Source: Rhodopirellula europaea 6C (GTDB lineage: Bacteria; Planctomycetota; Planctomycetia; Pirellulales; Pirellulaceae). From it: a stretch of DNA of 64,000 nucleotides. The notes below the pieces were generated by a model that searched no databases, was not told where the DNA came from, and worked only from the letters and a program-made list of their open reading frames with translations. The position numbers and the translations under genes were made by a program. The stretch lies in assembly GCF_000338295.1 (NCBI RefSeq), contig NZ_ANMO01000120.1:186001-250000 (forward strand). Direction: 5' to 3'. Of this stretch, positions 1 to 64,000 are shown in pieces (positions within the stretch are counted from its first letter, which is position 1; every line of letters starts with the position of its first letter).

Positions 1-46
1 GTCTCTCTAAACCAACCACTTACTCAATCAAGGAATCATCGAACCA

Positions 47-546
47 ATGACCAACCTACTTGAAACGATCCAATCCGGCCGGCAATCGAAGCCGCCCCGT
101 GTCTTGCTCTACGGGGTTGAAGGCATCGGCAAGTCGACCTTCGGCAGTGAAGCTCCCAACCCGATCTTCATTCAAACCGAAGACGGGCTGGATGAGATCA
201 ACTGTGATCGCTTTCCGCTAGCGACGACGTTTGATGATGTCGTTGCGGCGTTGAAGACGCTCGCTAATGAAAAGCATGATTACGAATCTGTCGTGATTGA
301 TTCGCTTGATTGGCTCGAGCGTCTTATCTGGGACAAGCTCTGTCAGCAGTATGCCGTTGAGTCGATTGAAAAGGTCGACGGCGGATACGCACGCGGTTAC
401 ATGCACGCCCTCTCTTTGTGGCGTGACGTGCTGGACCTGCTCGGGACGCTTCGATCTCGCGGAATGGTGATCGTGCTGATCGCTCATTCCAAGGTCGAGC
501 GTTTCGAGGATCCGGAGTCTTCGCCCTACGACCGCTACTCGTCAGG
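47..546 (+). pseudogene. Truncated Sak4-like phage AAA ATPase
   Basis: The first ~165 codons read as a RecA-fold P-loop ATPase of the AAA_24/Sak4 kind that phages use in single-strand annealing and recombination. Walker A GVEGIGKST lies at residues 23-31 and a Walker B-like strand VVIDSLDW at about 82-89. AAGGA sits 12 nt before the ATG. Recognisable family sequence stops after YDRYS near base 540; the frame then runs on for about 29 unrelated codons to a stop at 634, overlapping the next fragment in another frame. The 3' part is therefore lost and the gene is joined to foreign DNA. The family call rests on motif pattern only. Confidence 0.6.
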
Positions 547-765
547 AACTGTACGACGAAGTCTGGTCAATGGCCGGTTCCAAGCTGGCTCCAAAGTACA
601 ACCTCTCAGATGTCGGATTCGCAAAGTTTTGTAAACGATGTGACATCCCACGACCGCCTCGCGGGTATTGGGCGAAACTTGAGGCGGGAAAAAAGGTCAA
701 GAAAACGCCGCTTCCCGAGCATGACGAGGAAGACGAGATTCGCGTTTATGTGCCGGAGCCCGGGG
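540..765 (+). pseudogene. Internal fragment of an uncharacterised protein (ELYDEVW...PPRGYWAK motif)
   Basis: From base 540 the frame reads RQELYDEVWS, then KYNLSDVGFAKFCKRCDIP and PPRGYWAK, followed by an acidic linker. I recognise this as the helical N-terminal motif of a widespread uncharacterised family, often written ELY-x-VW ... PPxGYWAK. It has no start codon of its own in this copy: the conserved sequence begins directly at the junction with the ATPase fragment. Family-like sequence ends near base 765, where an opposite-strand fragment takes over, although the frame stays open to 899. It is a relic caught between two other relics and is unlikely to be functional. No function is assigned. 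Confidence 0.5.
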
Positions 766-1174
766 AAGTCGCCTGTTGGATCAATTCCTCGGCAGGTGTT
801 CCTAGCACAATCCAAGGATTCTCGGTTTCTCCGTTCCCGGCCCGCAACACAATCATGTTTGACTTCAAGATATTGCTCTCGCCCTCGGGCCGAGACTGAT
901 AAATTGGGTCAAACGGATTGTTCGTTTCGATCAAACGCGCTTCTCGCGGACCGGCTCCTTCGCGAGAGAAGACGAACGCGGTGCCGCTGTTACCGAAATC
1001 GACGATCAGGCTTCCGATCTCGTTTCGAGCCTTCAAGTGCTCTTCGACAAACACATCCGCCAAATGATAGTTCGTGCCGAATGCCTTTCCGAGTTTGGGC
1101 ACGCCCGTCTGCAGTGAGATTGGAACTTTGTTAAGCGCCATTGCCCCGGCACCGCTCATGGTGTCGACAATCAA
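766..1174 (-). pseudogene. N-terminal fragment of a SrfB/actin-fold-like ATPase
   Basis: The leftward frame contains SLIVDFGNSGTAF, which resembles the phosphate-1 loop of the actin/Hsp70 fold, and an NPFDPIY motif like those of SrfB-type 'virulence factor' proteins. Those proteins are several hundred residues long; here only ~135 codons remain before the frame enters the neighbouring fragment at about 766. The start could be a TTG at 1174 that overlaps the upstream stop (TTGA), or the ATG at 1159. Close coupling to the 99-residue gene upstream suggests they were once an operon. The SrfB label is tentative; the actin-fold P-loop is the firmer part. Confidence 0.4.
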
Positions 1175-1470
1175 GTCGAGTTGGGTTTCGTTTCCAACCT
1201 GTGTGAGACGAAAAAAATGTAATCTTGCACATCAACGGCAACCCATCGCGTGTGCGTGATACTGCGGTCGCATGCGGCATGTTCTTCAACCAAGCCGACG
1301 ATTTCATGTTCTGACTGTGCCTTGGCTAGTTTCTCTACGGACTGGCTAAGTTGAGCATATTGCCCCTGCATTGCGGGAGGCAATGAGAAGCTTCGGCAAA
1401 CCTGTGTTCCGGTCTTTGGAAGCACGATAAACTGATAAACATTACTAGCTGAAGTTTGGTTAGTGCTCAT
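1171..1470 (-). CDS. Hypothetical protein, 99 aa
   Basis: Complete small frame from an ATG at 1470. The product opens with MSTNQTSASNVYQF and carries a central amphipathic stretch (SQSVEKLAKAQSEHE). No signal peptide, membrane segment or family was recognised. Its stop overlaps a possible TTG start of the actin-like fragment by four bases, so the two probably formed one transcript in the parent operon. It appears intact while everything around it is broken. Its upstream side abuts the AbiE fragments, so its promoter may be lost. Confidence 0.45.
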   Translation of the reverse strand: MSTNQTSASNVYQFIVLPKTGTQVCRSFSLPPAMQGQYAQLSQSVEKLAKAQSEHEIVGLVEEHAACDRSITHTRWVAVDVQDYIFFVSHRLETKPNST

Positions 1471-1496
1471 AGACTCACTCCATGGGAAGCGCATAG

Positions 1497-1648
1497 CGAA
1501 GCCTTTGCAAACGACATCACCACTGCAAACCTATCTCGACTTGATGGCGATGGGCGGACGTGGTGAGGAAGCTGCGAATTCCATCTACGACAAGTATTTT
1601 CGATCCTTGTTCGACCAAGCCGAAGGCGATGCAAAGGCATTTACATGA
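1497..1648 (+). pseudogene. C-terminal remnant of AbiEi-type antitoxin
   Basis: The frame ending at 1648 reads SPLQTYLDLMAMGGRGEEAA followed by a short helical tail. The QTYLDL...GGRGEEAA signature is typical of the last ~50 residues of AbiEi-family antitoxins/transcriptional repressors. The winged-helix N-terminal part is absent: the frame begins in DNA belonging to the leftward 99-residue gene's upstream side. Its stop overlaps the ATG of the next gene by four bases (ATGA), the usual coupling in abiEi-abiEii pairs, which supports the identity. It cannot act as a repressor in this form. Confidence 0.55.
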
Positions 1649-1962
1649 AACAAGAGGAAGCAGCTTATCGTGTGATGTTAGAAGCCACAGCGTTGTTGAA
1701 CGAATGCGGTGAGCTTGTCGTGGTTGGCGGCTGGGTTCCAGAAATTCATTTCCCGAAGCAAAGCCATATTGGTTCCATCGACGTGGATGTCGTTCTTGAT
1801 CCGTCGACGTTCGATAAAAAACGTTCTTTGCATGATCACTTGGTTGCTGCGGGCTACCGATTGGATTCATTGCAGCATATAAACCGCATTGCTGATCTAG
1901 AGAATCGTCGCTGGCCAACGGTCATTAAAAAACCTATTCGTAATGTACGACCAACGTATTGA
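1645..1962 (+). pseudogene. N-terminal fragment of AbiEii-type nucleotidyltransferase toxin
   Basis: Starts with an ATG overlapping the antitoxin remnant. Residues 20-55 give ELVVVGGWVPEIHF and GSIDVDVVLD, matching the nucleotidyltransferase core (GG-W, then the G-S-x-D-x-D metal-binding motif) of type IV AbiEii toxins. Full toxins are near 300 residues; toxin-like sequence stops around codon 78 (LDSLQH). The remaining 27 codons look like a different, unidentified tail before a stop at 1962. With its antitoxin also gutted, the pair is a dead type IV module. The alternative, a divergent short MNT-like protein, is less likely given the abrupt loss of similarity. Confidence 0.55.
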
Positions 1963-2030
1963 TGGAGAAGACTCTCTGACGATTCGCCCTGTTCCAATTT
2001 GAACGACGCATTTTTCCCTGTTCCACATCA

Positions 2031-3740
2031 ATGAAACATTTTAAACACCCCGTTTCACTTGCGCTGATCGCTCTGGTCTTCTGCAATTTGAGTAAGGCTC
2101 AAACTCTTTCGCAAGAAACGCAACGAGAAGAGTCGGCTACCCCGCAGAAGGCTGCTTGGGGCGACCTCGGAAATGGCACATTTAAGAACCCGTTCTTGTT
2201 GGCCGACTACAACAACCTGGATGTCATTCGAGTCGGCCAGGACTTCTACATGATTTCCGCATCGCACCATTTCATGGGCATGCCGGTGCTGCATTCCAGG
2301 GACATGGTCAACTGGACGCTGATCGCTCGGATCAGCCGCAAGTTGAAAATCAATGAACGATACAACACGCCCGGACAGGCCTACCAACATGGAACATGGG
2401 CACCCGCCATTCGATTTTATGAGGGCAAATTCTTTGTTTACGTCTGCACGCCTCAGGAAGGCCTGCTGCTTTCAACAGCAACGAATCCGGCCGGCCCGTG
2501 GAGTCCCTGGCAACTCATACGTAACGAGAAAAACTGGGAAGACCCGTGTCCCTTGTGGGATGATGTGAAGGACGCGGGAGGTGATGGCCCGGATGGAAGA
2601 CAGGCCTATTTGATCCGAAGTCGCCTGGGAGCAGGACCGCTGATCGTTCACAAGATGAGCTGGGATGGGACGAAGGTTGCCGGTAAAGGAAAGATCGTTG
2701 CAAGAGGCCCAGTGCTCGAAGGTCCCAAGTTCCACAAACGGAACGGTGAGTACTACATCTTTTCGCCAGAAGGTGGCATCGACAAAGGCTATCAGGTCGT
2801 GCTCCGTTCTCGCAATATTTGGGGACCTTACGAGAAACGAAAAACGCTTGAACAGGGTTCGACCAACATCAATGGTCCGCATCAGGGATCATGGATCGAT
2901 CTGGATAGCGGAGAGTCCTGGTTTTATCACTTTCAACAACATATGGCCTGGGGACGCATCGGACATTTGCAACCGGCGGGTTGGGATGAAAATGGGTGGC
3001 CGTGGATGGGAAAGGATCACGACGGGAACGGCATCGGTGAACCCGTGTCGCGTTCTCCAAAGCCCGATGTTGGAAAAGCGTTCCCCGTTTTGCTTCCACA
3101 AAGCTCGGATGAATTTGCAAGTGATTCGCTTGGTCTGCAATGGCTCTGGAATCACAATCCGGACGACTCGTTCTGGTCATTGAAAGAGCGGCCCGGTTGG
3201 CTCCGGCTCAAAGCCAAACCGATTTCCTCCAAGCCCGGGATCGCCGGAGTTCGCAATCTGCAAATCCCGTTTGTCGAAGACAGCATTCACTTCGCCTACA
3301 ACACGCTCGTCCAACTAGCGATGGGAAAGGAATGTTCGGCAACCATCAAGATGGATGCAAGTCAGATGACTGAGGGCCAGCGGGCTGGTGCAACGCTGTT
3401 CGGAAAAAACTACGGCTGGATTGGATTGGTGAAAGAGAATGGGAAGCTGAAGATTCGAGCCAACATCAAAGGCAAGTATTTCAATGGGCCCGAACTTCAG
3501 GGAGATACGATTTATCTGAAGCTCGCCATCAACGCTCCGTCCAATCCTTGCTTCTATTTCAGCACCGATGGTTCAAAATTCCAGCGGCTTGGGGACAACT
3601 ATTCGGTCGGGCGCGACTGGTTCGAGGGAATCAAATTCGGCCTGTTTACCTACCACCTGAGTCAGGCTTCGGCGGCAGGTCATGTAGATTTCGACTACTT
3701 TCGATACAAAAGTGATTGGGGAAGAACAAGAGGGCAGTAG
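2031..3740 (+). CDS. Secreted glycoside hydrolase family 43 protein (beta-xylosidase/arabinofuranosidase type)
   Basis: Encodes 569 residues with a Sec signal peptide (about 1-23, cut after SKA). Residues ~50-340 form the five-bladed GH43 propeller: NPFLLADY...DVIRVG near 53-69, the WEDP motif with D171, and VLEGPKF with E230 as candidate general acid. Residues ~355-560 resemble the concanavalin-like C-terminal domain of GH43 xylosidases. The likely role is release of xylose or arabinose from hemicellulose in the periplasm or outside. The strand carrying the general base reads ADYNNLDVIRV where many homologues have a DPD triplet. It is convergent with the CE15-GH10 gene, 18 bp between stops, suggesting a shared xylan theme. 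Confidence 0.82.
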   Translation: MKHFKHPVSLALIALVFCNLSKAQTLSQETQREESATPQKAAWGDLGNGTFKNPFLLADYNNLDVIRVGQDFYMISASHHFMGMPVLHSRDMVNWTLIARISRKLKINERYNTPGQAYQHGTWAPAIRFYEGKFFVYVCTPQEGLLLSTATNPAGPWSPWQLIRNEKNWEDPCPLWDDVKDAGGDGPDGRQAYLIRSRLGAGPLIVHKMSWDGTKVAGKGKIVARGPVLEGPKFHKRNGEYYIFSPEGGIDKGYQVVLRSRNIWGPYEKRKTLEQGSTNINGPHQGSWIDLDSGESWFYHFQQHMAWGRIGHLQPAGWDENGWPWMGKDHDGNGIGEPVSRSPKPDVGKAFPVLLPQSSDEFASDSLGLQWLWNHNPDDSFWSLKERPGWLRLKAKPISSKPGIAGVRNLQIPFVEDSIHFAYNTLVQLAMGKECSATIKMDASQMTEGQRAGATLFGKNYGWIGLVKENGKLKIRANIKGKYFNGPELQGDTIYLKLAINAPSNPCFYFSTDGSKFQRLGDNYSVGRDWFEGIKFGLFTYHLSQASAAGHVDFDYFRYKSDWGRTRGQ

Positions 3741-3758
3741 CCGTTAGTGTTGGGCTGC

Positions 3759-6503
3759 TCAGTTGTTTAGTAACTCGTAAACGGCATCGAACGCCGGTTT
3801 GGGATTTCGCTGGCGATCAAACAGTAGCGGGTGATTGACCCGCTCCCATGGGAAGTAATTCAGCCAACTTTGGCCATCGTGAAGGTTCCAAAAAGAGACT
3901 CGCGCGATGATGTCGCGGTACTCGTGAAACAGCTTGAACAGTTCGACGTACTGCTGGACCATCTGCTGTTCGATTTCTGGCGGCATGCCGTCCTTGTAAG
4001 GATCGAACGTTTTTAGTTCGTCGCGATACTTGTTTCCGTCCGCCCACCAGCGGCCTCGCTTGACCACGTCGATGTCGAGTTCGGAAACCACGACCTGGAT
4101 GTCGAGCTTGCGAAGCTCATCGAAGGTCGTGCGGAGTTCTGACAATGAGTTGTCGCCCAGTTCAAAATGCCCCTGCATGCCGTAAGCGTCGACAGGGGCT
4201 CCGGCGGCTTTCAATTTCGTCAGCAGTTCAATCAGCTTCTCACGTTTGCCGGGTTTGTGTCCGTTGTAGTCGTTGTAAATCAGCAGAGCGTCGGGATCGT
4301 GTGCACGGGCGGTCTTGAACGCAGTGACGATGAAGTCCATTCCGGTCGTTCGCGAGTACACCGAATCACGCAGCAAGCCATCGTTGCTGTCGCCGATGGC
4401 TTCGTTGACGACATCCCAGTGAGTGGCCACGTCGGCGTAACGGCTGACGACGGTCTTGACGTGATTTTGAATTCGCTGCAACAGCTTCTCTCGCGAGACG
4501 GGCTTTTCACCCTCGTTCATCATCCATTGGTCCGTCCGGTCATCCTTGGCCCAAACAAGGCAATGGCCAACCATTTCCAGGTTGTGTTTTCGGGCGAAGT
4601 CGGCGAACGCATCACTCGGCTCAAACTTCCATTCATTTTCCTGCGGATGAATGCCCTGCGGCTTCATGCAGTTTTCGGGAGTCACAATTTGAAAGTGCCT
4701 GCGAATCAGTGCTGCGTCTTCCGCGTTCTGGACAACGCGATGTCCGACACCGACACCGATCTTGAACCGCTTGCCGACCGCATCTTTGAGGCTTGGCTCT
4801 GCTTTGGCAGCGTCGAGGGCGTCTGCGCCGAACGGGTAGGTTGTGATTCCGATGCGATCGAGCAAGGCTCCGTTTTCGCGGTACTTGATGGTCAGCGTGT
4901 GCTTGCCGACGGTTGGCTTGAACGCGTGGAGCTTGACCCATTGCCAGCCTTTGGTTCCCAGGCCGTTGGCCGCAACGAAATCACCGTCGTCGACCTGAAC
5001 CCAAAACGAATCGTCGTCCGCCGATGGACAGTTCACCCGAGCGTGGATGTAGTACTTCGCGTCTTTGGTGGTTGTGAACGGAATCGTCACTGCTCCACTG
5101 TCGCCAGCGGGTACGGCTTGAGGGCTTTCGAGGCTGGGCTTGATCGTGATGTACTTTCCGGCAGAAGCGTCCTCAGCGGATTTGATCTGCCAGTCCGAAC
5201 CGGGCTCCATCGCTTCGGCTTCGAACGTGAAGGTCTCGATGTTCTCGCCATCCAAGGTTGGGAACGTCGACTTTCCTTTCGTCCAACCGTCGTACCAGAA
5301 CTCGTGCTCGACCAAATCGAACGGATGCTTGGTGACGTCTGTCTTGGCGTCGGACTTGCCCAGCAGGAATCTATCGACGAACGCTTCGACTTCCGGTCGC
5401 TGGCTGGCAGGAAGCTGACAGTGCGGATGTCCAGCGACGATCGAGAAACCAAACCGATCGCCGATGCCGAACGTCTTCCAAACTTCATGAGCGGCGCGGC
5501 ATGAAACGTATCCGGATTCATCGGCGAGCCATTCGTAATCTGGATTACCGAGTACCAACAAGGCTCGCGGAGCCACCATCGCCATCAATTCGTGATGGTC
5601 GTACGGCAGTTTGTCGACGGCGGCTGAGAATTGAAACATGTCTTCCCGAAACCACGCTCGACTGGTTTTGCCGAGCGTTTCCACATTGCCAAGTGTTTCG
5701 GAAACTCGCCACGCCGCCGCGCCGCCACCGCCGGATTCCTGGGCGATCGTCAAAGCGATGCGTTCGTCGAATGCTCCGGCAAACAGTGCCATCTTTCCAG
5801 CGAACGAACAGCCCGTCACGGCCAGTCGTTTGCGGTCGATCGGCAGATCTTTTTCGACCAACTCGAGGCCGTCGATGATACGGCTGATTCCCCATGGCCA
5901 AGCTGCGTAGGCGCCGATGTGTGTGAGATCGGGGTAAAGCCGATTGATCGGTTCGTTGCCGCGCTTCTGCTGGTGAGCCATCACCTGAGCGAAGTTGAAC
6001 GAGATCGTCGCAACGTTGCGACTGGTGAAGATATCGGCAGGCAAACTTCCCGTGCCGCCACCAAAGCCGATTCCAATCACGGCGGGGAACGGGCCGTCGC
6101 CTTTTGGAAGACGCACTCGCGCAGTGAGCGTCAGGGTCTCGCCATTTTCGGTCGCCTTTACGGTGAGATTGCCGTCTTTGAAGGTGGCCGCAATGTCTTT
6201 CGGACGCCCGGGTTTTTCTCCGACGCCGTACCGTTCGATTTCTGCTTTGATTTCTGAGCGGCGACGAGCCCAGTTTTTAAATTCCGTGGAACGTCCGCTT
6301 CCGTCCGACCAGGCAAACGGATCAGGAAGGGGCCGAACCGGTGGCAACTGATCGAATTCGGGCAACACGGGCTTCGGGAATTCCGAACCCGTGTGCTCAA
6401 CGTGATAAACAAGCGGAATGTCCTGTGCGAGGCAATCAACCGGGGCGAAGATGGAAAGTGTGATCATGGAGATGATCACGGGCAGTGGCGTGGGTTTAGG
6501 CAT
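3759..6503 (-). CDS. Bifunctional glucuronoyl esterase (CE15) - carbohydrate-binding domain - GH10 xylanase
   Basis: A 914-residue secreted enzyme. After a signal peptide (~1-26) residues ~40-400 are a CE15 4-O-methyl-glucuronoyl methylesterase-type hydrolase: nucleophile S233 in GCSFAGK, candidate acid E256 in AQES, and His in AGHPHC (359/361). Residues ~425-557 form a beta-rich module resembling CBM35/CBM6-type binding domains. Residues ~572-914 are a GH10 endo-xylanase with acid/base E701 (WDVVNEA) and nucleophile E808 (VVVSELD). CE15 cuts the ester between lignin and xylan glucuronic acid and GH10 cuts the xylan chain, so one protein could do both. Catalytic residues of both domains are present. 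Confidence 0.9.
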   Translation of the reverse strand: MPKPTPLPVIISMITLSIFAPVDCLAQDIPLVYHVEHTGSEFPKPVLPEFDQLPPVRPLPDPFAWSDGSGRSTEFKNWARRRSEIKAEIERYGVGEKPGRPKDIAATFKDGNLTVKATENGETLTLTARVRLPKGDGPFPAVIGIGFGGGTGSLPADIFTSRNVATISFNFAQVMAHQQKRGNEPINRLYPDLTHIGAYAAWPWGISRIIDGLELVEKDLPIDRKRLAVTGCSFAGKMALFAGAFDERIALTIAQESGGGGAAAWRVSETLGNVETLGKTSRAWFREDMFQFSAAVDKLPYDHHELMAMVAPRALLVLGNPDYEWLADESGYVSCRAAHEVWKTFGIGDRFGFSIVAGHPHCQLPASQRPEVEAFVDRFLLGKSDAKTDVTKHPFDLVEHEFWYDGWTKGKSTFPTLDGENIETFTFEAEAMEPGSDWQIKSAEDASAGKYITIKPSLESPQAVPAGDSGAVTIPFTTTKDAKYYIHARVNCPSADDDSFWVQVDDGDFVAANGLGTKGWQWVKLHAFKPTVGKHTLTIKYRENGALLDRIGITTYPFGADALDAAKAEPSLKDAVGKRFKIGVGVGHRVVQNAEDAALIRRHFQIVTPENCMKPQGIHPQENEWKFEPSDAFADFARKHNLEMVGHCLVWAKDDRTDQWMMNEGEKPVSREKLLQRIQNHVKTVVSRYADVATHWDVVNEAIGDSNDGLLRDSVYSRTTGMDFIVTAFKTARAHDPDALLIYNDYNGHKPGKREKLIELLTKLKAAGAPVDAYGMQGHFELGDNSLSELRTTFDELRKLDIQVVVSELDIDVVKRGRWWADGNKYRDELKTFDPYKDGMPPEIEQQMVQQYVELFKLFHEYRDIIARVSFWNLHDGQSWLNYFPWERVNHPLLFDRQRNPKPAFDAVYELLNN

Positions 6504-6642
6504 GCTATTGAGGCTCCGGGGGCGACGCTGTTGCTAATGCGTTCGCGGGTAGCCTGAAAATCCTTCGCTCCTTTCGGAAGAAAGCTGCAACTCTCGCGAA
6601 GGATTCGCTTTGGTGACGCGAACGTAGTTATGCCGCGGTGAT

Positions 6643-7015
6643 TTGGAGCGGCAAGTTCGCGTTCAGAATACAGGAAAAGCAGAAGTGATTCTTTCTGGTG
6701 ACGACATCCGTCATGCCGCTGTTCGATTTGCTGCCGTGGTGTGCTGGATTGTGTTAAGTGTTGCATCTCAGGCCAACGGACAAGAGCCGTCTCCCAGTTT
6801 GATGGGACAGCTTAGCGACGATGTTTGGAAGCTTCGGGTCAATCTTTCCGATGCCGAATACAAAACGCTCGAACCGGCTGTACCTCAGGCGGGATTCGGT
6901 GGGCCAGCCGCTCCTCCGAGCGGGCAGAATCGAGGAGACTCGCGTCGGGAGAAGGCTGGGAACCTGTTCGGAGTTCAGTTTCCGTGGGTGGCCCCTTATC
7001 GAACTGTCATTTTGG
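6643..7015 (+). pseudogene. N-terminal fragment of a CotH-like secreted protein
   Basis: The frame holds a hydrophobic signal-like stretch (FAAVVCWIVLSVASQANG), then VWKLRVNLSDAEYKTLEP, a Gly/Pro-rich loop and NLFGVQFPW. This order (beta strand, PG-rich loop, NxFGVxFPW) is how planctomycete CotH-family proteins begin, normally running for 400 or more residues. Here the match ends at FPW near 7010; the frame continues without family features to 7107. No clear ATG heads the frame (the upstream codon at 6643 is TTG), so the 5' end may also be damaged. The assignment is pattern-based and tentative. Confidence 0.4.
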
Positions 7016-7165
7016 CTGGGTTATTTGATTCGCGTCTCCGATCTCCTCTTTTGCTGTGCCGAACGAAAACTGCAGACCGGCACGGAGACATTAGCCGACG
7101 GTCGTAGAGACTTTCTTGATTTGCTTTCTGCGATGATGGGGGCCTTGGGCATCCGAACGACGTCT

Positions 7166-7870
7166 TTAGCAGAAACGAGAGGTGCGTCGCATCACATTTC
7201 GACGGACCCTGTCGCGTTCGTCGGAAGTCATTTCCTCATAGCCTTGCATGGCGTCTCTGAACTTTGGTGATTGTTCTTTTTCGTCCTGAAAGTATGTCTT
7301 GGTTTTGTACATGACGTATGCCAAAGCTTCGTTGTTGTTGAGATTGAACAAGAGCCTGACCAAAGCGCTCATCAACTCGTTGAACGCGCCAGGGCGTTTT
7401 GATGCCGGCATCGTCTCAAGTTTATAGAGATCGCCCTCGTCCATCACTTCAATATCGAACTTTGCTCTATCGAACCGATTGCCAATCGGACTTTTCCAAC
7501 TCTTGTCGTAGTGCGTTTGCCAGCTTCCGATTGACCAACCTTCGGTCAGATGCCTGTCGATGTCATCGCCAATGTAGGCAAGTGGCCCTCCGCCACAGTC
7601 AGCGACAGTCGTCGCGATGAATCGGTCCCGATCGACATCCCAGGTGATATTTCTTATTCGATATCCAAGCGGTTGGCCGTCGCCTTCTATCGAGCGTCCT
7701 GCGATCGCAATCTTGCCGTCGGGCGGAAATGGAAGCTGGAGCGTGCGAGTCATTACGATCCCGTCTCCCCAGTCCTGCATCAGTGGCGTAAAGAAAAGAT
7801 GCAGGTCCAATTCAACTGTGTACCGAAGGTCTCTACCGCGAGACCCGTTCGCATCTTTGCTATCGCTCAT
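7166..7870 (-). CDS. Hypothetical protein, 234 aa, downstream of the Fic gene
   Basis: ATG start 29 bp after the stop of the Fic gene, so probably co-transcribed with the HTH/Fic pair. The product is soluble and charged, with a beta-rich first half (LDLHLFFTP, then LPFPPDGKIAI) and a helical second half ending in many Arg residues (DERDRVRRNVMRRTSR). No signal peptide or membrane segment, and no family recognised. Possibilities include a cargo gene of the same mobile unit or an unrelated neighbour. Function unknown. Confidence 0.55.
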   Translation of the reverse strand: MSDSKDANGSRGRDLRYTVELDLHLFFTPLMQDWGDGIVMTRTLQLPFPPDGKIAIAGRSIEGDGQPLGYRIRNITWDVDRDRFIATTVADCGGGPLAYIGDDIDRHLTEGWSIGSWQTHYDKSWKSPIGNRFDRAKFDIEVMDEGDLYKLETMPASKRPGAFNELMSALVRLLFNLNNNEALAYVMYKTKTYFQDEKEQSPKFRDAMQGYEEMTSDERDRVRRNVMRRTSRFC

Positions 7871-7899
7871 TTGTCTCGGGCCTCAAGGAATCTGCGTGG

Positions 7900-8529
7900 T
7901 TACTCGCTGAACCTCTGGTGCAAGTCAATCAGCGGTCCATAGTTTCGTGAGTCAGCCTCCTTGATTGCGGCAATGTATTCATCGCGAATCGGGCTCTCGG
8001 TGTCGCGAAGATGAGTGGCGGGCCAAAGCGTGACTGGTTGTTCATGTTGCATCAGCCACACGTTTGCCAAGAGTCTCGCCCATCGACCATTGCCGTCTTC
8101 AAAGGGATGCACCCAAACGGCACGGTGATGGAATTCGGCTGCTGTTGCAAAGACCAACGCACCGACTTCATTGTGTCGCTTATCGGCTTCCATCGCGATG
8201 ACGCCCAGTTCCGCTGCGATGATGTTGGGACTCACACCGATGTTCTTCTCGGTGGATCGGATCTCGCCAGCCCAACTCCAAATCGAACCAAGCATCTCAC
8301 GATGTAGTCCTAGCAGCCACTCAAAATTGAACGGTGCGATCTTTCGAGATGGTTTCGAGAGCAAGTACTTTTCGGTCACTCGCAGAATCGACGCGAACTC
8401 GGCCTCGTTGAGTTCGCGACGTGTTTTCACTGTCTTGAGTTTGAGACCTGCCCCATCAAAAGGCGTATCGTCATCTTTTCCGCTCGAACCAAAACCGAGC
8501 TTTGCATCCTTGCCACTGCCCGCATTCAT
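7900..8529 (-). CDS. Fic/DOC family protein, 'mobile mystery protein B' type
   Basis: A Fic-fold enzyme with the full active-site loop HPFEDGNGRWAR, in which His is the catalytic base and the DGNGR segment binds the nucleotide phosphates. The expected reaction is transfer of AMP or another phosphate-containing group onto a target hydroxyl. The ~209-residue length and gene order match the Fic half of the mob_myst_A/B pair. The ATG at 8529 overlaps the stop of the upstream HTH gene (ATGA); an in-frame GTG at 8538 is less likely. The tight coupling suggests toxin-antitoxin behaviour, which is inferred rather than shown. Confidence 0.82.
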   Translation of the reverse strand: MNAGSGKDAKLGFGSSGKDDDTPFDGAGLKLKTVKTRRELNEAEFASILRVTEKYLLSKPSRKIAPFNFEWLLGLHREMLGSIWSWAGEIRSTEKNIGVSPNIIAAELGVIAMEADKRHNEVGALVFATAAEFHHRAVWVHPFEDGNGRWARLLANVWLMQHEQPVTLWPATHLRDTESPIRDEYIAAIKEADSRNYGPLIDLHQRFSE

Positions 8530-8903
8530 GACGCCCACAGTTTTCGGCTGGAGGATGCAATCCGAGCTTTTGTTTCTTCGAGGTGGGTCCGGGCTGAGGA
8601 ACGCGAGACAGCCTGAGCCTCCAACGCGACGTTACCTTGGGTCAGCGCGATCAATCGCTTCGCTTTTTCAGTCGCGATTTGATCTCGGAATTTCTCAGCC
8701 GGGATCTCTGTCAGGTCGAACGAGACTCCGAGAGCTAGGAGAATCGCTTGCAGGTTTGCGAACGAAAATTCGTGGTCCTCGCCACCAAGAATCCGGATCA
8801 CTGTTGCCCTCGAAACGCCACTTCGGCGCGCAAGATCGGAGACAGAGATATCGAGCTCTCGCCTTCGTTCTTGGATGCGGGTGAGTATTTCAGAAAGTGG
8901 CAT
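8526..8903 (-). CDS. XRE-type HTH regulator/antitoxin, 'mobile mystery protein A' type
   Basis: A 125-residue protein with an N-terminal Cro/CI helix-turn-helix (ISVSDLARRSGVSRATVIRIL) and a C-terminal helical tail. It is the first gene of the HTH/Fic pair and overlaps the Fic gene by four bases, the arrangement of 'mobile mystery' modules that are scattered among bacteria by transfer. It probably represses its own promoter and may hold the Fic protein inactive. No inhibitory S/T-x-x-x-E-G/N helix could be confidently placed in it. The operator should lie just above 8903, where no clear palindrome was found. Confidence 0.75.
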   Translation of the reverse strand: MPLSEILTRIQERRRELDISVSDLARRSGVSRATVIRILGGEDHEFSFANLQAILLALGVSFDLTEIPAEKFRDQIATEKAKRLIALTQGNVALEAQAVSRSSARTHLEETKARIASSSRKLWAS

Positions 8904-9436
8904 GACAGTAGGGCCGGGTTAATTAGGGCGGCAAATTCGCAGATCGGGCAGAGAGTCGCCAGACTTCACCCGCACAAATATTGTTGCACGCATGAGACAA
9001 AAGTCAACTTGCGATTTGACCGGCGCGAACGATCGGCACCGCGATTTACGGGCAGAAAGCTGAGTTTTGTGACCAGAGCGTAAACTTGGCCCGAAGGAAG
9101 AAAGTCTTCACGGGCACGAAAACCAAACCCCTCACAAGATCTATCAAGAGCTAGCTTGGGCAGTGTGCGGTCACCTCTCGTGTCTCTGTACTATTTAACC
9201 TCAAGGTTATAAAGTCCCAGAGTGCTATCGGAAAAAAGTGGTCAATCGTCGGCGGTGGCCACTAGCTGCTGGGGAGTATCGTTTGCCAGTAAATCAAATT
9301 TGGAAAGTCGGGAGCCCAAGATTGGAGACGCTCTCGAACCCGACTGCACGCTCAGAGATTGCGAAGCGAATCGCAGGACTTGCGTAGAGACCGCGAAAAT
9401 CTGGCCAATGTGCTCCAGTCGGAACAGCCGAACGTT
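8904..9436. other. Gene-free stretch
   Basis: About 530 bp upstream of the HTH/Fic pair with no convincing coding frame on either strand. It must contain the promoter of that pair near its left end. A short AACC-n4-GGTT inverted repeat at 9197-9208 is too weak to interpret. The sequence shows no transposon ends. Confidence 0.5.
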
Positions 9437-9838
9437 TCATTCCCGCACTGAATCAGTTTTGATGTCCCGACTCCTGATAAATGCCAACGGCGACAGTATC
9501 GCGGCAACCGGTACACCGAAGGCAGCACCGTAGAGCCCGCCTTGGAACATCCACTGCAAGCTTCCTGGCGGAAGAATCTCCGCGGTCGCAATAGCAGAGA
9601 AGCACGCGACGAGCGCTCCAATGCCGCTGGCGGCGATCGAAATCGGCTGCACAAGCTTCTTGCGCAGCAGCAATGCAAATACGGTCGATGCGATCAATCC
9701 GATCGCAATTCCGCTCAGACCTCTAGCGAGTGGCCATGAAAGCAGTCCGACCGACAGCATGGTTAGCAAACCAACGACTGTCGCCAGCATTGTTCCCAAA
9801 GTGACTTGAAACATTGTTCTCATGGTGCTCTTCGTCAT
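9437..9838 (-). CDS. Small multi-pass membrane protein
   Basis: About 133 residues with four predicted membrane helices: GTMLATVVGLLTMLSVGLL, GIAIGLIASTVFALLL, an alanine-rich helix around ASGIGALVACFSAIATA, and YGAAFGVPVAAILSPLAFI. No family recognised. I chose the ATG at 9838; an upstream in-frame ATG at 9883 would add 15 residues (MVKELQV...). It lies last in the leftward dioxygenase-MarR-DoxX group, 94 bp below doxX, and may belong to the same transcription unit. Confidence 0.5.
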   Translation of the reverse strand: MTKSTMRTMFQVTLGTMLATVVGLLTMLSVGLLSWPLARGLSGIAIGLIASTVFALLLRKKLVQPISIAASGIGALVACFSAIATAEILPPGSLQWMFQGGLYGAAFGVPVAAILSPLAFIRSRDIKTDSVRE

Positions 9839-9932
9839 GCCACAATAGAGCCCACCGGTGGCGACTTGGAGTTCTTTGACCATCCAGGCGTCAGCGTTCA
9901 CGGTCTTTGCGCTGGATCGTTGGGGCTGAGGG

Positions 9933-10340
9933 CTACGCAGCAATGGGTGTCGGTTCTTCATTGACCGGTGCGGGAACAACACAGCGCAATGCGGGCCGCA
10001 AGTACCACGACGCCATGCCAAGAGTGAGGATCACCAGCGGAATGATCGGCTCGGGCATCGCATCCTTGACAAACAGGTGCGCCGCCGAGGCGCCGGTCAA
10101 GTCGAAGAAGAAACCAGCATAGGCCCACTCTTTCAGCAGCCCAAACCCTGGAAGCAAGAGGGCAACGACGCCCGCAATTTTCCAAAAGCCCAGAATGGTT
10201 GCCACGTAGTCGGGGAACCCGAGCCTTGTCATCGACTCCATGATGTCTGGACTGTGCATCAAATCCGCGACGCCACCGCCGGCCATCGCGAGGCAGAATA
10301 AAGCCAACGTCACCCAATAACCAATTCGTTTCGCTTTCAT
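9933..10340 (-). CDS. DoxX-like family membrane protein
   Basis: A 135-residue protein with four membrane helices in the DoxX_2 pattern: an N-terminal helix (YWVTLALFCLAMAGGGVADL), the SPDIMESMTRLGFPDY loop, a second helix carrying GFWKIAGVVALLLPGF, then a third near EWAYAGFFFDLTGASAAHL. Such proteins are often controlled by MarR-type regulators responding to quinones, diamide or other thiol-reactive compounds. ATG at 10340 preferred over an in-frame GTG at 10349. A perfect 20-bp inverted repeat lies 26 bp upstream, so it may have its own regulated promoter in addition to read-through from marR. Confidence 0.75.
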   Translation of the reverse strand: MKAKRIGYWVTLALFCLAMAGGGVADLMHSPDIMESMTRLGFPDYVATILGFWKIAGVVALLLPGFGLLKEWAYAGFFFDLTGASAAHLFVKDAMPEPIIPLVILTLGMASWYLRPALRCVVPAPVNEEPTPIAA

Positions 10341-10366
10341 CAATTTCACTTTCTAGGGGGCTCTTG

Positions 10367-10386
10367 GAATTGACGGAAGTCAATTC
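10367..10386. promoter_or_regulatory. Perfect inverted repeat upstream of doxX
   Basis: GAATTGAC and GTCAATTC arms (8 bp each) around a GGAA spacer, between marR and doxX. No T-run follows on the transcribed strand, so an operator is more likely than a terminator. It is a candidate site for the adjacent MarR protein. Confidence 0.5.
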
Positions 10387-10433
10387 ACATTCTTAAGTTC
10401 ATAGAGCATTCGGTGCTTCTGAAGCTTGAATCA

Positions 10434-10928
10434 TCACTCAGAGGATGGTTCGGGATTGCGTGCCAACCACAGTAGATCACTGAGTTGTTTCACTTGTTCT
10501 CGACTGAGATGCTTCAGCTGCTCGCGGTGAAGCTCGTCCAGAGGTTCATCTAACCGCTTCAATAGGGCCTTCCCCTTGCGCGTCAGAGTGACCCACATGA
10601 CTCGGCGATCTTCCTCGCAACGTTTTTTTTCGGCGAACCCGAGTGCAACGATTCGATCAACCAGTCGAGGTAGATCCGATTGTCGCGTCACCATATTCTC
10701 GCCGATTTGATACACCGAAACCGGCTTCCCGTGCCCACGCAGAATTCTCAGCGCGTTGTATTGCACCGGAGTGATACCGTGCTCTTTGAACATCTCGTCG
10801 AACGGCTGACTCAGAGCAGAAAACGTTTTGGCCAGATTCAGCATGACTTCCCGCTCGGGAAGGAGCTGATCTGGATCACGCATTCCAATTTCCGAGGCAA
10901 TTCCGGTCGTTTGGGAGGTCTTCTTCAT
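10434..10928 (-). CDS. MarR-family transcriptional regulator
   Basis: A 164-residue winged-helix regulator. The core reads GITPVQYNALRILRGHG, then a recognition helix region MVTRQSDLPRLVDRIVALGFAEKKR and a wing with CEEDRRVMWVTLTRKG, all in the usual MarR order, flanked by helices for dimerisation. ATG at 10928 chosen; longer forms lack sequence of MarR type. One Cys lies in the wing (KKRCEED). It sits between an extradiol dioxygenase and DoxX, a combination seen in MarR-controlled quinone/catechol stress responses. Palindromes stand before its own start and before both neighbours' starts, so autoregulation is probable. Confidence 0.85.
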   Translation of the reverse strand: MKKTSQTTGIASEIGMRDPDQLLPEREVMLNLAKTFSALSQPFDEMFKEHGITPVQYNALRILRGHGKPVSVYQIGENMVTRQSDLPRLVDRIVALGFAEKKRCEEDRRVMWVTLTRKGKALLKRLDEPLDELHREQLKHLSREQVKQLSDLLWLARNPEPSSE

Positions 10929-10958
10929 TTGATCGTCACCATTTTTAGGTCGCACTCT

Positions 10959-10978
10959 GCAAGCAACCCGTTGCTTGC
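10959..10978. promoter_or_regulatory. Perfect inverted repeat upstream of marR
   Basis: GCAAGCAAC and GTTGCTTGC arms (9 bp each) separated by two bases, 31 bp before the marR ATG. The two-base spacer is too short for an RNA hairpin loop and no T-run follows, so this is best read as a protein-binding site. Its GCAAC/GTTGC half-sites also occur in the two palindromes ahead of the dioxygenase gene. Confidence 0.6.
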
Positions 10979-11085
10979 CTATCCATCGCTTTTTGGCTTT
11001 ACCTGGTCCTCGACGGGCGGTTCTGGGCAATGTCGGATGTGACGTAGGCAAGGACTGCCTCGTATTGTTCTGGGCTGTTGTCCGG

Positions 11086-11964
11086 CTAACCCAGCCGAAC
11101 GGAAGTCATACTGATACTGCCCGCGACCAACTCGTTGTTAAACAACTGCAGTTGATCTGGCTGGTGCTGCAAGCCAAGCACGTACAGCAAAGGTAAATAA
11201 TGATCCGGGGTTGGGACGGCCAAGCTGATCGCCCTCCCGCGTCTGGAATAGTCGATCAGCTTCTCGTAATCACCATTGGCAAGCTGTTGATTGACAAAGT
11301 TCTGAGCCTCGACCGCCCAGTCAAATCCATGGTTAGGACGCTCCATGTTTTGAAAATCGACCAGCCTCAGGTTGTGCACAATGTTCCCGCTGCCAACGAT
11401 TAAAATTCCACGCTGTCGCAGCACCTCCAGCTGCTTACCCAATTCGAAGTGAAACTCGGGCGTTTGGGTGCGATCAAGACTCATCTGTACCACTGGGATA
11501 TCCGCGTTTGGATAGAGATGCGTCAGCACCGCCCATGCTCCATGATCGAGCCCCCAAGACTGGTCGAGGGCCACAGGAGTTTTGGGAACCAGGCTTGCTG
11601 TTGCCTTGGCAAGTTCTGGACTCCCGGGAGCCGGGTATTGGAATTCATGTAACGCCTGCGGAAAACCGCCAAAATCGTGGATTGTTTTTGGCTGGCTCAT
11701 CGCGGTGACCTTGGTCCCACGCGTGTACCAGTGCGCTGAAATGCACAAGATTGCCTTCGGCTTTGGGATCGTTTTCACGATCGAACGGAATCCTTGCACG
11801 AAGCGATTGTCCTCCAGTGCATTCATCGGGCTGCCGTGCCCAACGAACAAAGCTGGCATTCGCTCGGAACGCGGTAGCTCCTGGGCGAATGCGTCAAGCT
11901 GATTCAAACTGCTAATTGACAAGGCAGTACCTGCAGTCATTTTCCAGAAATTCCGCCGATCCAT
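11086..11964 (-). CDS. ygiD: YgiD-type extradiol ring-cleavage dioxygenase (4,5-DOPA dioxygenase family)
   Basis: A 292-residue protein of the LigB-like class III extradiol dioxygenases. Candidate metal ligands are the His residues in FVGHGSPMNA, ISAHWYTRG, GLDHGAW and TPDHYLPLL. The family opens catechol rings of DOPA-like or other small catechols with O2, using Fe or Zn. The N-terminus (MDRRNFWKMTAGTALS) resembles a Tat signal (RRNFWK), which would be unusual for the cytosolic E. coli YgiD and suggests export. It is the first gene of the leftward cluster with marR and doxX, and two TGTTGCAACA palindromes lie 57-87 bp upstream. Substrate unknown. Confidence 0.85.
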   Translation of the reverse strand: MDRRNFWKMTAGTALSISSLNQLDAFAQELPRSERMPALFVGHGSPMNALEDNRFVQGFRSIVKTIPKPKAILCISAHWYTRGTKVTAMSQPKTIHDFGGFPQALHEFQYPAPGSPELAKATASLVPKTPVALDQSWGLDHGAWAVLTHLYPNADIPVVQMSLDRTQTPEFHFELGKQLEVLRQRGILIVGSGNIVHNLRLVDFQNMERPNHGFDWAVEAQNFVNQQLANGDYEKLIDYSRRGRAISLAVPTPDHYLPLLYVLGLQHQPDQLQLFNNELVAGSISMTSVRLG

Positions 11965-12020
11965 GGTGAAGAAGCCCTCTTGGTTTCCGAATGTCTCTCA
12001 ACGCCTCGCGAAGACATGTG

Positions 12021-12051
12021 TGTTGCAACATACATTAACCATGTTGCAACA
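12021..12051. promoter_or_regulatory. Tandem palindromic operator upstream of the dioxygenase gene
   Basis: Two identical perfect palindromes TGTTGCAACA at 12021-12030 and 12042-12051, centres 21 bp apart, i.e. about two helical turns on the same DNA face. This is the layout expected for a dimeric repressor binding cooperatively. The half-site GTTGC recurs in the palindrome before marR. MarR is the obvious candidate ligand, by inference. Confidence 0.65.
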
Positions 12052-12654
12052 GATACTTCGACCGGGGCAACACGAGAATTGAGCATTAGCGAAAACTTTC
12101 GAGCGGAAAACGCGATCGGGTCGTTTGTTCCTCGTGCAGCTGACGGCTCAAGAGTTGAGGCACCAAGCACCGTACTAAACTTGCGAATCGCTGGCCTAGC
12201 GATTCGCCCGGGGCCGCCCACGTCATGTATCCGGCGGAGGAAGACACACACGTTGAATATCTATTGGGGAAGGAGCAACTCCTCGGGGCCGAGCGAATGG
12301 ATGCTCACAATTCTTTTGGCCATCTGGAGGAGGTCAAATGTCGCCCGACTTCTTGTCTGAGTTCTTGTCTGAGTTCGTCTGCGAGCAAGGTTATGCTTTC
12401 ACTTCCTCCGGCAAGTGCCTCAACGGTGACTATCCGATGAGCCGCGACAAAATCGCGCATCCTGCAATTGCATCCGGGCAATCCTCGGTCAATCAGGAAT
12501 GGCTATAACAATAGAACAATGCGACCAACACTGTTTTCCTAGTTGCAGTGCAAATCATCGCTAGCAACAGTTAATATTTTCAAGATCGCGAGAAGGATTA
12601 GAAATTGGTGCGCAAATGCACTCGAAACTCAAGTCTACGAAGGAGCCCCGTAAA
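12052..12654. other. Gene-free stretch between the MarR cluster and the BNR_4 gene
   Basis: About 600 bp without a supported gene. One rightward frame near 12076-12150 reads LSISENFRAENAIGSF, which resembles the opening of cadherin-like/VCBS repeats, but it is isolated and could be chance. The right end holds the GAAGGAG ribosome-binding site of the next gene (12639-12645). Confidence 0.4.
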
Positions 12655-14073
12655 ATGCCAAATACCAACGTACAACTCATGATCGCCTGCCTGCTCGTCG
12701 CGCAGATCGACATGCTGTCCGGCCAGGAAGTGCGGCAGCCAAAACGCGGAAGTGACACTGCCGACTTTGTTGCCGGTGATCTTATCACATTGAATGACAA
12801 CGGGGCCTGGTCGTGGTTTATGGACGAGCGAGCTGTTGTTGACCGAGACAAATTAATCGTTGGTTCGGTCCGCGCAGTGAAAGACTACAACTCAGGAAAA
12901 GGCGACCCAAACTGGGGCAATGTGGAAGTCGCGGTCCACGATCTTGCGAGCGGCGAGACACGTTCGGTGATCCTCCACAAGCATTTTGAACAAGATGACC
13001 ATGATAACCCTGCGTTCCTCGCCTTGCCGGACGGGAGATACCTATGCGTCTACACTAAGCACGGGGCTGAGCTGAGTATCTACTATCGCTTTTCCGCACC
13101 GGGGAATCCGCTTGTCTGGAGTAAACCGCTGATTTTCGATTCCCCCGGTCACGCCGAACACCTGGGAGGCGACAGCGTCACCTACTCCAACCTATTTCGA
13201 TTCCCGTCTGGGCGAATCTTCAACTTCTACCGTGGAGTCGGTCACGACCCCAACTACATGTTTTCTGACGACGGCGGTAAAAGTTGGACCCACGGCGGCC
13301 GCGTTATGAAGGGACGCGATGGTTATAGCCCCTATCTAAAGTACACCCAGGACGGCGATACCATCCACTTCGTCGCGACAGAGGATCACCCTCGGAATTA
13401 TGACAACAGCCTTTACCATGGTTTCCTGCGTGAAGGTCAACTTTGCAAGTCGGACGGTTCAGTGGTTGGCAAGTTAAGTACCGACGTAGAGACCAGCGTC
13501 CGGACATGGGACTTTACACGCGTCTTTCAGGGTGATCCCGACAACGTAGCCTGGATGACCGACATCGAGCTGGATGACGAGAAAAGACCAGTGATCTTGT
13601 TCTCCGTTCAAAAGGATGGCCGCGGCTTGCCGCCCAAGCAAGGAGGCGATGACCTCCGCTACCACTACGCCCGATGGGACGGTCACGCATGGCAGCAGCG
13701 AGAAATCGCTTACGCTGGATCACGACTCTATCCATTTGAAGATGACTACACCGGCTTGGCAGCCATCGACCCCTCGGATCCAACTACCGTTTACATTTCT
13801 ACCAACGCAGATCCGACGAATGGATCGCCGCTGATCAGTCAGGCCGACCAAAAGCGGCACCACGAAATCTTCTGCGGCCGATCGAATGATGGCGGCCAAA
13901 CTTGGCGGTGGAATCCAATCACAGCAAACTCCACGATGGACAATCTTCGGCCAATTGTCCCAAAGTGGCACGATGACCGTACCGCACTCGTGTGGATGCG
14001 TGGTCGGTACATACACAACCACGGTGAGTGGACAACCAGTGTTGTCGCGACGTTTTTGCCGCCGCCGGAATGA
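12655..14073 (+). CDS. Secreted BNR_4-type propeller protein (possible polysaccharide lyase/glycan-active)
   Basis: About 472 residues with a signal peptide (MIACLLVAQIDMLSG region). Domain-wide motifs fit BNR repeat-containing family 4 proteins, seven-bladed propellers: WSWFMDERAVVD near the start, then DDHDNPAF, a YSNLFRFPSGRIFNFYRG strand, FSDDGGKSW (Asp-box), GRDGYSPYLKY and GRSNDGGQTW (second Asp-box). Some relatives act as polysaccharide lyases or bind sulfated glycans; the reaction here cannot be deduced. ATG at 12655 is chosen over 12616 because GAAGGAG precedes it by 9 nt and the signal peptide then starts correctly. A fragment of a paralogue's signal region follows 40 bp downstream. 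Confidence 0.72.
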   Translation: MPNTNVQLMIACLLVAQIDMLSGQEVRQPKRGSDTADFVAGDLITLNDNGAWSWFMDERAVVDRDKLIVGSVRAVKDYNSGKGDPNWGNVEVAVHDLASGETRSVILHKHFEQDDHDNPAFLALPDGRYLCVYTKHGAELSIYYRFSAPGNPLVWSKPLIFDSPGHAEHLGGDSVTYSNLFRFPSGRIFNFYRGVGHDPNYMFSDDGGKSWTHGGRVMKGRDGYSPYLKYTQDGDTIHFVATEDHPRNYDNSLYHGFLREGQLCKSDGSVVGKLSTDVETSVRTWDFTRVFQGDPDNVAWMTDIELDDEKRPVILFSVQKDGRGLPPKQGGDDLRYHYARWDGHAWQQREIAYAGSRLYPFEDDYTGLAAIDPSDPTTVYISTNADPTNGSPLISQADQKRHHEIFCGRSNDGGQTWRWNPITANSTMDNLRPIVPKWHDDRTALVWMRGRYIHNHGEWTTSVVATFLPPPE

Positions 14074-14115
14074 ATTGAACTGCTTACCCGCCCTGGAGCA
14101 AAAGATGAAAAGAAT

Positions 14116-14238
14116 ATGCCAGACTTGAAGCCGCTCTACCAAATCGCTTGCCTGCTAATTTCACAGATCGGAACGTTGGTTGTTCTGGAAAAACAGCAGC
14201 CAACCAACGACCCCAAGGCTACCAGTCATGCCCCATGA
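14116..14238 (+). pseudogene. Orphan signal-peptide segment paralogous to the BNR_4 gene
   Basis: A 40-codon frame whose residues 9-27 (QIACLLISQIGTLVVLEKQ) resemble those of the BNR_4 protein's signal region (MIACLLVAQIDMLSGQEVR), with IACLL, QI and a following QP shared. This suggests a tandem second copy of the gene of which only the first ~35 codons survive. Right after it the DNA becomes the tail of a nitroreductase gene in another frame. Confidence 0.5.
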
Positions 14239-14393
14239 TCGGATTCGACATCGAAGCCGTCGCCAAGCTGATCAACCTCCCCGACGACCACGTCATGGGA
14301 CCAATGGTTACGATCGGCAAAGGAACCAAAGAAGCCTGGCCCAAGCCTGGGCAACTGACGCTCGATGAAGTCTCCGTTAACAATGGGTTTTAG
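14226..14393 (+). pseudogene. C-terminal remnant of a nitroreductase-family gene
   Basis: The last 55 codons read SCPMIGFDIEAVAKLINLP, then DDHVMGPMVTIGKGTKEAWPKPGQL and a short tail ending NNGF. The order SCPM-GFD, LP-DH, MV-IGK, AWPRxGQL is the standard C-terminus of FMN nitroreductases. The FMN-binding N-terminal ~140 residues are missing. No start codon belongs to the family sequence, so this is a 3' relic fused to the orphan signal segment. Confidence 0.7.
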
Positions 14394-14479
14394 CGGGTTC
14401 AAATCGTGACCTAGACTTCATCGACCTGCGGTCGTTACCGCGAAAGGTGTGCGCCGATCGTCGCGGTATCGAATCCATC

Positions 14480-16222
14480 ATGCGTAAATTTGGCAACATT
14501 GTTTTAACCCTCACAGGCGTCACCGCCGCGATGGCGCTCTGTTGCCCGATGCTGGTCGTGCTTGGCTTCGTTGCACTCATCGTTCCGGGCTTGGTGCTTC
14601 TCGCGGCTCCCACCGTGTTTGTCTATCTTGCGACGACGCTCGGTATTCAGCGAATACTACCAACCAAGATCGGTTGGGCCGCGTTCCCGATCGCGCCCTT
14701 ACTTGCGCTCGGACTGGGCTGGTTGGTCATGCAACCCATTCGCTCGTCAGCGATATCGGCCTTCCGCGCGGAAGTCTCACCCGACGTCCTGCCTAGCCAA
14801 CCAGTCACCTTGAGCGGAAATGTGTACGTCGAGAACGGCGAACTCTACCGGTCTCCCGAATGTGACTACTTATGCACAATGCTTCTAGATTTACCGGGCG
14901 TCGAAAGTGTCACCGTCGAAAGCACCGGCCCAGCCGGCCGAAAACGCGATCCTTCGGTTGCGGCGTTCGCTTTGGTCCGGACGGGTGAGGATGCAGAACC
15001 AGGCGTATTCCCGTCGAATCCTGGACAATTGATTCGCAAACATCCGGGACTCATGCGACGAGTGAAAGGCAACGAGTTGCGGCAGGTTGAGATATCACTC
15101 GAAGCCGATTGGGCTCTCCGTCTTTCCGGTGTGGAACGAATTGTTCAGGTTGAGCCTACACCCGCCGAAGAAGCGGATTGGGTCGTGCGTTTGGTTTCGA
15201 CCCACAATAAAGAAATTCCACGAGTCGAACGAGTCGAGATTTCTCGCACCGGCAATGACGTTCAATTTCGCAGGAGTGAAGTTCGACACTTTGTTCCTGG
15301 CAACGTCTTCTACCTCGGCTTTGATCTTCAGATGGCTGTCGGAACAATCTCGGGTGCATCCTTTGGTATTGGCGGAAGTGATTGGAAGTCGTCGGACCAA
15401 CGGATTGATTTGGAGCCGACGTTTTTGCAAGCCATCGAGGTGCCGCTTCTCGCAGAGCTTGATGACACCCGCGAACGATTGCGCCGGGAAGTCCAACGCG
15501 CGATCGACGATCCCGACGCGAGTCCGGCCAGGCTGGAATTAGCGAGACGCTGGCTTTCGCTCTTTTTCTTCGACGCAGGCCCCGACGACCATCAATTGAT
15601 CGCCCGCGTTGTCGATGACCAGCGAGTGAAAGATATTGCCGGCCCGATCGAGAACGTTTTTTCTAAGGGCGAAACGCCGATCGAACTCAGCACCGCCTAC
15701 GCACGACGGATTGGGTTCGATGATGCGACCGAAACAGAACGATCGCAGTTAGCGAAAGCCTTATCTTTGATGCCACCGGGCACGTTCGCCAAACCCGATC
15801 CAGCTCACCTCGCCATTTGGACAAGACCCGAACTCTACGAACAGGCTGGGCATTTTCTTTCAAGGCTTGCTGACCTCGATGCTGAGCGTGCAATGCCCAT
15901 TCTGCGCGACGCACTCGATCACGTTTCGACCAAAGACAACTGGAGCCAACGACGAGCGATGGTTGAAGGGATTCGAGACGCTTACGCGTCACTCGGGCCG
16001 GCCGCAAAGCAGGATGCCACGAGGATCAGCACTCTGGTTTTGCAGCGTCCGTCACCGATCACGTCTGGTTTCAATGATGTGCAAGCGTGGCGTTTGACTT
16101 TGGCAAGGATGGGGGTTTCCCTCGATGACTTACCGTTCTTTCCCCATTCAAGCCAGCAACAGATCAACCGGACCAAGACCCAAATCCGCGATCGGCTGCA
16201 ACGCATTCAATCCGAGATCTAG
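14480..16222 (+). CDS. Hypothetical membrane-anchored protein, 580 aa
   Basis: Two adjacent N-terminal membrane spans (LTLTGVTAAMALCCPMLVVLG and a following VPGLVLLAAPTVFVYLATTLG) plus a third near WAAFPIAPLLALGLGWLVM, then ~480 soluble residues. The soluble part has beta-rich sequence around LSGNVYVENGELYRSPECDYLC and helical repeats near the C-terminus (ARRWLSLFFFDAGPDDHQL and later). No enzyme motif was recognised. ATG at 14480 chosen because it begins directly before the first membrane span. The gene is followed 28 bp later by another membrane protein of unknown function, so the two probably form an operon. Confidence 0.6.
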   Translation: MRKFGNIVLTLTGVTAAMALCCPMLVVLGFVALIVPGLVLLAAPTVFVYLATTLGIQRILPTKIGWAAFPIAPLLALGLGWLVMQPIRSSAISAFRAEVSPDVLPSQPVTLSGNVYVENGELYRSPECDYLCTMLLDLPGVESVTVESTGPAGRKRDPSVAAFALVRTGEDAEPGVFPSNPGQLIRKHPGLMRRVKGNELRQVEISLEADWALRLSGVERIVQVEPTPAEEADWVVRLVSTHNKEIPRVERVEISRTGNDVQFRRSEVRHFVPGNVFYLGFDLQMAVGTISGASFGIGGSDWKSSDQRIDLEPTFLQAIEVPLLAELDDTRERLRREVQRAIDDPDASPARLELARRWLSLFFFDAGPDDHQLIARVVDDQRVKDIAGPIENVFSKGETPIELSTAYARRIGFDDATETERSQLAKALSLMPPGTFAKPDPAHLAIWTRPELYEQAGHFLSRLADLDAERAMPILRDALDHVSTKDNWSQRRAMVEGIRDAYASLGPAAKQDATRISTLVLQRPSPITSGFNDVQAWRLTLARMGVSLDDLPFFPHSSQQQINRTKTQIRDRLQRIQSEI

Positions 16223-16250
16223 AAACGATCGCTCAAAGAAACCACTCGCC

Positions 16251-16838
16251 ATGTCTCAAGAAGAATTCGATCTTTCTGCTACCGATCCTTTCGATTGTCA
16301 TGCCAAAGAACGTCCATTCGTCGCCTCGGTTGTATCGAGCGGCTGGGTGCTGTTTCGGACACACACGCCCTTGTTGCTGCTATTCGGAATCCCGTTGATT
16401 GCCATTCAAACCGATGCTGTGTGGTTTAACTTTCCACTTGGAAAGGGAGCTACCATTCCAGGACCATGGGAGAGAAGTGTCATGAGTTACATTTTTCTCG
16501 CCTTGCTCGGCATGTGTCTGGTAGAAGCGCTGCTCAATACAATCAGGCTGGCTCTCGATCCCACGGCAATTGTGATCACTGAGGAAGGCGTTCAAGGCTA
16601 CCACGCGTGGCTTCGCAGGTCATTCAGGTGGTGTGATGTCTCGCACGTTCGCAGGTCAGGAAACCGTCTTTTGATCCATAAGCGAGCGACATCCAAGCTG
16701 CTAAGAGAATGGAATCGCCACTCGCGACCGGGCGGACGCTACCACTGGTCGAAGCTACTTGTCGTCGAACTCAACTGCGTCGACCAAAGTGCAGACTCTA
16801 TTTCCTCCGAGATCAATCGCCATTGGAAACCTTCGTAA
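16251..16838 (+). CDS. Hypothetical membrane protein, 195 aa
   Basis: ATG start 28 bp after the preceding gene. Two membrane helices (HTPLLLLFGIPLIAIQTDAV and SYIFLALLGMCLVEALLNTI) are followed by a basic soluble domain with the strand pattern AIVITEEGVQGYHAW, FRWCDVSHVR and NRLLIHKRA. That layout resembles membrane-linked bacterial PH-like domains, but I cannot confirm it. No catalytic motif. Likely works with the upstream 580-residue protein. Confidence 0.55.
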   Translation: MSQEEFDLSATDPFDCHAKERPFVASVVSSGWVLFRTHTPLLLLFGIPLIAIQTDAVWFNFPLGKGATIPGPWERSVMSYIFLALLGMCLVEALLNTIRLALDPTAIVITEEGVQGYHAWLRRSFRWCDVSHVRRSGNRLLIHKRATSKLLREWNRHSRPGGRYHWSKLLVVELNCVDQSADSISSEINRHWKPS

Positions 16839-16919
16839 TGCTCAACCTCGTTCAGTCACTTGGATCGCAAGTCACCCAAGGTTGAACGGGTGCCACAGTG
16901 GATCCTCTCTGTTGTGCAA

Positions 16920-17037
16920 GAATCATCTCAGGCACGTTCCGCAAGAAGGCGCCCAATCGAGGCGAAAGCCCACCGATCTCGGAGACTGCAACAATGCCGA
17001 TCGCCGAGATCAGCGTTTTAGAAATCAATGAATACAT
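16920..17037 (-). pseudogene. N-terminal stub of a DUF3147-type membrane protein
   Basis: From the ATG at 17037 the first ~35 codons read MYSLISKTLISAIGIVAVSE, then SPRLGAFLRNVP, which is how DUF3147 small integral membrane proteins begin (K-L-ISA, VSEI, S-LGA-L--LP). After that the family pattern (SLLAFIWLY) is lost and the frame closes at 16852. Only the first helix survives. It lies 10 bp above the lipoprotein gene's stop-codon side without coding role. Confidence 0.45.
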
Positions 17038-17046
17038 CGCGTCGAC

Positions 17047-17586
17047 TCAGTGCTCGTGGTCATCGTGAGCTTCTTCGCTAAAGTCGCCCGAATAGGGTGT
17101 TCCATCGACAACTCCCGTCATTGTCCCCGCATACTCTTGCACAACGCCAAGACTTTCGTGCATGCCAACAAAACGAGATGACTTTCCCTCAGGATCGCCT
17201 TCTTGCGGATCAGCTGACAGGACAACTTGCATTTCGGGATCGGTGATGGCCAACTCGATGGACTCTGCGTCGATCGGTGTCGCGGTCTTCTCGTCGCTGC
17301 CTAACACATAAACAGTTGCTTGTTGCTTGTCGTGGTTGACGGTGAACTCGACATGGAACTTTCCTCCGCCCCAATCGGCGATCGTTCCATCGTGCGGGCC
17401 GACTCCATGCCCGTGGCCTTCAACACTGTGGTCCTTCTCTCCGTCGTGCGGATGGTCGTGGCCATGGTCATCGGTCGCGGAACTGTCGGCTGTATCAGAC
17501 GCCTGGCCGGTTGTCGGACTGGACTGATTGCACCCCATTACGGAAGCAAGCAGGCACATCACAGCAACCAAACTGAACTTTTTCAT
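17047..17586 (-). CDS. His-rich lipoprotein, last gene of the first RND operon
   Basis: About 179 residues. A signal sequence ends in a lipobox (LLASVMGC, Cys near residue 18), then a linker and a His/Asp-rich run (DDHGHDHPHDGEKDH, GHGHGVGPHDG), a beta-rich middle and a terminal HDDHEH. It is a lipid-anchored periplasmic metal-binding candidate. The ATG at 17586 is preceded by GAAGGA 8 nt away; a TTG at 17601 overlapping the RND stop is less likely. Being directly downstream of the RND pump suggests it buffers or presents Zn, Co, Ni or Cu ions to the complex; which metal is not visible. Confidence 0.7.
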   Translation of the reverse strand: MKKFSLVAVMCLLASVMGCNQSSPTTGQASDTADSSATDDHGHDHPHDGEKDHSVEGHGHGVGPHDGTIADWGGGKFHVEFTVNHDKQQATVYVLGSDEKTATPIDAESIELAITDPEMQVVLSADPQEGDPEGKSSRFVGMHESLGVVQEYAGTMTGVVDGTPYSGDFSEEAHDDHEH

Positions 17587-17597
17587 CTTTCGATCCT

Positions 17598-20500
17598 TCA
17601 AATCGAGGTAACTTCCTCAGCGTCCAAGATCCGTTTGGTGTCTTGACCGCTGAACTTCCAAAAGAGTCCCGGGTGTATCAGGAACTCACAAAACGTCGAG
17701 GTAATCAGGCCACCAAGAATCACAGTCGCCACGGGATAGAGAATTTCTCGACCAGGCTCCTGTCCTCCGATGACCAGTGGGATCAATCCGATGCCGGCCG
17801 TCAGTGCCGTCATCAGAACGGGAGCCAGTCGTTCCAGGCTGCCACGCATGATCATGTCTGTGCCGAACCCTTCTCCTTCTTCCTTCATCAAGTGGAAGTA
17901 GTGCGTGACTAGCAGAATTCCATTGCGAACGGCGATGCCACCCAGGGAGATGAAGCCGACCAGGCTCGCGACCGTCAGGTTTTGGTTTGTCAGCACCAAC
18001 GCGATCACCCCACCGATGAACGCTGTCGGTAGTGCATTCAAGATTTGCAGAACCACACGAACGGACGGGAACAGAATCATCAGCACACCGAACATGCCGA
18101 TGACCGAAACTCCCGCCAGCACCATGATCAAGCGGGTCGCATTCTGCTGGCTCTCGAATTGACCGCCGTACTCGACGTAGTAGCCGACGGGCAGTTCGAG
18201 ATCCTGGTTCAGTCGACCTTTGATCGCTTCGACGGCACTCGCCAAGTCCCGACCTTGCGTGTTGCATCGAATGACAATCCGGCGTCGCGAGTTTTCTCGG
18301 TTGACGGAGTTCGGTCCGGTCCCCTCGCCGATCGTCGCGACCTCGTGTAATTCAATTTGCCCGCGTTCCGCTTGGCCTTCAGCGTGCGGCAGGTCGATTC
18401 GCAATCGGCCAAGATTGGCGTAGTCCGTGCGATACTCTTCTTCCAATCGCACCAGTAAGTCAAAACGCCGTTGTCCTTCAAGTACTTGCGAGACGACTTC
18501 GCCTTGCAACGCCGTTTGCAGCACATCAGCGACGTACTCGCGAGTCAATCCATAAAGAGCAAGATCATCACCACGTAGCTGAATGTGCAGCTCGGGCGTC
18601 ATTCGGATCGGTTCAATGATCGGCGACGTGATACCCGGAATGTCTTGGATGGACGACTTCACCTGTTCGGCCTGTGACAGCAACTTGTCCAAGTCATCTC
18701 CGTGAATTTTGATGGCAATCTGAGCGTAGACACCGGACACCATGTGACTGATCAGGTGCGCGAGCGGTTGTTCGACTTCGATGTCAACGCCCGGCACCTC
18801 GTCCTTGATCCGCTCCAGCAACTCCGCCAACATCTCCTCGCGATCCTGATCCACCTCGGGATTCATGCTCAGGATGTATTCGCCGAAGTTGACCGGCGAC
18901 GCGTGCTCGTCCATCTCCGCTCGACCGGTGCGCCGGACGAAGTTGAGGATCTCGCCGTCGGGGTTGGACGGGCTACGCTGCATCGACAAGAACACGTCGT
19001 CGATGTTTCCGGACACTTGATTGGAGGCTTGCAATGAAGACCCGGGTGGCATCGTGACGTTGACCTGCACGCTGCCTTCATCGAAGGCCGGTAGAAAGTT
19101 CTTTCCGAGCTGCGATAACTGCCATGCCGCGATTGCAACGACGATCCAGGTGATGGCAAGCAGGCTTCCGGGCATCGCCATGCTCAAACGGATCAGCGGC
19201 GTGGCCAGTGCCTTCATCGCTCGCAAGACGAATCCGTCTTGGTCCCGGTGAGTCGCACTTGAGTTGGGCAGCAGGTAGTACGACAGGACCGGAGTCACGG
19301 TCAGCGAAACGAGAAACGATGAAAGAATGGAGACGATGTAGGCGAATCCGAGCGGAGCGAACAACCGTCCTTCCACTCCCGAGAGTGCGAATAACGGCAG
19401 GAAGACCAAGATGACGACCACCGTGCCAAATAGAATCGCGCTGCGAATTTCTTTGCTCGCTTCGTAAACGACATGAAGCGGCGGTTTCGGCTCAGGCCGG
19501 TGGTTGTTTTCCCTCAGTCGGCGAAAGATGTTCTCGACGTCGACAATCGCATCGTCGACAAGCTCGCCCATCGCGACGGCAATGCCACCGAGCGTCATGA
19601 CGTTGATAGACAGCTCGGTGCCGCTAAACCAGCTGACCCAGCGAAACACCAGCGTCGTCATCACCAACGACATCGGAATGGCGGTCAGCGTGATGAAGGT
19701 CGTTCGAAAGTTCAGCAGGAACAGAAACAGCACGATGATGACCAACACCGCTCCGATGACCAACGCTTCGGCCACATTGAAGATTCCGCGGTCGATGAAA
19801 TTCTTCAAACGAAAGAGTTCGGAATTGATGATGATGTCCGGCGGCAGCGAAGCTTCGACCTCGTCAAACGCCGCGGCAATATCGTCTGTCAGTTTTCGTG
19901 TGTCCACATGCGGCTGTTTAACGACCGTGAAAACGATCCCGCTGTGACCGTTCACGCTGCCGTCACCACGCTTCAATTCGGGGCCTTCGACCACGCGGGC
20001 GACTTGCTCCAGCAGCACACTCCGTTTGGTTCGTCGAACGACGGGTATCTTCCGCAGGTCGTCCATGACGCTCCGTGCACCGGTACCTAAACGTCCGAGG
20101 ATACGAATCGGGCGCTCCGTTTCGCCGGTGGTTGCGAATCCGCCGCTGGTGTTGATATTGCTTTCGCGAAGAGCTTGTTCGACTTCTTGGACGGTGACGT
20201 CGTACTCCAGAAGCGCAGTCGGGTCCAGCAAGATTTGATACTGCTTACGATCACCGCCTTGCATGAAGACTTCGGCGACGCCAGAGACCTTCAGCAAACG
20301 AGGCCGAATGATCCAGTCGGCGACGGTGCGTAGTTCCAGCAACTGTTTCGCTTCGGTCGGAAACGGCATCGCGTATCGCTGGCCGTCGATTTGAAGCGTG
20401 GCTTCGGCCGCCAGTGATTCATCGCTAGGATTGCGATCGAGCCTGACGACTTGGAAATCGACTTGCTGCCATTGATCGACTTGATGTCGATCGCCGGCGT

Positions 20501-21038
20501 TCCAAACGTAGATTTGATCCTCACCCTCGGCATCGACCCGTTCGGCAACGTACTTGGTTCGCTGGATCGGCGCCAATTGTCCTCCTTTCGGACCCGCTTG
20601 TCGGTAGATCCCTGCGACCACAATTTGCCCCATGATCGATGACGGTGGTGTCATCTGAGGTCGGATGCCTTCGGGAAGAACACCTTCCAATGTCGATAGA
20701 CGTTCGCTGACCGTTTGCCGAGCGGTTTTGATTTCGGTCGACCAATCGAATTCGATGTACAGAACGTTGAGGCCTGCCGTGGTTTGGCTGCGGACTGCCT
20801 GCACGCCACTAGCGCCCATCAACGCGATCTCGATCGGCTGAGTAACGAGTGTTTCAACCTCTTCTGTCGCAAGCCCTGGTGCCTCGGTGATGATCACCAC
20901 GCGAGGTCGATCGAGGTCGGGAAAGACATCAATCGACATCTGCGTCGCGAGGTAAGAACCGTACGCCAGCAGCACCAGGCTGGCGATCATCACCAACATC
21001 CGGTAGCGGAGAGCAAAACGAATGATTGCGTTTAACAT
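17598..21038 (-). CDS. Heavy-metal-type RND efflux permease (CzcA/CusA family), with porter-domain insertion
   Basis: A 1146-residue inner-membrane proton antiporter with the RND layout: TM1 at 12-32, a large periplasmic domain, TM2-6, a second periplasmic domain, TM7-12. The TM4 region reads MGELVDDAIVDVEN, where the acidic residues fit the proton relay. Compared with the second RND protein in this window it carries an extra segment of roughly 85 residues at about 145-232 (between IMGQIVVAGI and LLELRTVADW) rich in charged residues. It forms an operon with the adaptor (11 bp upstream) and two His-rich proteins. A TolC-like outer membrane protein is not present nearby. Metal specificity is unknown. 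Confidence 0.88.
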   Translation of the reverse strand: MLNAIIRFALRYRMLVMIASLVLLAYGSYLATQMSIDVFPDLDRPRVVIITEAPGLATEEVETLVTQPIEIALMGASGVQAVRSQTTAGLNVLYIEFDWSTEIKTARQTVSERLSTLEGVLPEGIRPQMTPPSSIMGQIVVAGIYRQAGPKGGQLAPIQRTKYVAERVDAEGEDQIYVWNAGDRHQVDQWQQVDFQVVRLDRNPSDESLAAEATLQIDGQRYAMPFPTEAKQLLELRTVADWIIRPRLLKVSGVAEVFMQGGDRKQYQILLDPTALLEYDVTVQEVEQALRESNINTSGGFATTGETERPIRILGRLGTGARSVMDDLRKIPVVRRTKRSVLLEQVARVVEGPELKRGDGSVNGHSGIVFTVVKQPHVDTRKLTDDIAAAFDEVEASLPPDIIINSELFRLKNFIDRGIFNVAEALVIGAVLVIIVLFLFLLNFRTTFITLTAIPMSLVMTTLVFRWVSWFSGTELSINVMTLGGIAVAMGELVDDAIVDVENIFRRLRENNHRPEPKPPLHVVYEASKEIRSAILFGTVVVILVFLPLFALSGVEGRLFAPLGFAYIVSILSSFLVSLTVTPVLSYYLLPNSSATHRDQDGFVLRAMKALATPLIRLSMAMPGSLLAITWIVVAIAAWQLSQLGKNFLPAFDEGSVQVNVTMPPGSSLQASNQVSGNIDDVFLSMQRSPSNPDGEILNFVRRTGRAEMDEHASPVNFGEYILSMNPEVDQDREEMLAELLERIKDEVPGVDIEVEQPLAHLISHMVSGVYAQIAIKIHGDDLDKLLSQAEQVKSSIQDIPGITSPIIEPIRMTPELHIQLRGDDLALYGLTREYVADVLQTALQGEVVSQVLEGQRRFDLLVRLEEEYRTDYANLGRLRIDLPHAEGQAERGQIELHEVATIGEGTGPNSVNRENSRRRIVIRCNTQGRDLASAVEAIKGRLNQDLELPVGYYVEYGGQFESQQNATRLIMVLAGVSVIGMFGVLMILFPSVRVVLQILNALPTAFIGGVIALVLTNQNLTVASLVGFISLGGIAVRNGILLVTHYFHLMKEEGEGFGTDMIMRGSLERLAPVLMTALTAGIGLIPLVIGGQEPGREILYPVATVILGGLITSTFCEFLIHPGLFWKFSGQDTKRILDAEEVTSI

Positions 21039-21049
21039 GGCACCAACAC

Positions 21050-22468
21050 TTAATGGGCTGCGTGGACGGTGCCGTCGGCGTGGACGTGCAGGCCAGGCTG
21101 CTGGCCACTGGCCGATTGCGATTTCAAGACGCGACGAAGTGAAGCACCAGAGTTCTGGGCGATGAAGGTCCCCGGCGTGATACTTCCATCATTGGCGATG
21201 ACGACTGAGCGGCGGTCTTCATGCAAAACGTTGACTGCGATTTGATTGAACAGGTCCCCGTTTTGTCGGTAGACGAAGGCATCGGGGCCTTCCCTTACTA
21301 ATGCTTCTGACGGAAGAACGAAGACTTCTTCGAGTTTCTCAACGGGCACATGAATCCGTGCTCGCTGGCCCGGCCGGAATCGCCAAATCAAGAACGTCTC
21401 GCGGTTCTTGTCGTAGCTTCGTGATTGGTTTTCGAGAGGAACGAAGAAATCGAAGGTACGGCTCTCGACGTCAATTGAATTTGACAGGTGCCGGATTTGA
21501 AACGACTGATCCAGGGGCGACCAAAGTTCCGCATTATCATCGGAGAACTCGATCTCGATCTCTCGTGCCTCTTGGGCTGCCGTTTCAAGAAGCCCCGCTT
21601 CTCGCTTAAACGCGTGGCCGACAACATAGAGATGCCGGTGGTTCGCGAGGCCAGTGATCAATTGGCCCGCTTGAACGGTTTGCCCGAGTTCCACTTCGAG
21701 TGACTGAACTTCATAGGCGATCAGCTGTTCACTTCCGCTCGCAACGACAAAGCTTGCTTGGGAAACGGGTGACGGGTCATTATTTCGTTCGGCTGCTGGA
21801 AGCTCTCTCGGTGGCGGAGCATTGACTTCAATTGTCGACACGAAATTGCCTTGCACAACTTGTTCGACTTGAGATGGTGAGAGTCCGCGGCTGAGCAATT
21901 CTTGTTTTGCCGCTTGCGTGAGTATTTCTTGCCGCTGAATGTCGTCTTCCATCTGAATCACCTTCGATCCCGCCATGCCGCCCGAACTGGCGATTCCGGA
22001 GAGGCGATTGATTTCTTTTTGAAGAAGCGATATTTCTCGCGTCGCCTTGAAGAGTTGCGTTTGAGTCGCTTGCAGGTATTCGCTGAACAGTGCGATCGTT
22101 ACCAAACGCTCGCCAGGACGAACCGTATCGCCAGGGAAGACATGAATGTCGGCGATGGAGCCAACAGCCGGCGAAGTGACTCCGCGATCAGATATCCCAG
22201 GCCGATCTTCTACCTTTCCAGGAATCGTGATCGTCCGCCAATACTCGGTTGGCCGGGCTGCCTTGGAGCGTAAGTTCAGATTTTTGCGAGCTTGCGTGCT
22301 TAGCTCCAAAATCTCCAGTTCGCTACTGCCCGATGCTGCTTCGGAACTAGCATCGTCTTCCGACGCAGTCGTCTTAATCAGGCGATCTCGATATGCCCAA
22401 AGGCCTGCAACAACGGCAATCACCAGCAGTGGTCCTACGAGGGATTTCACCCACTTCAGATTCTTCAT
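21050..22468 (-). CDS. RND efflux periplasmic adaptor (HlyD/CusB type)
   Basis: About 472 residues: N-terminal membrane anchor (SLVGPLLVIAVVAGLWAY), a lipoyl/barrel-sandwich half (GSIADIHVFPGDTVRPGE), a coiled-coil hairpin (LFKATREISLLQKEINRL onward), the second lipoyl half (VELGQTVQAGQLITGLANH) and a beta-barrel (VPVEKLEEVFVLPSEALV). It bridges the RND pump and an outer-membrane channel. The C-terminus ends in a His-containing tail (HVHADGTVHAAH), a plausible metal-sensing feature. ATG at 22468 chosen, just before the anchor. It lies between the His-rich exported protein upstream and the pump gene downstream. Confidence 0.85.
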   Translation of the reverse strand: MKNLKWVKSLVGPLLVIAVVAGLWAYRDRLIKTTASEDDASSEAASGSSELEILELSTQARKNLNLRSKAARPTEYWRTITIPGKVEDRPGISDRGVTSPAVGSIADIHVFPGDTVRPGERLVTIALFSEYLQATQTQLFKATREISLLQKEINRLSGIASSGGMAGSKVIQMEDDIQRQEILTQAAKQELLSRGLSPSQVEQVVQGNFVSTIEVNAPPPRELPAAERNNDPSPVSQASFVVASGSEQLIAYEVQSLEVELGQTVQAGQLITGLANHRHLYVVGHAFKREAGLLETAAQEAREIEIEFSDDNAELWSPLDQSFQIRHLSNSIDVESRTFDFFVPLENQSRSYDKNRETFLIWRFRPGQRARIHVPVEKLEEVFVLPSEALVREGPDAFVYRQNGDLFNQIAVNVLHEDRRSVVIANDGSITPGTFIAQNSGASLRRVLKSQSASGQQPGLHVHADGTVHAAH

Positions 22469-22631
22469 TGATTGGTCTCGGACTCTCACCGACAAAGTGC
22501 GCAAGCGGCAATTTACCGGGTCAGTCGATGGAGGAGTCAGCCTCGAACCGATCGCACTATTCGACGATCAGTGTTAGGCCAGAAACTAGAAGGAAAGCCG
22601 GAAGGCGAAGTCAATTTTCGCCTAGCGATTC

Positions 22632-23054
22632 CTATAGCCTCAGCGCAGCATGCAACAGAAAGAGTGGTAGACGCTTCTCGATGGGTATCGGATGCCCATT
22701 CACAAGAGGTCTTTGTTCGACGCTTAAGAGCTCGCGATCGGGCCTGGAAAATACCGTGATGTCAACCTCAACATGACTTCGTGCATTGTCCGTGTGCGGC
22801 AGGAAGAATTGGCCGCCGCCAACGTAAATGGCATCAGCATCATGGTCGATCGGCAGGTCACTGGTCGTGCCGTCGGACTCACCGCCATGATGATCGTGGT
22901 GATGATGGTCGCCGTGATCATGTGTCCCGTGTCCAACATGGACGTGGGGCCGAGCAGCATGGTCACCTTGCGCAAACGATCCTCCGTGCGAGTGGGGACA
23001 TGGCTGCCCCACCGCGAGAAACGGAATGATCAGTAGTGCGATAAGTCGATGCAA
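22632..23054 (-). CDS. His-rich exported protein heading the RND operon
   Basis: About 140 residues. An N-terminal hydrophobic segment (LIALLIIPFLAVG) acts as a signal, followed by PCPHSHGG and a dense His cluster (HVHVGHGTHDHGDHHHHDHHGG), then a beta-rich region. The start is probably the TTG at 23054, which has GGAG 7 nt upstream; another TTG at 23072 is possible and no ATG fits. Being first in the operon with the adaptor, pump and lipoprotein, it is a candidate periplasmic metal buffer or sensor. Family not recognised. Confidence 0.6.
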   Translation of the reverse strand: MHRLIALLIIPFLAVGQPCPHSHGGSFAQGDHAARPHVHVGHGTHDHGDHHHHDHHGGESDGTTSDLPIDHDADAIYVGGGQFFLPHTDNARSHVEVDITVFSRPDRELLSVEQRPLVNGHPIPIEKRLPLFLLHAALRL

Positions 23055-23078
23055 AGTGAAGCTCCAGAACAATTTCCT

Positions 23079-23091
23079 TTAGTGTAACTAA
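23079..23091. promoter_or_regulatory. Short palindrome in the RND-operon leader
   Basis: TTAGT and ACTAA arms around a 3-bp spacer, 25 bp above the probable TTG start of the His-rich gene and in the region where its promoter must lie. It is small and could be chance, but is the only symmetric element in this leader. Confidence 0.3.
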
Positions 23092-23158
23092 CAAAGCAGA
23101 TTGTGAGTAGTTCAGTATTCCGCTTGTTAGCGGAGGACACCTCCAGAGCCAGATTGCC

Positions 23159-23419
23159 ATGAATTCTAAGATTCGACTCAGAACACTCGCAATCTTGTTC
23201 TTCATCGAATGCTCGGGTTCCAAACGCATCGAAGCTTCGGACGACTCGGGCGACGGATTAGACGTCGAAAATGCTGCCGGTGGCGGAAGTGGCTTGCGCA
23301 GCGATCGCGGATCTGAATTCGAAAGCGGCGAAGACTCCAGCGACGGAAGCGAAGACGCCGGCGCCCCACCTTCCTCGTCTCGTTCTTATGAAGGTGAAGT
23401 AATCACGATATCGACTTAG
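23159..23419 (+). CDS. Small acidic Ser/Gly-rich protein, possibly exported
   Basis: 86 codons from an ATG, divergent from the RND operon. A short hydrophobic N-terminus (LRTLAILFFIECSGS) could be a weak signal or lipoprotein-like leader, then a low-complexity acidic tail (DDSGDGLDVENAAGGGSGLR, SGEDSSDGSEDAG). No strong ribosome-binding site was seen and no family is recognised. Low-complexity tails of this kind occur in planctomycete surface proteins, but it could also be non-coding. Confidence 0.35.
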   Translation: MNSKIRLRTLAILFFIECSGSKRIEASDDSGDGLDVENAAGGGSGLRSDRGSEFESGEDSSDGSEDAGAPPSSSRSYEGEVITIST

Positions 23420-23540
23420 TTCGCTTTGCGTGAGATTGTGTTAAAAACCATGCTCACGCAGCCAAGCGTCGAAACCCACAGGAGCCGCGGTGCCCCACCA
23501 GGAATGATGCAAATCCCACCGAATTCGAATCAGAAACGTA

Positions 23541-24047
23541 ATGAAGAACGCAACGCCGAGACCGATACAGCGATCTGATTTGACATTCAAGAATTTGAAT
23601 GAGGCCTGCGATGAGGTTCGGCATCTCCGTGAGTATGGTTATCAACTGGCCGGGACATGGAGCCTGGCTCAGATACTCGACCATTTGAATCGCTCGATGC
23701 AAATGACCGTCGATGGAGCTGACTTCACTTTTCCCGCGATTCTGCGACCAATTTTCAGGCTGCTCATGATGCCGACGCTTCGGAAAGGAAAACCCTCCAA
23801 GCTTCGTGGCAAGGCTCCCCAACCATTGATCCCAGACCCGCATGCTGACGAAGAAACCGTCGCCAAGCGATTCTACGAGCTCGCGGAAAGGCTGATGCAC
23901 CCTGACACCGAGTTTGCAGCGTCCTATCCGATGCTCGGTCGCCTTTCACGCGAAGAATGGTTGCTCCTGCAGAGATGGCACATCGCACATCACTTGAGTT
24001 TCGTTGTGCCGGAAGTTTCTCGCACAACCACAACGTCAAAGCATTGA
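23541..24047 (+). CDS. DUF1569 (DinB-like fold) protein
   Basis: 168 residues with the features of DUF1569/DinB-like four-helix proteins: GTWSLAQILDHLNRSM near residues 38-54 and WHIAHHLSFVVP at the end, supplying His residues (H49 and the C-terminal pair) that in DinB folds bind a divalent metal. Function unknown; relatives are soluble and stand alone. ATG start. No operon partner. Confidence 0.7.
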   Translation: MKNATPRPIQRSDLTFKNLNEACDEVRHLREYGYQLAGTWSLAQILDHLNRSMQMTVDGADFTFPAILRPIFRLLMMPTLRKGKPSKLRGKAPQPLIPDPHADEETVAKRFYELAERLMHPDTEFAASYPMLGRLSREEWLLLQRWHIAHHLSFVVPEVSRTTTTSKH

Positions 24048-24492
24048 AAGTCATCTGGCGACTTGAGTTCCGGTAGACAAATGGATTGGACTGGCAAGAG
24101 CAAACTTCTTTACGCGGCTCTGCTCTCGCAGTCGATGGCGTTTTTCTAACGCGGACAATTGGGCTTCTATTGCGATCTTGCAAGCAATGGTCAATCGAAC
24201 TGCACAAGCCACGCCACGATGGTTCATCGCACGCGCCTTGCTGGCGACAACCAATGCACAGTTGCCGCCGGCAGAGCCGTTAGCAACGGTGCGGCCTTCG
24301 CAGGCCGCTTACAACACTTGCCAAAATGAATCCACCCCGCGTGCGATTGACGTCGTCACGATCGGGCTGCGTTATTCAACATGAAACGCAGCAAGACATG
24401 CACCAACTACACGTGATGCTTCGCAGCTATCCGGTCGTCCATCCGGCGGATCATGGCACCAGAGGTTCCGGTGATGCGGGGTCCGGCTCGAG
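24048..24492. other. Gene-free stretch
   Basis: About 445 bp with no supported gene between the convergent DUF1569 and zinc-ribbon genes. Short frames on both strands lack start signals and familiar motifs. No terminator-like hairpin with a T-run was found. Confidence 0.4.
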
Positions 24493-24684
24493 TTAGTGAC
24501 GCTTCTTGCTTTTCCAGGTGCCGCCATATTAATAGTGCGGGTTGCCTGGTTTGACTTGGTCGAGGCATCCAGAACAAACAAAAATCCACTCGCCGTCTTC
24601 ACCGACGCGGACTCGGTAAAGCACGTCGTTCGTCTTTTCGCAGCGGCTGCAGGGCTTGGTGCGGCCGCGTTTAATCTTCGCCAT
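24493..24684 (-). pseudogene. Small zinc-ribbon protein gene with an in-frame stop
   Basis: The frame from the ATG at 24684 reads RTKPCSRCEKTNDVLYRVRV, then EWIFVCSGCLDQVKPGNPHY, a two-CxxC zinc ribbon. A TAA codon at 24529-24531 interrupts it after residue 51; directly after it the same frame continues YGGTWKSKKRH to a second TAA at 24493-24495. The NPHYxYGGTWK ending is what I expect of this small family, so the first TAA replaces one residue (one change from CAA, GAA or AAA). Either the 51-residue form is made, the stop is read through, or the base is an error. It follows the DUF2805 gene by 5 bp. Confidence 0.6.
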
Positions 24685-24689
24685 CGGCT

Positions 24690-24965
24690 TCAGCCGCGTT
24701 GTGATTTGGCTCGGAAACGTCTTGGCTGATCTCCGGCATCGGTTTCAACAAACCTGGCTTCGTGTTTCGTTGTTCGCCCTTGCGTTCGCTTTCGCCACAT
24801 CTTGAACGAACTCGGTTTCATCTCACGTCGCATCAGCTTAATGACCTCACCGGGCGAGAGCCCGAACTGATCGCGGATCGCGTCAAAGCTGGTCCGGTCT
24901 TCCCACGCCATCATGATGACGCGGTCGATCTCGCCGCGGGTTAATTCTTGCTCCCGATCGCTCAT
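24690..24965 (-). CDS. DUF2805/TIGR03643 family protein
   Basis: 91 residues, ATG overlapping the upstream gene's stop (ATGA). The sequence ELTRGEIDRVIMMAWEDRTS, then FGLSPGEVIKLMRREM and SSFKMWRKRTQGRTTKHEA is the whole of this small conserved family: a helix-turn-helix-like N-terminal half and the invariant SSFKxWRxR tail. Function unknown; relatives cluster with photolyase-like or DUF-type genes in marine bacteria. It lies mid-way in a three-gene unit with a 113-residue protein and a zinc ribbon. Confidence 0.8.
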   Translation of the reverse strand: MSDREQELTRGEIDRVIMMAWEDRTSFDAIRDQFGLSPGEVIKLMRREMKPSSFKMWRKRTQGRTTKHEARFVETDAGDQPRRFRAKSQRG

Positions 24966-25303
24966 TTTAGTTTGCCTCGCCATCGCAAGCTGTCTCGGTT
25001 CCATGCTTCGAGGCTTTCGGTGTCTCCGGCCAAAAGTTGTTCGGCCATCGCGACGCAACGGCTGAGCTGTTCATTGCCCAACTGCTTGTAAGCTGTCAGC
25101 CGGCGATCCAGGTGGTTGTACCAACAGTCGCCAAACAATCGATCAAGAATGATTCTCATGAAGCAATGGTCTGCAGTGACCACCCAGCGGTTCTTTCGGC
25201 CCTCGGCTGGCAGCAACGTCCGCGTCAATTCGAGGTAGCGGTCCTGCAACTCGTAACGATGCGGAACCGCCTCGCAAAGCTCTTCGAATTTCTGTTTTGA
25301 CAT
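24962..25303 (-). CDS. Conserved hypothetical protein, 113 aa
   Basis: ATG start. Soluble, helix-rich, with RYLELTRTLLPAEGRKNRW, TADHCFMRIILDRLFGDCWY and a C-terminal SLRWRGKLK. I have the impression of a conserved marine-bacterial family found beside DUF2805, but no function is known. A conserved-looking D-H-C and a second Cys could bind metal. First gene of the three-gene leftward unit. Confidence 0.6.
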   Translation of the reverse strand: MSKQKFEELCEAVPHRYELQDRYLELTRTLLPAEGRKNRWVVTADHCFMRIILDRLFGDCWYNHLDRRLTAYKQLGNEQLSRCVAMAEQLLAGDTESLEAWNRDSLRWRGKLK

Positions 25304-25396
25304 CCCCTATGGTTGCCCCGTGTCAAACCCAGCCCTGCGTTTGCTTCCCACGCTCCTAGAATTAGACGGATTGCAATTACCAAGAGAATCAGACTC

Positions 25397-26007
25397 ATGA
25401 AACGCAAAATGCTATGCCGCGGACTGATCACTGGTTTCGCGGTGATCGGAACGGTCGCCTGGACGATAACAGCGAGAGCCGGATACGAGTCCGATGGCGA
25501 CATCGAAATCCGCGAGAACCCGGACCTGATGCTGGCGGCCACGAACTCAAAGATGGATACGCGAGGTCATGACGGCAATTTCATACGTTTGTTCCGCTTG
25601 ATCAGCGGCAACAATGACAGCGACCAAAAGATTGCGATGACCACGCCGGTTTTCATGCAGGCGAAAACGGCCTGTCGGACGTTTCAATGGGCTTCGTGAT
25701 GCCCAAGGAAGTGGCCGTCGAAGGCGTGCCGGACCCTAAGAGTGACGGTGTTCCAGTCCGCAAACGCGACGGCGGCCGGTTCGCCGTGATTCGATTCTCA
25801 GGTCAGATGGATTCAAAACTCTCTAAGAAGCAAGAAGCGAAGTTGCGGCAGTGGATCATGGCCTGTGGACTCGAAGGAGAAACGAAAGCCGAAGCAGCCG
25901 GATATGCCCCGCAGTCCACGCCCGGTCCGCTTCGCCGAAATGAGACCCTAATACGCCTGAAGCAACCGAGCGACGAATCTCAAACCAAACAGGTATCCGA
26001 TGAGTGA
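25397..26007 (+). pseudogene. SOUL haem-binding family gene with a -1 frameshift
   Basis: The first frame (from ATG 25397) gives a signal-like segment then YESDGDIEIRENPDLMLAAT, FIRLFRLISGNN and KIAMTTPVFM, all SOUL-family hallmarks. At about 25658-25661 the match moves to another frame, which continues GENGLSDVSMGFVMPKEVAV, RFAVIRFSG and a C-terminal RWIM-like region to the stop at 26007. One missing base in a GG/GGG context would restore a ~203-residue protein, the normal length. As written the first frame stops at 25699. Its end overlaps the DCC gene by eight bases, so the operon logic is preserved. A sequencing error is quite possible. Confidence 0.72.
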
Positions 26008-26395
26008 AACCACCCAACAAAATTGGCAGGTCGAAGTGTTCTACGACGGCGATTGCCCGTTGTGTGTTCGTGAGATCAAGATGCTTCGCTGGATGGATCG
26101 CAAGAACCGAATTCGGTTCACTGATATCGCTGATGCGATCTTCAATCCGGCCGACTACGGCAAGACAATGCAGGAGTTCATGGAGGAGATCCAAGGAAGA
26201 CTGCCGGATGGATCTTGGATCATCGGCGTTGAGGTTTTTCGTCGTCTGTATGCGGCCGTGGGACTTTCTCCGCTTGTATCGCTCACTCGACTTCCCGGCG
26301 TTTCGCAGGGACTCGATCGCGGGTACCGCGTCTTCGCAAAGAATCGACTCCGACTAACCGGTCGATGCAACGCAGGAACTTGTGAGGTCAACTGA
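26000..26395 (+). CDS. DCC-family thiol-disulfide oxidoreductase-like protein (DUF393)
   Basis: 131 residues opening with [19 protein letters not shown]: the DGDCPxC signature of DUF393, predicted to form a thioredoxin-like fold with a CxxC redox pair. The rest (IRFTDIAD, then [19 protein letters not shown]) fits the family. Translation starts eight bases inside the upstream SOUL gene, so the two are coupled and may work together in haem or redox handling. The C-terminus has an extra Cys pair (RCNAGTC). Confidence 0.85.
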
Positions 26396-26638
26396 CTCTT
26401 CACGGTTATTCCCAGCATTTGCTGCCTGTTGAATTGGTCGCATACCGAATGACAACAATTAGCCGACGGACGTTAGCCCCGGCAGGCGTCTGGTTAACCG
26501 CCGCCAACGCGGTACAGCTCAGCAAATGAACAGCCTATGAGGTCATGCAGCGCACGACGACGAACCAAACAGCCATTCAATTTCGTGTACGGCTTCATCG
26601 ATCACTTCTTCAACAATCCTTGATGGAAGGCATCAGCC

Positions 26639-26797
26639 ATGTTTGGAAATAGCAAAGATAAACTTCAAACCAAGTACAACAAGCTCATGCAGGAATCATT
26701 CGATCTTTCAACCGTGAATCGGAAAAAGAGCGACCAGAAGCGTGCCGAGGCCGAAGAGATTGGTCGACAACTCGATGAACTCGAAAAGCAGACCTAA
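26639..26797 (+). CDS. Small DUF6435-like protein, 52 aa
   Basis: A short charged helical protein: MFGNSKDKLQTKYNKLMQES at the start, then DLSTVNRKKSDQKRAEAEEI and a Gln/Glu tail. The pattern (MFG...K-L---Y--LM-E---L...R--SD-KRAEA-EI) matches the Lacal_2735/DUF6435 family of ~50-60 residues. GGAAGG lies 8 nt before the ATG. Function unknown; it stands alone ahead of the M48-like gene. Confidence 0.7.
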   Translation: MFGNSKDKLQTKYNKLMQESFDLSTVNRKKSDQKRAEAEEIGRQLDELEKQT

Positions 26798-26847
26798 AGC
26801 CAGCAGGTCCTAGACAAATAACCGCCATTCACGATTGGGATCCAACG

Positions 26848-28011
26848 ATGACGTACGCCCGTGCTCGTCTGCTGCTTGGCATATTCGGCGTTGGGTCGAT
26901 TGTCGTGCTTAGCGCCGTCCTGCTTCTGACACAGTACCCACTTGAAATTCTCCCCGACTCCGAGTCATGGACAACTGGTGACTTCACTGCTCTCGTGTTG
27001 CTCCTTGGTAGCTTGGCTGCTTTGCTCTTTCCAATGGATCTGCTCGGCGGCTTCTTGCTTCCGAAGCGCTGGAGATCAGAGAGCATCTCGCTGAGAACCT
27101 TTCTTTCAGGATGGTTCCGCGGTGTTCTCATTCAGAGCTTGCTATACCTAGCGACCAGCCTGTCGATCCTTTTCATGGGACGCTGGCTTGGCGTCCCCGG
27201 TGCCATTCTTGCTATCGCAGGCGCCGGGATCATTCTTGTCGGATCACAGCTTCAGATGGCCAAGCTCGTAGGGGCGTTGCAGAATCACGAGTCACCAAAT
27301 CCAGAGATTATCGCGGCAATGGAGCAGGCTCAAGCTATCGTTTCTGCGTGGGGTTGGACGCCGCGTCGGATCATGACTCTTGAGCATCACGACACCGGCT
27401 TCACGGGCGGCATTGCAGGTTTCCCCGGAATGGAGACTGTTGTGCTACCGGCGGACATGCTCGCGAAACTTTCCCCGGAGCAGCTAGCGATCGTGATCGC
27501 ACGAAGACTTGAAGCGATTCAAGGTGGTAGCCGAACACGTGGCTTGCTGCTTGCAATCGTCTGGGTGATCGTGGGTTTCTCGTTGTCGACCATGTTGCCG
27601 GGAGCGGATGTTACGAGCGTGGCGGGGCTTTCGATGACATGTTTAGCCTTCTCTCTTTGGACTTTCTTCGGCTTGCTCACATTGCCGACGCTCAGTCGCC
27701 AAGCCTCTTACGCGATTGACGGAAAGATTCTGCAGTCCGGTGCATCACCAGAGGCTTTTCAGCAAACGATTAAGACTCTCGATGCTTTGCAGGACGATGA
27801 GCCGCGACGTTCCGCTTTCATTGAAACAGTCTTTCATCCCGTCCCGAGCGTTGAAAATCGCCGTACCCTGACCTCCAGTAACACGGCAATTACGTGGCAT
27901 GCCGCACGAATCACGCTGTTCGTCTCCTGGGCCTGCATGGGAATGCTCGTCCGAGCGGTGCACTGCAACGTCGGCCGTCCCGAGTTGTGGGTGATGTTGC
28001 CGACCGATTGA
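26848..28011 (+). CDS. M48-like membrane protein lacking the HExxH zinc site
   Basis: 387 residues with several membrane spans at the N-terminus (LLLGIFGVGSIVVLSAVLLL onward) and a central segment like M48/HtpX peptidases: TGFTGGIAGFPGMETVVLPA, then MLAKLSPEQLAIVIARRLEA. In active M48 enzymes the last part is L-S-xx-E-L-x-x-V-xx-HExxH; here ARRLE stands where HExxH belongs, so the zinc ligands and catalytic Glu are missing. A further pair of membrane spans follows. It is therefore a probable inactive homologue with a structural or regulatory role. The M48 link is from local sequence pattern. Confidence 0.6.
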   Translation: MTYARARLLLGIFGVGSIVVLSAVLLLTQYPLEILPDSESWTTGDFTALVLLLGSLAALLFPMDLLGGFLLPKRWRSESISLRTFLSGWFRGVLIQSLLYLATSLSILFMGRWLGVPGAILAIAGAGIILVGSQLQMAKLVGALQNHESPNPEIIAAMEQAQAIVSAWGWTPRRIMTLEHHDTGFTGGIAGFPGMETVVLPADMLAKLSPEQLAIVIARRLEAIQGGSRTRGLLLAIVWVIVGFSLSTMLPGADVTSVAGLSMTCLAFSLWTFFGLLTLPTLSRQASYAIDGKILQSGASPEAFQQTIKTLDALQDDEPRRSAFIETVFHPVPSVENRRTLTSSNTAITWHAARITLFVSWACMGMLVRAVHCNVGRPELWVMLPTD

Positions 28012-28043
28012 GTCCGGCGCGGCCAACCAGAAGACGCCGGCTG

Positions 28044-28604
28044 TCACTCTCGCCAATACTGGGGATGGTCCAGAGCTTTCGAGCAGCGAACGATGCCTTT
28101 GTGCTGTTCAATTGCCCCCGAAACCAACTCACGCACCATCCACGCGTCAGCATGCTCGTCTGCAATCGGGTAGGGAGCCTGAAAGCCACAAGGTCCAGCA
28201 GGCTGGAAGCCGAAACGCAAATAGTAGTCCGGGTAGCCAAGTACGAAAATAAGTCCCGCCTCGTCGTTAGAGTGCCGCCGAAAACCCTCGCGAACCAAAC
28301 GAGCGCCGATGCCCAGGCTTTGTTTTTCGGTGACAACCGCCAATGGCGCGAGAATCAGATGTCTCACCTGGGCTTCGTCGGGCTCAACCGTGACAGCAGT
28401 GAACAACACATGACCAACAAGATGCCCATCAGATTCAGCAACCAGCGAATCGATGGGTCGAGAGGTCGGGTCATCCAAAAGCTCACCGACGAGCTTAGCG
28501 ATCACCGGACCTTCCTCATCCCCGAAGGCGTCGAGGTGAACCGAAAGAATCTCGTCGCGTTCGTGTTCGCGGGCTGCGCGGATCGTAACGTCGCAAGCGT
28601 TCAT
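28044..28604 (-). CDS. GNAT-family N-acetyltransferase (YhbS-like)
   Basis: 186 residues with an acetyl-CoA-binding core: VRHLILAPLAVVTEKQSLGI and GARLVREGFRRHSN, followed by the IFVLGYPDYYLRFGFQPAG segment typical of the YhbS subgroup. It should transfer an acetyl group to an amine, target unknown. The ATG at 28604 overlaps the stop of the CoA-binding gene (ATGA), so the two are translationally coupled. The C-terminal GIVRCSKALDHPQYW tail fits YhbS-like proteins. Confidence 0.85.
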   Translation of the reverse strand: MNACDVTIRAAREHERDEILSVHLDAFGDEEGPVIAKLVGELLDDPTSRPIDSLVAESDGHLVGHVLFTAVTVEPDEAQVRHLILAPLAVVTEKQSLGIGARLVREGFRRHSNDEAGLIFVLGYPDYYLRFGFQPAGPCGFQAPYPIADEHADAWMVRELVSGAIEQHKGIVRCSKALDHPQYWRE

Positions 28605-28993
28605 GATTGACGAGCGAGAAGTACGAGGATGCAACTCCCGTCATCGATCACGTTGACGCCGACTTCTCGAGCCAATTGACTGGCCTGTTTATGCTCCGCT
28701 CCGGGCTGCATCCAGATGTGCTTCACTCCCGCCTCGATTGCATCGGTGATGACTTGTTGAGTCACCTCAGGCGGTGTGATGATCGACAACGCCTCCGGCA
28801 CGATCGGTAGATCCGCGATCTTCGGATATGCCCTGTGCCCCTCGATCTCTTCGGTGATTGGATTGAGCGGATAGGTTTCTCGGCCGGCGTCCAGCAAAGC
28901 TTTGAAGACTTTGTAACCGTACTTGTGCGTGCGAGCCGATGCACCGGCGACTGCGAAGGTTTCGGCGGAAAGAAATTGTTGAATGGAATCCAT
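28601..28993 (-). CDS. CoA-binding (Rossmann-like, YccU type) protein
   Basis: 130 residues spanning a single CoA_binding_2 domain: FAVAGASARTHKYGYKVFKA, TYPLNPITEEIEGHRAYP, then LSIITPPEVTQQV and IWMQPGAEHKQA. These proteins resemble the nucleotide-binding half of succinyl-CoA ligase but lack the catalytic half. Function in the cell is unknown. ATG at 28993 chosen over an upstream in-frame codon because the domain begins right after it. Coupled to the acetyltransferase gene. Confidence 0.85.
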   Translation of the reverse strand: MDSIQQFLSAETFAVAGASARTHKYGYKVFKALLDAGRETYPLNPITEEIEGHRAYPKIADLPIVPEALSIITPPEVTQQVITDAIEAGVKHIWMQPGAEHKQASQLAREVGVNVIDDGSCILVLLARQS

Positions 28994-30142
28994 CTTTGTG
29001 AGCACCTTTGAAGTTGCACAGTAATTGGCTGGACGTGGACGGCGGAGATATATTTTGAACTGTTTTGCTTCGTTCGCGAACCCGAGCAAACCTGATGCGC
29101 CAATTACCTAAGAACCGACCGACGTTAGTCCACGCGAGTCACAACCCAATCGAGACCCAAAAGGCTAGCAAGTGCTTTCTGATGTCTACCAAACAGCAGG
29201 CAAGTCGACTCGAACGGATACACGAAAGGAATTTCTTCGCCTCCCTTGGAATCCATTGCGAGCCGTCGAATGGCAATGCCCCGGCATTCCCACGTCTGAT
29301 GTGACACTCGCTTTCAAAAGCGAACTACCTTCTACTTGAAGGCTCAGTGTCACGCAGACATCGAGCCTTTCTTCGTTTCCGCATCAAATCGCGGGTCACG
29401 ACAACGAACCCAATTTGAGCTGGTAACTGAATCACCGGGGCTGCTCAGTTGGGTAGCGTGGGCGGCGGTCTGAAGTTCCGCAGACGAGGATTCGAGCGTC
29501 TCCTGCCCACTGACAGACAAGTGATGTGCCGACGGAATCGGCATTCGCGAAACGAACACATGCTAGTCGATGGCGGGTTGTTCAGGCCTTTCCGATATCC
29601 AGGTTGTGCCGAGTTCGATCCTCGGAGCTGCTGCCTTGCCTTAGCGGAAGTGTGGGTTCGACTTCGAATGGCAATCCAACGACAAAGCATAGCGTTTGTC
29701 GTGCGTTGTTCGGATGGCCGACCGACTAGCCAGTCAAAAAGTGGGCTCCGGCTGGTGAGGCTGACTTGCCGGCAGCGGTTCAGTCACTCGAAGTGTTCCC
29801 CACTTTGGAGACCCAAGAGGCTCAGACGCTGAGTGCTGGCGACTCGCAGGTTCGGTCGGACTTACTGCCGACTAGAATAGAGGAGGATTCGTTTGGAAGG
29901 TGATTGACCGACGACTCGGACCGCAGGCTCTGCCTGCATGAACCTGAACACGCTGTTGCGTCACCAAGTTTTCAGTGAAGTCCGAGAATCCGTGCCGGAT
30001 TCCACCGGGTCGGAGCACCACCGCGTCGGAAATTTCGTTCGGCCGGGATCATCCCGTATCCCTCCCGATGGTTTGAACATTGCCTCAAGCGTTGACGCTG
30101 GAACTTCATTCTCGGTTCTGCGGTCCAATATACTGCCTCGGG
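28994..30142. other. Long gene-free stretch
   Basis: About 1.15 kb with no supported gene. Several short frames exist on both strands, one leftward frame at 29125-29307 looking the most protein-like (WECRGIAIRRLAMDSKGGEE), but it lacks a ribosome-binding site and family match. The motif GACCGACGTTAG at 29115 resembles short sequences in other gaps here (26461) and may be a dispersed intergenic element. Confidence 0.4.
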
Positions 30143-31609
30143 CTAGGCCAAAACGTCGTGGATCACTTCACCGTGAACGTCGGTCAGGCGGCGTTGGATT
30201 CCGTTGTGGTAGAACGTCAGCCGCTTGTGATCTAATCCCATCAAATGAAGGATCGTGGCGTGAAAATCGTGCACGGTCATCACGTTTTCCTGAGCCCGGA
30301 AACCAAATTCGTCGGTCGCACCGTAGCTGAATCCCGGCTTCACTCCGGCGCCCGCCAACCAACACGTGAACCCGTTGGGATTGTGGTCGCGACCGTACGT
30401 TCCGGCTTGGAACATTGGCATTCGACCAAACTCCGTGGCGAAGACGACCAGTGTTGATTCCAATAGCCCACGCTGCTTCAAATCCTTGAGCAATCCAGCC
30501 ACCGGCTGATCTAAGATTTCACCGTGGACGTCGTACTGTTCCTTGAGCTTGCTGTGGCCGTCCCAGTTGATCTTGCCGCCCGATGCGTATGCTCCGTTGA
30601 ACAGCTGCACGAACCGAACGCCCCGCTCAATCATTCGCCGAGCGAGAATGCAGTTGTTTGCAAAATCGGCTTTGGTCTTGTTGGAACTGTCAGCACCATA
30701 CAACTCGAGAATGTGTTTTGGTTCCCCTGACAGATCCACCACATCGGGAACCTGCAACTGCATTCGAGCCGCCAATTCATAGCTGGCCATCCGTGCGGCC
30801 AGTTGCTGGTCACCGGGAAAACGATCCTGGGTTTGTTGTTCCAAAAACCGGAGTGCTTCGCGTGATGCGAGTTCTGTCTTAGTGGAGATTGAATCGGGAC
30901 GGTCCAAGTAGCGAATTGGTTTGGTGGTACTGAACGGTGTGCCTTGAAACGCTGCGGGCAGAAACCCATTGGCCCAGTTGTTCGGTCCCGACTGCGGCAT
31001 GCCACGCGGGTCCTCCATCGCGACGAACGATGGCAGGTCACGGTTTTCGCTGCCCAAGGCAAAGTTGACCCACGCTCCCATGCTGGGAAAACCATCGAAT
31101 GTAAATCCCGTGTTCATCACATTCTCGGCGGGTCCATGCGTATTGGACTTGTTCGTCAACGAATGAAAGAAGCACAGGTCATCAGCCATCTCGCCGATGT
31201 GGGGCACGAGATCAGAGATCATTTTTCCGCTCTCGCCTCGAGGGCGAAACTTCCATAGCGGCCGCGTCAAATTGCCGTTGGGCCCTTGGAACGACACCAG
31301 GTTTTCATTGCCAGGCATCGGCTGCCCGTGAAGACGTTCGAGCTCAGGTTTGAAATCGAACGTGTCAACGTGACTCAATGCCCCCGAACAAAAGACGACG
31401 ATGACATTCTTGGCTTTCGCCGGAAAGTGCGACGGTCGCGGCTCATAGGGATTCGCAGGATCAATCTCGGGAGCGGGACCATGAGATGAATCGGCCAGCG
31501 CCGCTGCCACACCGAGCGCCGACAAACCGCCGCCAGCACTCGCGAGAAAATGACGGCGATTGGAAGTGGATTGCAATGCCGAACGAGGGTGCATGTTTGA
31601 AAGCTTCAT
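30143..31609 (-). CDS. DUF1501 (sulfatase-like) protein with Tat-type leader
   Basis: 488 residues. The leader contains [12 protein letters not shown], a twin-arginine-type signal. The body is the planctomycete DUF1501 family, related to the alkaline phosphatase/sulfatase fold: [20 protein letters not shown] at the metal site, [36 protein letters not shown] and [19 protein letters not shown]. The ATG at 31609 overlaps the stop of the PSCyt/DUF1549 gene (ATGA), which fixes the start. This pair is very widespread in Planctomycetes; the substrate is unknown, with roles in heteropolysaccharide breakdown proposed. Confidence 0.88.
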
Positions 31610-34395
31610 TGGATATACAAGAACTCGCTGGTGTTCATCAGAATTCGGCAAAGCTGTGCGAGACCATGTTCGCTCGCGAAATCATGCATTTTGCTTCGTT
31701 CGACTTCGCTCGGTGAACGGGACAAAGCGATCTGAAAAGCGTGATCAATTTGTTCTGACAGACTGTCGCCCACTTCGGCTTGAACTCGATCGGCGAAGTA
31801 GGACGCTTGCCGATTCACAAAGGGACTGTTGAGCAAACTGAGGGACTGAATCGGCGTGATCGATCGTGTTCGTTTGGGAGTCATTTGCCCGGCATCGGGA
31901 CAATCGAACGATCCGAAGATATCGACAGCTTGCATGCGAATCTTGTGAGCGTAGATCATCCGCCGCCACCCCGATTCATCAAACGTTTCCTTTGCGGTGT
32001 AGTCCGCCAGCCCACCGCGTCGGTCAAAGAAATCAAACCCGGGGCCGCCCATCTTCAAATTCAACTTGCCGCTGGCCGCCAACATCGAATCGCGAATCGC
32101 CTCGGCTTCGAGACGTCGGGCAGGGAACCTCCATAGCAATCGCGAACCGGCGTCGATGGCGATGCCTTCGGAATTGGGTTGACTTGACTGCTGGAACGTC
32201 TTGGATGTCACGATCAATCGATGCAATCGCTTGAGAGACCAACCACCGGCAACAAAGTCCGATGCCAACCAATCAAGCAACTCGGGATGCGACGGCGCGG
32301 CCCCCATGACTCCAAAGTCTGATGGAGTTTCAACCAATCCGGTTCCAAAGTGCTTTTGCCAAACCCGATTCACAATGACTCGTGCGGTCAACGGGTGATC
32401 GGGACGTGTCAGGTGTTCCGCCAGTGCGACACGACGATCCGGCTCGGGTTGATCCACGTTCATTCCCAGATCCCCCAGTACAACGGGAATCGCGGGAGGC
32501 AGCTTCTTGGTTGGTTGCATGGCATCGCCGCGACGAAGCAACCAAGTAGGCTCCGGTGAGCTCTTGAAGCTTGCGGCGTAGACTTTGGGACCGCCCGACA
32601 AACGGTTCAATTTCTTTTGCGTTTGACGGATTTGGTTGAGCTTGCCAACCAACGCTTGCACTTGAACGGAATCCAAATTCGCGAGCTGGATCAGATCTGC
32701 CTTTCGCTGGTCGTCTTCACGCAGCATTCGGTTTCTGGGAGTGGCAACCTTCTGCCACTCAGCGGATCCCGAAAGCTGTACTTCGATCGTGTAGTCCACC
32801 GGCACGCTGCTGCCTCGATCCCAGACCACTCGATCGATCATCACTGGCTCTTCAAAGTCGACCTGCAGCCAAGCCGGACCGCCTTTGTCAGAAACCCATG
32901 GGAACGCTTGACGACGATCCGTCTGACCATCGACCAGATTGTCAAAGTGCCGAGTTTGATTCGCCAACGCGAAACCGGATGCCGATGGTCGAGCACCGCT
33001 TGATGCCAACGCTGCATTGCGAGCGGGCTGCTCATCGGTGGCGACCGTCCAAGCCTCGAACTCGTACAACGATGCGGGAGCCCCATTCGCGGTCGCTTGA
33101 ATGTTCATCCTGACGGAGGATGCAAGTTGCGGAGAAAACGATTCTGTTTGCAGGTCGACCAAAGCCGGCTGCAGATCATGGTTTTTTCGCAAGGTCTCCA
33201 ACTCGGACCGCAAGGCTTTCAATTGGTCCCGTACCGCGGGGACTTGTGCGACCATCGCATCGTTTTGTTCTCCGCGAAGACGTCGTTCACCATAAGTCAG
33301 CCCAGCAAAAACCGCTTGCATGGAATAGTAGTCGCGTTGCAGGATCGGATCGAACTTGTGGTTGTGACAGCGGGCACAGCCGATGGTCAGTCCAAAGAAT
33401 CCTTGTGAGACCGTGCGAATCACTTCGTCCAGTTCGTCTTGGCGAGCTTGTCGCATCGCTTCTTCGTCGCGTCCGATTTGGCCCGGCAAGTTGGCCGGAC
33501 CGGCGACCAAAAAACCGAGTGCGGCGTCTTCGCCCACGGTGTCGCCCGCCAGTTGCTCGAAGAGAAATCGATCGTATGGTTTGTCGTCATTCAGCGACTT
33601 GATAATCCAATCGCGGTAGGGCCAAGCGTTGGGGCGAGGTGAATTGGTTTCAAAACCAACCGTCTCCGCCCACCGAATCACATCCAACCAATGCTGGGCC
33701 CATCGCACGCCATAACGTGGTGAATCCAACAACCGGGTGACGAGCTCTTCGTAGGCGACTTCCAAACCCTCGGGGTGTTTGACAAACGCACGCACCTCTT
33801 CCGGGGTTGGAGGCAACCCGGTCAAGACCAGCGAAACGCGTCGAACCAAGGTTGCGGCATCGGCTTGCGTCGACAACTCAAGTCCACGCTGATTCAGCGT
33901 CTCGACAACAAAAGCGTCGATCGGGTGCGACTGCGACGTTTGACTCAGCGACGGTTGGATATCGGCGATGGGTTGCAACGACCAATGGTCGCTTTCGACC
34001 TCATCCGCTTCCGCATCCATTTGCCCTGGCCAATTTGCTCCCTCCTGGACCCAGCGTGCCAACAGCGACACTTGGTCCGGTGAGAGCGGCGGTCCCTCCG
34101 GAGGCATTTGCATATCGGGCTCATCCCCGTTCACCACACGGAGCAAAAAGCTCGCATCCGGTTCGTTGGGAACGATCGTCGCTTCGCCATAGTCACCGCC
34201 GCGAAGCATGTTGCCGCGTTGATCGAGTCGCAATCCGGACTCGTGTGCGTCTGGACCATGACATTCCAAACAATGAGCAGCGAAGATGGGCTGAATCTGT
34301 TTTTCGAAATCCACCGGTTCCGCATGGATTGATTCGATGTTGAAAACAACGAGTACTAGCGCGAAAAACACGAGCGTCGTTTGTCGATGATTCAT
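31606..34395 (-). CDS. PSCyt1-DUF1549-DUF1553 planctomycete cytochrome-like protein
   Basis: 929 residues with a signal peptide, a c-type haem motif CLECH (PSCyt1 domain, residues ~25-110) and the DUF1549 (PSCyt2) and DUF1553 (PSD1) domains: [20 protein letters not shown] and [20 protein letters not shown] in the first half; [20 protein letters not shown] and [18 protein letters not shown] in the second. A CARCHNHK motif resembles an additional haem or metal site. A jelly-roll-type insert (~400-560) follows. It is co-translated with the DUF1501 protein, and the two are thought to act together at the cell surface. Confidence 0.92.
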
Positions 34396-34574
34396 GTCGA
34401 TCCGCCTGCACCTGGAGTCACTCGGTCAACTTATCCTGCCGCCAACGCAGGTTTGTGAGCAACTACTTCAACCATACAAAACCATCTACGTCGAAGGTCG
34501 CGAACGCATTGTAGTCGTTCACGAGGGCGCATCGAGGCATGGCTCGTCGCGAAAGGCGAGATACAACCAATCGC

Positions 34575-35801
34575 TTATGAAACGGTTGTACACGGCTGCA
34601 CCGCAGCACTTTCGACCCATCGCATGACCAGCAATGACAGAGCCCCCAAGACCGCGAAACCACCTATCAAAGGCAGAATGGTTCCGTTGTAGCTATGACC
34701 GATCAGGATACCCAGCGGCACTGAGATCAACGTTGAAATAGAACCCACCAGCGCTGAGCCTATCCCGGCGACATGCCCGAGCGGTTCCATCGCCAACGAA
34801 TTCAAGTTTCCAAACAGGATTCCGATAGCAAAGAATATCGCTAGCAGATAAGCCATCGTGCTCCACAAAGGAGGACTTCCGGCGTAGAGAAATGCGAATC
34901 CCAAAAAGCCAACCGAGGTGACGGCGAGCGATAGCATTGCGCGACCGATCAAGGCTCTCATACCAAATCGCATCACCAAGTTGGCATTCATGAGTGAGGC
35001 GACACCGGCGGCCGATGCCAACACGGCGAAGTAGATCGGAAACCACGAACCGAGATCGTATTGTTGCTGAAAGATCTGAGCCGCCGAACTCAGAAACCCA
35101 AGAAACGCCCCCGAAACTAAACCGGCGACCAGCGTGTAGCCAAACGCGATTCGATTGGTACAAACCTCTCGCGAGACGAGAAGGATTCGCTGGAGCGAGA
35201 ACGGCATTCGATGCGCGGGCAAGAGTGTTTCCGGCTGTCGCAGTGCGAACCAACCAAACAGCATCAACGCCATGACGGCGAGCACCGCAAAGATCGCTCG
35301 CCAATTCGCCACCATCAGAATGGCTTGGCCCAACGTCGGCGCGATCACTGGCACCAGGATAAAAATAGTCATCACGAATGACATCACCCGTGCCATGGCC
35401 CGCCCTTCGTATTGATCACGAATCAACGCCAGCGAAACGCTGCGAGGACCGGCGACGCCGAGTCCCTGAACAAAACGCCCCACCAACACCAACGTGAAGG
35501 TCTCGGCAAACAGTGAGATCATCGAACCAACAACAAACAGCCCGAGTCCAGCACTCAGCGCCGACTTTCGTCCGATGCTGTCTGAAAGCGGGCCGAAGAA
35601 CAGTTGCCCCAGAGCCATTCCGAGGAAAAGCAATGACACGATGAGTTGGCTGTCGTTTTCATGCGTGGCCCCGAGCTCCTCACCGATGATCGGCAAAGCG
35701 GGCAACATCGCATCGATCGCCAGCGCAACCAGAGCTATCATCAACGCCATCAGCGTCACGAACTCACCCAACGGCAAGGCAGGCTTTTGTTTCAAATCCA
35801 T
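34575..35801 (-). CDS. Bcr/CflA-type MFS drug exporter
   Basis: 408 residues, twelve membrane helices in the drug:H+ antiporter-1 order. Motif A is GQLFFGPLSDSIGRKSALSA in loop 2-3, followed by VGRFVQGLGVAGPRSVSLAL near TM4 and a MARVMSFVMTIFILVPVIAP helix. These fit Bcr/CflA multidrug or sulfonamide/bicyclomycin exporters in the inner membrane. No regulator is adjacent. The natural substrate is unknown. Confidence 0.85.
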   Translation of the reverse strand: MDLKQKPALPLGEFVTLMALMIALVALAIDAMLPALPIIGEELGATHENDSQLIVSLLFLGMALGQLFFGPLSDSIGRKSALSAGLGLFVVGSMISLFAETFTLVLVGRFVQGLGVAGPRSVSLALIRDQYEGRAMARVMSFVMTIFILVPVIAPTLGQAILMVANWRAIFAVLAVMALMLFGWFALRQPETLLPAHRMPFSLQRILLVSREVCTNRIAFGYTLVAGLVSGAFLGFLSSAAQIFQQQYDLGSWFPIYFAVLASAAGVASLMNANLVMRFGMRALIGRAMLSLAVTSVGFLGFAFLYAGSPPLWSTMAYLLAIFFAIGILFGNLNSLAMEPLGHVAGIGSALVGSISTLISVPLGILIGHSYNGTILPLIGGFAVLGALSLLVMRWVESAAVQPCTTVS

Positions 35802-36118
35802 TCCAATCCCAACCTATCTCACCACCATAAAAGTCATCTTCTCAGTCTCGCTTTGATGCACTCGGCCGCTTTGATGCACTCGCATCCTCAGGCACCACAT
35901 CCATCCAAACTTCGCGAACGAATGAACCCGTCACGCCCCATTCTTGGTTTGGCCAACCGTACGATGGACTTCCAAGTCCGTCGAATCACAACAACGATCT
36001 TTGCTCGATGCAGGAGCTAGACATCACTAAAACGGCCGATCTGAATGAAAATGCTCTCGGTCGCTTCAACAACTAGATCAAAGCATGAGATGGATGACAA
36101 AGCGAGAGGCGACCGGGT
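35802..36118. repeat. Gene-free stretch with a short direct repeat
   Basis: No gene is supported. Two identical 15-bp copies of GCTTTGATGCACTCG lie at 35850-35864 and 35868-35882, i.e. an 18-bp period, about 50 bp upstream of the MFS gene, where they may affect its promoter or be a minor slippage repeat. Confidence 0.4.
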
Positions 36119-36961
36119 TCAGTTCGGTGCGAAGTTTGGCCGATTGTGCGAATTCACGTAAGCGGCAATGTCGTATGCTTCTTGGTCGGTCAAATCGGCG
36201 TCATCCAGTGGCATCGCGACTTGGAGCCACGACGCCATCTTCTGCACTCCAGCCAATCCGGCACCATCGTTAAAGGATTGATCGCCCCAAACCGGCGGGC
36301 CTTCATCGCTTCCCAGACCATCATCGGAATGACACGAAGCACAGCGATCCATGTAAAGCGACTCACCTCGATCAACACTGGGTGGCTTGGGAGGTTCGGT
36401 GAGCAACGTCATGTGGTTTGGACCGAGCGGCTTTGCGGGGTTCATCTTCAGCGGCGTGCCCTCTGATAGCCAAGTGATGTACGCGGCGATGGCGACCGGC
36501 ACTTTCGAACCGTTCGGCGGTCGTGTTCCGTTTTGGCTTCGGATGAAACAATTCAGTATCCGATCTTCGAGCGTGATGACGCTCTTTTCTCTGGGTGAGT
36601 AGGCGGGATACGCCGCTGCAACCCCGATGAATGACCCCGCCTTTTTGTGCCGACCGGCGTCCAAGTGACACGAAGTGCACTTCAACGAATTGCCAACGAA
36701 CGGCTTCGAAAGCGGATGCTCATTGGTTGTGTTGACCAGCGACTCACCCAGCCTCACGATTTCGCCGAGTTCACCTGGAGGGTAGGGCGGGCTCGATGAA
36801 GATTGATTCGTTGCAACCAAACGCACGTCGCCGGGATGGCTTCCTGCCGGCGATGCAGTGTTCTCATCCGCCACCGCCATCCAACCCAATGACACCGCGA
36901 CCATCCCGAACGTCAAGGCAAACAGAACTCGCAACGATCGAAAATCACCAAACCTACGCAT
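36119..36961 (-). CDS. Dihaem c-type cytochrome, thiosulfate dehydrogenase (TsdA)-like
   Basis: About 280 residues with an N-terminal membrane anchor or signal (VLFALTFGMVAVSLGWMAV). Two CxxCH haem sites occur: CTSCH inside NSLKCTSCHLDAGRHKKAG and CASCH inside MDRCASCHSDDG. Between them ILNCFIRSQNG matches the C-F-x-R-S-x-N-G motif carrying the unusual Cys ligand of TsdA. TsdA oxidises thiosulfate to tetrathionate or runs in reverse. ATG at 36961 chosen just ahead of the hydrophobic segment; longer forms are possible. It is not beside the sulfur cluster at 58-63 kb. Confidence 0.72.
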   Translation of the reverse strand: MRRFGDFRSLRVLFALTFGMVAVSLGWMAVADENTASPAGSHPGDVRLVATNQSSSSPPYPPGELGEIVRLGESLVNTTNEHPLSKPFVGNSLKCTSCHLDAGRHKKAGSFIGVAAAYPAYSPREKSVITLEDRILNCFIRSQNGTRPPNGSKVPVAIAAYITWLSEGTPLKMNPAKPLGPNHMTLLTEPPKPPSVDRGESLYMDRCASCHSDDGLGSDEGPPVWGDQSFNDGAGLAGVQKMASWLQVAMPLDDADLTDQEAYDIAAYVNSHNRPNFAPN

Positions 36962-37277
36962 TGCACTGTGCCATTGAGGGAACGGAGCCATTGAGGAAAC
37001 GGAATTGGATAGAAACAGAACTGCCATCAAAAAGTAGCCAACGAACACCTATCGCGGAGACGGTGATTGCCCCCCCAAACGCAACCCATCCTGCGACCGG
37101 TCGCTGAGCTAGAGATGGCTTCTCAAAAGCCGGAACCGCCAAGGAACGTGCGGACAAGCACTGACTGGCACTTTCCCAACCGGCGGACTGTGCGGCGGAC
37201 AGTGCGTTCCAGCACATGGCCGCTCATGTCCCACATACGATCGTCGATTGTTTTGGGAAAATCCACACAGTTCCGGT
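36962..37277. other. Gene-free stretch
   Basis: About 316 bp upstream of the TsdA-like gene and downstream of the phosphoesterase. It contains two near-identical 15-bp units (CCATTGAGG then AACGG) at about 36970-37002, and no supported frame. Confidence 0.4.
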
Positions 37278-38192
37278 CTATGCCCTCGTCGACCGAAGCG
37301 TTTGCGATCGTTGGTTGGACCCAACGGTCTCAGTCGCTCGCGAATGGTGACTCGGTCGAATCGAAGGCGTCTCCAGGCGACGACCACCTCGGGCAAATTC
37401 GTGTCGGCTCAATGGAGCGAACTGGCCCGTTTGATCGTCAAAGATATGGTGGGTCACGATGATCGTTTGATCGGTCACGTCGATCTCGTTGAAGGAGTTT
37501 TTCTCTTTCTCGCGTCCTCGACCACGGCGTGACGTCGTTGTTCCACACTGCACGATCACGATGCCATGAGCGCGACCTGCGCCGGGATAGAAATCGAGCG
37601 TGTTGCCGATAAAGGCACGGTGCAAATGGCCGCCCATGATCAGTTCGACTCCGAGTTCGACGAACAAGTTGATTGCACGCTTTGCCTTCGGCATCGTTTG
37701 ATCGTGCAAGTAATCCGGTGCTGGGGCAAAGTGATGATGCGCAACGACAATCTTTGCCAAACCATCCGGAACACTACCAAACGCGTCGCGACAAAAATCG
37801 AGCTGGGACGGATGAATGCGTCCATTGCTGATGGCTGATCGCGGAGCGGTGGAATCGAGCCCCACGAAAAGTGCATCCGGAGTTTGCAACACCGTGTTCA
37901 ATTCGTTACTGATGTATTGACGGTAATAACGATGCGGGTCCGTCAGCCGTTCCACGATCCGGTATAGCGGCACGTCATGGTTGCCTGGAATGACAATTCG
38001 AGGAACATCCGGCAATTGATTGATGAACTCGGCGGCCTGCTGAAATTGCTCCGGCTTGGCACGCTGAGTCAGATCGCCACTGACCACGACCACGTCAGGA
38101 TCAATCGACGGAGCCGTTCGAAGCAACGCCGAACCAACGTTTGGCAGATAAGGTGGTCCGAAGTGAACGTCGGAGATATGCAAGATTTTCAT
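37278..38192 (-). CDS. Calcineurin-like metallophosphoesterase (cAMP/CpdA-like)
   Basis: 304 residues with the complete dimetal motif set: HISDVHFG, VVVSGDLTQRA, VIPGNHDVP, VAHHHFAP and MGGHLHRA. The layout matches class III cyclic-nucleotide phosphodiesterases and related cytosolic phosphoesterases. It would hydrolyse a phosphodiester or phosphomonoester, but the substrate is not determined. The C-terminal ~40 residues (basic, RHEFARGGRRLETPS) are not conserved. It stands divergent from the lipid operon. Confidence 0.85.
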   Translation of the reverse strand: MKILHISDVHFGPPYLPNVGSALLRTAPSIDPDVVVVSGDLTQRAKPEQFQQAAEFINQLPDVPRIVIPGNHDVPLYRIVERLTDPHRYYRQYISNELNTVLQTPDALFVGLDSTAPRSAISNGRIHPSQLDFCRDAFGSVPDGLAKIVVAHHHFAPAPDYLHDQTMPKAKRAINLFVELGVELIMGGHLHRAFIGNTLDFYPGAGRAHGIVIVQCGTTTSRRGRGREKEKNSFNEIDVTDQTIIVTHHIFDDQTGQFAPLSRHEFARGGRRLETPSIRPSHHSRATETVGSNQRSQTLRSTRA

Positions 38193-38421
38193 GGCACACG
38201 GATTGCTCGATCAAAGGTTCGTGAAGCGGGTACGGAGAAAGGATTTGGCAAACCCATCAACCGTTTGGTCGTTGGCTTTGGTTCCGTGTTGAAACCGTGG
38301 CGACCACAAACGGCTGAAGCACCAAAAGATTCCTCGATACCTGCTTCGTTCCGGGCAGCTTGAACTGGCAAAACCAAGGAAGCTTGCCCCACCGCTCCTC
38401 ATTGTTGCAATTCGCATACCG

Positions 38422-39363
38422 ATGAACTCATCCGTTTCCATCCTCTGCAACCCTCATGCATCCGGCTGGGATCGCTGTCGCGATGACCTTGAGCGTTCAG
38501 CAAGCGAGCGGGGACATCGTCTGGTCAAACTCGATCCAGACGACAAGTGGCTTGACCAAATCCGAGACACCCCGCCGCAACGTCTCTGTATCTTCGGAGG
38601 CGACGGGACACTTTCCAAGGTGGTCCAGAAACTCGACCTCGAAAAGATGCTGGAGCGATTTGAGCTGGGTTTGATCCCGGGCGGAACGGGAAATGACTTT
38701 GCTCGCTCGATTGGGATGCACGGACTACCTTGGCAGGATGCTTATGCCACCGCAACGGAGCAACCAGCAACACCGATTGATTTGATTGACATTCAAAACG
38801 GGTCCGCACATCTGATCATCAATGCCGCCACGGCTGGCTTTGGCGGATTGATTTCGGGTGAAGTCAGTTCTGCTGACAAGCAGCGGTGGGGATCGATGGC
38901 TTACTGGATCACCGCGGTCACCCATCTGACCTCCCTGCCAAAGTACTCCCTCGAATTGACATTCCAAGATGACACACATGCCAAGTTCGAGGTGTTTGGA
39001 TTGGCGATCGCGTCAGGTCGGTATGTCGGCGGCGGGTTTCCGGTGGCGCCCGAGGCGACGGTCAACGATGGTTTGCTGGATGTCACCGTCGTGCCGGTGA
39101 TGCCCGTTTCTGAATTGTTGGCTGCGGGAGTCGATACGACGTTTGGCTGGTATCACGAATCAGGACGAATCGCAACGTTCACCGCCCGCTGGGTTCGCGT
39201 CGAGTCCACGCCTCCACTGCCATACAGTTTGGACGGCGAAACCGAACAAAGTGACGGCGTTGAGTTCTCGATCCGCCCCGCTGCGATGCGTGTCGCATGC
39301 CATACCGAAGCCGTCGGCGTGCAGTCGCCGGGTGCATTCCAAACCGCTACGCAGTCTCCATGA
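38422..39363 (+). CDS. Diacylglycerol kinase-family lipid kinase
   Basis: 313 residues with the DAGK catalytic signature: ILCNPHASG at the start, CIFGGDGTLSKVV, then GLIPGGTGNDFARSIG, and the PLPYSLDGE segment near the C-terminus. It should transfer ATP phosphate to diacylglycerol or a related lipid, or to a long-chain base. It opens a rightward group followed by DksA-like, VTT, CdsA and CDP-alcohol phosphatidyltransferase genes, so it fits phosphatidic-acid supply for phospholipid synthesis. Gap to the next gene 115 bp. Confidence 0.88.
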   Translation: MNSSVSILCNPHASGWDRCRDDLERSASERGHRLVKLDPDDKWLDQIRDTPPQRLCIFGGDGTLSKVVQKLDLEKMLERFELGLIPGGTGNDFARSIGMHGLPWQDAYATATEQPATPIDLIDIQNGSAHLIINAATAGFGGLISGEVSSADKQRWGSMAYWITAVTHLTSLPKYSLELTFQDDTHAKFEVFGLAIASGRYVGGGFPVAPEATVNDGLLDVTVVPVMPVSELLAAGVDTTFGWYHESGRIATFTARWVRVESTPPLPYSLDGETEQSDGVEFSIRPAAMRVACHTEAVGVQSPGAFQTATQSP

Positions 39364-39478
39364 TTGAGGCTCCATGATTGAGGCGGCGATGGAACGAAAA
39401 AGTTCGCCGATGGTTTGCTTTCAAATTGGCGCGGCAGTTGCTCGCCTATGGGGCATCCAACCCCAACGAGGTGACACA

Positions 39479-39844
39479 ATGACACGAAACGATTTGATTC
39501 GCAGCCTGGTGAACAAACTTCAACGTCGCGCAGCGGAAATCCAGGAAATGGTTCGTACCGAGTTCGATGAGTTTCAACGCGTGAACGATCATACGGTTGG
39601 CGATGCCGGCGATCGCGGCATTGAATCTCACGCCAGCGAACTGACCAGTCGCATGGCCGAATCAGAAAGCCGCGAACTGGCGGACATCGAAGAGGCTCTG
39701 GATCGATTGCGAGACGGTACGTTTGGTGATTGCGAAGATTGTGGCAAATCGATTCCGATGAATCGGCTGCAAGTCGTACCTCACGCTCGCCGGTGTGTGC
39801 GATGTCAAAAGGCAAGTGAAAACAGTCAACTGATGGCCGTGTGA
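39479..39844 (+). CDS. TraR/DksA-type zinc-finger protein
   Basis: 121 residues: an N-terminal helical coiled-coil (LIRSLVNKLQRRAAEIQEMV onward), ELADIEEALDRLRDGTFGDC, and a four-Cys zinc finger (CEDCGKSIPM then RCVRCQK). DksA-family proteins enter the RNA polymerase secondary channel with (p)ppGpp. The ATG at 39479 follows GAGGTG; upstream in-frame codons lack support. Its stop overlaps the VTT gene's start (TGATG). Its place in a lipid operon hints at coupling membrane synthesis to growth state, by inference. Confidence 0.82.
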   Translation: MTRNDLIRSLVNKLQRRAAEIQEMVRTEFDEFQRVNDHTVGDAGDRGIESHASELTSRMAESESRELADIEEALDRLRDGTFGDCEDCGKSIPMNRLQVVPHARRCVRCQKASENSQLMAV

Positions 39845-40551
39845 TGCGACGATGGCTGATCTTGGTGCTGGTCGTGGCACTCCTCGCGACGCTTTGGTAT
39901 TTCTCGGGTGCTTCCATGCATCACGACACCATCGCGGAAAACGAGAAGTGGCTTCGATCCCTGATCAATGACCATCCGATTCTTTCGGTCGCCGCCGCCA
40001 CGGGCATCTACATTCTGACATCTTTGATCCCCGGAACGACAGGCAAATCCATCCTCTACGGATGGCTCTTCGGACTGTGGATTGGCCTGGCAATTGTCAG
40101 TATCTCACTAACAGTCGCCGCCTGCATTGCGTTGTTATCCGTTCGACTGATGTTTCGCGAATGGGCACTGCGCAAGGTCCCGCGGCTGGTTCGAAAGATT
40201 GAGTCAGCTCTCAACGTGGGAGGCCAAGCGACGTGCCTGCTAACACTTCGGTTGCTGCATGCACCCTACACGGGAGTGAACTATTCGGCCGGAGCAACCA
40301 ATGTACGGATTTCGACGTTCGCATGGACCACGTTGATTGGCATGATCCCCAGCAACGTCGTCTTCGTGCTAGCTGGTTCGCGGCTCCCCAGCGTTGATCG
40401 CTTGGGACGGCTCGATCTGTGGACCGTGGTGGATTGGAAAATTCTCCTGGTCAGTTCGGTCGTGATTGCGATTCCGTTGGTCATCACGCATTCGTCGCGA
40501 CGATTTCGTGGGATGGGCGATGAAGCGACTCCCGTCGAAGGAGGCTCGTGA
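39844..40551 (+). CDS. VTT-domain (TVP38/TMEM64/DedA-like) membrane protein
   Basis: 235 residues with about six membrane helices. The central VTT/SNARE-assoc motif is visible: TSLIPGTTGKSILYGWLFGL followed by a helix and LRLLHAPYTGVNYSAGATNV, then IGMIPSNVVFVLAGS. Relatives act as lipid scramblases or flippases, and some carry undecaprenyl phosphate or phosphatidylethanolamine across membranes. The ATG at 39844 overlaps the dksA-like stop; a GTG at 39841 is an alternative. Lies between dksA-like and cdsA. Confidence 0.78.
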   Translation: MRRWLILVLVVALLATLWYFSGASMHHDTIAENEKWLRSLINDHPILSVAAATGIYILTSLIPGTTGKSILYGWLFGLWIGLAIVSISLTVAACIALLSVRLMFREWALRKVPRLVRKIESALNVGGQATCLLTLRLLHAPYTGVNYSAGATNVRISTFAWTTLIGMIPSNVVFVLAGSRLPSVDRLGRLDLWTVVDWKILLVSSVVIAIPLVITHSSRRFRGMGDEATPVEGGS

Positions 40552-41513
40552 TGACCAATGTTGCGATCTCTGTGTTTGGATTGCTGTTGGTAGGAACTGT
40601 CTATCGATTGGCAACGCTGAAAGATTGGACCAGCGACCTTGCTCGCAAACGCTTGGGCAGCTTGCTTTCGTGGTGGATCGTTTCCACTTGGGTTCTGCTC
40701 TGTGCAGTTGGCGGAACGATCATCGCCTCGCTGTTATTTGCGACGGTGAGCACGCTTGCATTCCGAGAGTATGCAAGACTTGCTTTTCATCACGACAATG
40801 AGAGCAGCCAACCCAACATTCAACGCCACTCAGAGAACAAGACACACGCTCTGCCGGCCATGCCAATCATGGCGGTTGGTTACGTCTGCATCGCATCGCT
40901 GTACGCGGGGCTCGCCGCGGGCGCGGACCACACACTCATCCTTTGCCTTCCACTGGCTTGCGTCATCATCGCAGGCAGCGTGCTGATGATGACGACATCT
41001 ACGAAACGATTCACCAGCGATGTTGGTGGACTTGTTTATGGTGTCACGCTAACGGGGTGTCTTCCCGCAGCATCGATTTTGCTGCTTCCGCCTGACGCAA
41101 CTCCGTCGCTCGAAATCCCGGGTTGGTTTTTGCTGTTGATTTGCTTAACCGAAGTCAACGACATCACCGCCGCTTGGTTCGGCAGAGCATTGGGACGGCA
41201 CAAACTCGCCCCGACCCTTTCGCCCAACAAAACGATGGAAGGATTCATCGGCGGGACTCTCACCACCATCACGCTAGCCATCCTCATCGGCCCACATGTC
41301 ACCGCCATGTCACACGCGACGAGCGGCATTTTGGGTCTGGCAATCGCGATTGTGGGAACTCTCGGCGATCTCAACATGTCCGCGATCAAACGTTCCGCAG
41401 GCGTGAAAGACAGCGGCGATGTCTTGCCCGGGCAAGGCGGCATTCTTGATCGCATCGATTCCCTAACATTCACCGCCCCGGTCGCGTTGCTGCTAATGAA
41501 GGTCCTTTCATGA
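40551..41513 (+). CDS. cdsA: Phosphatidate cytidylyltransferase (CdsA)
   Basis: 320 residues, multi-pass membrane enzyme converting phosphatidic acid and CTP to CDP-diacylglycerol. The C-terminal signature is present: KLAPTLSPNKTMEGFIGG, then VGTLGDLNMSAIKRSAGVKD and LPGQGGILDRIDSL, whose Asp and Lys residues bind CTP-Mg. The ATG at 40551 overlaps the previous stop (TGATG). It supplies the CDP-lipid consumed by the next gene. Confidence 0.92.
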   Translation: MTNVAISVFGLLLVGTVYRLATLKDWTSDLARKRLGSLLSWWIVSTWVLLCAVGGTIIASLLFATVSTLAFREYARLAFHHDNESSQPNIQRHSENKTHALPAMPIMAVGYVCIASLYAGLAAGADHTLILCLPLACVIIAGSVLMMTTSTKRFTSDVGGLVYGVTLTGCLPAASILLLPPDATPSLEIPGWFLLLICLTEVNDITAAWFGRALGRHKLAPTLSPNKTMEGFIGGTLTTITLAILIGPHVTAMSHATSGILGLAIAIVGTLGDLNMSAIKRSAGVKDSGDVLPGQGGILDRIDSLTFTAPVALLLMKVLS

Positions 41514-42190
41514 ACAACGCAGAACAGATCGCGCCGCCTCCCGCCAACCGTGGCCCTAACATGCCAAGCGGCGATGGAAAACCCAATTCCACTGCGCCCG
41601 AGCATGTCACGTCCAATCCAGTCATATCCAACCTCACAGTGCCCAACATCATCTGCGTCCTGCGAGCGTTGCTTTCGCCGTTCATGGTTTTGTTGGCTTG
41701 GAACGATCAAGCTCAAGCCACGCTGATCTTGTTCATCGTTTTGACCTTATCAGACACCGTCGATGGGAAGATCGCTCGATGGCTCGACCAACGCACTGAG
41801 ATTGGCCCGAAACTCGACAGCATCGCGGATGCGGCCATGTACGTCTGCCTAGCATTGTCGCTGTTGTTCTTACGAGCTGACCTATTGGCGAACGAAGCAA
41901 TTTGGATTGCCGCGGCGATCGGCAGCTTCATCGCGGCGGAATGCTTTGCTCTGCTCAAGTTTGGCAAGCTACCGACCTACCACACGCGAACCGCAAAGAC
42001 CGCCTGGTTGCTAGTCGGGATTGCCGCGGTCAACCTTTTGATCGGCGGACCAGCTTGGCCACTTCATATTGCCATGGCGAGCGTCATCGTTGCCAATATC
42101 GAAAGCGGATTGTTGACCTATTCTTTGAAGAAACCGGTCAGCGACGTGACGTCAATCTTTCATGTCCGTGGCAAACAAAACCTGACATAG
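41510..42190 (+). CDS. CDP-alcohol phosphatidyltransferase
   Basis: 226 residues. A disordered N-terminus (~45 residues, Pro/Ala-rich) precedes a multi-helix membrane domain. The catalytic signature is intact: DTVDGKIARWLDQRTEIG, then PKLDSIADAAMY, matching D-x2-DG-x2-AR-x8-G-x3-D-x3-D. It would swap CMP of CDP-diacylglycerol for an alcohol head group (glycerol phosphate, serine or inositol). Which acceptor is not clear from sequence. The ATG overlaps the cdsA stop (ATGA), so the enzyme pair is co-translated. Confidence 0.88.
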   Translation: MNNAEQIAPPPANRGPNMPSGDGKPNSTAPEHVTSNPVISNLTVPNIICVLRALLSPFMVLLAWNDQAQATLILFIVLTLSDTVDGKIARWLDQRTEIGPKLDSIADAAMYVCLALSLLFLRADLLANEAIWIAAAIGSFIAAECFALLKFGKLPTYHTRTAKTAWLLVGIAAVNLLIGGPAWPLHIAMASVIVANIESGLLTYSLKKPVSDVTSIFHVRGKQNLT

Positions 42191-42233
42191 CGTTCGCCGC
42201 AGGCAGTCAAATTTGCCTGGCCGCCGCTCCAGC

Positions 42234-43778
42234 TCATGGCGAACGAAGCGACATGCAAACGCGGGTTCCATCGGCGGGTTTGGTGGAGACACCCGCGCGG
42301 GCAGGATTCTGTGGCAATTCCGACCGGAAACGGAACGTTTTCACCAATGCCCCAACGGTCAACCCGACCTCCAATTCACCCAGGTGTTTGCCGGGACAAA
42401 CTCTCGGGCCGTGCCCAAAACCGAAATGCAACGTGTCCTTTGCTGCCCGACCCGACTCAGCAAGAATTCGCCAGCGATCGGGTTCAAACACGTTCGCCGG
42501 ATAGCCAGACACCTCCACGCCCCAGTGGTCCTCATGACGATTGGCATGCCACACGTCCAGTAACAAATGGGTGCCCCAGGGAATGAACATTTTTCGACCG
42601 TCGGCCGACGTCACCCAAGTATCGGCGGTGGCTCGTCGCGGCAAAAAGTATAACGAAGGTGTCAACCGCAATGTCTCGTCCAACACCGCTCGCAGGTATT
42701 TCGCCCCCGCCAAGATCTCCGGTGTGTAAACATCGATGTCCTTCACTTCTTCGAAGACTTTCTCTTGCGCATCAGGATGACGTGCCAAATGAGAGATCGC
42801 CCAAGTCGCGTAGGACGTCGTCGCTTCCAAAGCTCCCGCCAAGAAGACCTTGAGGTTGCTGATCAACTTCGCATCGGGTGCATCTGACTTGAATTGCTTC
42901 CACAAAGCTTTCTTTTCGCCGCGAGGAGCCAAAATTCGCTGTGTCAGTTCCTCGAACGTGGCATCATCTGCTTTCGCTCGAACAATCCGATCGCTCAAGC
43001 TCGGAAACTTCCGCCATGGAACCCCAAGCCGATTCTTCACCGTGTCTGAGACAATATGGTCGATCACACGCTCCAAAGCAGGAACATACTTTTCACGCAG
43101 CTCTTCATAGCTAATTTCGGCACCGAAAAAGTTGTTGGTGAGCATTTCCAGCATCACCACCTTGACTTCGGGTTCCAACGGAATGTCCACCGTCTCTTGA
43201 CCACTGGCCGCTAGATGCTGTCGCAGCACATCGATCCGTCCCCGAACAGTTTCTCGAAAGGTGTCGGCGAACTCGCAAAACTGTTCCGGTTGAAACAAGG
43301 TCGTTTTGCCGAATGGACATGCCGCGATTTTCCGCTGTTTTTTCCACTCCGCTCCGTTGGCGTATAGCAACGTATCGGTGCCGGTCGCTCGAGCAATGCC
43401 GACCGAGGGAAGCGTGTCTCGATCGAATTGCCCCTCTCGATCTCCAGTCGCTGTCGCGATGGCTCGGATCATGCCCGGATCACGAGTCACCAGCACAGGT
43501 GCAAACCCGGGAACATCGAGGTACCGATTGTGGCGGCCCGGACCTTGTTCTTCTTCAGCATTCCAAAAGTACGTTTCGAGAATTCGAACTGGATCTTCGA
43601 AATTCCAGCGGTGCGGAAACGGCTGGGTGGGCCGACCTGATCTCGGATCAAACAAACGCACGCGTGACGGCATGCAATCCCCATCAAACGGACTGATCGC
43701 CAAGAATTGCTTTGGCAATCGCGAAAGACGTCGATAGCCAGGAAGGTGATCTTTCAAGTTGCTCGTTCCGTTCTGCAT
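42234..43778 (-). CDS. Cytochrome P450
   Basis: 514 residues with the P450 motifs in order: I-helix AGALEATTSYATW, K-helix ExxR in DETLRL, the PERF-like region FEPDRWR, and the haem loop FGFGHGPRVCPGKHLG with the Cys thiolate. It should insert oxygen into an organic substrate, with electrons from a ferredoxin system that is not encoded nearby. No membrane anchor is evident. It stands alone, divergent from the SGNH gene. Substrate unknown. Confidence 0.92.
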   Translation of the reverse strand: MQNGTSNLKDHLPGYRRLSRLPKQFLAISPFDGDCMPSRVRLFDPRSGRPTQPFPHRWNFEDPVRILETYFWNAEEEQGPGRHNRYLDVPGFAPVLVTRDPGMIRAIATATGDREGQFDRDTLPSVGIARATGTDTLLYANGAEWKKQRKIAACPFGKTTLFQPEQFCEFADTFRETVRGRIDVLRQHLAASGQETVDIPLEPEVKVVMLEMLTNNFFGAEISYEELREKYVPALERVIDHIVSDTVKNRLGVPWRKFPSLSDRIVRAKADDATFEELTQRILAPRGEKKALWKQFKSDAPDAKLISNLKVFLAGALEATTSYATWAISHLARHPDAQEKVFEEVKDIDVYTPEILAGAKYLRAVLDETLRLTPSLYFLPRRATADTWVTSADGRKMFIPWGTHLLLDVWHANRHEDHWGVEVSGYPANVFEPDRWRILAESGRAAKDTLHFGFGHGPRVCPGKHLGELEVGLTVGALVKTFRFRSELPQNPARAGVSTKPADGTRVCMSLRSP

Positions 43779-43968
43779 GAATCAGCTTCCTTCCTCAACC
43801 TATCGAAACCAAACTGCGGTCCGAACCAAAAACTCAAATCACCTCGCAATCGCAGTTACAATCGCGATTCCCGCCGGCAAAGCTCACGCACTCTCGCAGG
43901 ATTGTAGCACCAGCGACGGCCATCAATCTCTCCCACCCCAAACGCCTCCCTCTCACCGATCTCCATTC

Positions 43969-45243
43969 ATGCACCGACCTTCAAGCAAGCTTTGCTGTCT
44001 GATCTTTTGTTTGCTCACCTCGCATCAAGCTCACGGCGAGTTTGAACTTCGAGATGCGGTGGAATGCCATCCTCGCGCCGGACTGCCTCACTTCACCGCC
44101 AAGGTTGAATCAGGCGAAACCGTTCGCGTTGCCTATCTCGGCGGCAGCATCACTGCCGCACCGGGCTGGCGGATCCAGTCACGCCAGTGGTTACAACAGC
44201 AATATCCCGCGGCAACCATCGAAGAAATTCATGCGGCGATTGGTGGCACCGGGTCAGGCCTCGGTGTGTTTCGTCTTCAGCGTGATGCGTTGCAACACGA
44301 TCCGGATTTGTTGTTTGTGGAATTCGCTGTCAACGATGGCGGAACCGCCCCCGAACGCATCCATCAATCCATGGAAGGGATCGTGCGTCAAACCTGGGCC
44401 GCGAATCCGAACACTGACATTTGCTTTGTCTACACCCTGACGCAGCAGATGCTACCCGACTTGCAGTCCGGCAAGATGCCTCGCGCAGCCAGCGCGATGG
44501 AAGTGTTGGCCGATCACTATTCGATTCCCTCCATCCACTTTGGCGTCGAAGTCGCACGCTTGGAATCCGCTGGCAAGCTGGTTTTCAAAGCTCCCATGCC
44601 TGCGGACATGACCACCGAGCCGATGGTTTTCTCAACCGATGGAGTCCACCCCCACGTCGAAACCGGACACCGCGTCTACACCGAAACGATTGCACGATCA
44701 TGGCCGAAGATCATCGATGCAAACCAAACCACACAGCCGCATTCGCTTGGAAAGCCACTCCGAGATGACAACTGGGAACAAGCCAAGATGGTCGCCATTG
44801 AGCCCGAGATGTTAAGCGGGGACTGGACCAAGCTCCCCTCGGATCATTCGTTGGCCAAGCGGTTTCAACGGAACATGTCCGAGCTCTATCAAGCCAACGG
44901 CTCTGGTGCCAGCTTGGAGTTCACGTTCGAAGGTACCAACGCGGGAGTGTTCGACATCCTTGGCCCGGATGGTGGCGAAGTGCGTGTCCAAATCGACGGG
45001 AATGAATTCACTCGCAATCGAATTGATGGTTATTGCACCTACCACCGAATGGCAACACTGAAAGTTGGCGGGGAATTGGAACCGGGACGACACACCGTCA
45101 AAATTGAATTGACGCCCACACAACTGGACAAGCGAGAGATTCTCTTTGAACGAAATCAAGCGGATTTCGATGCGAAGCCAGAAAAGTACAAAGACCAAAC
45201 ATGGTACGCCTCCTCGTTGATGCTGATTGGCGACTTGAAGTGA
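43969..45243 (+). CDS. Secreted SGNH/GDSL-like hydrolase with C-terminal beta-domain
   Basis: 424 residues. ATG at 43969 (a long upstream extension has no support), with a signal peptide (LCCLIFCLLTSHQAHG). SGNH blocks are visible: VAYLGGSITAAPGWR (block I, catalytic Ser in GGS), AIGGTGSGLG (block II Gly), VEFAVNDGG (block III Asn) and DGVHPHVETGH (block V Asp/His). Residues ~255-424 form a beta-rich domain. It should remove acetyl or other acyl groups from glycans. Its stop overlaps the GTG start of a sugar O-acetyltransferase (GTGA). Confidence 0.8.
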   Translation: MHRPSSKLCCLIFCLLTSHQAHGEFELRDAVECHPRAGLPHFTAKVESGETVRVAYLGGSITAAPGWRIQSRQWLQQQYPAATIEEIHAAIGGTGSGLGVFRLQRDALQHDPDLLFVEFAVNDGGTAPERIHQSMEGIVRQTWAANPNTDICFVYTLTQQMLPDLQSGKMPRAASAMEVLADHYSIPSIHFGVEVARLESAGKLVFKAPMPADMTTEPMVFSTDGVHPHVETGHRVYTETIARSWPKIIDANQTTQPHSLGKPLRDDNWEQAKMVAIEPEMLSGDWTKLPSDHSLAKRFQRNMSELYQANGSGASLEFTFEGTNAGVFDILGPDGGEVRVQIDGNEFTRNRIDGYCTYHRMATLKVGGELEPGRHTVKIELTPTQLDKREILFERNQADFDAKPEKYKDQTWYASSLMLIGDLK

Positions 45244-45809
45244 GCGGTGCCCCGCTGAGATCCGAGAAGGAAAAGATGCTTGCCGGTGAGCTTTATGATG
45301 CGAGTGATCCGGAACTGGCGGAAGCACGCTTGGTCGCTCGCGAACGTTGTCACGAACTCAATCACAGTTCACCTCGTGATGAAGAAAATCGACGACGCAT
45401 TTTGAAAGGACTGTTCGCCAGCGGTGGCGACTCCGTTTGGTTGGAACCGCCGTTTCGCTGCGACTATGGAACCAACATCCATCTCGGCGAACACGTCTAC
45501 TTCAACTTTGATTGCGTGGTCCTGGACGTTTGCGATGTGCGAATTGGAGACTCCGTCTTCATTGCCCCCGGCGTCCACATCTACACAGCCACGCATCCCC
45601 TTGAATCCCACCTGCGTCGCACCCAGGAGTATGGAAAACCGGTCACCATCGGAAACGATGTTTGGATCGGCGGCAAAGCGATCATTTGCGCGGGCGTCAC
45701 GATCGGTGACCGCAGCGTGATTGGTGCGGGCAGCGTGGTGACCAAGGACGTGCCTGCAGGATCTCTCGTCGTCGGAAATCCAGGCAAAGTGATACGACAA
45801 ATCGACTGA
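45240..45809 (+). CDS. Maa-type sugar O-acetyltransferase (hexapeptide repeat)
   Basis: 189 residues if started at the GTG that overlaps the SGNH stop (MSGAPLRSEKEKMLAGELYD). The N-terminal helical domain (SEKEKMLAGELY) and the left-handed beta-helix with hexapeptide turns (VTIGNDVWIGGKAIICAGVT, then IGDRSVIGAGSVVTKDVPAG) match maltose/galactoside acetyltransferases, which move acetyl from acetyl-CoA to a sugar. The catalytic His lies in the TATHP motif. Translational coupling to an acyl-removing enzyme suggests control of sugar acetylation. Confidence 0.9.
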   Translation: MSGAPLRSEKEKMLAGELYDASDPELAEARLVARERCHELNHSSPRDEENRRRILKGLFASGGDSVWLEPPFRCDYGTNIHLGEHVYFNFDCVVLDVCDVRIGDSVFIAPGVHIYTATHPLESHLRRTQEYGKPVTIGNDVWIGGKAIICAGVTIGDRSVIGAGSVVTKDVPAGSLVVGNPGKVIRQID

Positions 45810-46124
45810 CGGCGGGTTTGTTGTGACAGCGACCTACGTTGGTCATTGCATTTGTTACAGACAAAAGCAGAGAAAATCATTTTCATTTTCGAAGCAACTC
45901 GATCCAGGGCCACACGTGACAAACACTCGTGAATGGTAGCTTTGCTGGCTCCGCCGGTGCGTGGGAAGACCACCTGATCGAGGAGTGTTGTCGCCCCAGA
46001 AAAACACAAGAACTTCGACATCACACACGACTTCGTGGCGGATACAAGCCCAGAATCCGCATCAGGTTGGATCACGGGACATGGAGCTGTGTCCCAATCG
46101 AACCTTTGTCGATGAGAAACCAAG
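45810..46124. other. Intergenic stretch containing a Fur-box-like motif
   Basis: About 315 bp upstream of the Cys-rich secreted protein gene. The only notable element is a 19-bp AT-rich near-palindrome at 45872-45890 (GAAAATCATT then TTCATTTTC), which matches 14 of 19 positions of the classical Fur box. No convincing gene is present. Confidence 0.4.
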
Positions 46125-46601
46125 ATGAAATTTGGATGGAAGGACTCTGTAGTCGCGTTCGCCGCTGTATTGGTGGTTGCCATGAGCAGTGATGCCAGCG
46201 CACAAAGCGGTTCATGCGGAGCGGCTTGTGCAGCCGCTCAAGCGGTGTCGCCGCAAGTGACTTATTCCGCACCCCCGGTGCATTCCACGACCAGCATGTA
46301 CACGTCGACTCAAGCGGCACCGATTGCAGTTGGATCAGGTTGTGCATCCGGCAACTGCGGCGGAACCGTCGCCTCGCCCCACCCCATTGCCCAGCCAACA
46401 ATCCGCTACTCGACACCCGTCTCGACTCTGACCAGATCGAGCTACACCAGCTACGCTCCGAGTTATCAGTCCACCCAAGGTGTGCCTGTCTCGTCCGTGC
46501 CCGCCAGTTCATGGCAAGGCGCCCGATACCAGACGTACTCGGCACCGACTTGCTCCGGTGGCACCTGCTCGGCAAATCGAGTTTATCGCCAGCGCCGCTA
46601 A
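46125..46601 (+). CDS. Small secreted Cys/Ser-rich protein
   Basis: 158 residues with a clear signal peptide (DSVVAFAAVLVVAMSSDASA, cut near residue 26). The mature part is rich in Ser, Thr, Pro and Tyr with three Cys pairs (SCGAAC, GCASGNC, TCSGGTC), so it is likely extracellular and disulfide-bonded. A Tyr/Ser repeat region (SYTSYAPSYQ) is seen. No family recognised. Similar low-complexity exported proteins are common in Rhodopirellula-type genomes. Length and codon use fit a real gene. Confidence 0.6.
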   Translation: MKFGWKDSVVAFAAVLVVAMSSDASAQSGSCGAACAAAQAVSPQVTYSAPPVHSTTSMYTSTQAAPIAVGSGCASGNCGGTVASPHPIAQPTIRYSTPVSTLTRSSYTSYAPSYQSTQGVPVSSVPASSWQGARYQTYSAPTCSGGTCSANRVYRQRR

Positions 46602-46731
46602 TCGCGATCTAGAAGAAACCGCCAAAGACACGTGCCTTGGAAAAGGACAACGTGTCTGCTGATCCGCTGGCAGACGACGACTGAGTGATTCCGTCGTATC
46701 ATGGAGTCTTTTCGAAGCAGTCGGACTCAGT

Positions 46732-47694
46732 GTGACCAACCGCCACGCGCAGCAAACGCCAAGCAACGAGACCGCGACCAGCGACACTCCCGTTCGGATT
46801 GTCTCGGCCTATCTCGCGGTGCAAGCCTTTGGCACGCTGGCGTGGTGGGTGCTGCTGTTCGCTATTCCATCCAGCATCGATTGGTTTCAGCCGAAGGTTT
46901 GGCCCGACGGTGCACTGCTTTCGTTTTGGATGGCGGACTTCGTGTTGATCATCGCTGGCTCACTCTTGGCCGCGATTTGCGTGTGGCGCCGAGCGTCTTC
47001 AGCCGCCACGTTGGTCTGGGTCCTTGCCGCGGTCACTTGGTACCCGACCTTGGTTTGCATCGCGACCAGTCTTCAAACCGGAGAAGCTTGGATCGCATCG
47101 GCGATGATGGTTTGCATGGCTGGGTTGTCGCTGTCCATGGCAACGATCCATGGAAACACGTCGCAATCTCCCGCCACGATTCGCGTTGCTTCGATGAGCC
47201 CCGCTGTTGCAACCGCGTTGACTCTGGGGCAAACCGTGATCTTCTGGGGGACGTTTCTGTGGGTGCTGCCGATGGGAATCGTTGAACTGCAACTTCGACT
47301 CGGATGGCAAGTGTTTCAACATCCGCTGCAGTCACCATTGTCCGGTGGCTTGTTTCTCGTTGCATCGTCGCTTGGGCTATGGAGCGGCATCACGATGGCG
47401 ATTCGCGGCGATGGCACGCCTCTGCCCACGGCCACCGCACCTCGTTTGGTGATCGCTGGTCCGTACCGCTACGTTCGCAACCCGATGGCACTCGCGGGCA
47501 TCGTTCAGGGCATCGCAGTGGGATGGTTCCTCGGCAGCCTTCCTGTCATTGCTTACGCCCTGTGCGGGGCAGTGGTCTGGCACGTCTTTGTGCGTCCCGT
47601 CGAAGAACGCGATCTTCAGTTTCGGTTCGGCGAAGACTATCATCGCTACCAGAAACACGTCCGACTCTGGATCCCCACGGTGCCTTTCTCTTGA
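46732..47694 (+). CDS. ICMT/PEMT-like membrane methyltransferase
   Basis: 320 residues, GTG start, about seven membrane helices. The C-terminal signature of isoprenylcysteine carboxyl-methyltransferase/PEMT-like enzymes is present: RLVIAGPYRYVRNPMALAGI, then VEERDLQFRFGEDYHRYQ and VRLWIPTV. Such enzymes methylate membrane-embedded or isoprenoid-linked acceptors with SAM; the substrate here is unknown. The stop overlaps the TTG start of an AAA ATPase by four bases (TTGA). Confidence 0.75.
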   Translation: MTNRHAQQTPSNETATSDTPVRIVSAYLAVQAFGTLAWWVLLFAIPSSIDWFQPKVWPDGALLSFWMADFVLIIAGSLLAAICVWRRASSAATLVWVLAAVTWYPTLVCIATSLQTGEAWIASAMMVCMAGLSLSMATIHGNTSQSPATIRVASMSPAVATALTLGQTVIFWGTFLWVLPMGIVELQLRLGWQVFQHPLQSPLSGGLFLVASSLGLWSGITMAIRGDGTPLPTATAPRLVIAGPYRYVRNPMALAGIVQGIAVGWFLGSLPVIAYALCGAVVWHVFVRPVEERDLQFRFGEDYHRYQKHVRLWIPTVPFS

Positions 47695-48854
47695 TCCACC
47701 GCATTGCAATCGCCGGCTACCGTTCGATTCGCTCGCTGACCGTGCGACTGGGTGAGTTGACGGTGGTCACCGGTCCAAATGGCAGCGGTAAAACCAATCT
47801 GTATCGTTCGCTGCGTTTGATCGCTTCCGCGGCCAATGGCAACCTGAACCAATCGTTGGCGGAAGAAGGTGGGTTTGAATCTGTGCTTTGGGCTGGCCCA
47901 GAAACGATCCCCAACGAAATGAAACGCGGTGAGGTTCCCGTGCAAGGAACCTTGCGTCGAAAACCAATCGCATTGAAGCTCGCCTTCTCCGCCGATCCGA
48001 TGAGCTACTGCATCGACCTGGGTCGCCCCGTTCCATCCAACTCCATGTTCGATGCTGATCCGGAGATCAAACGCGAATGCATTTGGACGGGGCCGACGCC
48101 GGATGCGAGATCGCTGTGTGTTGATCGCAAAGGAGCGAACTTGCGATGCCGATCGGGGAAAGGCAAATGGCAAGACATCGACTTGCATTTGTCTCGCGGG
48201 ACAAGCCTGATGACCGAGTACGCCGATCCTTTCGCTGCTCCCGAGATCATCGTGATGAAGGAGCAATTGCGGGGCTGGAGGTTCTACGACACGTTCCGAT
48301 GTGACTCGCACGCGCCCGCTCGATTGCCATCGCCTCAGACGTTCACTCCGGTGATGGCCAACGATGGATCCAACTTGGCCGCGGCACTGCAAACGATCCG
48401 TGAAATCGGCGACAGTCACATCGTCGAACAAGCGATTGAAGAAGCCTTCCCTGGATCGCAACTTTACGTGCAATCCGGCGAAAGCGGCATGCAAGTCGTG
48501 CTGACTCAACCCGGCATGCTGCGTGGTCTCACGGCGAGAGAATTGTCCGATGGGACGCTTCGGTATTTGCTGTTACTGGCCGCGTTGTTCTCACCTCGAC
48601 CACCGGAGTTGTTGGTGTTGAACGAACCCGAAACCAGCTTGCACCCGGACCTGATCGGACCGCTGGCAAACATGATCTGCCGTGCCGCCGAGCGAAGCCA
48701 AGTCATTGTCGTCAGTCACAATCAACATCTCGTTGCCCAACTGGAACGGGACGAGATCTGTGAGCCGGTGCGTCTGAACAAAGAAACGGGTGAAACCATC
48801 GTCGAAGGAACCGACTTGCTGAGCCAGCACGGATGGAAGTGGCCGGCGCGGTAG
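47691..48854 (+). CDS. AAA_21-type (SMC/ABC-like) ATPase
   Basis: 387 residues from a TTG overlapping the methyltransferase stop; this start gives MIHRIAIAGYRSIRSL, the expected first strand. Walker A GPNGSGKT lies at 28-35, the signature ARELSDGTLRYLLLLAAL and Walker B ELLVLNEPETSLHPD near the C-terminus, then a VVSHNQHL H-loop. It belongs to the COG4637/AAA_21 group of stand-alone ATPases, some of which are phage-defence or repair components. Long upstream in-frame codons overlapping the methyltransferase are not used. Coupling to a methyltransferase is unusual. Confidence 0.8.
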   Translation: MIHRIAIAGYRSIRSLTVRLGELTVVTGPNGSGKTNLYRSLRLIASAANGNLNQSLAEEGGFESVLWAGPETIPNEMKRGEVPVQGTLRRKPIALKLAFSADPMSYCIDLGRPVPSNSMFDADPEIKRECIWTGPTPDARSLCVDRKGANLRCRSGKGKWQDIDLHLSRGTSLMTEYADPFAAPEIIVMKEQLRGWRFYDTFRCDSHAPARLPSPQTFTPVMANDGSNLAAALQTIREIGDSHIVEQAIEEAFPGSQLYVQSGESGMQVVLTQPGMLRGLTARELSDGTLRYLLLLAALFSPRPPELLVLNEPETSLHPDLIGPLANMICRAAERSQVIVVSHNQHLVAQLERDEICEPVRLNKETGETIVEGTDLLSQHGWKWPAR

Positions 48855-48919
48855 GCGTTGCTTTCGTGAGTAGATGACGCGGAAGAACGATTTGTTGATT
48901 CGGTGAGTATCAAGTGATC

Positions 48920-51477
48920 TCACTCAAGTCGCCCATTGGGTTGAGTTGACGAATGCAAGAGTTCGAAATTCAAATTGGCCGGATTGGGGTGCATTCGACC
49001 TAGCAACTGTCCTCGATTTGGCTGAACTCTCTGGGTCGGCGCCTCCAACGGATGCTGAGTCGGATGACGATCCGATCCGACGAGGGTCAGGGACAAATCA
49101 TCCACCCACAACTGACCTATTTCAAAAAGAATCGCACCATATGTCAGCACGGTTGCATCCTCGGGAACATCCAAAACAATCTCTAGCTCTTGCCATTCGT
49201 TTGCTCCGGCTATCCGTGGGACTGCACATTGTCGAGCAAAACCATTTCACCGTCACCAGAGTCAATTCGCAACCACAAACCCGCCTTTTCAACTTCTCTG
49301 GTCCTTAAGAAACCGCTAAAACGAATTCTATGTCCTCGATAAACATAGGCATTAACCGTTTGAATCAAGGTTCCAAATCGCGGCAACCGAAATTCAGTCG
49401 TGCGTTCTAGCAACGCACTAAACTCACCCGAGTGTTTAAGGGAATCATCAAGCGTCACGCGGTGTCCATAGGGCTGAACAAACCAGTACTCTGGGCACCG
49501 ATTCCCATAGGAATCCATTCCCGTAAATACATCCAAAGCAATGCTTTCATCCTCCATCTGATTGTGCTCATTGTCCTGATACAGTTCGTTTCGATTTGCC
49601 TCGGTCATTTCCGCATCTCCGATTTTCCGGACCTCACCTGTCTTGGGATCCTTCAGGAGAAGATGCACTGTGTTTCCAGGAAAATGGTTGATCCCCCAGA
49701 GCACCTCGACCAAATCCTCACTCAATCGTTTCTTCCATTTGCGACCATGATGCATCTGAGCTATCCGCATGACTTCTCCTATCGGGAAGTAGTCCACAGC
49801 CAACAACTCGTACCGATTGGACTCGAACCGCACGAAGATCCTTCCACCTAAAAAATCCATGCGAGTGAACGGAGAAATCTTGGGCGGTTTCTCACCGCGT
49901 TCGATTCGCCATTCACGTTTGCCGACGGGATCGGGTGCTTCTGATTCAATCAAAGCGATCCTTGCCACCTGTGTCTGGCCACGTCGAATGACGACGGACT
50001 GGTCCAACACCTCGAACCCGTCCGCTTCACCGGCGATCTCGATCACGTACTCGCCCGCCTTCACTTCAACAGAGGCACCGTCACTGGTCACCGTCAATTC
50101 CTCGACGACTTCGCCTCCTTTGCGAATCACAATCGGCACGTTTGCGTCTGCGGAGCTTTCGATCCGGAGTGTTCCCTGGTCGGTCTGCAGAATGATGACG
50201 GTCGCTGCCCAAGCGAAGAAACCAAACATCCCGGCGGCAAGAACCCAAGGCAGCTTGCCATTGAAACGCCCGCCGATGCCGGAACGACTTGCCAGCGGTT
50301 TCGCTTGCGATGCGGACTCAGGTGCTTTGGCGTTGGCCGGATCCAGCAGATGAGCCTGCCAAGCTGTCAGCAACTCAGCGACTTCCGAAGAACTTTGGTA
50401 GCGAAGGTCGGGATCTTTGCTCAGCAATCTCGCCACAATCGCATCAAGCCACTCGGGAACATCCGGGTTGATCTGTCGAAGCGATCTTGGTTGGTCATTG
50501 CCAATCCGGTTGAGAACTCCCATCGTCGTTTCCGCTCGGAACGGGCTGCGACCGGACAATATGAAGTGGATCACACTGCCCAGCGAGAACAGATCGCTGC
50601 GATGATCGATCGAATTCCCGTGGGCTTGTTCGGGAGACATGTACTGCGGCGTTCCCGCGATCACGCCACTGCGAGTCATGCTGGCGTCGTCCACCGCTAG
50701 AGCCAAACCGAAGTCCGTGATCTGGACTCGCTCGACGCCGTTTTCGAGCAGCACGTTGGCGGGTTTGATATCGCGATGCACCAAACCTTGCTCGTGTGCA
50801 GCGGCCAAGCCATCGGCGATCTGCGACGCGATGCGGACCGTTTCGATCAAGGACAAAGGCCCGTCTCGCTCGACTCGCTGTTGCAGGCTCGGGCCATCCA
50901 CAACCGGCATGACCAAGTAGGGCAGTCCCTCGTGTTCGTCGACCGTTTGAATTGGAACCACATGCGGATGAACCACCGCCGCGGCACTTTTGGCTTCTCG
51001 CGAAAAACGTTTGCGGGCGGCGGCGGACGTGGCCAATTCAGGTGCGAGAACCTTCACTGCGCAGCGACGGCCGAGTGACGTGTCCGTCGCTTCCATCACG
51101 ATTCCCATCCCGCCGCGGCCAAGGATTTGATGAATCTCATAGCGTGCAAAACGGCCGATGGATCCGGGGGCTTCGGAAGGCTGAAGGAACTGGATCCAAC
51201 TCGAGCGATCCTTGGCTTCGGATTCGAATGCAAAGTCGTCCGAGCGGTGTTCGCCGCCGTTCGCGATCGGCTCCCGAAGCAACTCGCCGACTTCCTCCCA
51301 CGTCACGTCATCGGTGACCAAACGTTCCACGTGAGCCTGACATTGCTCGCACACCTCGATGTGCTGGGTGACTTCTTGCGTGTCCGCGTCCAAGCGATCG
51401 TGCAGGTAGTCGTTGAGCGTTTCTCGATCGTAGTGAAGTCCACCGTCGTGCTTCTCATCTCGAATGCGTGCGATCAT
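48920..51477 (-). pseudogene. Ser/Thr protein kinase with anti-sigma zinc finger, frameshifted near the C-terminus
   Basis: N-terminal anti-sigma-type zinc finger HxxxCxxC (H39, C43, C46), a Hanks kinase domain at ~112-375 with GRGGMG loop, K142, HRD 234-236 and DFG 255-257, a membrane helix (LPWVLAAGMFGFFAWAATVI), a PEGA-like extracellular strand region and a late beta-domain. The first frame ends ...LDNVQSHG at 49210, but the next frame continues IAGANEWQELEIVLDVPEDA and GQLWVDDLSL, the normal end of such carbohydrate-binding-like domains, to a stop at 48920. One missing base near 49215 would join them. ATG at 51477 overlaps the sigma-factor stop (ATGA). It likely acts as anti-sigma kinase. 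Confidence 0.8.
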
Positions 51478-52079
51478 GCTTCCGTCTCCCACTGACCAGA
51501 AATTGCTTGAGCTTCTTGTTGCAAACGAGCCAACACGCGGCACTTTGCCATTCGCACGGATCCCTCGGACTTCCCGAGCGATTCCGCGACACAGGAGATG
51601 GATTTGCCCTCGACGGCCGTCATCCAAAAGGATTGCCACGTCGCGGGTTCCACATGCGGTTGCACACGATCGGCGGCGAGTTGGAATTGCTGACGACGCA
51701 GTTCGTGGTCGAACAGGGTGGCCGTTTCGTTCTCTCGTTCGGGTTGCTGCATCAACCACTGTTGAACGTGACTGTCACCCGATCCGACCGGTCCCTTGGA
51801 ACGCGTCAAATGATTGACGACCAAGTTGCGAGTGATTTGGAACAACCAAGCACGAAACGAACCGCTGCCACGCGATTCAAACTTTGTCAGCGACCGTCGC
51901 ACCACCGCGAAAACGTCTTGCGTCAAATCTTCCGCATCCGCGTGCTGCAACCCTTTCGCCAAGGCGACCCGAACCACCAGCGGCCGATAGATCGTGACAA
52001 ACTCAGTCCAAACCTCTTCCGAAGTCGGCTCATTCAGCTTGCCAATCAGCGACGCTCGTGTTTCCGGACCTTGCGACAT
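51474..52079 (-). CDS. ECF sigma factor, planctomycete kinase-linked type
   Basis: 201 residues with sigma region 2 (EFVTIYRPLVVRVALAKGLQ, then AEDLTQDVFAVVRRSLTKFE, SFRAWLFQITRNLVVNHLTR) and region 4 (EGKSISCVAESLGKSEGSVR, then AKCRVLARLQ). It is co-translated with the kinase, the standard planctomycete pairing in which the kinase/anti-sigma membrane protein controls the sigma factor. TAGGAG precedes its ATG. The regulon is unknown; the adjacent RND operon is a natural candidate target but this is inference. Confidence 0.88.
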   Translation of the reverse strand: MSQGPETRASLIGKLNEPTSEEVWTEFVTIYRPLVVRVALAKGLQHADAEDLTQDVFAVVRRSLTKFESRGSGSFRAWLFQITRNLVVNHLTRSKGPVGSGDSHVQQWLMQQPERENETATLFDHELRRQQFQLAADRVQPHVEPATWQSFWMTAVEGKSISCVAESLGKSEGSVRMAKCRVLARLQQEAQAISGQWETEA

Positions 52080-52151
52080 TCGTTTCTCCTACCAGCCAAA
52101 CACAGCGTTTCGAGATTTGTCACACAGGAAAACGGAAAATCGATCGAAAGA

Positions 52152-55100
52152 TCAATCATCAATCGACGCCGGCGGCGGTCCCGATGAAAACCAGGGGTAA
52201 ATCGCGGGGATGACGACGCAAGTTAGCAGTGTGCTGGTGATCAGGCCACCAATGACGACCGTAGCGAGTGGGCGTTGCAGTTCCGCACCGTCGCTGGTGG
52301 ACAGTGCCATCGGCAGGAATCCCAAACTGGCAACCATCGCGGTCATCAGCACCGGACGCAATCGATCGTCGGCTGCCCTTCGCGCTGCTTCCCGAGCTCC
52401 CGTGCCAGCGACGCGGTGATGCTCGGCATCACTCACCCATACCAATCCGTTCAAGACCGCCACACCAAACAGTGCGATGAACCCCACTCCTGCTGCAATG
52501 CTGAATGGCATGTCACGAAGCATCAACGCGAACACGCCACCACTGGCGGCGATGGGCACACACAAAAAGATTAGCGAGGCCAACGAAGCGGAATTGAAGG
52601 ACGTGAAGAGCAATAAGAAGATCACAATCAAGATGATTGGTGTGATGATGGCCAAACGACGACTGGCGGATTGAAGGTTCTCAAAATCACCTCCCCACCG
52701 CAGTTCGTATCCTGTCGGCAAAGTCACATCGCGAGCCACGATGGACTGTGCTTCGGTAACAAACGAAGCGACATCGCGTCCCCGCACGTTCGCTGAAACA
52801 AACGTACGTCGGCGGCCGTCTTCGTGCTCCACCGTTGGTGGCGTTTGTTCCAACTGAATGCTGGCAACCTCATACATCGGCACCGGCTTTCCTCCCGCCA
52901 AAGCAACGGGCAACTGTTTGAGCAACTCAACATCGCTCCGCCAATTTTCCGGAAGACGCACCTGGATCGGGAATCTCGCTCGGCCGTCGATCACTTCGCC
53001 CACCGGACGGCCGCCCAATGCATCCACCACATCCATGACTTGCTGAGCGTCGATACCATACCTGGCCAACGCTTCTCTGTCAGGTTCGATCGTCAACGTC
53101 GCGAGTGTCGATTGAATATCGGCCTTCACATCGGCTGATCCTGGGACACTGCGAAGCGCACGTTCGATTTGCTTGGCTTTCGTTGAAAGAGTCTCCAGGT
53201 CGTCTCCATACAAAAGCACCGCCACATCCGCCTTCACTCCCGCAACCAACTCGTCAACACGCATCTCGATGGGCTGCGTGAATCCAAAGGCGACGCCAGG
53301 AACGCTCTCGGAAAGCATCGCTTCCATCTCCGTGATCAGCTCTTCCCGCGATTTAGCCGTCGGCCATGTATCCGGCGGATTCAACATCACCCACACATCG
53401 CTTTGGTGAACCCCCATGACATCATTGGCTATTTCAGGTCGGCCGGTTTTTGTGAACACCGTTTTGACTTCCGGCAACTTCAACAATTCTGTTTCGACTC
53501 GCCGTGCCATGATCTCGGCACCTTCCAATGATGCACTGGGCAACCGGACCGCTTCGACCAACAGATCGCCTTCGTTGAGTCGCGGCATGAACTCGGCACC
53601 CAGATTCAGAGCCACGGGAATGCTGATCGCAAAAACACATGCGGCGACCAATGCGGTGACTGCGGGCGACTCGATCGCACGACCGACCAAAGGCAAGTAG
53701 ACCTTCTTCAACATCCGAATCGGCCACAGATCGTGATCATGCGGATTCTTTGGAAGTGCCAACGACGCGAGCGCAGGCATCAACGTCATCGACAAAATGA
53801 AGGAGCCGAAAAGAGCCAAGAGGACAGTCATCGCCATCGGACGAAACATTTTCCCTTCGGTTCCTTCGAGCAACAGCACGGGGACATAGACCACCGCGAT
53901 GATCAGTTCACCAAACATTGTTGGCCCGCGAACTTCCATGCAGGCATCTCGGATCGTCGCCAATCGCGTCGTGGCTTTTCCTATCAATTGCGAATGTCTC
54001 GGCGGGCTGCCAGCCTCCGCTTCGCCGGAGGCCTCCTCATCACCCGATTCTCTTTGCGATAGTCGTCGAACACAGTTTTCGACCATAATGACGGAGGAAT
54101 CCACGATCAATCCAAAGTCGATCGCACCCAAACTCATCAAACTCGCGGAGATCCCCATAGCCAACATCATGTTGGACGCAAACAACATCGACAGCGGAAT
54201 GGCCAACGCAACGATGATTCCAGCTCGAAGACTGCCCAACGTGATCAGCAAAACGATCGCAACCAACGCCCCGCCTTCGAGCAGGTTCTTCATCACAGTG
54301 TGAAGCGTCCGATTGATCAAATCTTCCCGGTCATAAATCACGTCCAAGGTCACATCGTCGGGAAGCGTCGCCTGCACCTCTGCAATCCGTTCTTTGATGC
54401 GTCCAACGACTTCGCGAGAATTCTCGCCGATGCGCATCATCACCATTCCCGTCACCGCTTCGCCCCTGCCGTCTCGACTGACCGCCCCCTGGCGCGACAT
54501 TGGTTCGATGATGACGTCGGCGACGTCAGACAACAGCAACGGCGACCCGTTCTCTCCCCGCCGTAAAACGATGCTCTTCAGATCATCCACGCTGGTGAGC
54601 AATGCCTGCCCGCGAATGAATCGCTGCTCGTCATGGTGAATGACATAGCCACCACCGGCGTTCGCATTGGCCGCTTCGATTCGCGAATAAAGTTCCTCCA
54701 GAGTCAAACCTTGATCCATCAAGCCATCTGGGTCAGGCCGCACCTCGAACGTTTTGTAGAAACCTCCCATCACATTGATCTCGGTCACACCGCTGACTTC
54801 CTTCAACTTCGGTGCGATTTCCCAATCGAGCAACGTCCGCAGCTCCATCGGCGTTTTTAGTTCGCTACGAACTTCAAACTGCAGGATCTCTCCCAGCGCG
54901 GTGGTCATTGGTCCAACTTCAGGCGGGCCGTAGCCTTCCGGCAAACTCGCCGCGGCTGCCGACAACCTCGAACCAACTTGTTGGTTGGCGAAGTACACAT
55001 CGGTTCCTTCATTGAAAACGATCGTGATGACCGACAATCCAAATTTAGAAACGCTGCGAACTTCGTCGACGTCAGGCAGTCCGCCCATCGACCATTCAAT

Positions 55101-55304
55101 TGGATAGGTCACTTGCCGTTCGACCTCGACCGGCGGCAATGACCCGGCCGACGTGATGACAGTGACTTGCGTGTTGGTCAAATCGGGAACCGCGTCAATC
55201 GGAAGCAACAATGCGCTGCGGATCCCCAAACCTGCCATCAACAGAGTGCCGATGATGACCAAGAAACGATTCTGGAGCGAAAACTCAATCAGTCGCTGAA
55301 GCAT
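52152..55304 (-). CDS. CusA-type heavy-metal RND efflux permease
   Basis: About 1050 residues, standard RND architecture, with no insertion in the porter domain. TM4 reads LGAIDFGLIVDSSVIMVENC, the heavy-metal (HME) pattern with the proton-relay Asp residues. The C-terminal motifs GGLITSTLLTCVVIPAIYPW and RLRPVLMTAMVASLGFLPMA also fit the family. ATG at 55304 is preferred; a GTG at 55310 overlapping the adaptor stop is possible. Together with the adaptor and the CzcI-like protein it forms a second metal-export operon distinct from that at 17-23 kb. Ion not identified. Confidence 0.9.
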   Translation of the reverse strand: MLQRLIEFSLQNRFLVIIGTLLMAGLGIRSALLLPIDAVPDLTNTQVTVITSAGSLPPVEVERQVTYPIEWSMGGLPDVDEVRSVSKFGLSVITIVFNEGTDVYFANQQVGSRLSAAAASLPEGYGPPEVGPMTTALGEILQFEVRSELKTPMELRTLLDWEIAPKLKEVSGVTEINVMGGFYKTFEVRPDPDGLMDQGLTLEELYSRIEAANANAGGGYVIHHDEQRFIRGQALLTSVDDLKSIVLRRGENGSPLLLSDVADVIIEPMSRQGAVSRDGRGEAVTGMVMMRIGENSREVVGRIKERIAEVQATLPDDVTLDVIYDREDLINRTLHTVMKNLLEGGALVAIVLLITLGSLRAGIIVALAIPLSMLFASNMMLAMGISASLMSLGAIDFGLIVDSSVIMVENCVRRLSQRESGDEEASGEAEAGSPPRHSQLIGKATTRLATIRDACMEVRGPTMFGELIIAVVYVPVLLLEGTEGKMFRPMAMTVLLALFGSFILSMTLMPALASLALPKNPHDHDLWPIRMLKKVYLPLVGRAIESPAVTALVAACVFAISIPVALNLGAEFMPRLNEGDLLVEAVRLPSASLEGAEIMARRVETELLKLPEVKTVFTKTGRPEIANDVMGVHQSDVWVMLNPPDTWPTAKSREELITEMEAMLSESVPGVAFGFTQPIEMRVDELVAGVKADVAVLLYGDDLETLSTKAKQIERALRSVPGSADVKADIQSTLATLTIEPDREALARYGIDAQQVMDVVDALGGRPVGEVIDGRARFPIQVRLPENWRSDVELLKQLPVALAGGKPVPMYEVASIQLEQTPPTVEHEDGRRRTFVSANVRGRDVASFVTEAQSIVARDVTLPTGYELRWGGDFENLQSASRRLAIITPIILIVIFLLLFTSFNSASLASLIFLCVPIAASGGVFALMLRDMPFSIAAGVGFIALFGVAVLNGLVWVSDAEHHRVAGTGAREAARRAADDRLRPVLMTAMVASLGFLPMALSTSDGAELQRPLATVVIGGLITSTLLTCVVIPAIYPWFSSGPPPASIDD

Positions 55305-55306
55305 GA

Positions 55307-56782
55307 TCACTCCTCTCCTTCCAGCAGCAGTTCGCTCTTGAGAGCAAATGCACCGGAGACAACGACCGACTGCCCCTCCGTCAAACCTTTTCGGATTTCG
55401 ACCATGCCGCCGCTCTGCGAACCAGCCTCGACGGAGACCGATTCAAAACCGTCTTCACTGACAACAAACACACTCGTCTGCCCATCCAGATCCACCACGG
55501 CGGTCTCAGCAACAAGAATCACATCGTGCAGCGTTTCCATTGGCACAGCCATGCGAGCGAACAAGCCCGGTCGAAAGTTGCCCTTGGAGTTGTCGATCTT
55601 TGCGATCAAAGGAATCGCCCCCGACGCCGGATCCACTTGTCGACCGATGGTGTAAACCGTGGCGGGCTGCGGAGGCATGTTCATGGCGGGAGTGCTCACC
55701 ATCACAACGTCCCCTTCGCTGACATGAATGGACTCCCAATCGCGTCCGCGAATGTCCGCTTCGACCCACAAGCTCGATGTGTCGGCTATCACGAACAACT
55801 CGTCCTGGGCCGTTACTCGCTCCGAAGCCGAGAACGTCTTGCTTTCGACGGTGCCATCCAGTGGAGACTGAAGTGTTAGCCGAGATACATCGGTTTCGTT
55901 GGGCGAAACATCCAACCCACCCATCGAATCCGCCAGTGTCCCCAGCAAGGTGCCAAGCGTTTGTTTCGCGATCCGCAGTCGACGTTCCGCTTCGTTCCGT
56001 TTGGCTTCGGCTTGAATCATCGATTGGCGAGTTTGGAACAGCGATTGTTCGATGGCCGCCTCAAGCGCCGCTTCGCTTTGCTGCCGATCACTTTGCCGTT
56101 CCTGAACGACTCGACCACTGATCGCACCGCTGTCACCAAGATTACCAACCGAACGCGAAAGCTGGTTGGCAAGGTTTGATTTGCTGTACATCGTCAGCAA
56201 TTGACCGCCAAATTCGCCGATCGTTTTGTCTTTCAATGATTGCTTGATCGCATCAATCGCTTCCCCGGCGCGAATCCGTTTGGCCAGATCCGAGACGCCA
56301 GCATGGATGTCGGCTTCCCAGCGATAGGTTTCTTGGGCGAGGTCCAACTTTGCCTTCTCGCTCAAAATTTGGTTTCGAGCCGTTCCGATGGACGGACTGC
56401 GAAGCACCGCGACGGGTTGCCCACGATCAACCGAATCTCCAGGTTTGACCAAGATGGATTCCAACACACCATCTGTTGGCGTCCGCAATGAAACGTGACG
56501 CGTGTCGTCGTAAGCGAATCGAGCCGGCAAAGTCCGTGTGACGACGAGCGTCCCACGCTGAACTTCTTCCCAACGAATTCCAGCGACGTCGATCTTTCGA
56601 TCGCTCAGACGAATTCGTTGTGCGTCGTCGAAGTTACTCGTCGGCGACGCCTCGCGGTCAGCTTCGTCACTTGCGGAAGCATCGACCTGAATTGTTCCCA
56701 ATTCGCGGTTCTTTAAATTCCAGGCAGCGGCGACCACGACGAGTAGCGCAACGAGCGCGCTCAACCAATATTTTGATTTCAT
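55307..56782 (-). CDS. RND efflux periplasmic adaptor (CusB/CzcB type)
   Basis: 491 residues: an anchor/signal (KYWLSALVALLVVVAAAWNL), lipoyl halves (DGVLESILVKPGDSVDRGQP and GTVESKTFSASERVTAQDE), a long helical hairpin with Gln/Arg-rich coils (VVQERQSDRQQSEAALEAAI), a beta-barrel (FRPGLFARMAVPMETLHDVI) and a membrane-proximal end. It links the CusA-type pump to an outer-membrane channel not encoded here. It follows the CzcI-like gene, with a strong hairpin in between. Confidence 0.88.
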   Translation of the reverse strand: MKSKYWLSALVALLVVVAAAWNLKNRELGTIQVDASASDEADREASPTSNFDDAQRIRLSDRKIDVAGIRWEEVQRGTLVVTRTLPARFAYDDTRHVSLRTPTDGVLESILVKPGDSVDRGQPVAVLRSPSIGTARNQILSEKAKLDLAQETYRWEADIHAGVSDLAKRIRAGEAIDAIKQSLKDKTIGEFGGQLLTMYSKSNLANQLSRSVGNLGDSGAISGRVVQERQSDRQQSEAALEAAIEQSLFQTRQSMIQAEAKRNEAERRLRIAKQTLGTLLGTLADSMGGLDVSPNETDVSRLTLQSPLDGTVESKTFSASERVTAQDELFVIADTSSLWVEADIRGRDWESIHVSEGDVVMVSTPAMNMPPQPATVYTIGRQVDPASGAIPLIAKIDNSKGNFRPGLFARMAVPMETLHDVILVAETAVVDLDGQTSVFVVSEDGFESVSVEAGSQSGGMVEIRKGLTEGQSVVVSGAFALKSELLLEGEE

Positions 56783-56801
56783 GTTGATGTTGATATAGAA
56801 A

Positions 56802-56858
56802 GGTTCTCGGGTTGCTCACGAACAACAAGGATCGTGAGCAAACAATCAAACGAGAACC
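56802..56858 (-). promoter_or_regulatory. Hairpin in the adaptor leader
   Basis: Two nested perfect stems separate the CzcI-like stop from the adaptor ATG: outer GGTTCTCG/CGAGAACC (56802-56809 with 56851-56858) and inner TTGCTCACGA/TCGTGAGCAA (56812-56821 with 56832-56841), loop 9-10 nt. In transcription order it precedes TTTCTATATC, a weak T-run. It could be an attenuator or partial terminator lowering expression of pump genes relative to the small protein, or a stabilising RNA element. Confidence 0.6.
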
Positions 56859-56862
56859 AAAA

Positions 56863-57348
56863 TCAACAACGCATCACGCAAGAAAGCGTGCAACGGTCGC
56901 GCTGCCATGACGCGGATGCAATCGGGATCCTTGGGTCGCAAACTGACCGCGTCGACGCCAACGTCGATTCATGATCAATGGAGACCAGCAACCACGAAAG
57001 GCTGGTCAATTGCTCCACCACCGAAACCAAACTTACCCCCGACTCACCAGCCGAACCGACATAGTCCCGGGGCGGAATCGGTAAACCATCGTGGGTTCCA
57101 TCGTCATCGCAACGATGTGAAGGAAGCACCAAATGCCAATGGGCTTCGTCCGGCTCGAGACACTGAAGTTGCGACTCGGAATGCAACTGGCCCAAGTGGT
57201 TTTCCAAAGCCTGAGGAGCTTCGATGCAATCATGGCGGTGCATCATCGGCACCGGCAACGGAAGCAACATCAAGCATCCCAACCACACCAAACAAACACG
57301 CGCGGTCAAGCGGCTTTGAAATTTCGGGTGTGGTAAACTGGCAAACAT
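56863..57348 (-). CDS. Exported His/Cys-containing small protein (CzcI-like), first gene of second RND operon
   Basis: 161 residues from the ATG at 57348, with a signal (LVWLGCLMLLPLPVPMMHRH) and His-containing segments (MHRHDC, NHLGQLHSE, HWHLVLPSHRCDDDGTHDG). It resembles small CzcI/exported metal-binding proteins that precede RND genes. Later longer in-frame starts are not supported. It lies 80 bp upstream of the adaptor. Role in sensing or carrying metal is inferred. Confidence 0.5.
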   Translation of the reverse strand: MFASLPHPKFQSRLTARVCLVWLGCLMLLPLPVPMMHRHDCIEAPQALENHLGQLHSESQLQCLEPDEAHWHLVLPSHRCDDDGTHDGLPIPPRDYVGSAGESGVSLVSVVEQLTSLSWLLVSIDHESTLASTRSVCDPRIPIASASWQRDRCTLSCVMRC

Positions 57349-57523
57349 AGCGATTGATTTTAGTCCAACCCAAAATGAACGAAAAGTCCGATGTCCAGCA
57401 ATTGGCAAATTTGAGCTGGTCAATTCGCTCCACGCCATTGGCTCGCCCACCGTCGACAATTTCGGGCTTGCACGAACAACGAGATGACGAGGCAGCATCC
57501 TCCTTTGCACCGAAAGCAATTTC

Positions 57524-58402
57524 ATGAGCCGACTGGTCTATCTGGGTTTTGCGATTTGCTGCGTTGTTGTGGCCGCCGCTTTATGGACGAAGATGCCATC
57601 CAAGACGACGGTTTCCGACATCGAAATCCTGGAACAAACCTCGAACTTTGTCTTAGTCCGACACCAAGAAGAAACGGGCAAAATGTACCGTTCCTTTTTC
57701 GACGACTTCTCGGAGCCTCAGTTCCGAAACTGGTTTGGCGAAGACCGCTGGACAACAATCGATACTCTCTCGCCCGCCTCACCGTCGCTGGAAGCCTACG
57801 TCAGTCTGCGTCGAAAGATCTTTTCGGGCGAAAGCGATTTCTTGGACAACCGGATCGAGTCAGCGAACGGGATCGCAAAATTCACAGCGGTCGCGCCAAC
57901 CGAATCGATGGTGACATCGAAGTCCATGTTGGAAAACAATCGACTTTGGTTCGTTGAAGGCGACGACCTTTGGTTCCGAGGCAGATACAAACTTCAATCC
58001 GGTGTCCCATTCACGATCGCCGACTTCCAAGAACGTGGACGGTACAACAGCCCCGGTCCAAGGATCACGATTTGGGATCAAAAGTATCTTGGCTATGAAC
58101 TCAAATCAGGTTGGAAACCCAAGCTGCGTCAGTCCAAGGTGGAAGTACCAATCGGTGAGTGGTTCTTCTTAACAGTGCACCTCGTTTTGGATCATAAAAA
58201 TGGACAAGTGCAAATCTGGCAGAACGATCAACTTTTGATCGACGAAGAGATTGCAACTTTGCCCGCATCGGACTCCTTGCTCAATGCCTTGGAAGTTGGA
58301 ATCACCGCAACCGATCATGCGGCGGAAGTCTGGATTGACGAAGTTCAGATTTCTCACGAGCCCATCGAAATCAAAACGAGTCCCACGACGCAAACGAATT
58401 GA
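57524..58402 (+). CDS. Heparin-lyase-like (polysaccharide lyase fold) exported protein
   Basis: 292 residues with a signal/anchor (YLGFAICCVVVAAALW). The body has the jelly-roll pattern of PF14099-type polysaccharide lyases: FFDDFSEPQF, RLWFVEGDDLWFRGRYKLQS, FTIADFQERG, ITIWDQKYLGYELKSGWK, then EWFFLTVHLVLDHKNGQVQI and LDEVWIDEV-like end. It may bind or cut glycans. It is convergent with the DsrE-like gene and divergent from the RND operon. The assignment is from fold-level pattern and is moderate. Confidence 0.5.
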   Translation: MSRLVYLGFAICCVVVAAALWTKMPSKTTVSDIEILEQTSNFVLVRHQEETGKMYRSFFDDFSEPQFRNWFGEDRWTTIDTLSPASPSLEAYVSLRRKIFSGESDFLDNRIESANGIAKFTAVAPTESMVTSKSMLENNRLWFVEGDDLWFRGRYKLQSGVPFTIADFQERGRYNSPGPRITIWDQKYLGYELKSGWKPKLRQSKVEVPIGEWFFLTVHLVLDHKNGQVQIWQNDQLLIDEEIATLPASDSLLNALEVGITATDHAAEVWIDEVQISHEPIEIKTSPTTQTN

Positions 58403-58440
58403 AGCGTCCTAAACGCTAAACCTGTCAAACACCACGTCCC

Positions 58441-59613
58441 TCATCGGCTGACGGGAACGTAGGCGAAGCCATCCGACTGCAAGTTGACGACGGCAGTCAA
58501 AGCTGAAACCGCCGTGTCGACAAACACGACCACTTCATCCGGTTTTGCTCCCGATGCAATCAACGATTGGCCACACACATACAAATCCACTCCGGCCTCG
58601 TGCAATTGATGCATCAGTTCCAGGTTCGGGTTGGTCTCTGTGCCAAACTTCGCCGCGTAGGCGTCGGAGTTCAGTACAGCCAACGTCGCTCCACCATGGA
58701 GGACCACCGCAATTTGAACTTCCGTCGGAAGTTCACCCGCACCCGCGTAGATGTTCAGATACTTCGCAACTTTCTCCAGCCCGGGATTGAGTTTGCCGGG
58801 CTCGGCACTGCTGGTTAAATCCACCAACAACTTCGCCCCAACCTTCGGTTGTTGAACCGCGTGGGGCAGTCTCACGACCTTTCCAACACCGTCGATCACC
58901 GGTGTGGTTGCTTCAAACGTCTGCTTTTCATCACCCGCTGCGTCGCTGGACTTCTCGGGGACCGGATGATTCTTCATGGCTTCGGCGAATCCCCGCTCGA
59001 CAAAACCAGAAACAGCTTTCGCGTGAGCTTGAATCAACTTCACCACGTAGGCGTCGTCGGAGGTTTCTGTCACACGAACACCTTTGTCGGTGTTCTCGTG
59101 AACCATTTTGATCTTGTCAGTGTGACGAAAGATCTCCACAAACAACGGATCTCGCATGCGAATCGGATTGGTCTCTTCGATCCGATATTCCATCCACTCG
59201 ACGTGCTCCTGAATCGCCTCAGCAATCTTCGGATCATCCGATTCGGTCACCGTTTCGACGCCGGCAGGCAACTCTTTGACCGTTCGCCGAATCGCTTCAT
59301 GGTTTTGAAGCAGGAACTGAAACACTTCATGATCAGCATCGTGCCGGTCATCATGGACAACCTGTTCGGCCGTCGGTCCGTTTCCTCCCGCTCCATTGTC
59401 TTCCACCCCATGTCGCTGGCCGTTCCTCATCCCACGGCCTCGACCAAAGCCCCGACCACCTTCTGGTCCACGTCCGGCTCGCGGCCCACGGCCAAATCCT
59501 GACCCTCGCTGGACTTCTGACTGAGCATCCCTGGAATTCTCTTGCGCGAACCCTGGCAGGCCCACTAGGAACGACAAACACCCAAACGTCATCAAGCCAA
59601 TCATTCGGTTCAT
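58441..59613 (-). CDS. DsrE-like protein with exported, Arg/Gly-rich N-terminal region
   Basis: 390 residues. A signal peptide is followed by an RGG-like low-complexity stretch (GFGRGPRAGRGPEGGRGFGR onward), an all-helical middle (VFQFLLQNHEAIRRTVKELP, EAIQEHVEWMEYRIEETN) and a C-terminal DsrE/DsrF-type domain (VQIAVVLHGGATLAVLNSD, HEAGVDLYVCGQSLIASG). The Cys in YVCGQS is the site used by DsrE-like proteins to carry sulfane sulfur. Two thirds of the protein has no familiar family. Its place at the end of the sulfur module fits a sulfur-carrier role. Confidence 0.7.
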   Translation of the reverse strand: MNRMIGLMTFGCLSFLVGLPGFAQENSRDAQSEVQRGSGFGRGPRAGRGPEGGRGFGRGRGMRNGQRHGVEDNGAGGNGPTAEQVVHDDRHDADHEVFQFLLQNHEAIRRTVKELPAGVETVTESDDPKIAEAIQEHVEWMEYRIEETNPIRMRDPLFVEIFRHTDKIKMVHENTDKGVRVTETSDDAYVVKLIQAHAKAVSGFVERGFAEAMKNHPVPEKSSDAAGDEKQTFEATTPVIDGVGKVVRLPHAVQQPKVGAKLLVDLTSSAEPGKLNPGLEKVAKYLNIYAGAGELPTEVQIAVVLHGGATLAVLNSDAYAAKFGTETNPNLELMHQLHEAGVDLYVCGQSLIASGAKPDEVVVFVDTAVSALTAVVNLQSDGFAYVPVSR

Positions 59614-59676
59614 TGAATCGTTCCTATTTCAAAGTTCGTGCCGGAAAAAACATCTCAGTCAAAAGCCAACAGCAGC

Positions 59677-60156
59677 CTATTCGTCTGAATTCGCGGGCAT
59701 GTGCTTCGCGATGTAGGCGGGTTCGCCCATTCGTTCCAGCAAGTCCAATTGCAGCTCCAACCAACCGGCGTGACCTTCTTCATCCACGGCAATGCGTTCG
59801 AACAACTGGCGAGTCCCGATGTCTCGGTCTTCGCTCGCTTGAATCGATGCGGTGGTGTAGAAGTCGATGGCTTCTTGCTCATCCGCCAAGTCAGATTCGA
59901 ACATCTCTTTGAGAGTCCTTGCCTGAACAGGCGTTTTCTGCATCGTCAAGTTGGGATTTCCTTTCAAGAACAAGATTCGGTTCAAGAAGTCTTCCGAGTG
60001 CCCCAATTCCTCGTGCAATTCTTCACGCATTTTGGAAGCCAACAGGCCCATGCCCCAATCGTCCAGCACGCAAGCGTGCAACTGGTATTGGTGCGTTGCC
60101 GTCAATTCCATGGCCAACGCTTTTTGCAAGTTCTCAATCGTTTGCGTTTTACTCAT
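59677..60156 (-). CDS. bfr: Bacterioferritin-like protein without haem Met
   Basis: 159 residues with the ferritin four-helix bundle. Ferroxidase ligands are present: E17, H53 (EELGHSED), ADEQEAI and DEEGHAGWLE. The haem-ligand Met of E. coli Bfr (M52, in DEMKHADR) corresponds to Leu in HEELGHSED, so haem is probably not bound there. It stores or detoxifies iron. It is 128 bp from the MBL-rhodanese gene in the same direction. A separate promoter is likely. Confidence 0.85.
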   Translation of the reverse strand: MSKTQTIENLQKALAMELTATHQYQLHACVLDDWGMGLLASKMREELHEELGHSEDFLNRILFLKGNPNLTMQKTPVQARTLKEMFESDLADEQEAIDFYTTASIQASEDRDIGTRQLFERIAVDEEGHAGWLELQLDLLERMGEPAYIAKHMPANSDE

Positions 60157-60284
60157 CGTTTGACTCCTGATGTCTCAAAAAATGTGAATCGTATTGCCGT
60201 GCCGATCGCGTCGGCCACGGATGTCATATGACCAAATGGCCTTCTCATCAACCAACCGGGGTTCATCGCTGATGGTCGATCTAC

Positions 60285-61709
60285 TCAGCTCGACAGAGCC
60301 ACCGTCTCTTTCTGCTTCGGCAAATCCGCTTGTACCCAAGCCTTGTAGCCGCCCTCCATGTTGATGACGTCTTTCACGCCATTCGCTTGAAGAACGCTGG
60401 CCGCAATCGATGATCGGGCACCGCTCAAGCAATGGACGACGACCGTTTTGTCCTTGGGCAGTTCACTCAAACGACTTGGCAAGCGACCAAGGAAGTGGTG
60501 GCTGGCATTTTGAATGTGCCCCTCGTTCCACTCTTCGTTCGATCGAACATCAACCAGCGTCACTTGGCCCGATTCGATGCGAGGCAGCAACTCGGCCGGT
60601 TTGGCCGTCGAGTAGACCTCATTAGCTTGACCTGACGACCGCACGCGATCCGCATCAAAAGCACCGACGATCTCTTCGACACCAATTTTGTGAAGCACGC
60701 GAGCGGCTTCTTCCAGCTGTTCTGGCTTGCAGATCAAGTACGTCGGTTTGTCATAGTCGACCAACCAACCCGCCCAAGTCGCTAGCATCCCAATCGGAAT
60801 GTTGATCGCCCCCGGCACATGCCCTTTCGCAAATTCGGAAGAGGGTGCTAAATCGACGACGGTCCCTGATTTCAAAGCACCATGTAGTTCTGCTAGCTCG
60901 AGCATCTGATGATGGTGCCCTTCACCCAACACTCGAGGGCCTTCTTTGTTGACGCGTTTCATAACCGCAAAGTACTTCGGTGCCTCCGGTTGATCGGCGA
61001 GGATGTAACGAACGAAGGATTCCTCGTCGTTGTATTGCAGTGCGGGATTATTGAGTTTCTCGTAACCAACCGTCGACGAGGGAATCGCCCCCAGTCCTTT
61101 CCCACAGGCACTGCCTGCTCCGTGAGCTGGCCAAACTTGCAGGTGATCCGGCAAGGCTCGAAACCGCTTCATCGATGCAAACAGATCCCTTGCTCCTGGC
61201 TCGGATGTTCCGGCAATCCCGGCTGCCTCTTCCAGCAAATCGGGGCGACCGATGGAACCAACGAAGACGAAGTCGCCTGTAAAAATCCCCATCGGACTGG
61301 TGGCTCCACCGCCTTGGTCAGTCAAAACAAACGACAAACTCTCAGGGGTGTGACCAGGCGTGTGCATCACGTCGAACTTGATCTTACCAATCGAAAACGA
61401 ATCGCCATCGTGAAGCAATTGATTGGCGTATCCGTCGAGGTACAGATACTTCCACTCCGCGGGTCCTTCATCGGAGACGTACAGTTTGGCCCCCAGGCGA
61501 TCAGCAAGCTCCCGAGCACCGGATACATAATCCGCATGAATATGTGTCTCCGCGACAGCCGTGATTTTGAGACCTTCCCGCTCCGCTAACGCCAAATAGC
61601 CGGCGATGTCGCGACCTGGATCGATCACGATGGCTTCGCGGGCACGCTGGCATCCGACCAGATAGGACGCGTGAGCGAGTTTGTCATCATAGAAATACTT
61701 GAGCAACAT
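60285..61709 (-). CDS. MBL-fold hydrolase with two rhodanese domains (persulfide dioxygenase type)
   Basis: 474 residues. The MBL domain (~1-240) carries ETHIHADYVSG, HTPGHTPESL and a GDFVFVGSIGRPDL motif, the iron-binding set of ETHE1/BlhA-type persulfide dioxygenases, in which the HxHxDH motif is altered to HIHADY as is common in the bacterial fused forms. Two rhodanese domains follow; the second has VVHCLSGARSS with the reactive Cys, whereas the first lacks a typical C-x5-R loop. The expected reaction oxidises glutathione persulfide to sulfite. It sits in the operon with TauE, rhodanese-DUF2892 and ArsR. Confidence 0.88.
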   Translation of the reverse strand: MLLKYFYDDKLAHASYLVGCQRAREAIVIDPGRDIAGYLALAEREGLKITAVAETHIHADYVSGARELADRLGAKLYVSDEGPAEWKYLYLDGYANQLLHDGDSFSIGKIKFDVMHTPGHTPESLSFVLTDQGGGATSPMGIFTGDFVFVGSIGRPDLLEEAAGIAGTSEPGARDLFASMKRFRALPDHLQVWPAHGAGSACGKGLGAIPSSTVGYEKLNNPALQYNDEESFVRYILADQPEAPKYFAVMKRVNKEGPRVLGEGHHHQMLELAELHGALKSGTVVDLAPSSEFAKGHVPGAINIPIGMLATWAGWLVDYDKPTYLICKPEQLEEAARVLHKIGVEEIVGAFDADRVRSSGQANEVYSTAKPAELLPRIESGQVTLVDVRSNEEWNEGHIQNASHHFLGRLPSRLSELPKDKTVVVHCLSGARSSIAASVLQANGVKDVINMEGGYKAWVQADLPKQKETVALSS

Positions 61710-61738
61710 GATTGTCTCCTCTCGAAAGTGACTGTGAG

Positions 61739-62563
61739 CTACAAAACCGTGGATTTAACAAGAACGAACGTCGCGACCAACACAACCGCGATTGAGAAAA
61801 CTTTCTGAAGCGTGGGACCTTCCAAACGTTTCGCAACGATCCCGCCCAACCACATCCCCACGAATCCGCCCGTCGTGAACAACAACGCAGTTGAGATGGA
61901 AAGTTCATTACCACTGAGCAGATGAGAAGCGACTCCAGAGACGCTGACCAAGACAATGACAAACAACGACGTCCCGACCGCTCGGTGAATCGCCATGCCG
62001 CTGAACAAGACCAATGCGGGCACGATGACAAACCCTCCACCGACACCAAACAAACCTGAAAGCACTCCCGTCATCAGTCCCACCAGAACGAGCAACCGTG
62101 CACACCTCGATGTCAAACGAAGTGTGCCATCTTCGTCACGCTGACAGGCACTGCGGTCGCGTCCCGTGCTGGTTTCGCTGTTGCACACGCCGCTGGCAAT
62201 GCTTGGATCTTTTGTTTTGGCCCACATTCGGTACGCAACAACAAGCATCAACACCGCGAACATCAACAACAACGCCGTCTCCGGCACCAACGACGACAAA
62301 TACGATCCGATCGGGGCACCCACCATTCCAGCAACCGCGAATAACAACCCGGTCCGCAATTCCACTTCGCCATGAATCAATCTTGGGACCGCACCAAACA
62401 GCGCGGTACCACCAACCGATGCCAATGAGATCCCAACGGCTTCACGTGGCGCGATCGACATGCCATAGACCAACAAGGGCACCGCAAAAACCCCGCCGCC
62501 CCCGCCGGTAAGCCCGAGAGCAAAACCGACGACGCAGCCGAACAAGATTGCTAGACCGAACAT
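61739..62563 (-). CDS. TauE/SafE-type sulfite or sulfonate exporter
   Basis: About 274 residues, eight membrane helices. TauE/SafE hallmarks: FALGLTGGGGGVFAVPLLVY in the N-half and VLSGLFGVGGGFVIVPALVL in the C-half, each with a GGGGG/GGG motif in an inverted repeat. Such proteins export sulfite or organosulfonates. Chosen ATG at 62563 has GGAG 10 nt upstream and overlaps the rhodanese gene by 13 bp. In the operon it would remove sulfite made by the MBL enzyme. Confidence 0.85.
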   Translation of the reverse strand: MFGLAILFGCVVGFALGLTGGGGGVFAVPLLVYGMSIAPREAVGISLASVGGTALFGAVPRLIHGEVELRTGLLFAVAGMVGAPIGSYLSSLVPETALLLMFAVLMLVVAYRMWAKTKDPSIASGVCNSETSTGRDRSACQRDEDGTLRLTSRCARLLVLVGLMTGVLSGLFGVGGGFVIVPALVLFSGMAIHRAVGTSLFVIVLVSVSGVASHLLSGNELSISTALLFTTGGFVGMWLGGIVAKRLEGPTLQKVFSIAVVLVATFVLVKSTVL

Positions 62564-63096
62564 GACCCTGAATCTCCGCATCGATTCCAGGGCATCTTGG
62601 AAAGCATCATGCCCATCCCGCACGTATCAGTGATTCCGGCAAACATTAAACCGGCACCGATGAAGGCAGACAGCCCGATAAAGTAGGGATGAACGAAGAA
62701 GCCCAGGACCGCACCCAGCAACGCCAGAAACCCCGCCAAGATCCGAACCTGACGTTCGAGTGACATTGCCTTCTGACCTCGGACGACCGGCAACCCAGCG
62801 GACACCCATGCGTTGGTCCCACCATCCACGTTCACAACATTCTGCACGCCCGCCTGCATGAACTTCTGCACGGCTTTGCTCGATCGATTTCCACTCTTGC
62901 AAATGACATAGATCGGCTCGCCGCTTCCGCTTTGCATGCTCTGCGCCACCGCCTTTGGATCCAATGAATCCAGAGGAACACTGACCGCCCCGGAGGCATG
63001 CACTTCGCGATACTCCGTTGGCATCCGAACATCGACCAAATCGACGCTGGTGCTGTTCTGCTTTTGGGCGAGTTCTTGAACTGTGATTGACTGCAT
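62551..63096 (-). CDS. Rhodanese-DUF2892 membrane protein (YgaP-like)
   Basis: 181 residues. N-terminal rhodanese (~1-105) with VDLVDVRMPTEYREVHASGA and VICKSGNRSSKAV, where Cys is the sulfur-carrying residue. C-terminal DUF2892 with two helices (RILAGFLALLGAVLGFFVHP then FIGLSAFIGAGLMFAGITDT), ending in a Cys-containing tail. E. coli YgaP has the same layout. It probably moves sulfane sulfur near the membrane. ATG at 63096. An ArsR-type site stands 40-63 bp upstream. Confidence 0.85.
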   Translation of the reverse strand: MQSITVQELAQKQNSTSVDLVDVRMPTEYREVHASGAVSVPLDSLDPKAVAQSMQSGSGEPIYVICKSGNRSSKAVQKFMQAGVQNVVNVDGGTNAWVSAGLPVVRGQKAMSLERQVRILAGFLALLGAVLGFFVHPYFIGLSAFIGAGLMFAGITDTCGMGMMLSKMPWNRCGDSGSCSV

Positions 63097-63135
63097 GAGA
63101 AGACTCCGTTGTAGGATCGCACCACAAAAAGATCG

Positions 63136-63159
63136 AAACCTCGAGATGCGACGATATGT
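63136..63159 (-). promoter_or_regulatory. ArsR-type operator candidate before the rhodanese operon
   Basis: On the minus strand this 24-bp element starts ACATATCGTC and ends CGAGGTTT. The copy before the ArsR gene is identical at 21 of 24 positions. It sits 40-63 bp above the rhodanese ATG, where a repressor would act. Confidence 0.65.
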
Positions 63160-63206
63160 CAAGTTAAAAAAAGGACGACCATTCGTCCCGTCAATTTGTA
63201 TTGCTT

Positions 63207-63539
63207 CTAAGACGCCTGGAAACGTCCTTCGATGCAGGCCATCAGTTGCTCCAAATGAGACTCAGCGACTTGATAATACACTTTGCGTCCGTCTCGCTCG
63301 CTGGTCAGAAAGCCACAACGCTGCAACAACCGCAAATGGTCCGAGCCAACGTTGTTCTGGATCTCGCAATCCGAAGCCAGTTCGCCAACCGTGTATCGAC
63401 CGTGCAACAACATCTGAACGATTCGCAAACGAACCGGATGAGCGAGGACCTTCAAACATTCCGCGGCTTGTGCAAAGTCACTCACCGTGCCGGGCGGTTT
63501 TGACGGAAGCTCGTTCCTGGGTTTTGATTTACTGTTCAA
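63207..63539 (-). CDS. ArsR/SmtB-family regulator
   Basis: 110 residues, TTG start supported by GGGGAG 8 nt upstream. The winged helix reads AECLKVLAHPVRLRIVQMLL, then LASDCEIQNNVGSDHLRLLQ and CGFLTSERDGRKVYYQV. Four Cys (28, 58, 75, 102) could bind metal, persulfide or a thiol reagent, like SqrR/BigR or CmtR members, although the position of their key Cys pair does not clearly match. It heads the sulfur cluster and is preceded by a copy of the operator found before the rhodanese operon, so autoregulation is likely. Confidence 0.85.
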   Translation of the reverse strand: MNSKSKPRNELPSKPPGTVSDFAQAAECLKVLAHPVRLRIVQMLLHGRYTVGELASDCEIQNNVGSDHLRLLQRCGFLTSERDGRKVYYQVAESHLEQLMACIEGRFQAS

Positions 63540-63570
63540 CTTTGTTCTCCCCTGTTTCTTACTTACTCAA

Positions 63571-63594
63571 ACATATCGTCACATCACGAGGTGT
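63571..63594 (+). promoter_or_regulatory. ArsR-type operator candidate before the ArsR gene
   Basis: An imperfect palindrome with symmetric blocks ACA-n2-TCGT and ACGA-n2-TGT, 32-55 bp above the ArsR start. It is 21/24 identical, in opposite orientation, to the site before the rhodanese gene. Confidence 0.65.
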
Positions 63595-63819
63595 CAACCA
63601 TTCAATCTTGAGATTTTCCCAACAACGATGGCTTCAGCAACAAATCCATCGCGAGACCTGGGCCCACGTGCCCGGAAACTCCCGTTTTTCAAGCCACAAG
63701 ACGCTTCACCGACGGTCAATGTATTTGGGGTTTCCCCACATTTCCGCGACCGATTCTGCAATCATTCGTGCCTCTGAACCTGACACTTTCGAAACAGCAA
63801 TCTGAAACCTGAATTGGCC

Positions 63820-64000
63820 ATGGCCCAGCAATCATCCAAGAGCGAACTGCCCGACCACCACTGCCCAGTTTGTGGCAGCAAGCAACGCGTGTTCCTTCGC
63901 TATCCCTGGTATATCTGCAAGGAGTGCGTGGCTCTGGCGGAAGACGGTGATGGCCGCCGATTGAACTTTGGAAACGTGAGCTTTTCAGGCGGTTTTTGCT
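63820..64000 (+). CDS. Zinc-ribbon protein, 3' end outside the window
   Basis: The first 60 codons read KSELPDHHCPVCGSKQRVFL, then RYPWYICKECVALAEDGDGR and LNFGNVSFSGGFC. The CPVCG and CKEC pairs make a zinc ribbon, and the DGRxLxFxNxSxSGGF end is shared by a small uncharacterised bacterial family. Partial because it runs off the window. No function assigned. Confidence 0.6.
   Translation, partial: MAQQSSKSELPDHHCPVCGSKQRVFLRYPWYICKECVALAEDGDGRRLNFGNVSFSGGFC

Follow-up and report, generated by a model that had tools for sequence, protein, structure and literature searches.

The BigR operons of Xylella and Agrobacterium hold genes encoding Blh and TauE-type proteins. TsoR, to judge from the names, is linked to the rhodanese/DsbD protein TsoB. 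In A. baumannii, BigR is reported to repress an operon that encodes YeeE/YedE-type membrane proteins along with a persulfide dioxygenase (PMC7315123), and further persulfide-sensing ArsR proteins are dealt with in three other papers (PMC10509353; PMC12423496; PMC9774250). The known ArsR persulfide sensors are reported to carry one pair of cysteines, located in helices 2 and 5 (PMC10509353; PMC12423496), and the pair of YgaV consists of Cys31 and Cys98 (PMC9774250). No paper on ArsR, persulfide or sulfide oxidation in Planctomycetes or Rhodopirellula was found among the open-licence PMC papers.

The ArsR protein described here has in common with BigR, SqrR, YgaV, HlyU and SoxR the ArsR fold and a tie to sulfur genes. 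It is encoded in a stretch of 64,000 nucleotides of Rhodopirellula europaea 6C, called the window below. Judging from sequence comparisons, the putative operator and its second copy are real, and the regulator is of a known kind, with candidate sensor cysteines and an operator that are different. The features of the window are as follows.

63571–63594: candidate operator site 1, a palindrome, ACATATCGTCACATCACGAGGTGT on the plus strand, upstream of arsR (pattern match, same placement in relatives)
63570–63597, minus strand: predicted core promoter of arsR (TTGACA-16-TATGTT), which site 1 overlaps from the -35 to the -10 element
63207–63539, minus strand: arsR, 110 aa, TTG start, with C28, C58, C75 and C102
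63172–63189, minus strand: terminator-like hairpin after arsR
63166–63172, minus strand: seven consecutive T on the coding strand, separated from the downstream site 2 by 6 nt and conserved in relatives
63136–63159: candidate operator site 2, ACATATCGTCGCATCTCGAGGTTT on the minus strand, upstream of the rhodanese-TauE-MBL operon (pattern match, placement in relatives)
62551–63096, minus strand: rhodanese with YgaP-like transmembrane helices (rhodanese-TM)
61739–62572, minus strand: TauE/SafE-type exporter (start taken as the ATG at 62572; in the longest open reading frame, it is the GTG at 62623)
60285–61709, minus strand: metallo-beta-lactamase (MBL) fold with two rhodanese stretches
59677–60156, minus strand: bacterioferritin-like protein (bfr model, 113.3 bits; cut-off, 125.55), possibly within the same operon
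58441–59613, minus strand: protein with a C-terminal DsrE domain, probably exported, possibly encoded by the last gene of the operon
52152–56782, minus strand: genes of an RND efflux pump (ACR_tran-type) and a CusB/HlyD-type membrane-fusion protein

Two Matching Sites Flank the arsR Gene

An earlier note had reported one site before the ArsR gene and another before the rhodanese-TauE-MBL operon. The observation is real: both matching sites were confirmed, exactly where they had been placed. When site 2 is read on the plus strand and site 1 is reverse-complemented, the two are identical at 21 of 24 bases, as the note had counted. In 300 first-order resamplings of these two intergenic regions, the best-matching pair of 24-mers agreed at 13 to 18 bases. 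The opposite orientation of the sites, also pointed out in the note, is true by strand and has little meaning for a palindrome. The palindromic core it had proposed, ACAnnTCGTn6ACGAnnTGT, is exact at site 1 and occurs with two mismatches at site 2, which also differs from the symmetric consensus at four positions (counted by eye) and is thus the weaker copy in the window.

By itself, the core pattern is common. With up to three mismatches allowed, it was matched 6 times in the window vs. 2.79 times expected, 8 of 100 shuffles giving equally many matches. A looser pattern gave 205 matches vs. 154 with the reversed pattern. Conservation in relatives was therefore examined, and the proof of the sites lies in repeated placement and conservation rather than in a single pattern. 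A third match, located inside the TauE gene (62102–62125, one mismatch to the core), was rejected as a chance occurrence: it is unconserved, the nearest relative (L063) keeping 9 of the 14 positions and the other aligned relatives at most 9.

Conservation of the Operator in Related Loci

The family set consisted of 101 loci, namely the window and 100 fetched loci hand-picked among the matches listed, with preference for the best ones, a spread across genera, and near-duplicates left out. Upstream of arsR, the best 14-position match was at least 10 in 93 of these 101 loci, vs. 34 of 495 control windows, and the majority consensus of the family operator is a 24-bp palindrome, ACATNTCGYGANNTNNCGATATAT. 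The core had to be refined on one point, as two columns left free by the search came out fixed in the 93 family sites (A11, 98%; T14, 95%). The flanking DNA is mostly unconserved, while the operator is conserved.

A position weight matrix was trained on the family upstream sites, with the 99th percentile of 633 control windows as the threshold. The question of whether orthologues lack the motif, put in the earlier note as a check on its proposal, was answered by its presence. Where a sulfur gene lies at most 2.5 kb downstream, as in 78 family loci, the upstream site precedes arsR in 77; where one lies within 350 bp, as in 73 loci, the second site follows arsR in 59, vs. 10 of the 28 loci that lack so close a sulfur gene. 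In 14 of these 73 loci, no second site over the threshold is present. In 20 of the 101 loci, the upstream site is kept (marginally in two of them) although the 2.5 kb downstream contain no match to any of the three sulfur genes used as queries, and the regulon is therefore not the one described here in every case. Matches barely over the threshold are counted as carrying the operator in these tallies.

When the matrix was applied to another 110 loci, a site over the threshold was obtained upstream in 102, three of them marginal (L169, L209, and L231, with scores of 4.9–6.6), and downstream in 74. These loci partly repeat family contigs, and several of the 80 named loci are on the same contigs, so that the independent test is limited to the 26 loci outside the family, which come from the 30 best of 60 listed matches in the phylum sample. 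The upstream site was found in 19 and the second site in 12 of these 26 loci; the matrix search gave no upstream site in 7 and no second site in 14. The GTDB families with the site are seven in all: f1 (that of the window), f3, f10, f12, f32, f48, and f53. No site over the threshold was detected in the five f18 loci, the one f7 locus, and one of the f3 loci (L262). Because the same site recurs at the same places in so many relatives, the 24-bp site is very likely the on/off switch of the ArsR regulator.

Promoter at Site 1 and Surroundings of Site 2

The arsR core promoter of the window (one found vs. 0.3 expected in shuffles) keeps its register in relatives. The three bases preceding the arsR operator, which lie outside the search pattern, are T (98%), T (90%), and G (96%). 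Of 154 distinct sites, 124 have exact TTGACA at the left end of the operator and 142 have it with at most one differing base; at operator positions 20–25 of the same 154 sites, the commonest hexamers are TATATT (73), TATGTT (11), TATTAT (10), and TATAAT (7). This agreement with TTGACA and with a -10 hexamer is partly built in, as ACA and TGT are required at the two ends of the search pattern. The operator fills the core promoter with its 16-bp spacer, and the arrangement therefore fits repression by exclusion. Autorepression of arsR via site 1 is likely, to judge from this overlap.

Site 2 has surroundings of its own. The order there is a T-run, six freer bases, and then the operator, in which the left TCG half is followed by TC (T, 83%; C, 75%); CGA lies immediately 3' of the operator in 52 of 83 sites. 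These 83 sites are the ones followed by an annotated gene, and 67 of them have a T-run (at least 6 T of 7, positions -13 to -7). Runs this strong make up 1.4% of all 7-mers within 160 nt downstream of arsR, a figure that includes the T-runs themselves. The hairpin after arsR in the window is weak evidence by itself, since one was found and 1.0 was expected in shuffles. In relatives, 26 of the 67 T-runs have a strong hairpin next to them, vs. 16 of 67 after one shuffle each, and a terminator alone therefore does not explain the T-run, which may be an UP element or a stall site.

Site 2 might thus block readthrough from arsR at the conserved T-run, instead of covering a promoter of its own. The fixed position of the T-run, 6 nt before the site, and the small share of strong hairpins speak for such a block, as does the promoter search at site 2, in which standard and ECF-type promoters were sought, nothing firm was obtained, and a clear -10 hexamer was not found. 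On the other hand, TTGACA is present at the edge of site 2 in the window, and A-rich tracts occur at a similar distance before site 1, which is why the T-run may be an UP element and which would fit a promoter. We consider a readthrough block unlikely. The T-run, which is also kept in loci where the strong hairpin is absent, and the frequent CGA after the site are conserved, although no standard promoter fits.

The ArsR Protein and Its Cysteines

Profile matches confirmed an ArsR-type winged-helix HTH (HTH_20, 33.4, cut-off 27; HTH_5, 26.7, cut-off 22; NF033788, 77.5, cut-off 55) and place the protein in the ArsR/SmtB superfamily. The structure model (mean pLDDT, 89.9) shows the ArsR/SmtB fold, the best match being 8qkf (Z 15.8 over 94 residues, rmsd 2.0). 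Across the 101 family loci, C28 and C102 are each present in 101, C75 in 100, and C58 in 95. C28, C75, and C102 occur together in 169 of 177 distinct proteins, mostly with C58; the model places them in the first helix, directly after the recognition helix, and in the last helix, respectively. The operator is present in 163 of the 169 proteins with all three cysteines vs. 2 of the 8 others; the association (Fisher p = 6e-7) ignores kinship, and five of the six proteins lacking both C75 and the operator are close kin. In five f18 relatives (L265–L268 and L271), C75 is replaced by S, T, or A, and the operator was not found.

The sensing pair of the BigR/SqrR persulfide sensors, grouped as cluster 4 (PMC10509353), is absent from the ArsR clade of the window. 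The two cysteines of BigR align with Q42 and position 108: position 42 is Q in 171 of the 177 distinct proteins and never C, and position 108 is never C, with one gap. The NCBIfam BigR equivalog gives the protein 55.3 bits, below the cut-off of 155, and the TsoR model (NF045707), also of the ArsR/SmtB type, gives it 39.7 bits vs. a cut-off of 115. The clade is therefore BigR/SqrR-like in its setting and not a member by its sensing pair, and, because the pair is absent, persulfide is a presumptive inducer only. Tentatively, with somewhat less confidence than doubt, we suggest that this clade senses reactive sulfur via its own C28, C75, and C102, mostly together with C58, independently of the BigR/SqrR pair and with its own operator. 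If so, the ArsR superfamily would have acquired reactive-sulfur sensing at least twice, and if the inducer is persulfide, there would be a second cysteine arrangement for persulfide sensing and a regulon readable from sequence.

Sulfur Genes and the Proposed Mechanism

The regulon had been claimed to be a sulfur one, and the gene content supports this, a sulfur-handling gene being present nearby in 91 of the 101 family loci. The rhodanese-TM gene occurs in 61 of the 101, always within 350 bp of arsR. Genes of the kinds linked to BigR/SqrR-type regulators (persulfide oxidation, sulfur transport) are also found, the MBL domain in 40 loci, TauE in 37, and YeeE/YedE in 5; the rhodanese-TM and MBL counts were corrected for rhodanese cross-matches. 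Other neighbours are a disulfide-reductase cluster whose representative has a rhodanese domain (26/101), an SQR-like cluster (13/101), Bfr (13/101), and a DsrE-protein cluster (32/101). These clusters are named from one representative each, and the names SQR-like and CoA-disulfide reductase are our assumptions from Pfam domains. The MBL-rhodanese protein of the window presumably resembles a persulfide dioxygenase. It has MBL and rhodanese domains in common with Blh (NF040641), the Blh model giving 60.5 vs. a cut-off of 625 and matching with its C-terminal half only; unlike in Blh, the MBL domain comes first and the rhodanese after.

This neighbouring gene content is the main ground for proposing a sulfur compound as the inducer. 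From the sites, their conservation and placement, the promoter overlap, the conserved cysteines, and the gene content, we infer ArsR binding, repression, an inducer, and its cysteine chemistry; this explanation, with two ArsR operators, autorepression, repression of the sulfur operon, and release by a sulfur compound, is probably correct. In the proposed mechanism, the ArsR protein encoded between the two sites would bind the 24-bp palindrome as a dimer. At the arsR promoter, where the palindrome takes up the spacer and reaches into both hexamers, RNA polymerase would be shut out. A second dimer on site 2 would repress the rhodanese-TauE-MBL/rhodanese operon, possibly together with Bfr-DsrE, and a possible terminator would separate the sulfur operon from arsR. 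Persulfide or polysulfide derived from sulfide would modify C28, C75, and C102, with C58; the modified ArsR would then leave both sites, so that the sulfur-detoxifying enzymes and the exporter could be made. For sulfide and persulfide control in Planctomycetota, the locus offers a defined candidate operator and residues that may act as the sensor.

Alternatively, with operator and repressor unchanged, the three or four conserved cysteines might bind Cu(I), Cd, Hg, or As(III), and this soft metal or metalloid would be the inducer; the response of the sulfur genes would then be one to thiol damage by the metal. The regulator does belong to the ArsR/SmtB family, and SmtB, CadC, CzrA, and CmtR are likewise its relatives in sequence and fold. 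The fold Z scores of metal sensors (SmtB-type, 15.8; CadC, 15.7; CzrA, 15.6) are matched by similar ones for sulfur sensors (YgaV, 15.3; HlyU, 14.9; BigR, 14.1; SqrR, 13.9), in a search covering the listed families alone, beside which others may fit. The RND pump and CusB/HlyD-type genes of the window would also suit a metal response, and RND/MFP efflux genes lie near 5 of the 101 family loci. Against this stand the sulfur-handling genes, a gene context in which the protein differs from the metal sensors; the CXC typical of helix 3 in CXC-type ArsR metal sensors, which is absent here, with only C58 nearby; and the CmtR model, which gives 48.5 vs. a cut-off of 150. A soft-metal inducer thus appears distinctly unlikely, and a sulfur compound is the preferred one.

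Specificity of the Operator to One ArsR Clade

In 16 genomes, the matches to this ArsR protein split cleanly into 27 with 54–99% identity and 54 with at most 40%. In a control set of 39 of the 54 weaker matches from the same genomes, one upstream site was detected (L311, a marginal score of 6.3 with a threshold of 4.55) and no downstream site. The most divergent strong member of the clade (L343, 54% identity) has an upstream score of 20.8, and the second site is absent there. The operator goes with this ArsR clade, given its near-absence at the 39 other ArsR genes. The regulator forms a separate ArsR clade, present in seven GTDB families of Planctomycetota. Its distribution in the phylum is patchy, 51 of the 294 sampled genomes having a match at E ≤ 1e-18. 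The best 80 of 361 relatives are all labelled as planctomycetes, apart from one plain "bacterium," and the closest named loci among them belong to Stieleria, Rhodopirellula, Roseiconus, and similar planctomycetes.

These data also bear on the idea that a regulator other than the neighbouring ArsR binds the sites. This idea draws some support from the ten family loci in whose neighbourhood no sulfur gene was recognised: the operator is clear in 6 of them, marginal in 2, and absent in 2. Yet the site tracks this ArsR clade and not the other ArsR genes of the same genomes, it precedes the arsR paralogues of the same genome as well, and it becomes rarer with the loss of C75, albeit mostly in close kin. 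Binding by another regulator is therefore highly improbable. As for a chance resemblance or shared ancestry of functionless intergenic DNA, which the frequency of the short core might suggest, it is scarcely credible and appears already refuted by the conservation of the operator amid mostly unconserved flanks, by its occurrence outside the family, and by its rarity before other ArsR genes, unless these comparisons are artefacts.

Other Sites and arsR Genes in the Same Genome

In the 7.19-Mb genome containing the window, 28 forward and 21 reverse matches were obtained vs. 9 and 5 with the control, palindromic sites being counted on both strands. Eight of the surrounding stretches were retrieved, and two of these were inspected besides the arsR loci (C228:46139 and C14:19258); no sulfur gene was seen by eye in their lists of open reading frames. 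The strict symmetric consensus, with up to three mismatches, gave two sites, both before arsR genes (C41 and C120), and its palindromic control gave one. The arsR paralogues carrying the site are L061 (upstream and downstream) and L062 (upstream). The second arsR gene, on contig C41 (L061, also L301), is 83% identical and has operators on both sides; after it, the only match to the rhodanese-TM gene is a 54%-identical stretch. A third type of arsR, found on contig C103 (L062) and in L064, L068, L075, and L083, shows a variant operator and no second site, and adjoins a pyridine-nucleotide-disulfide-reductase-like gene on the opposite strand.
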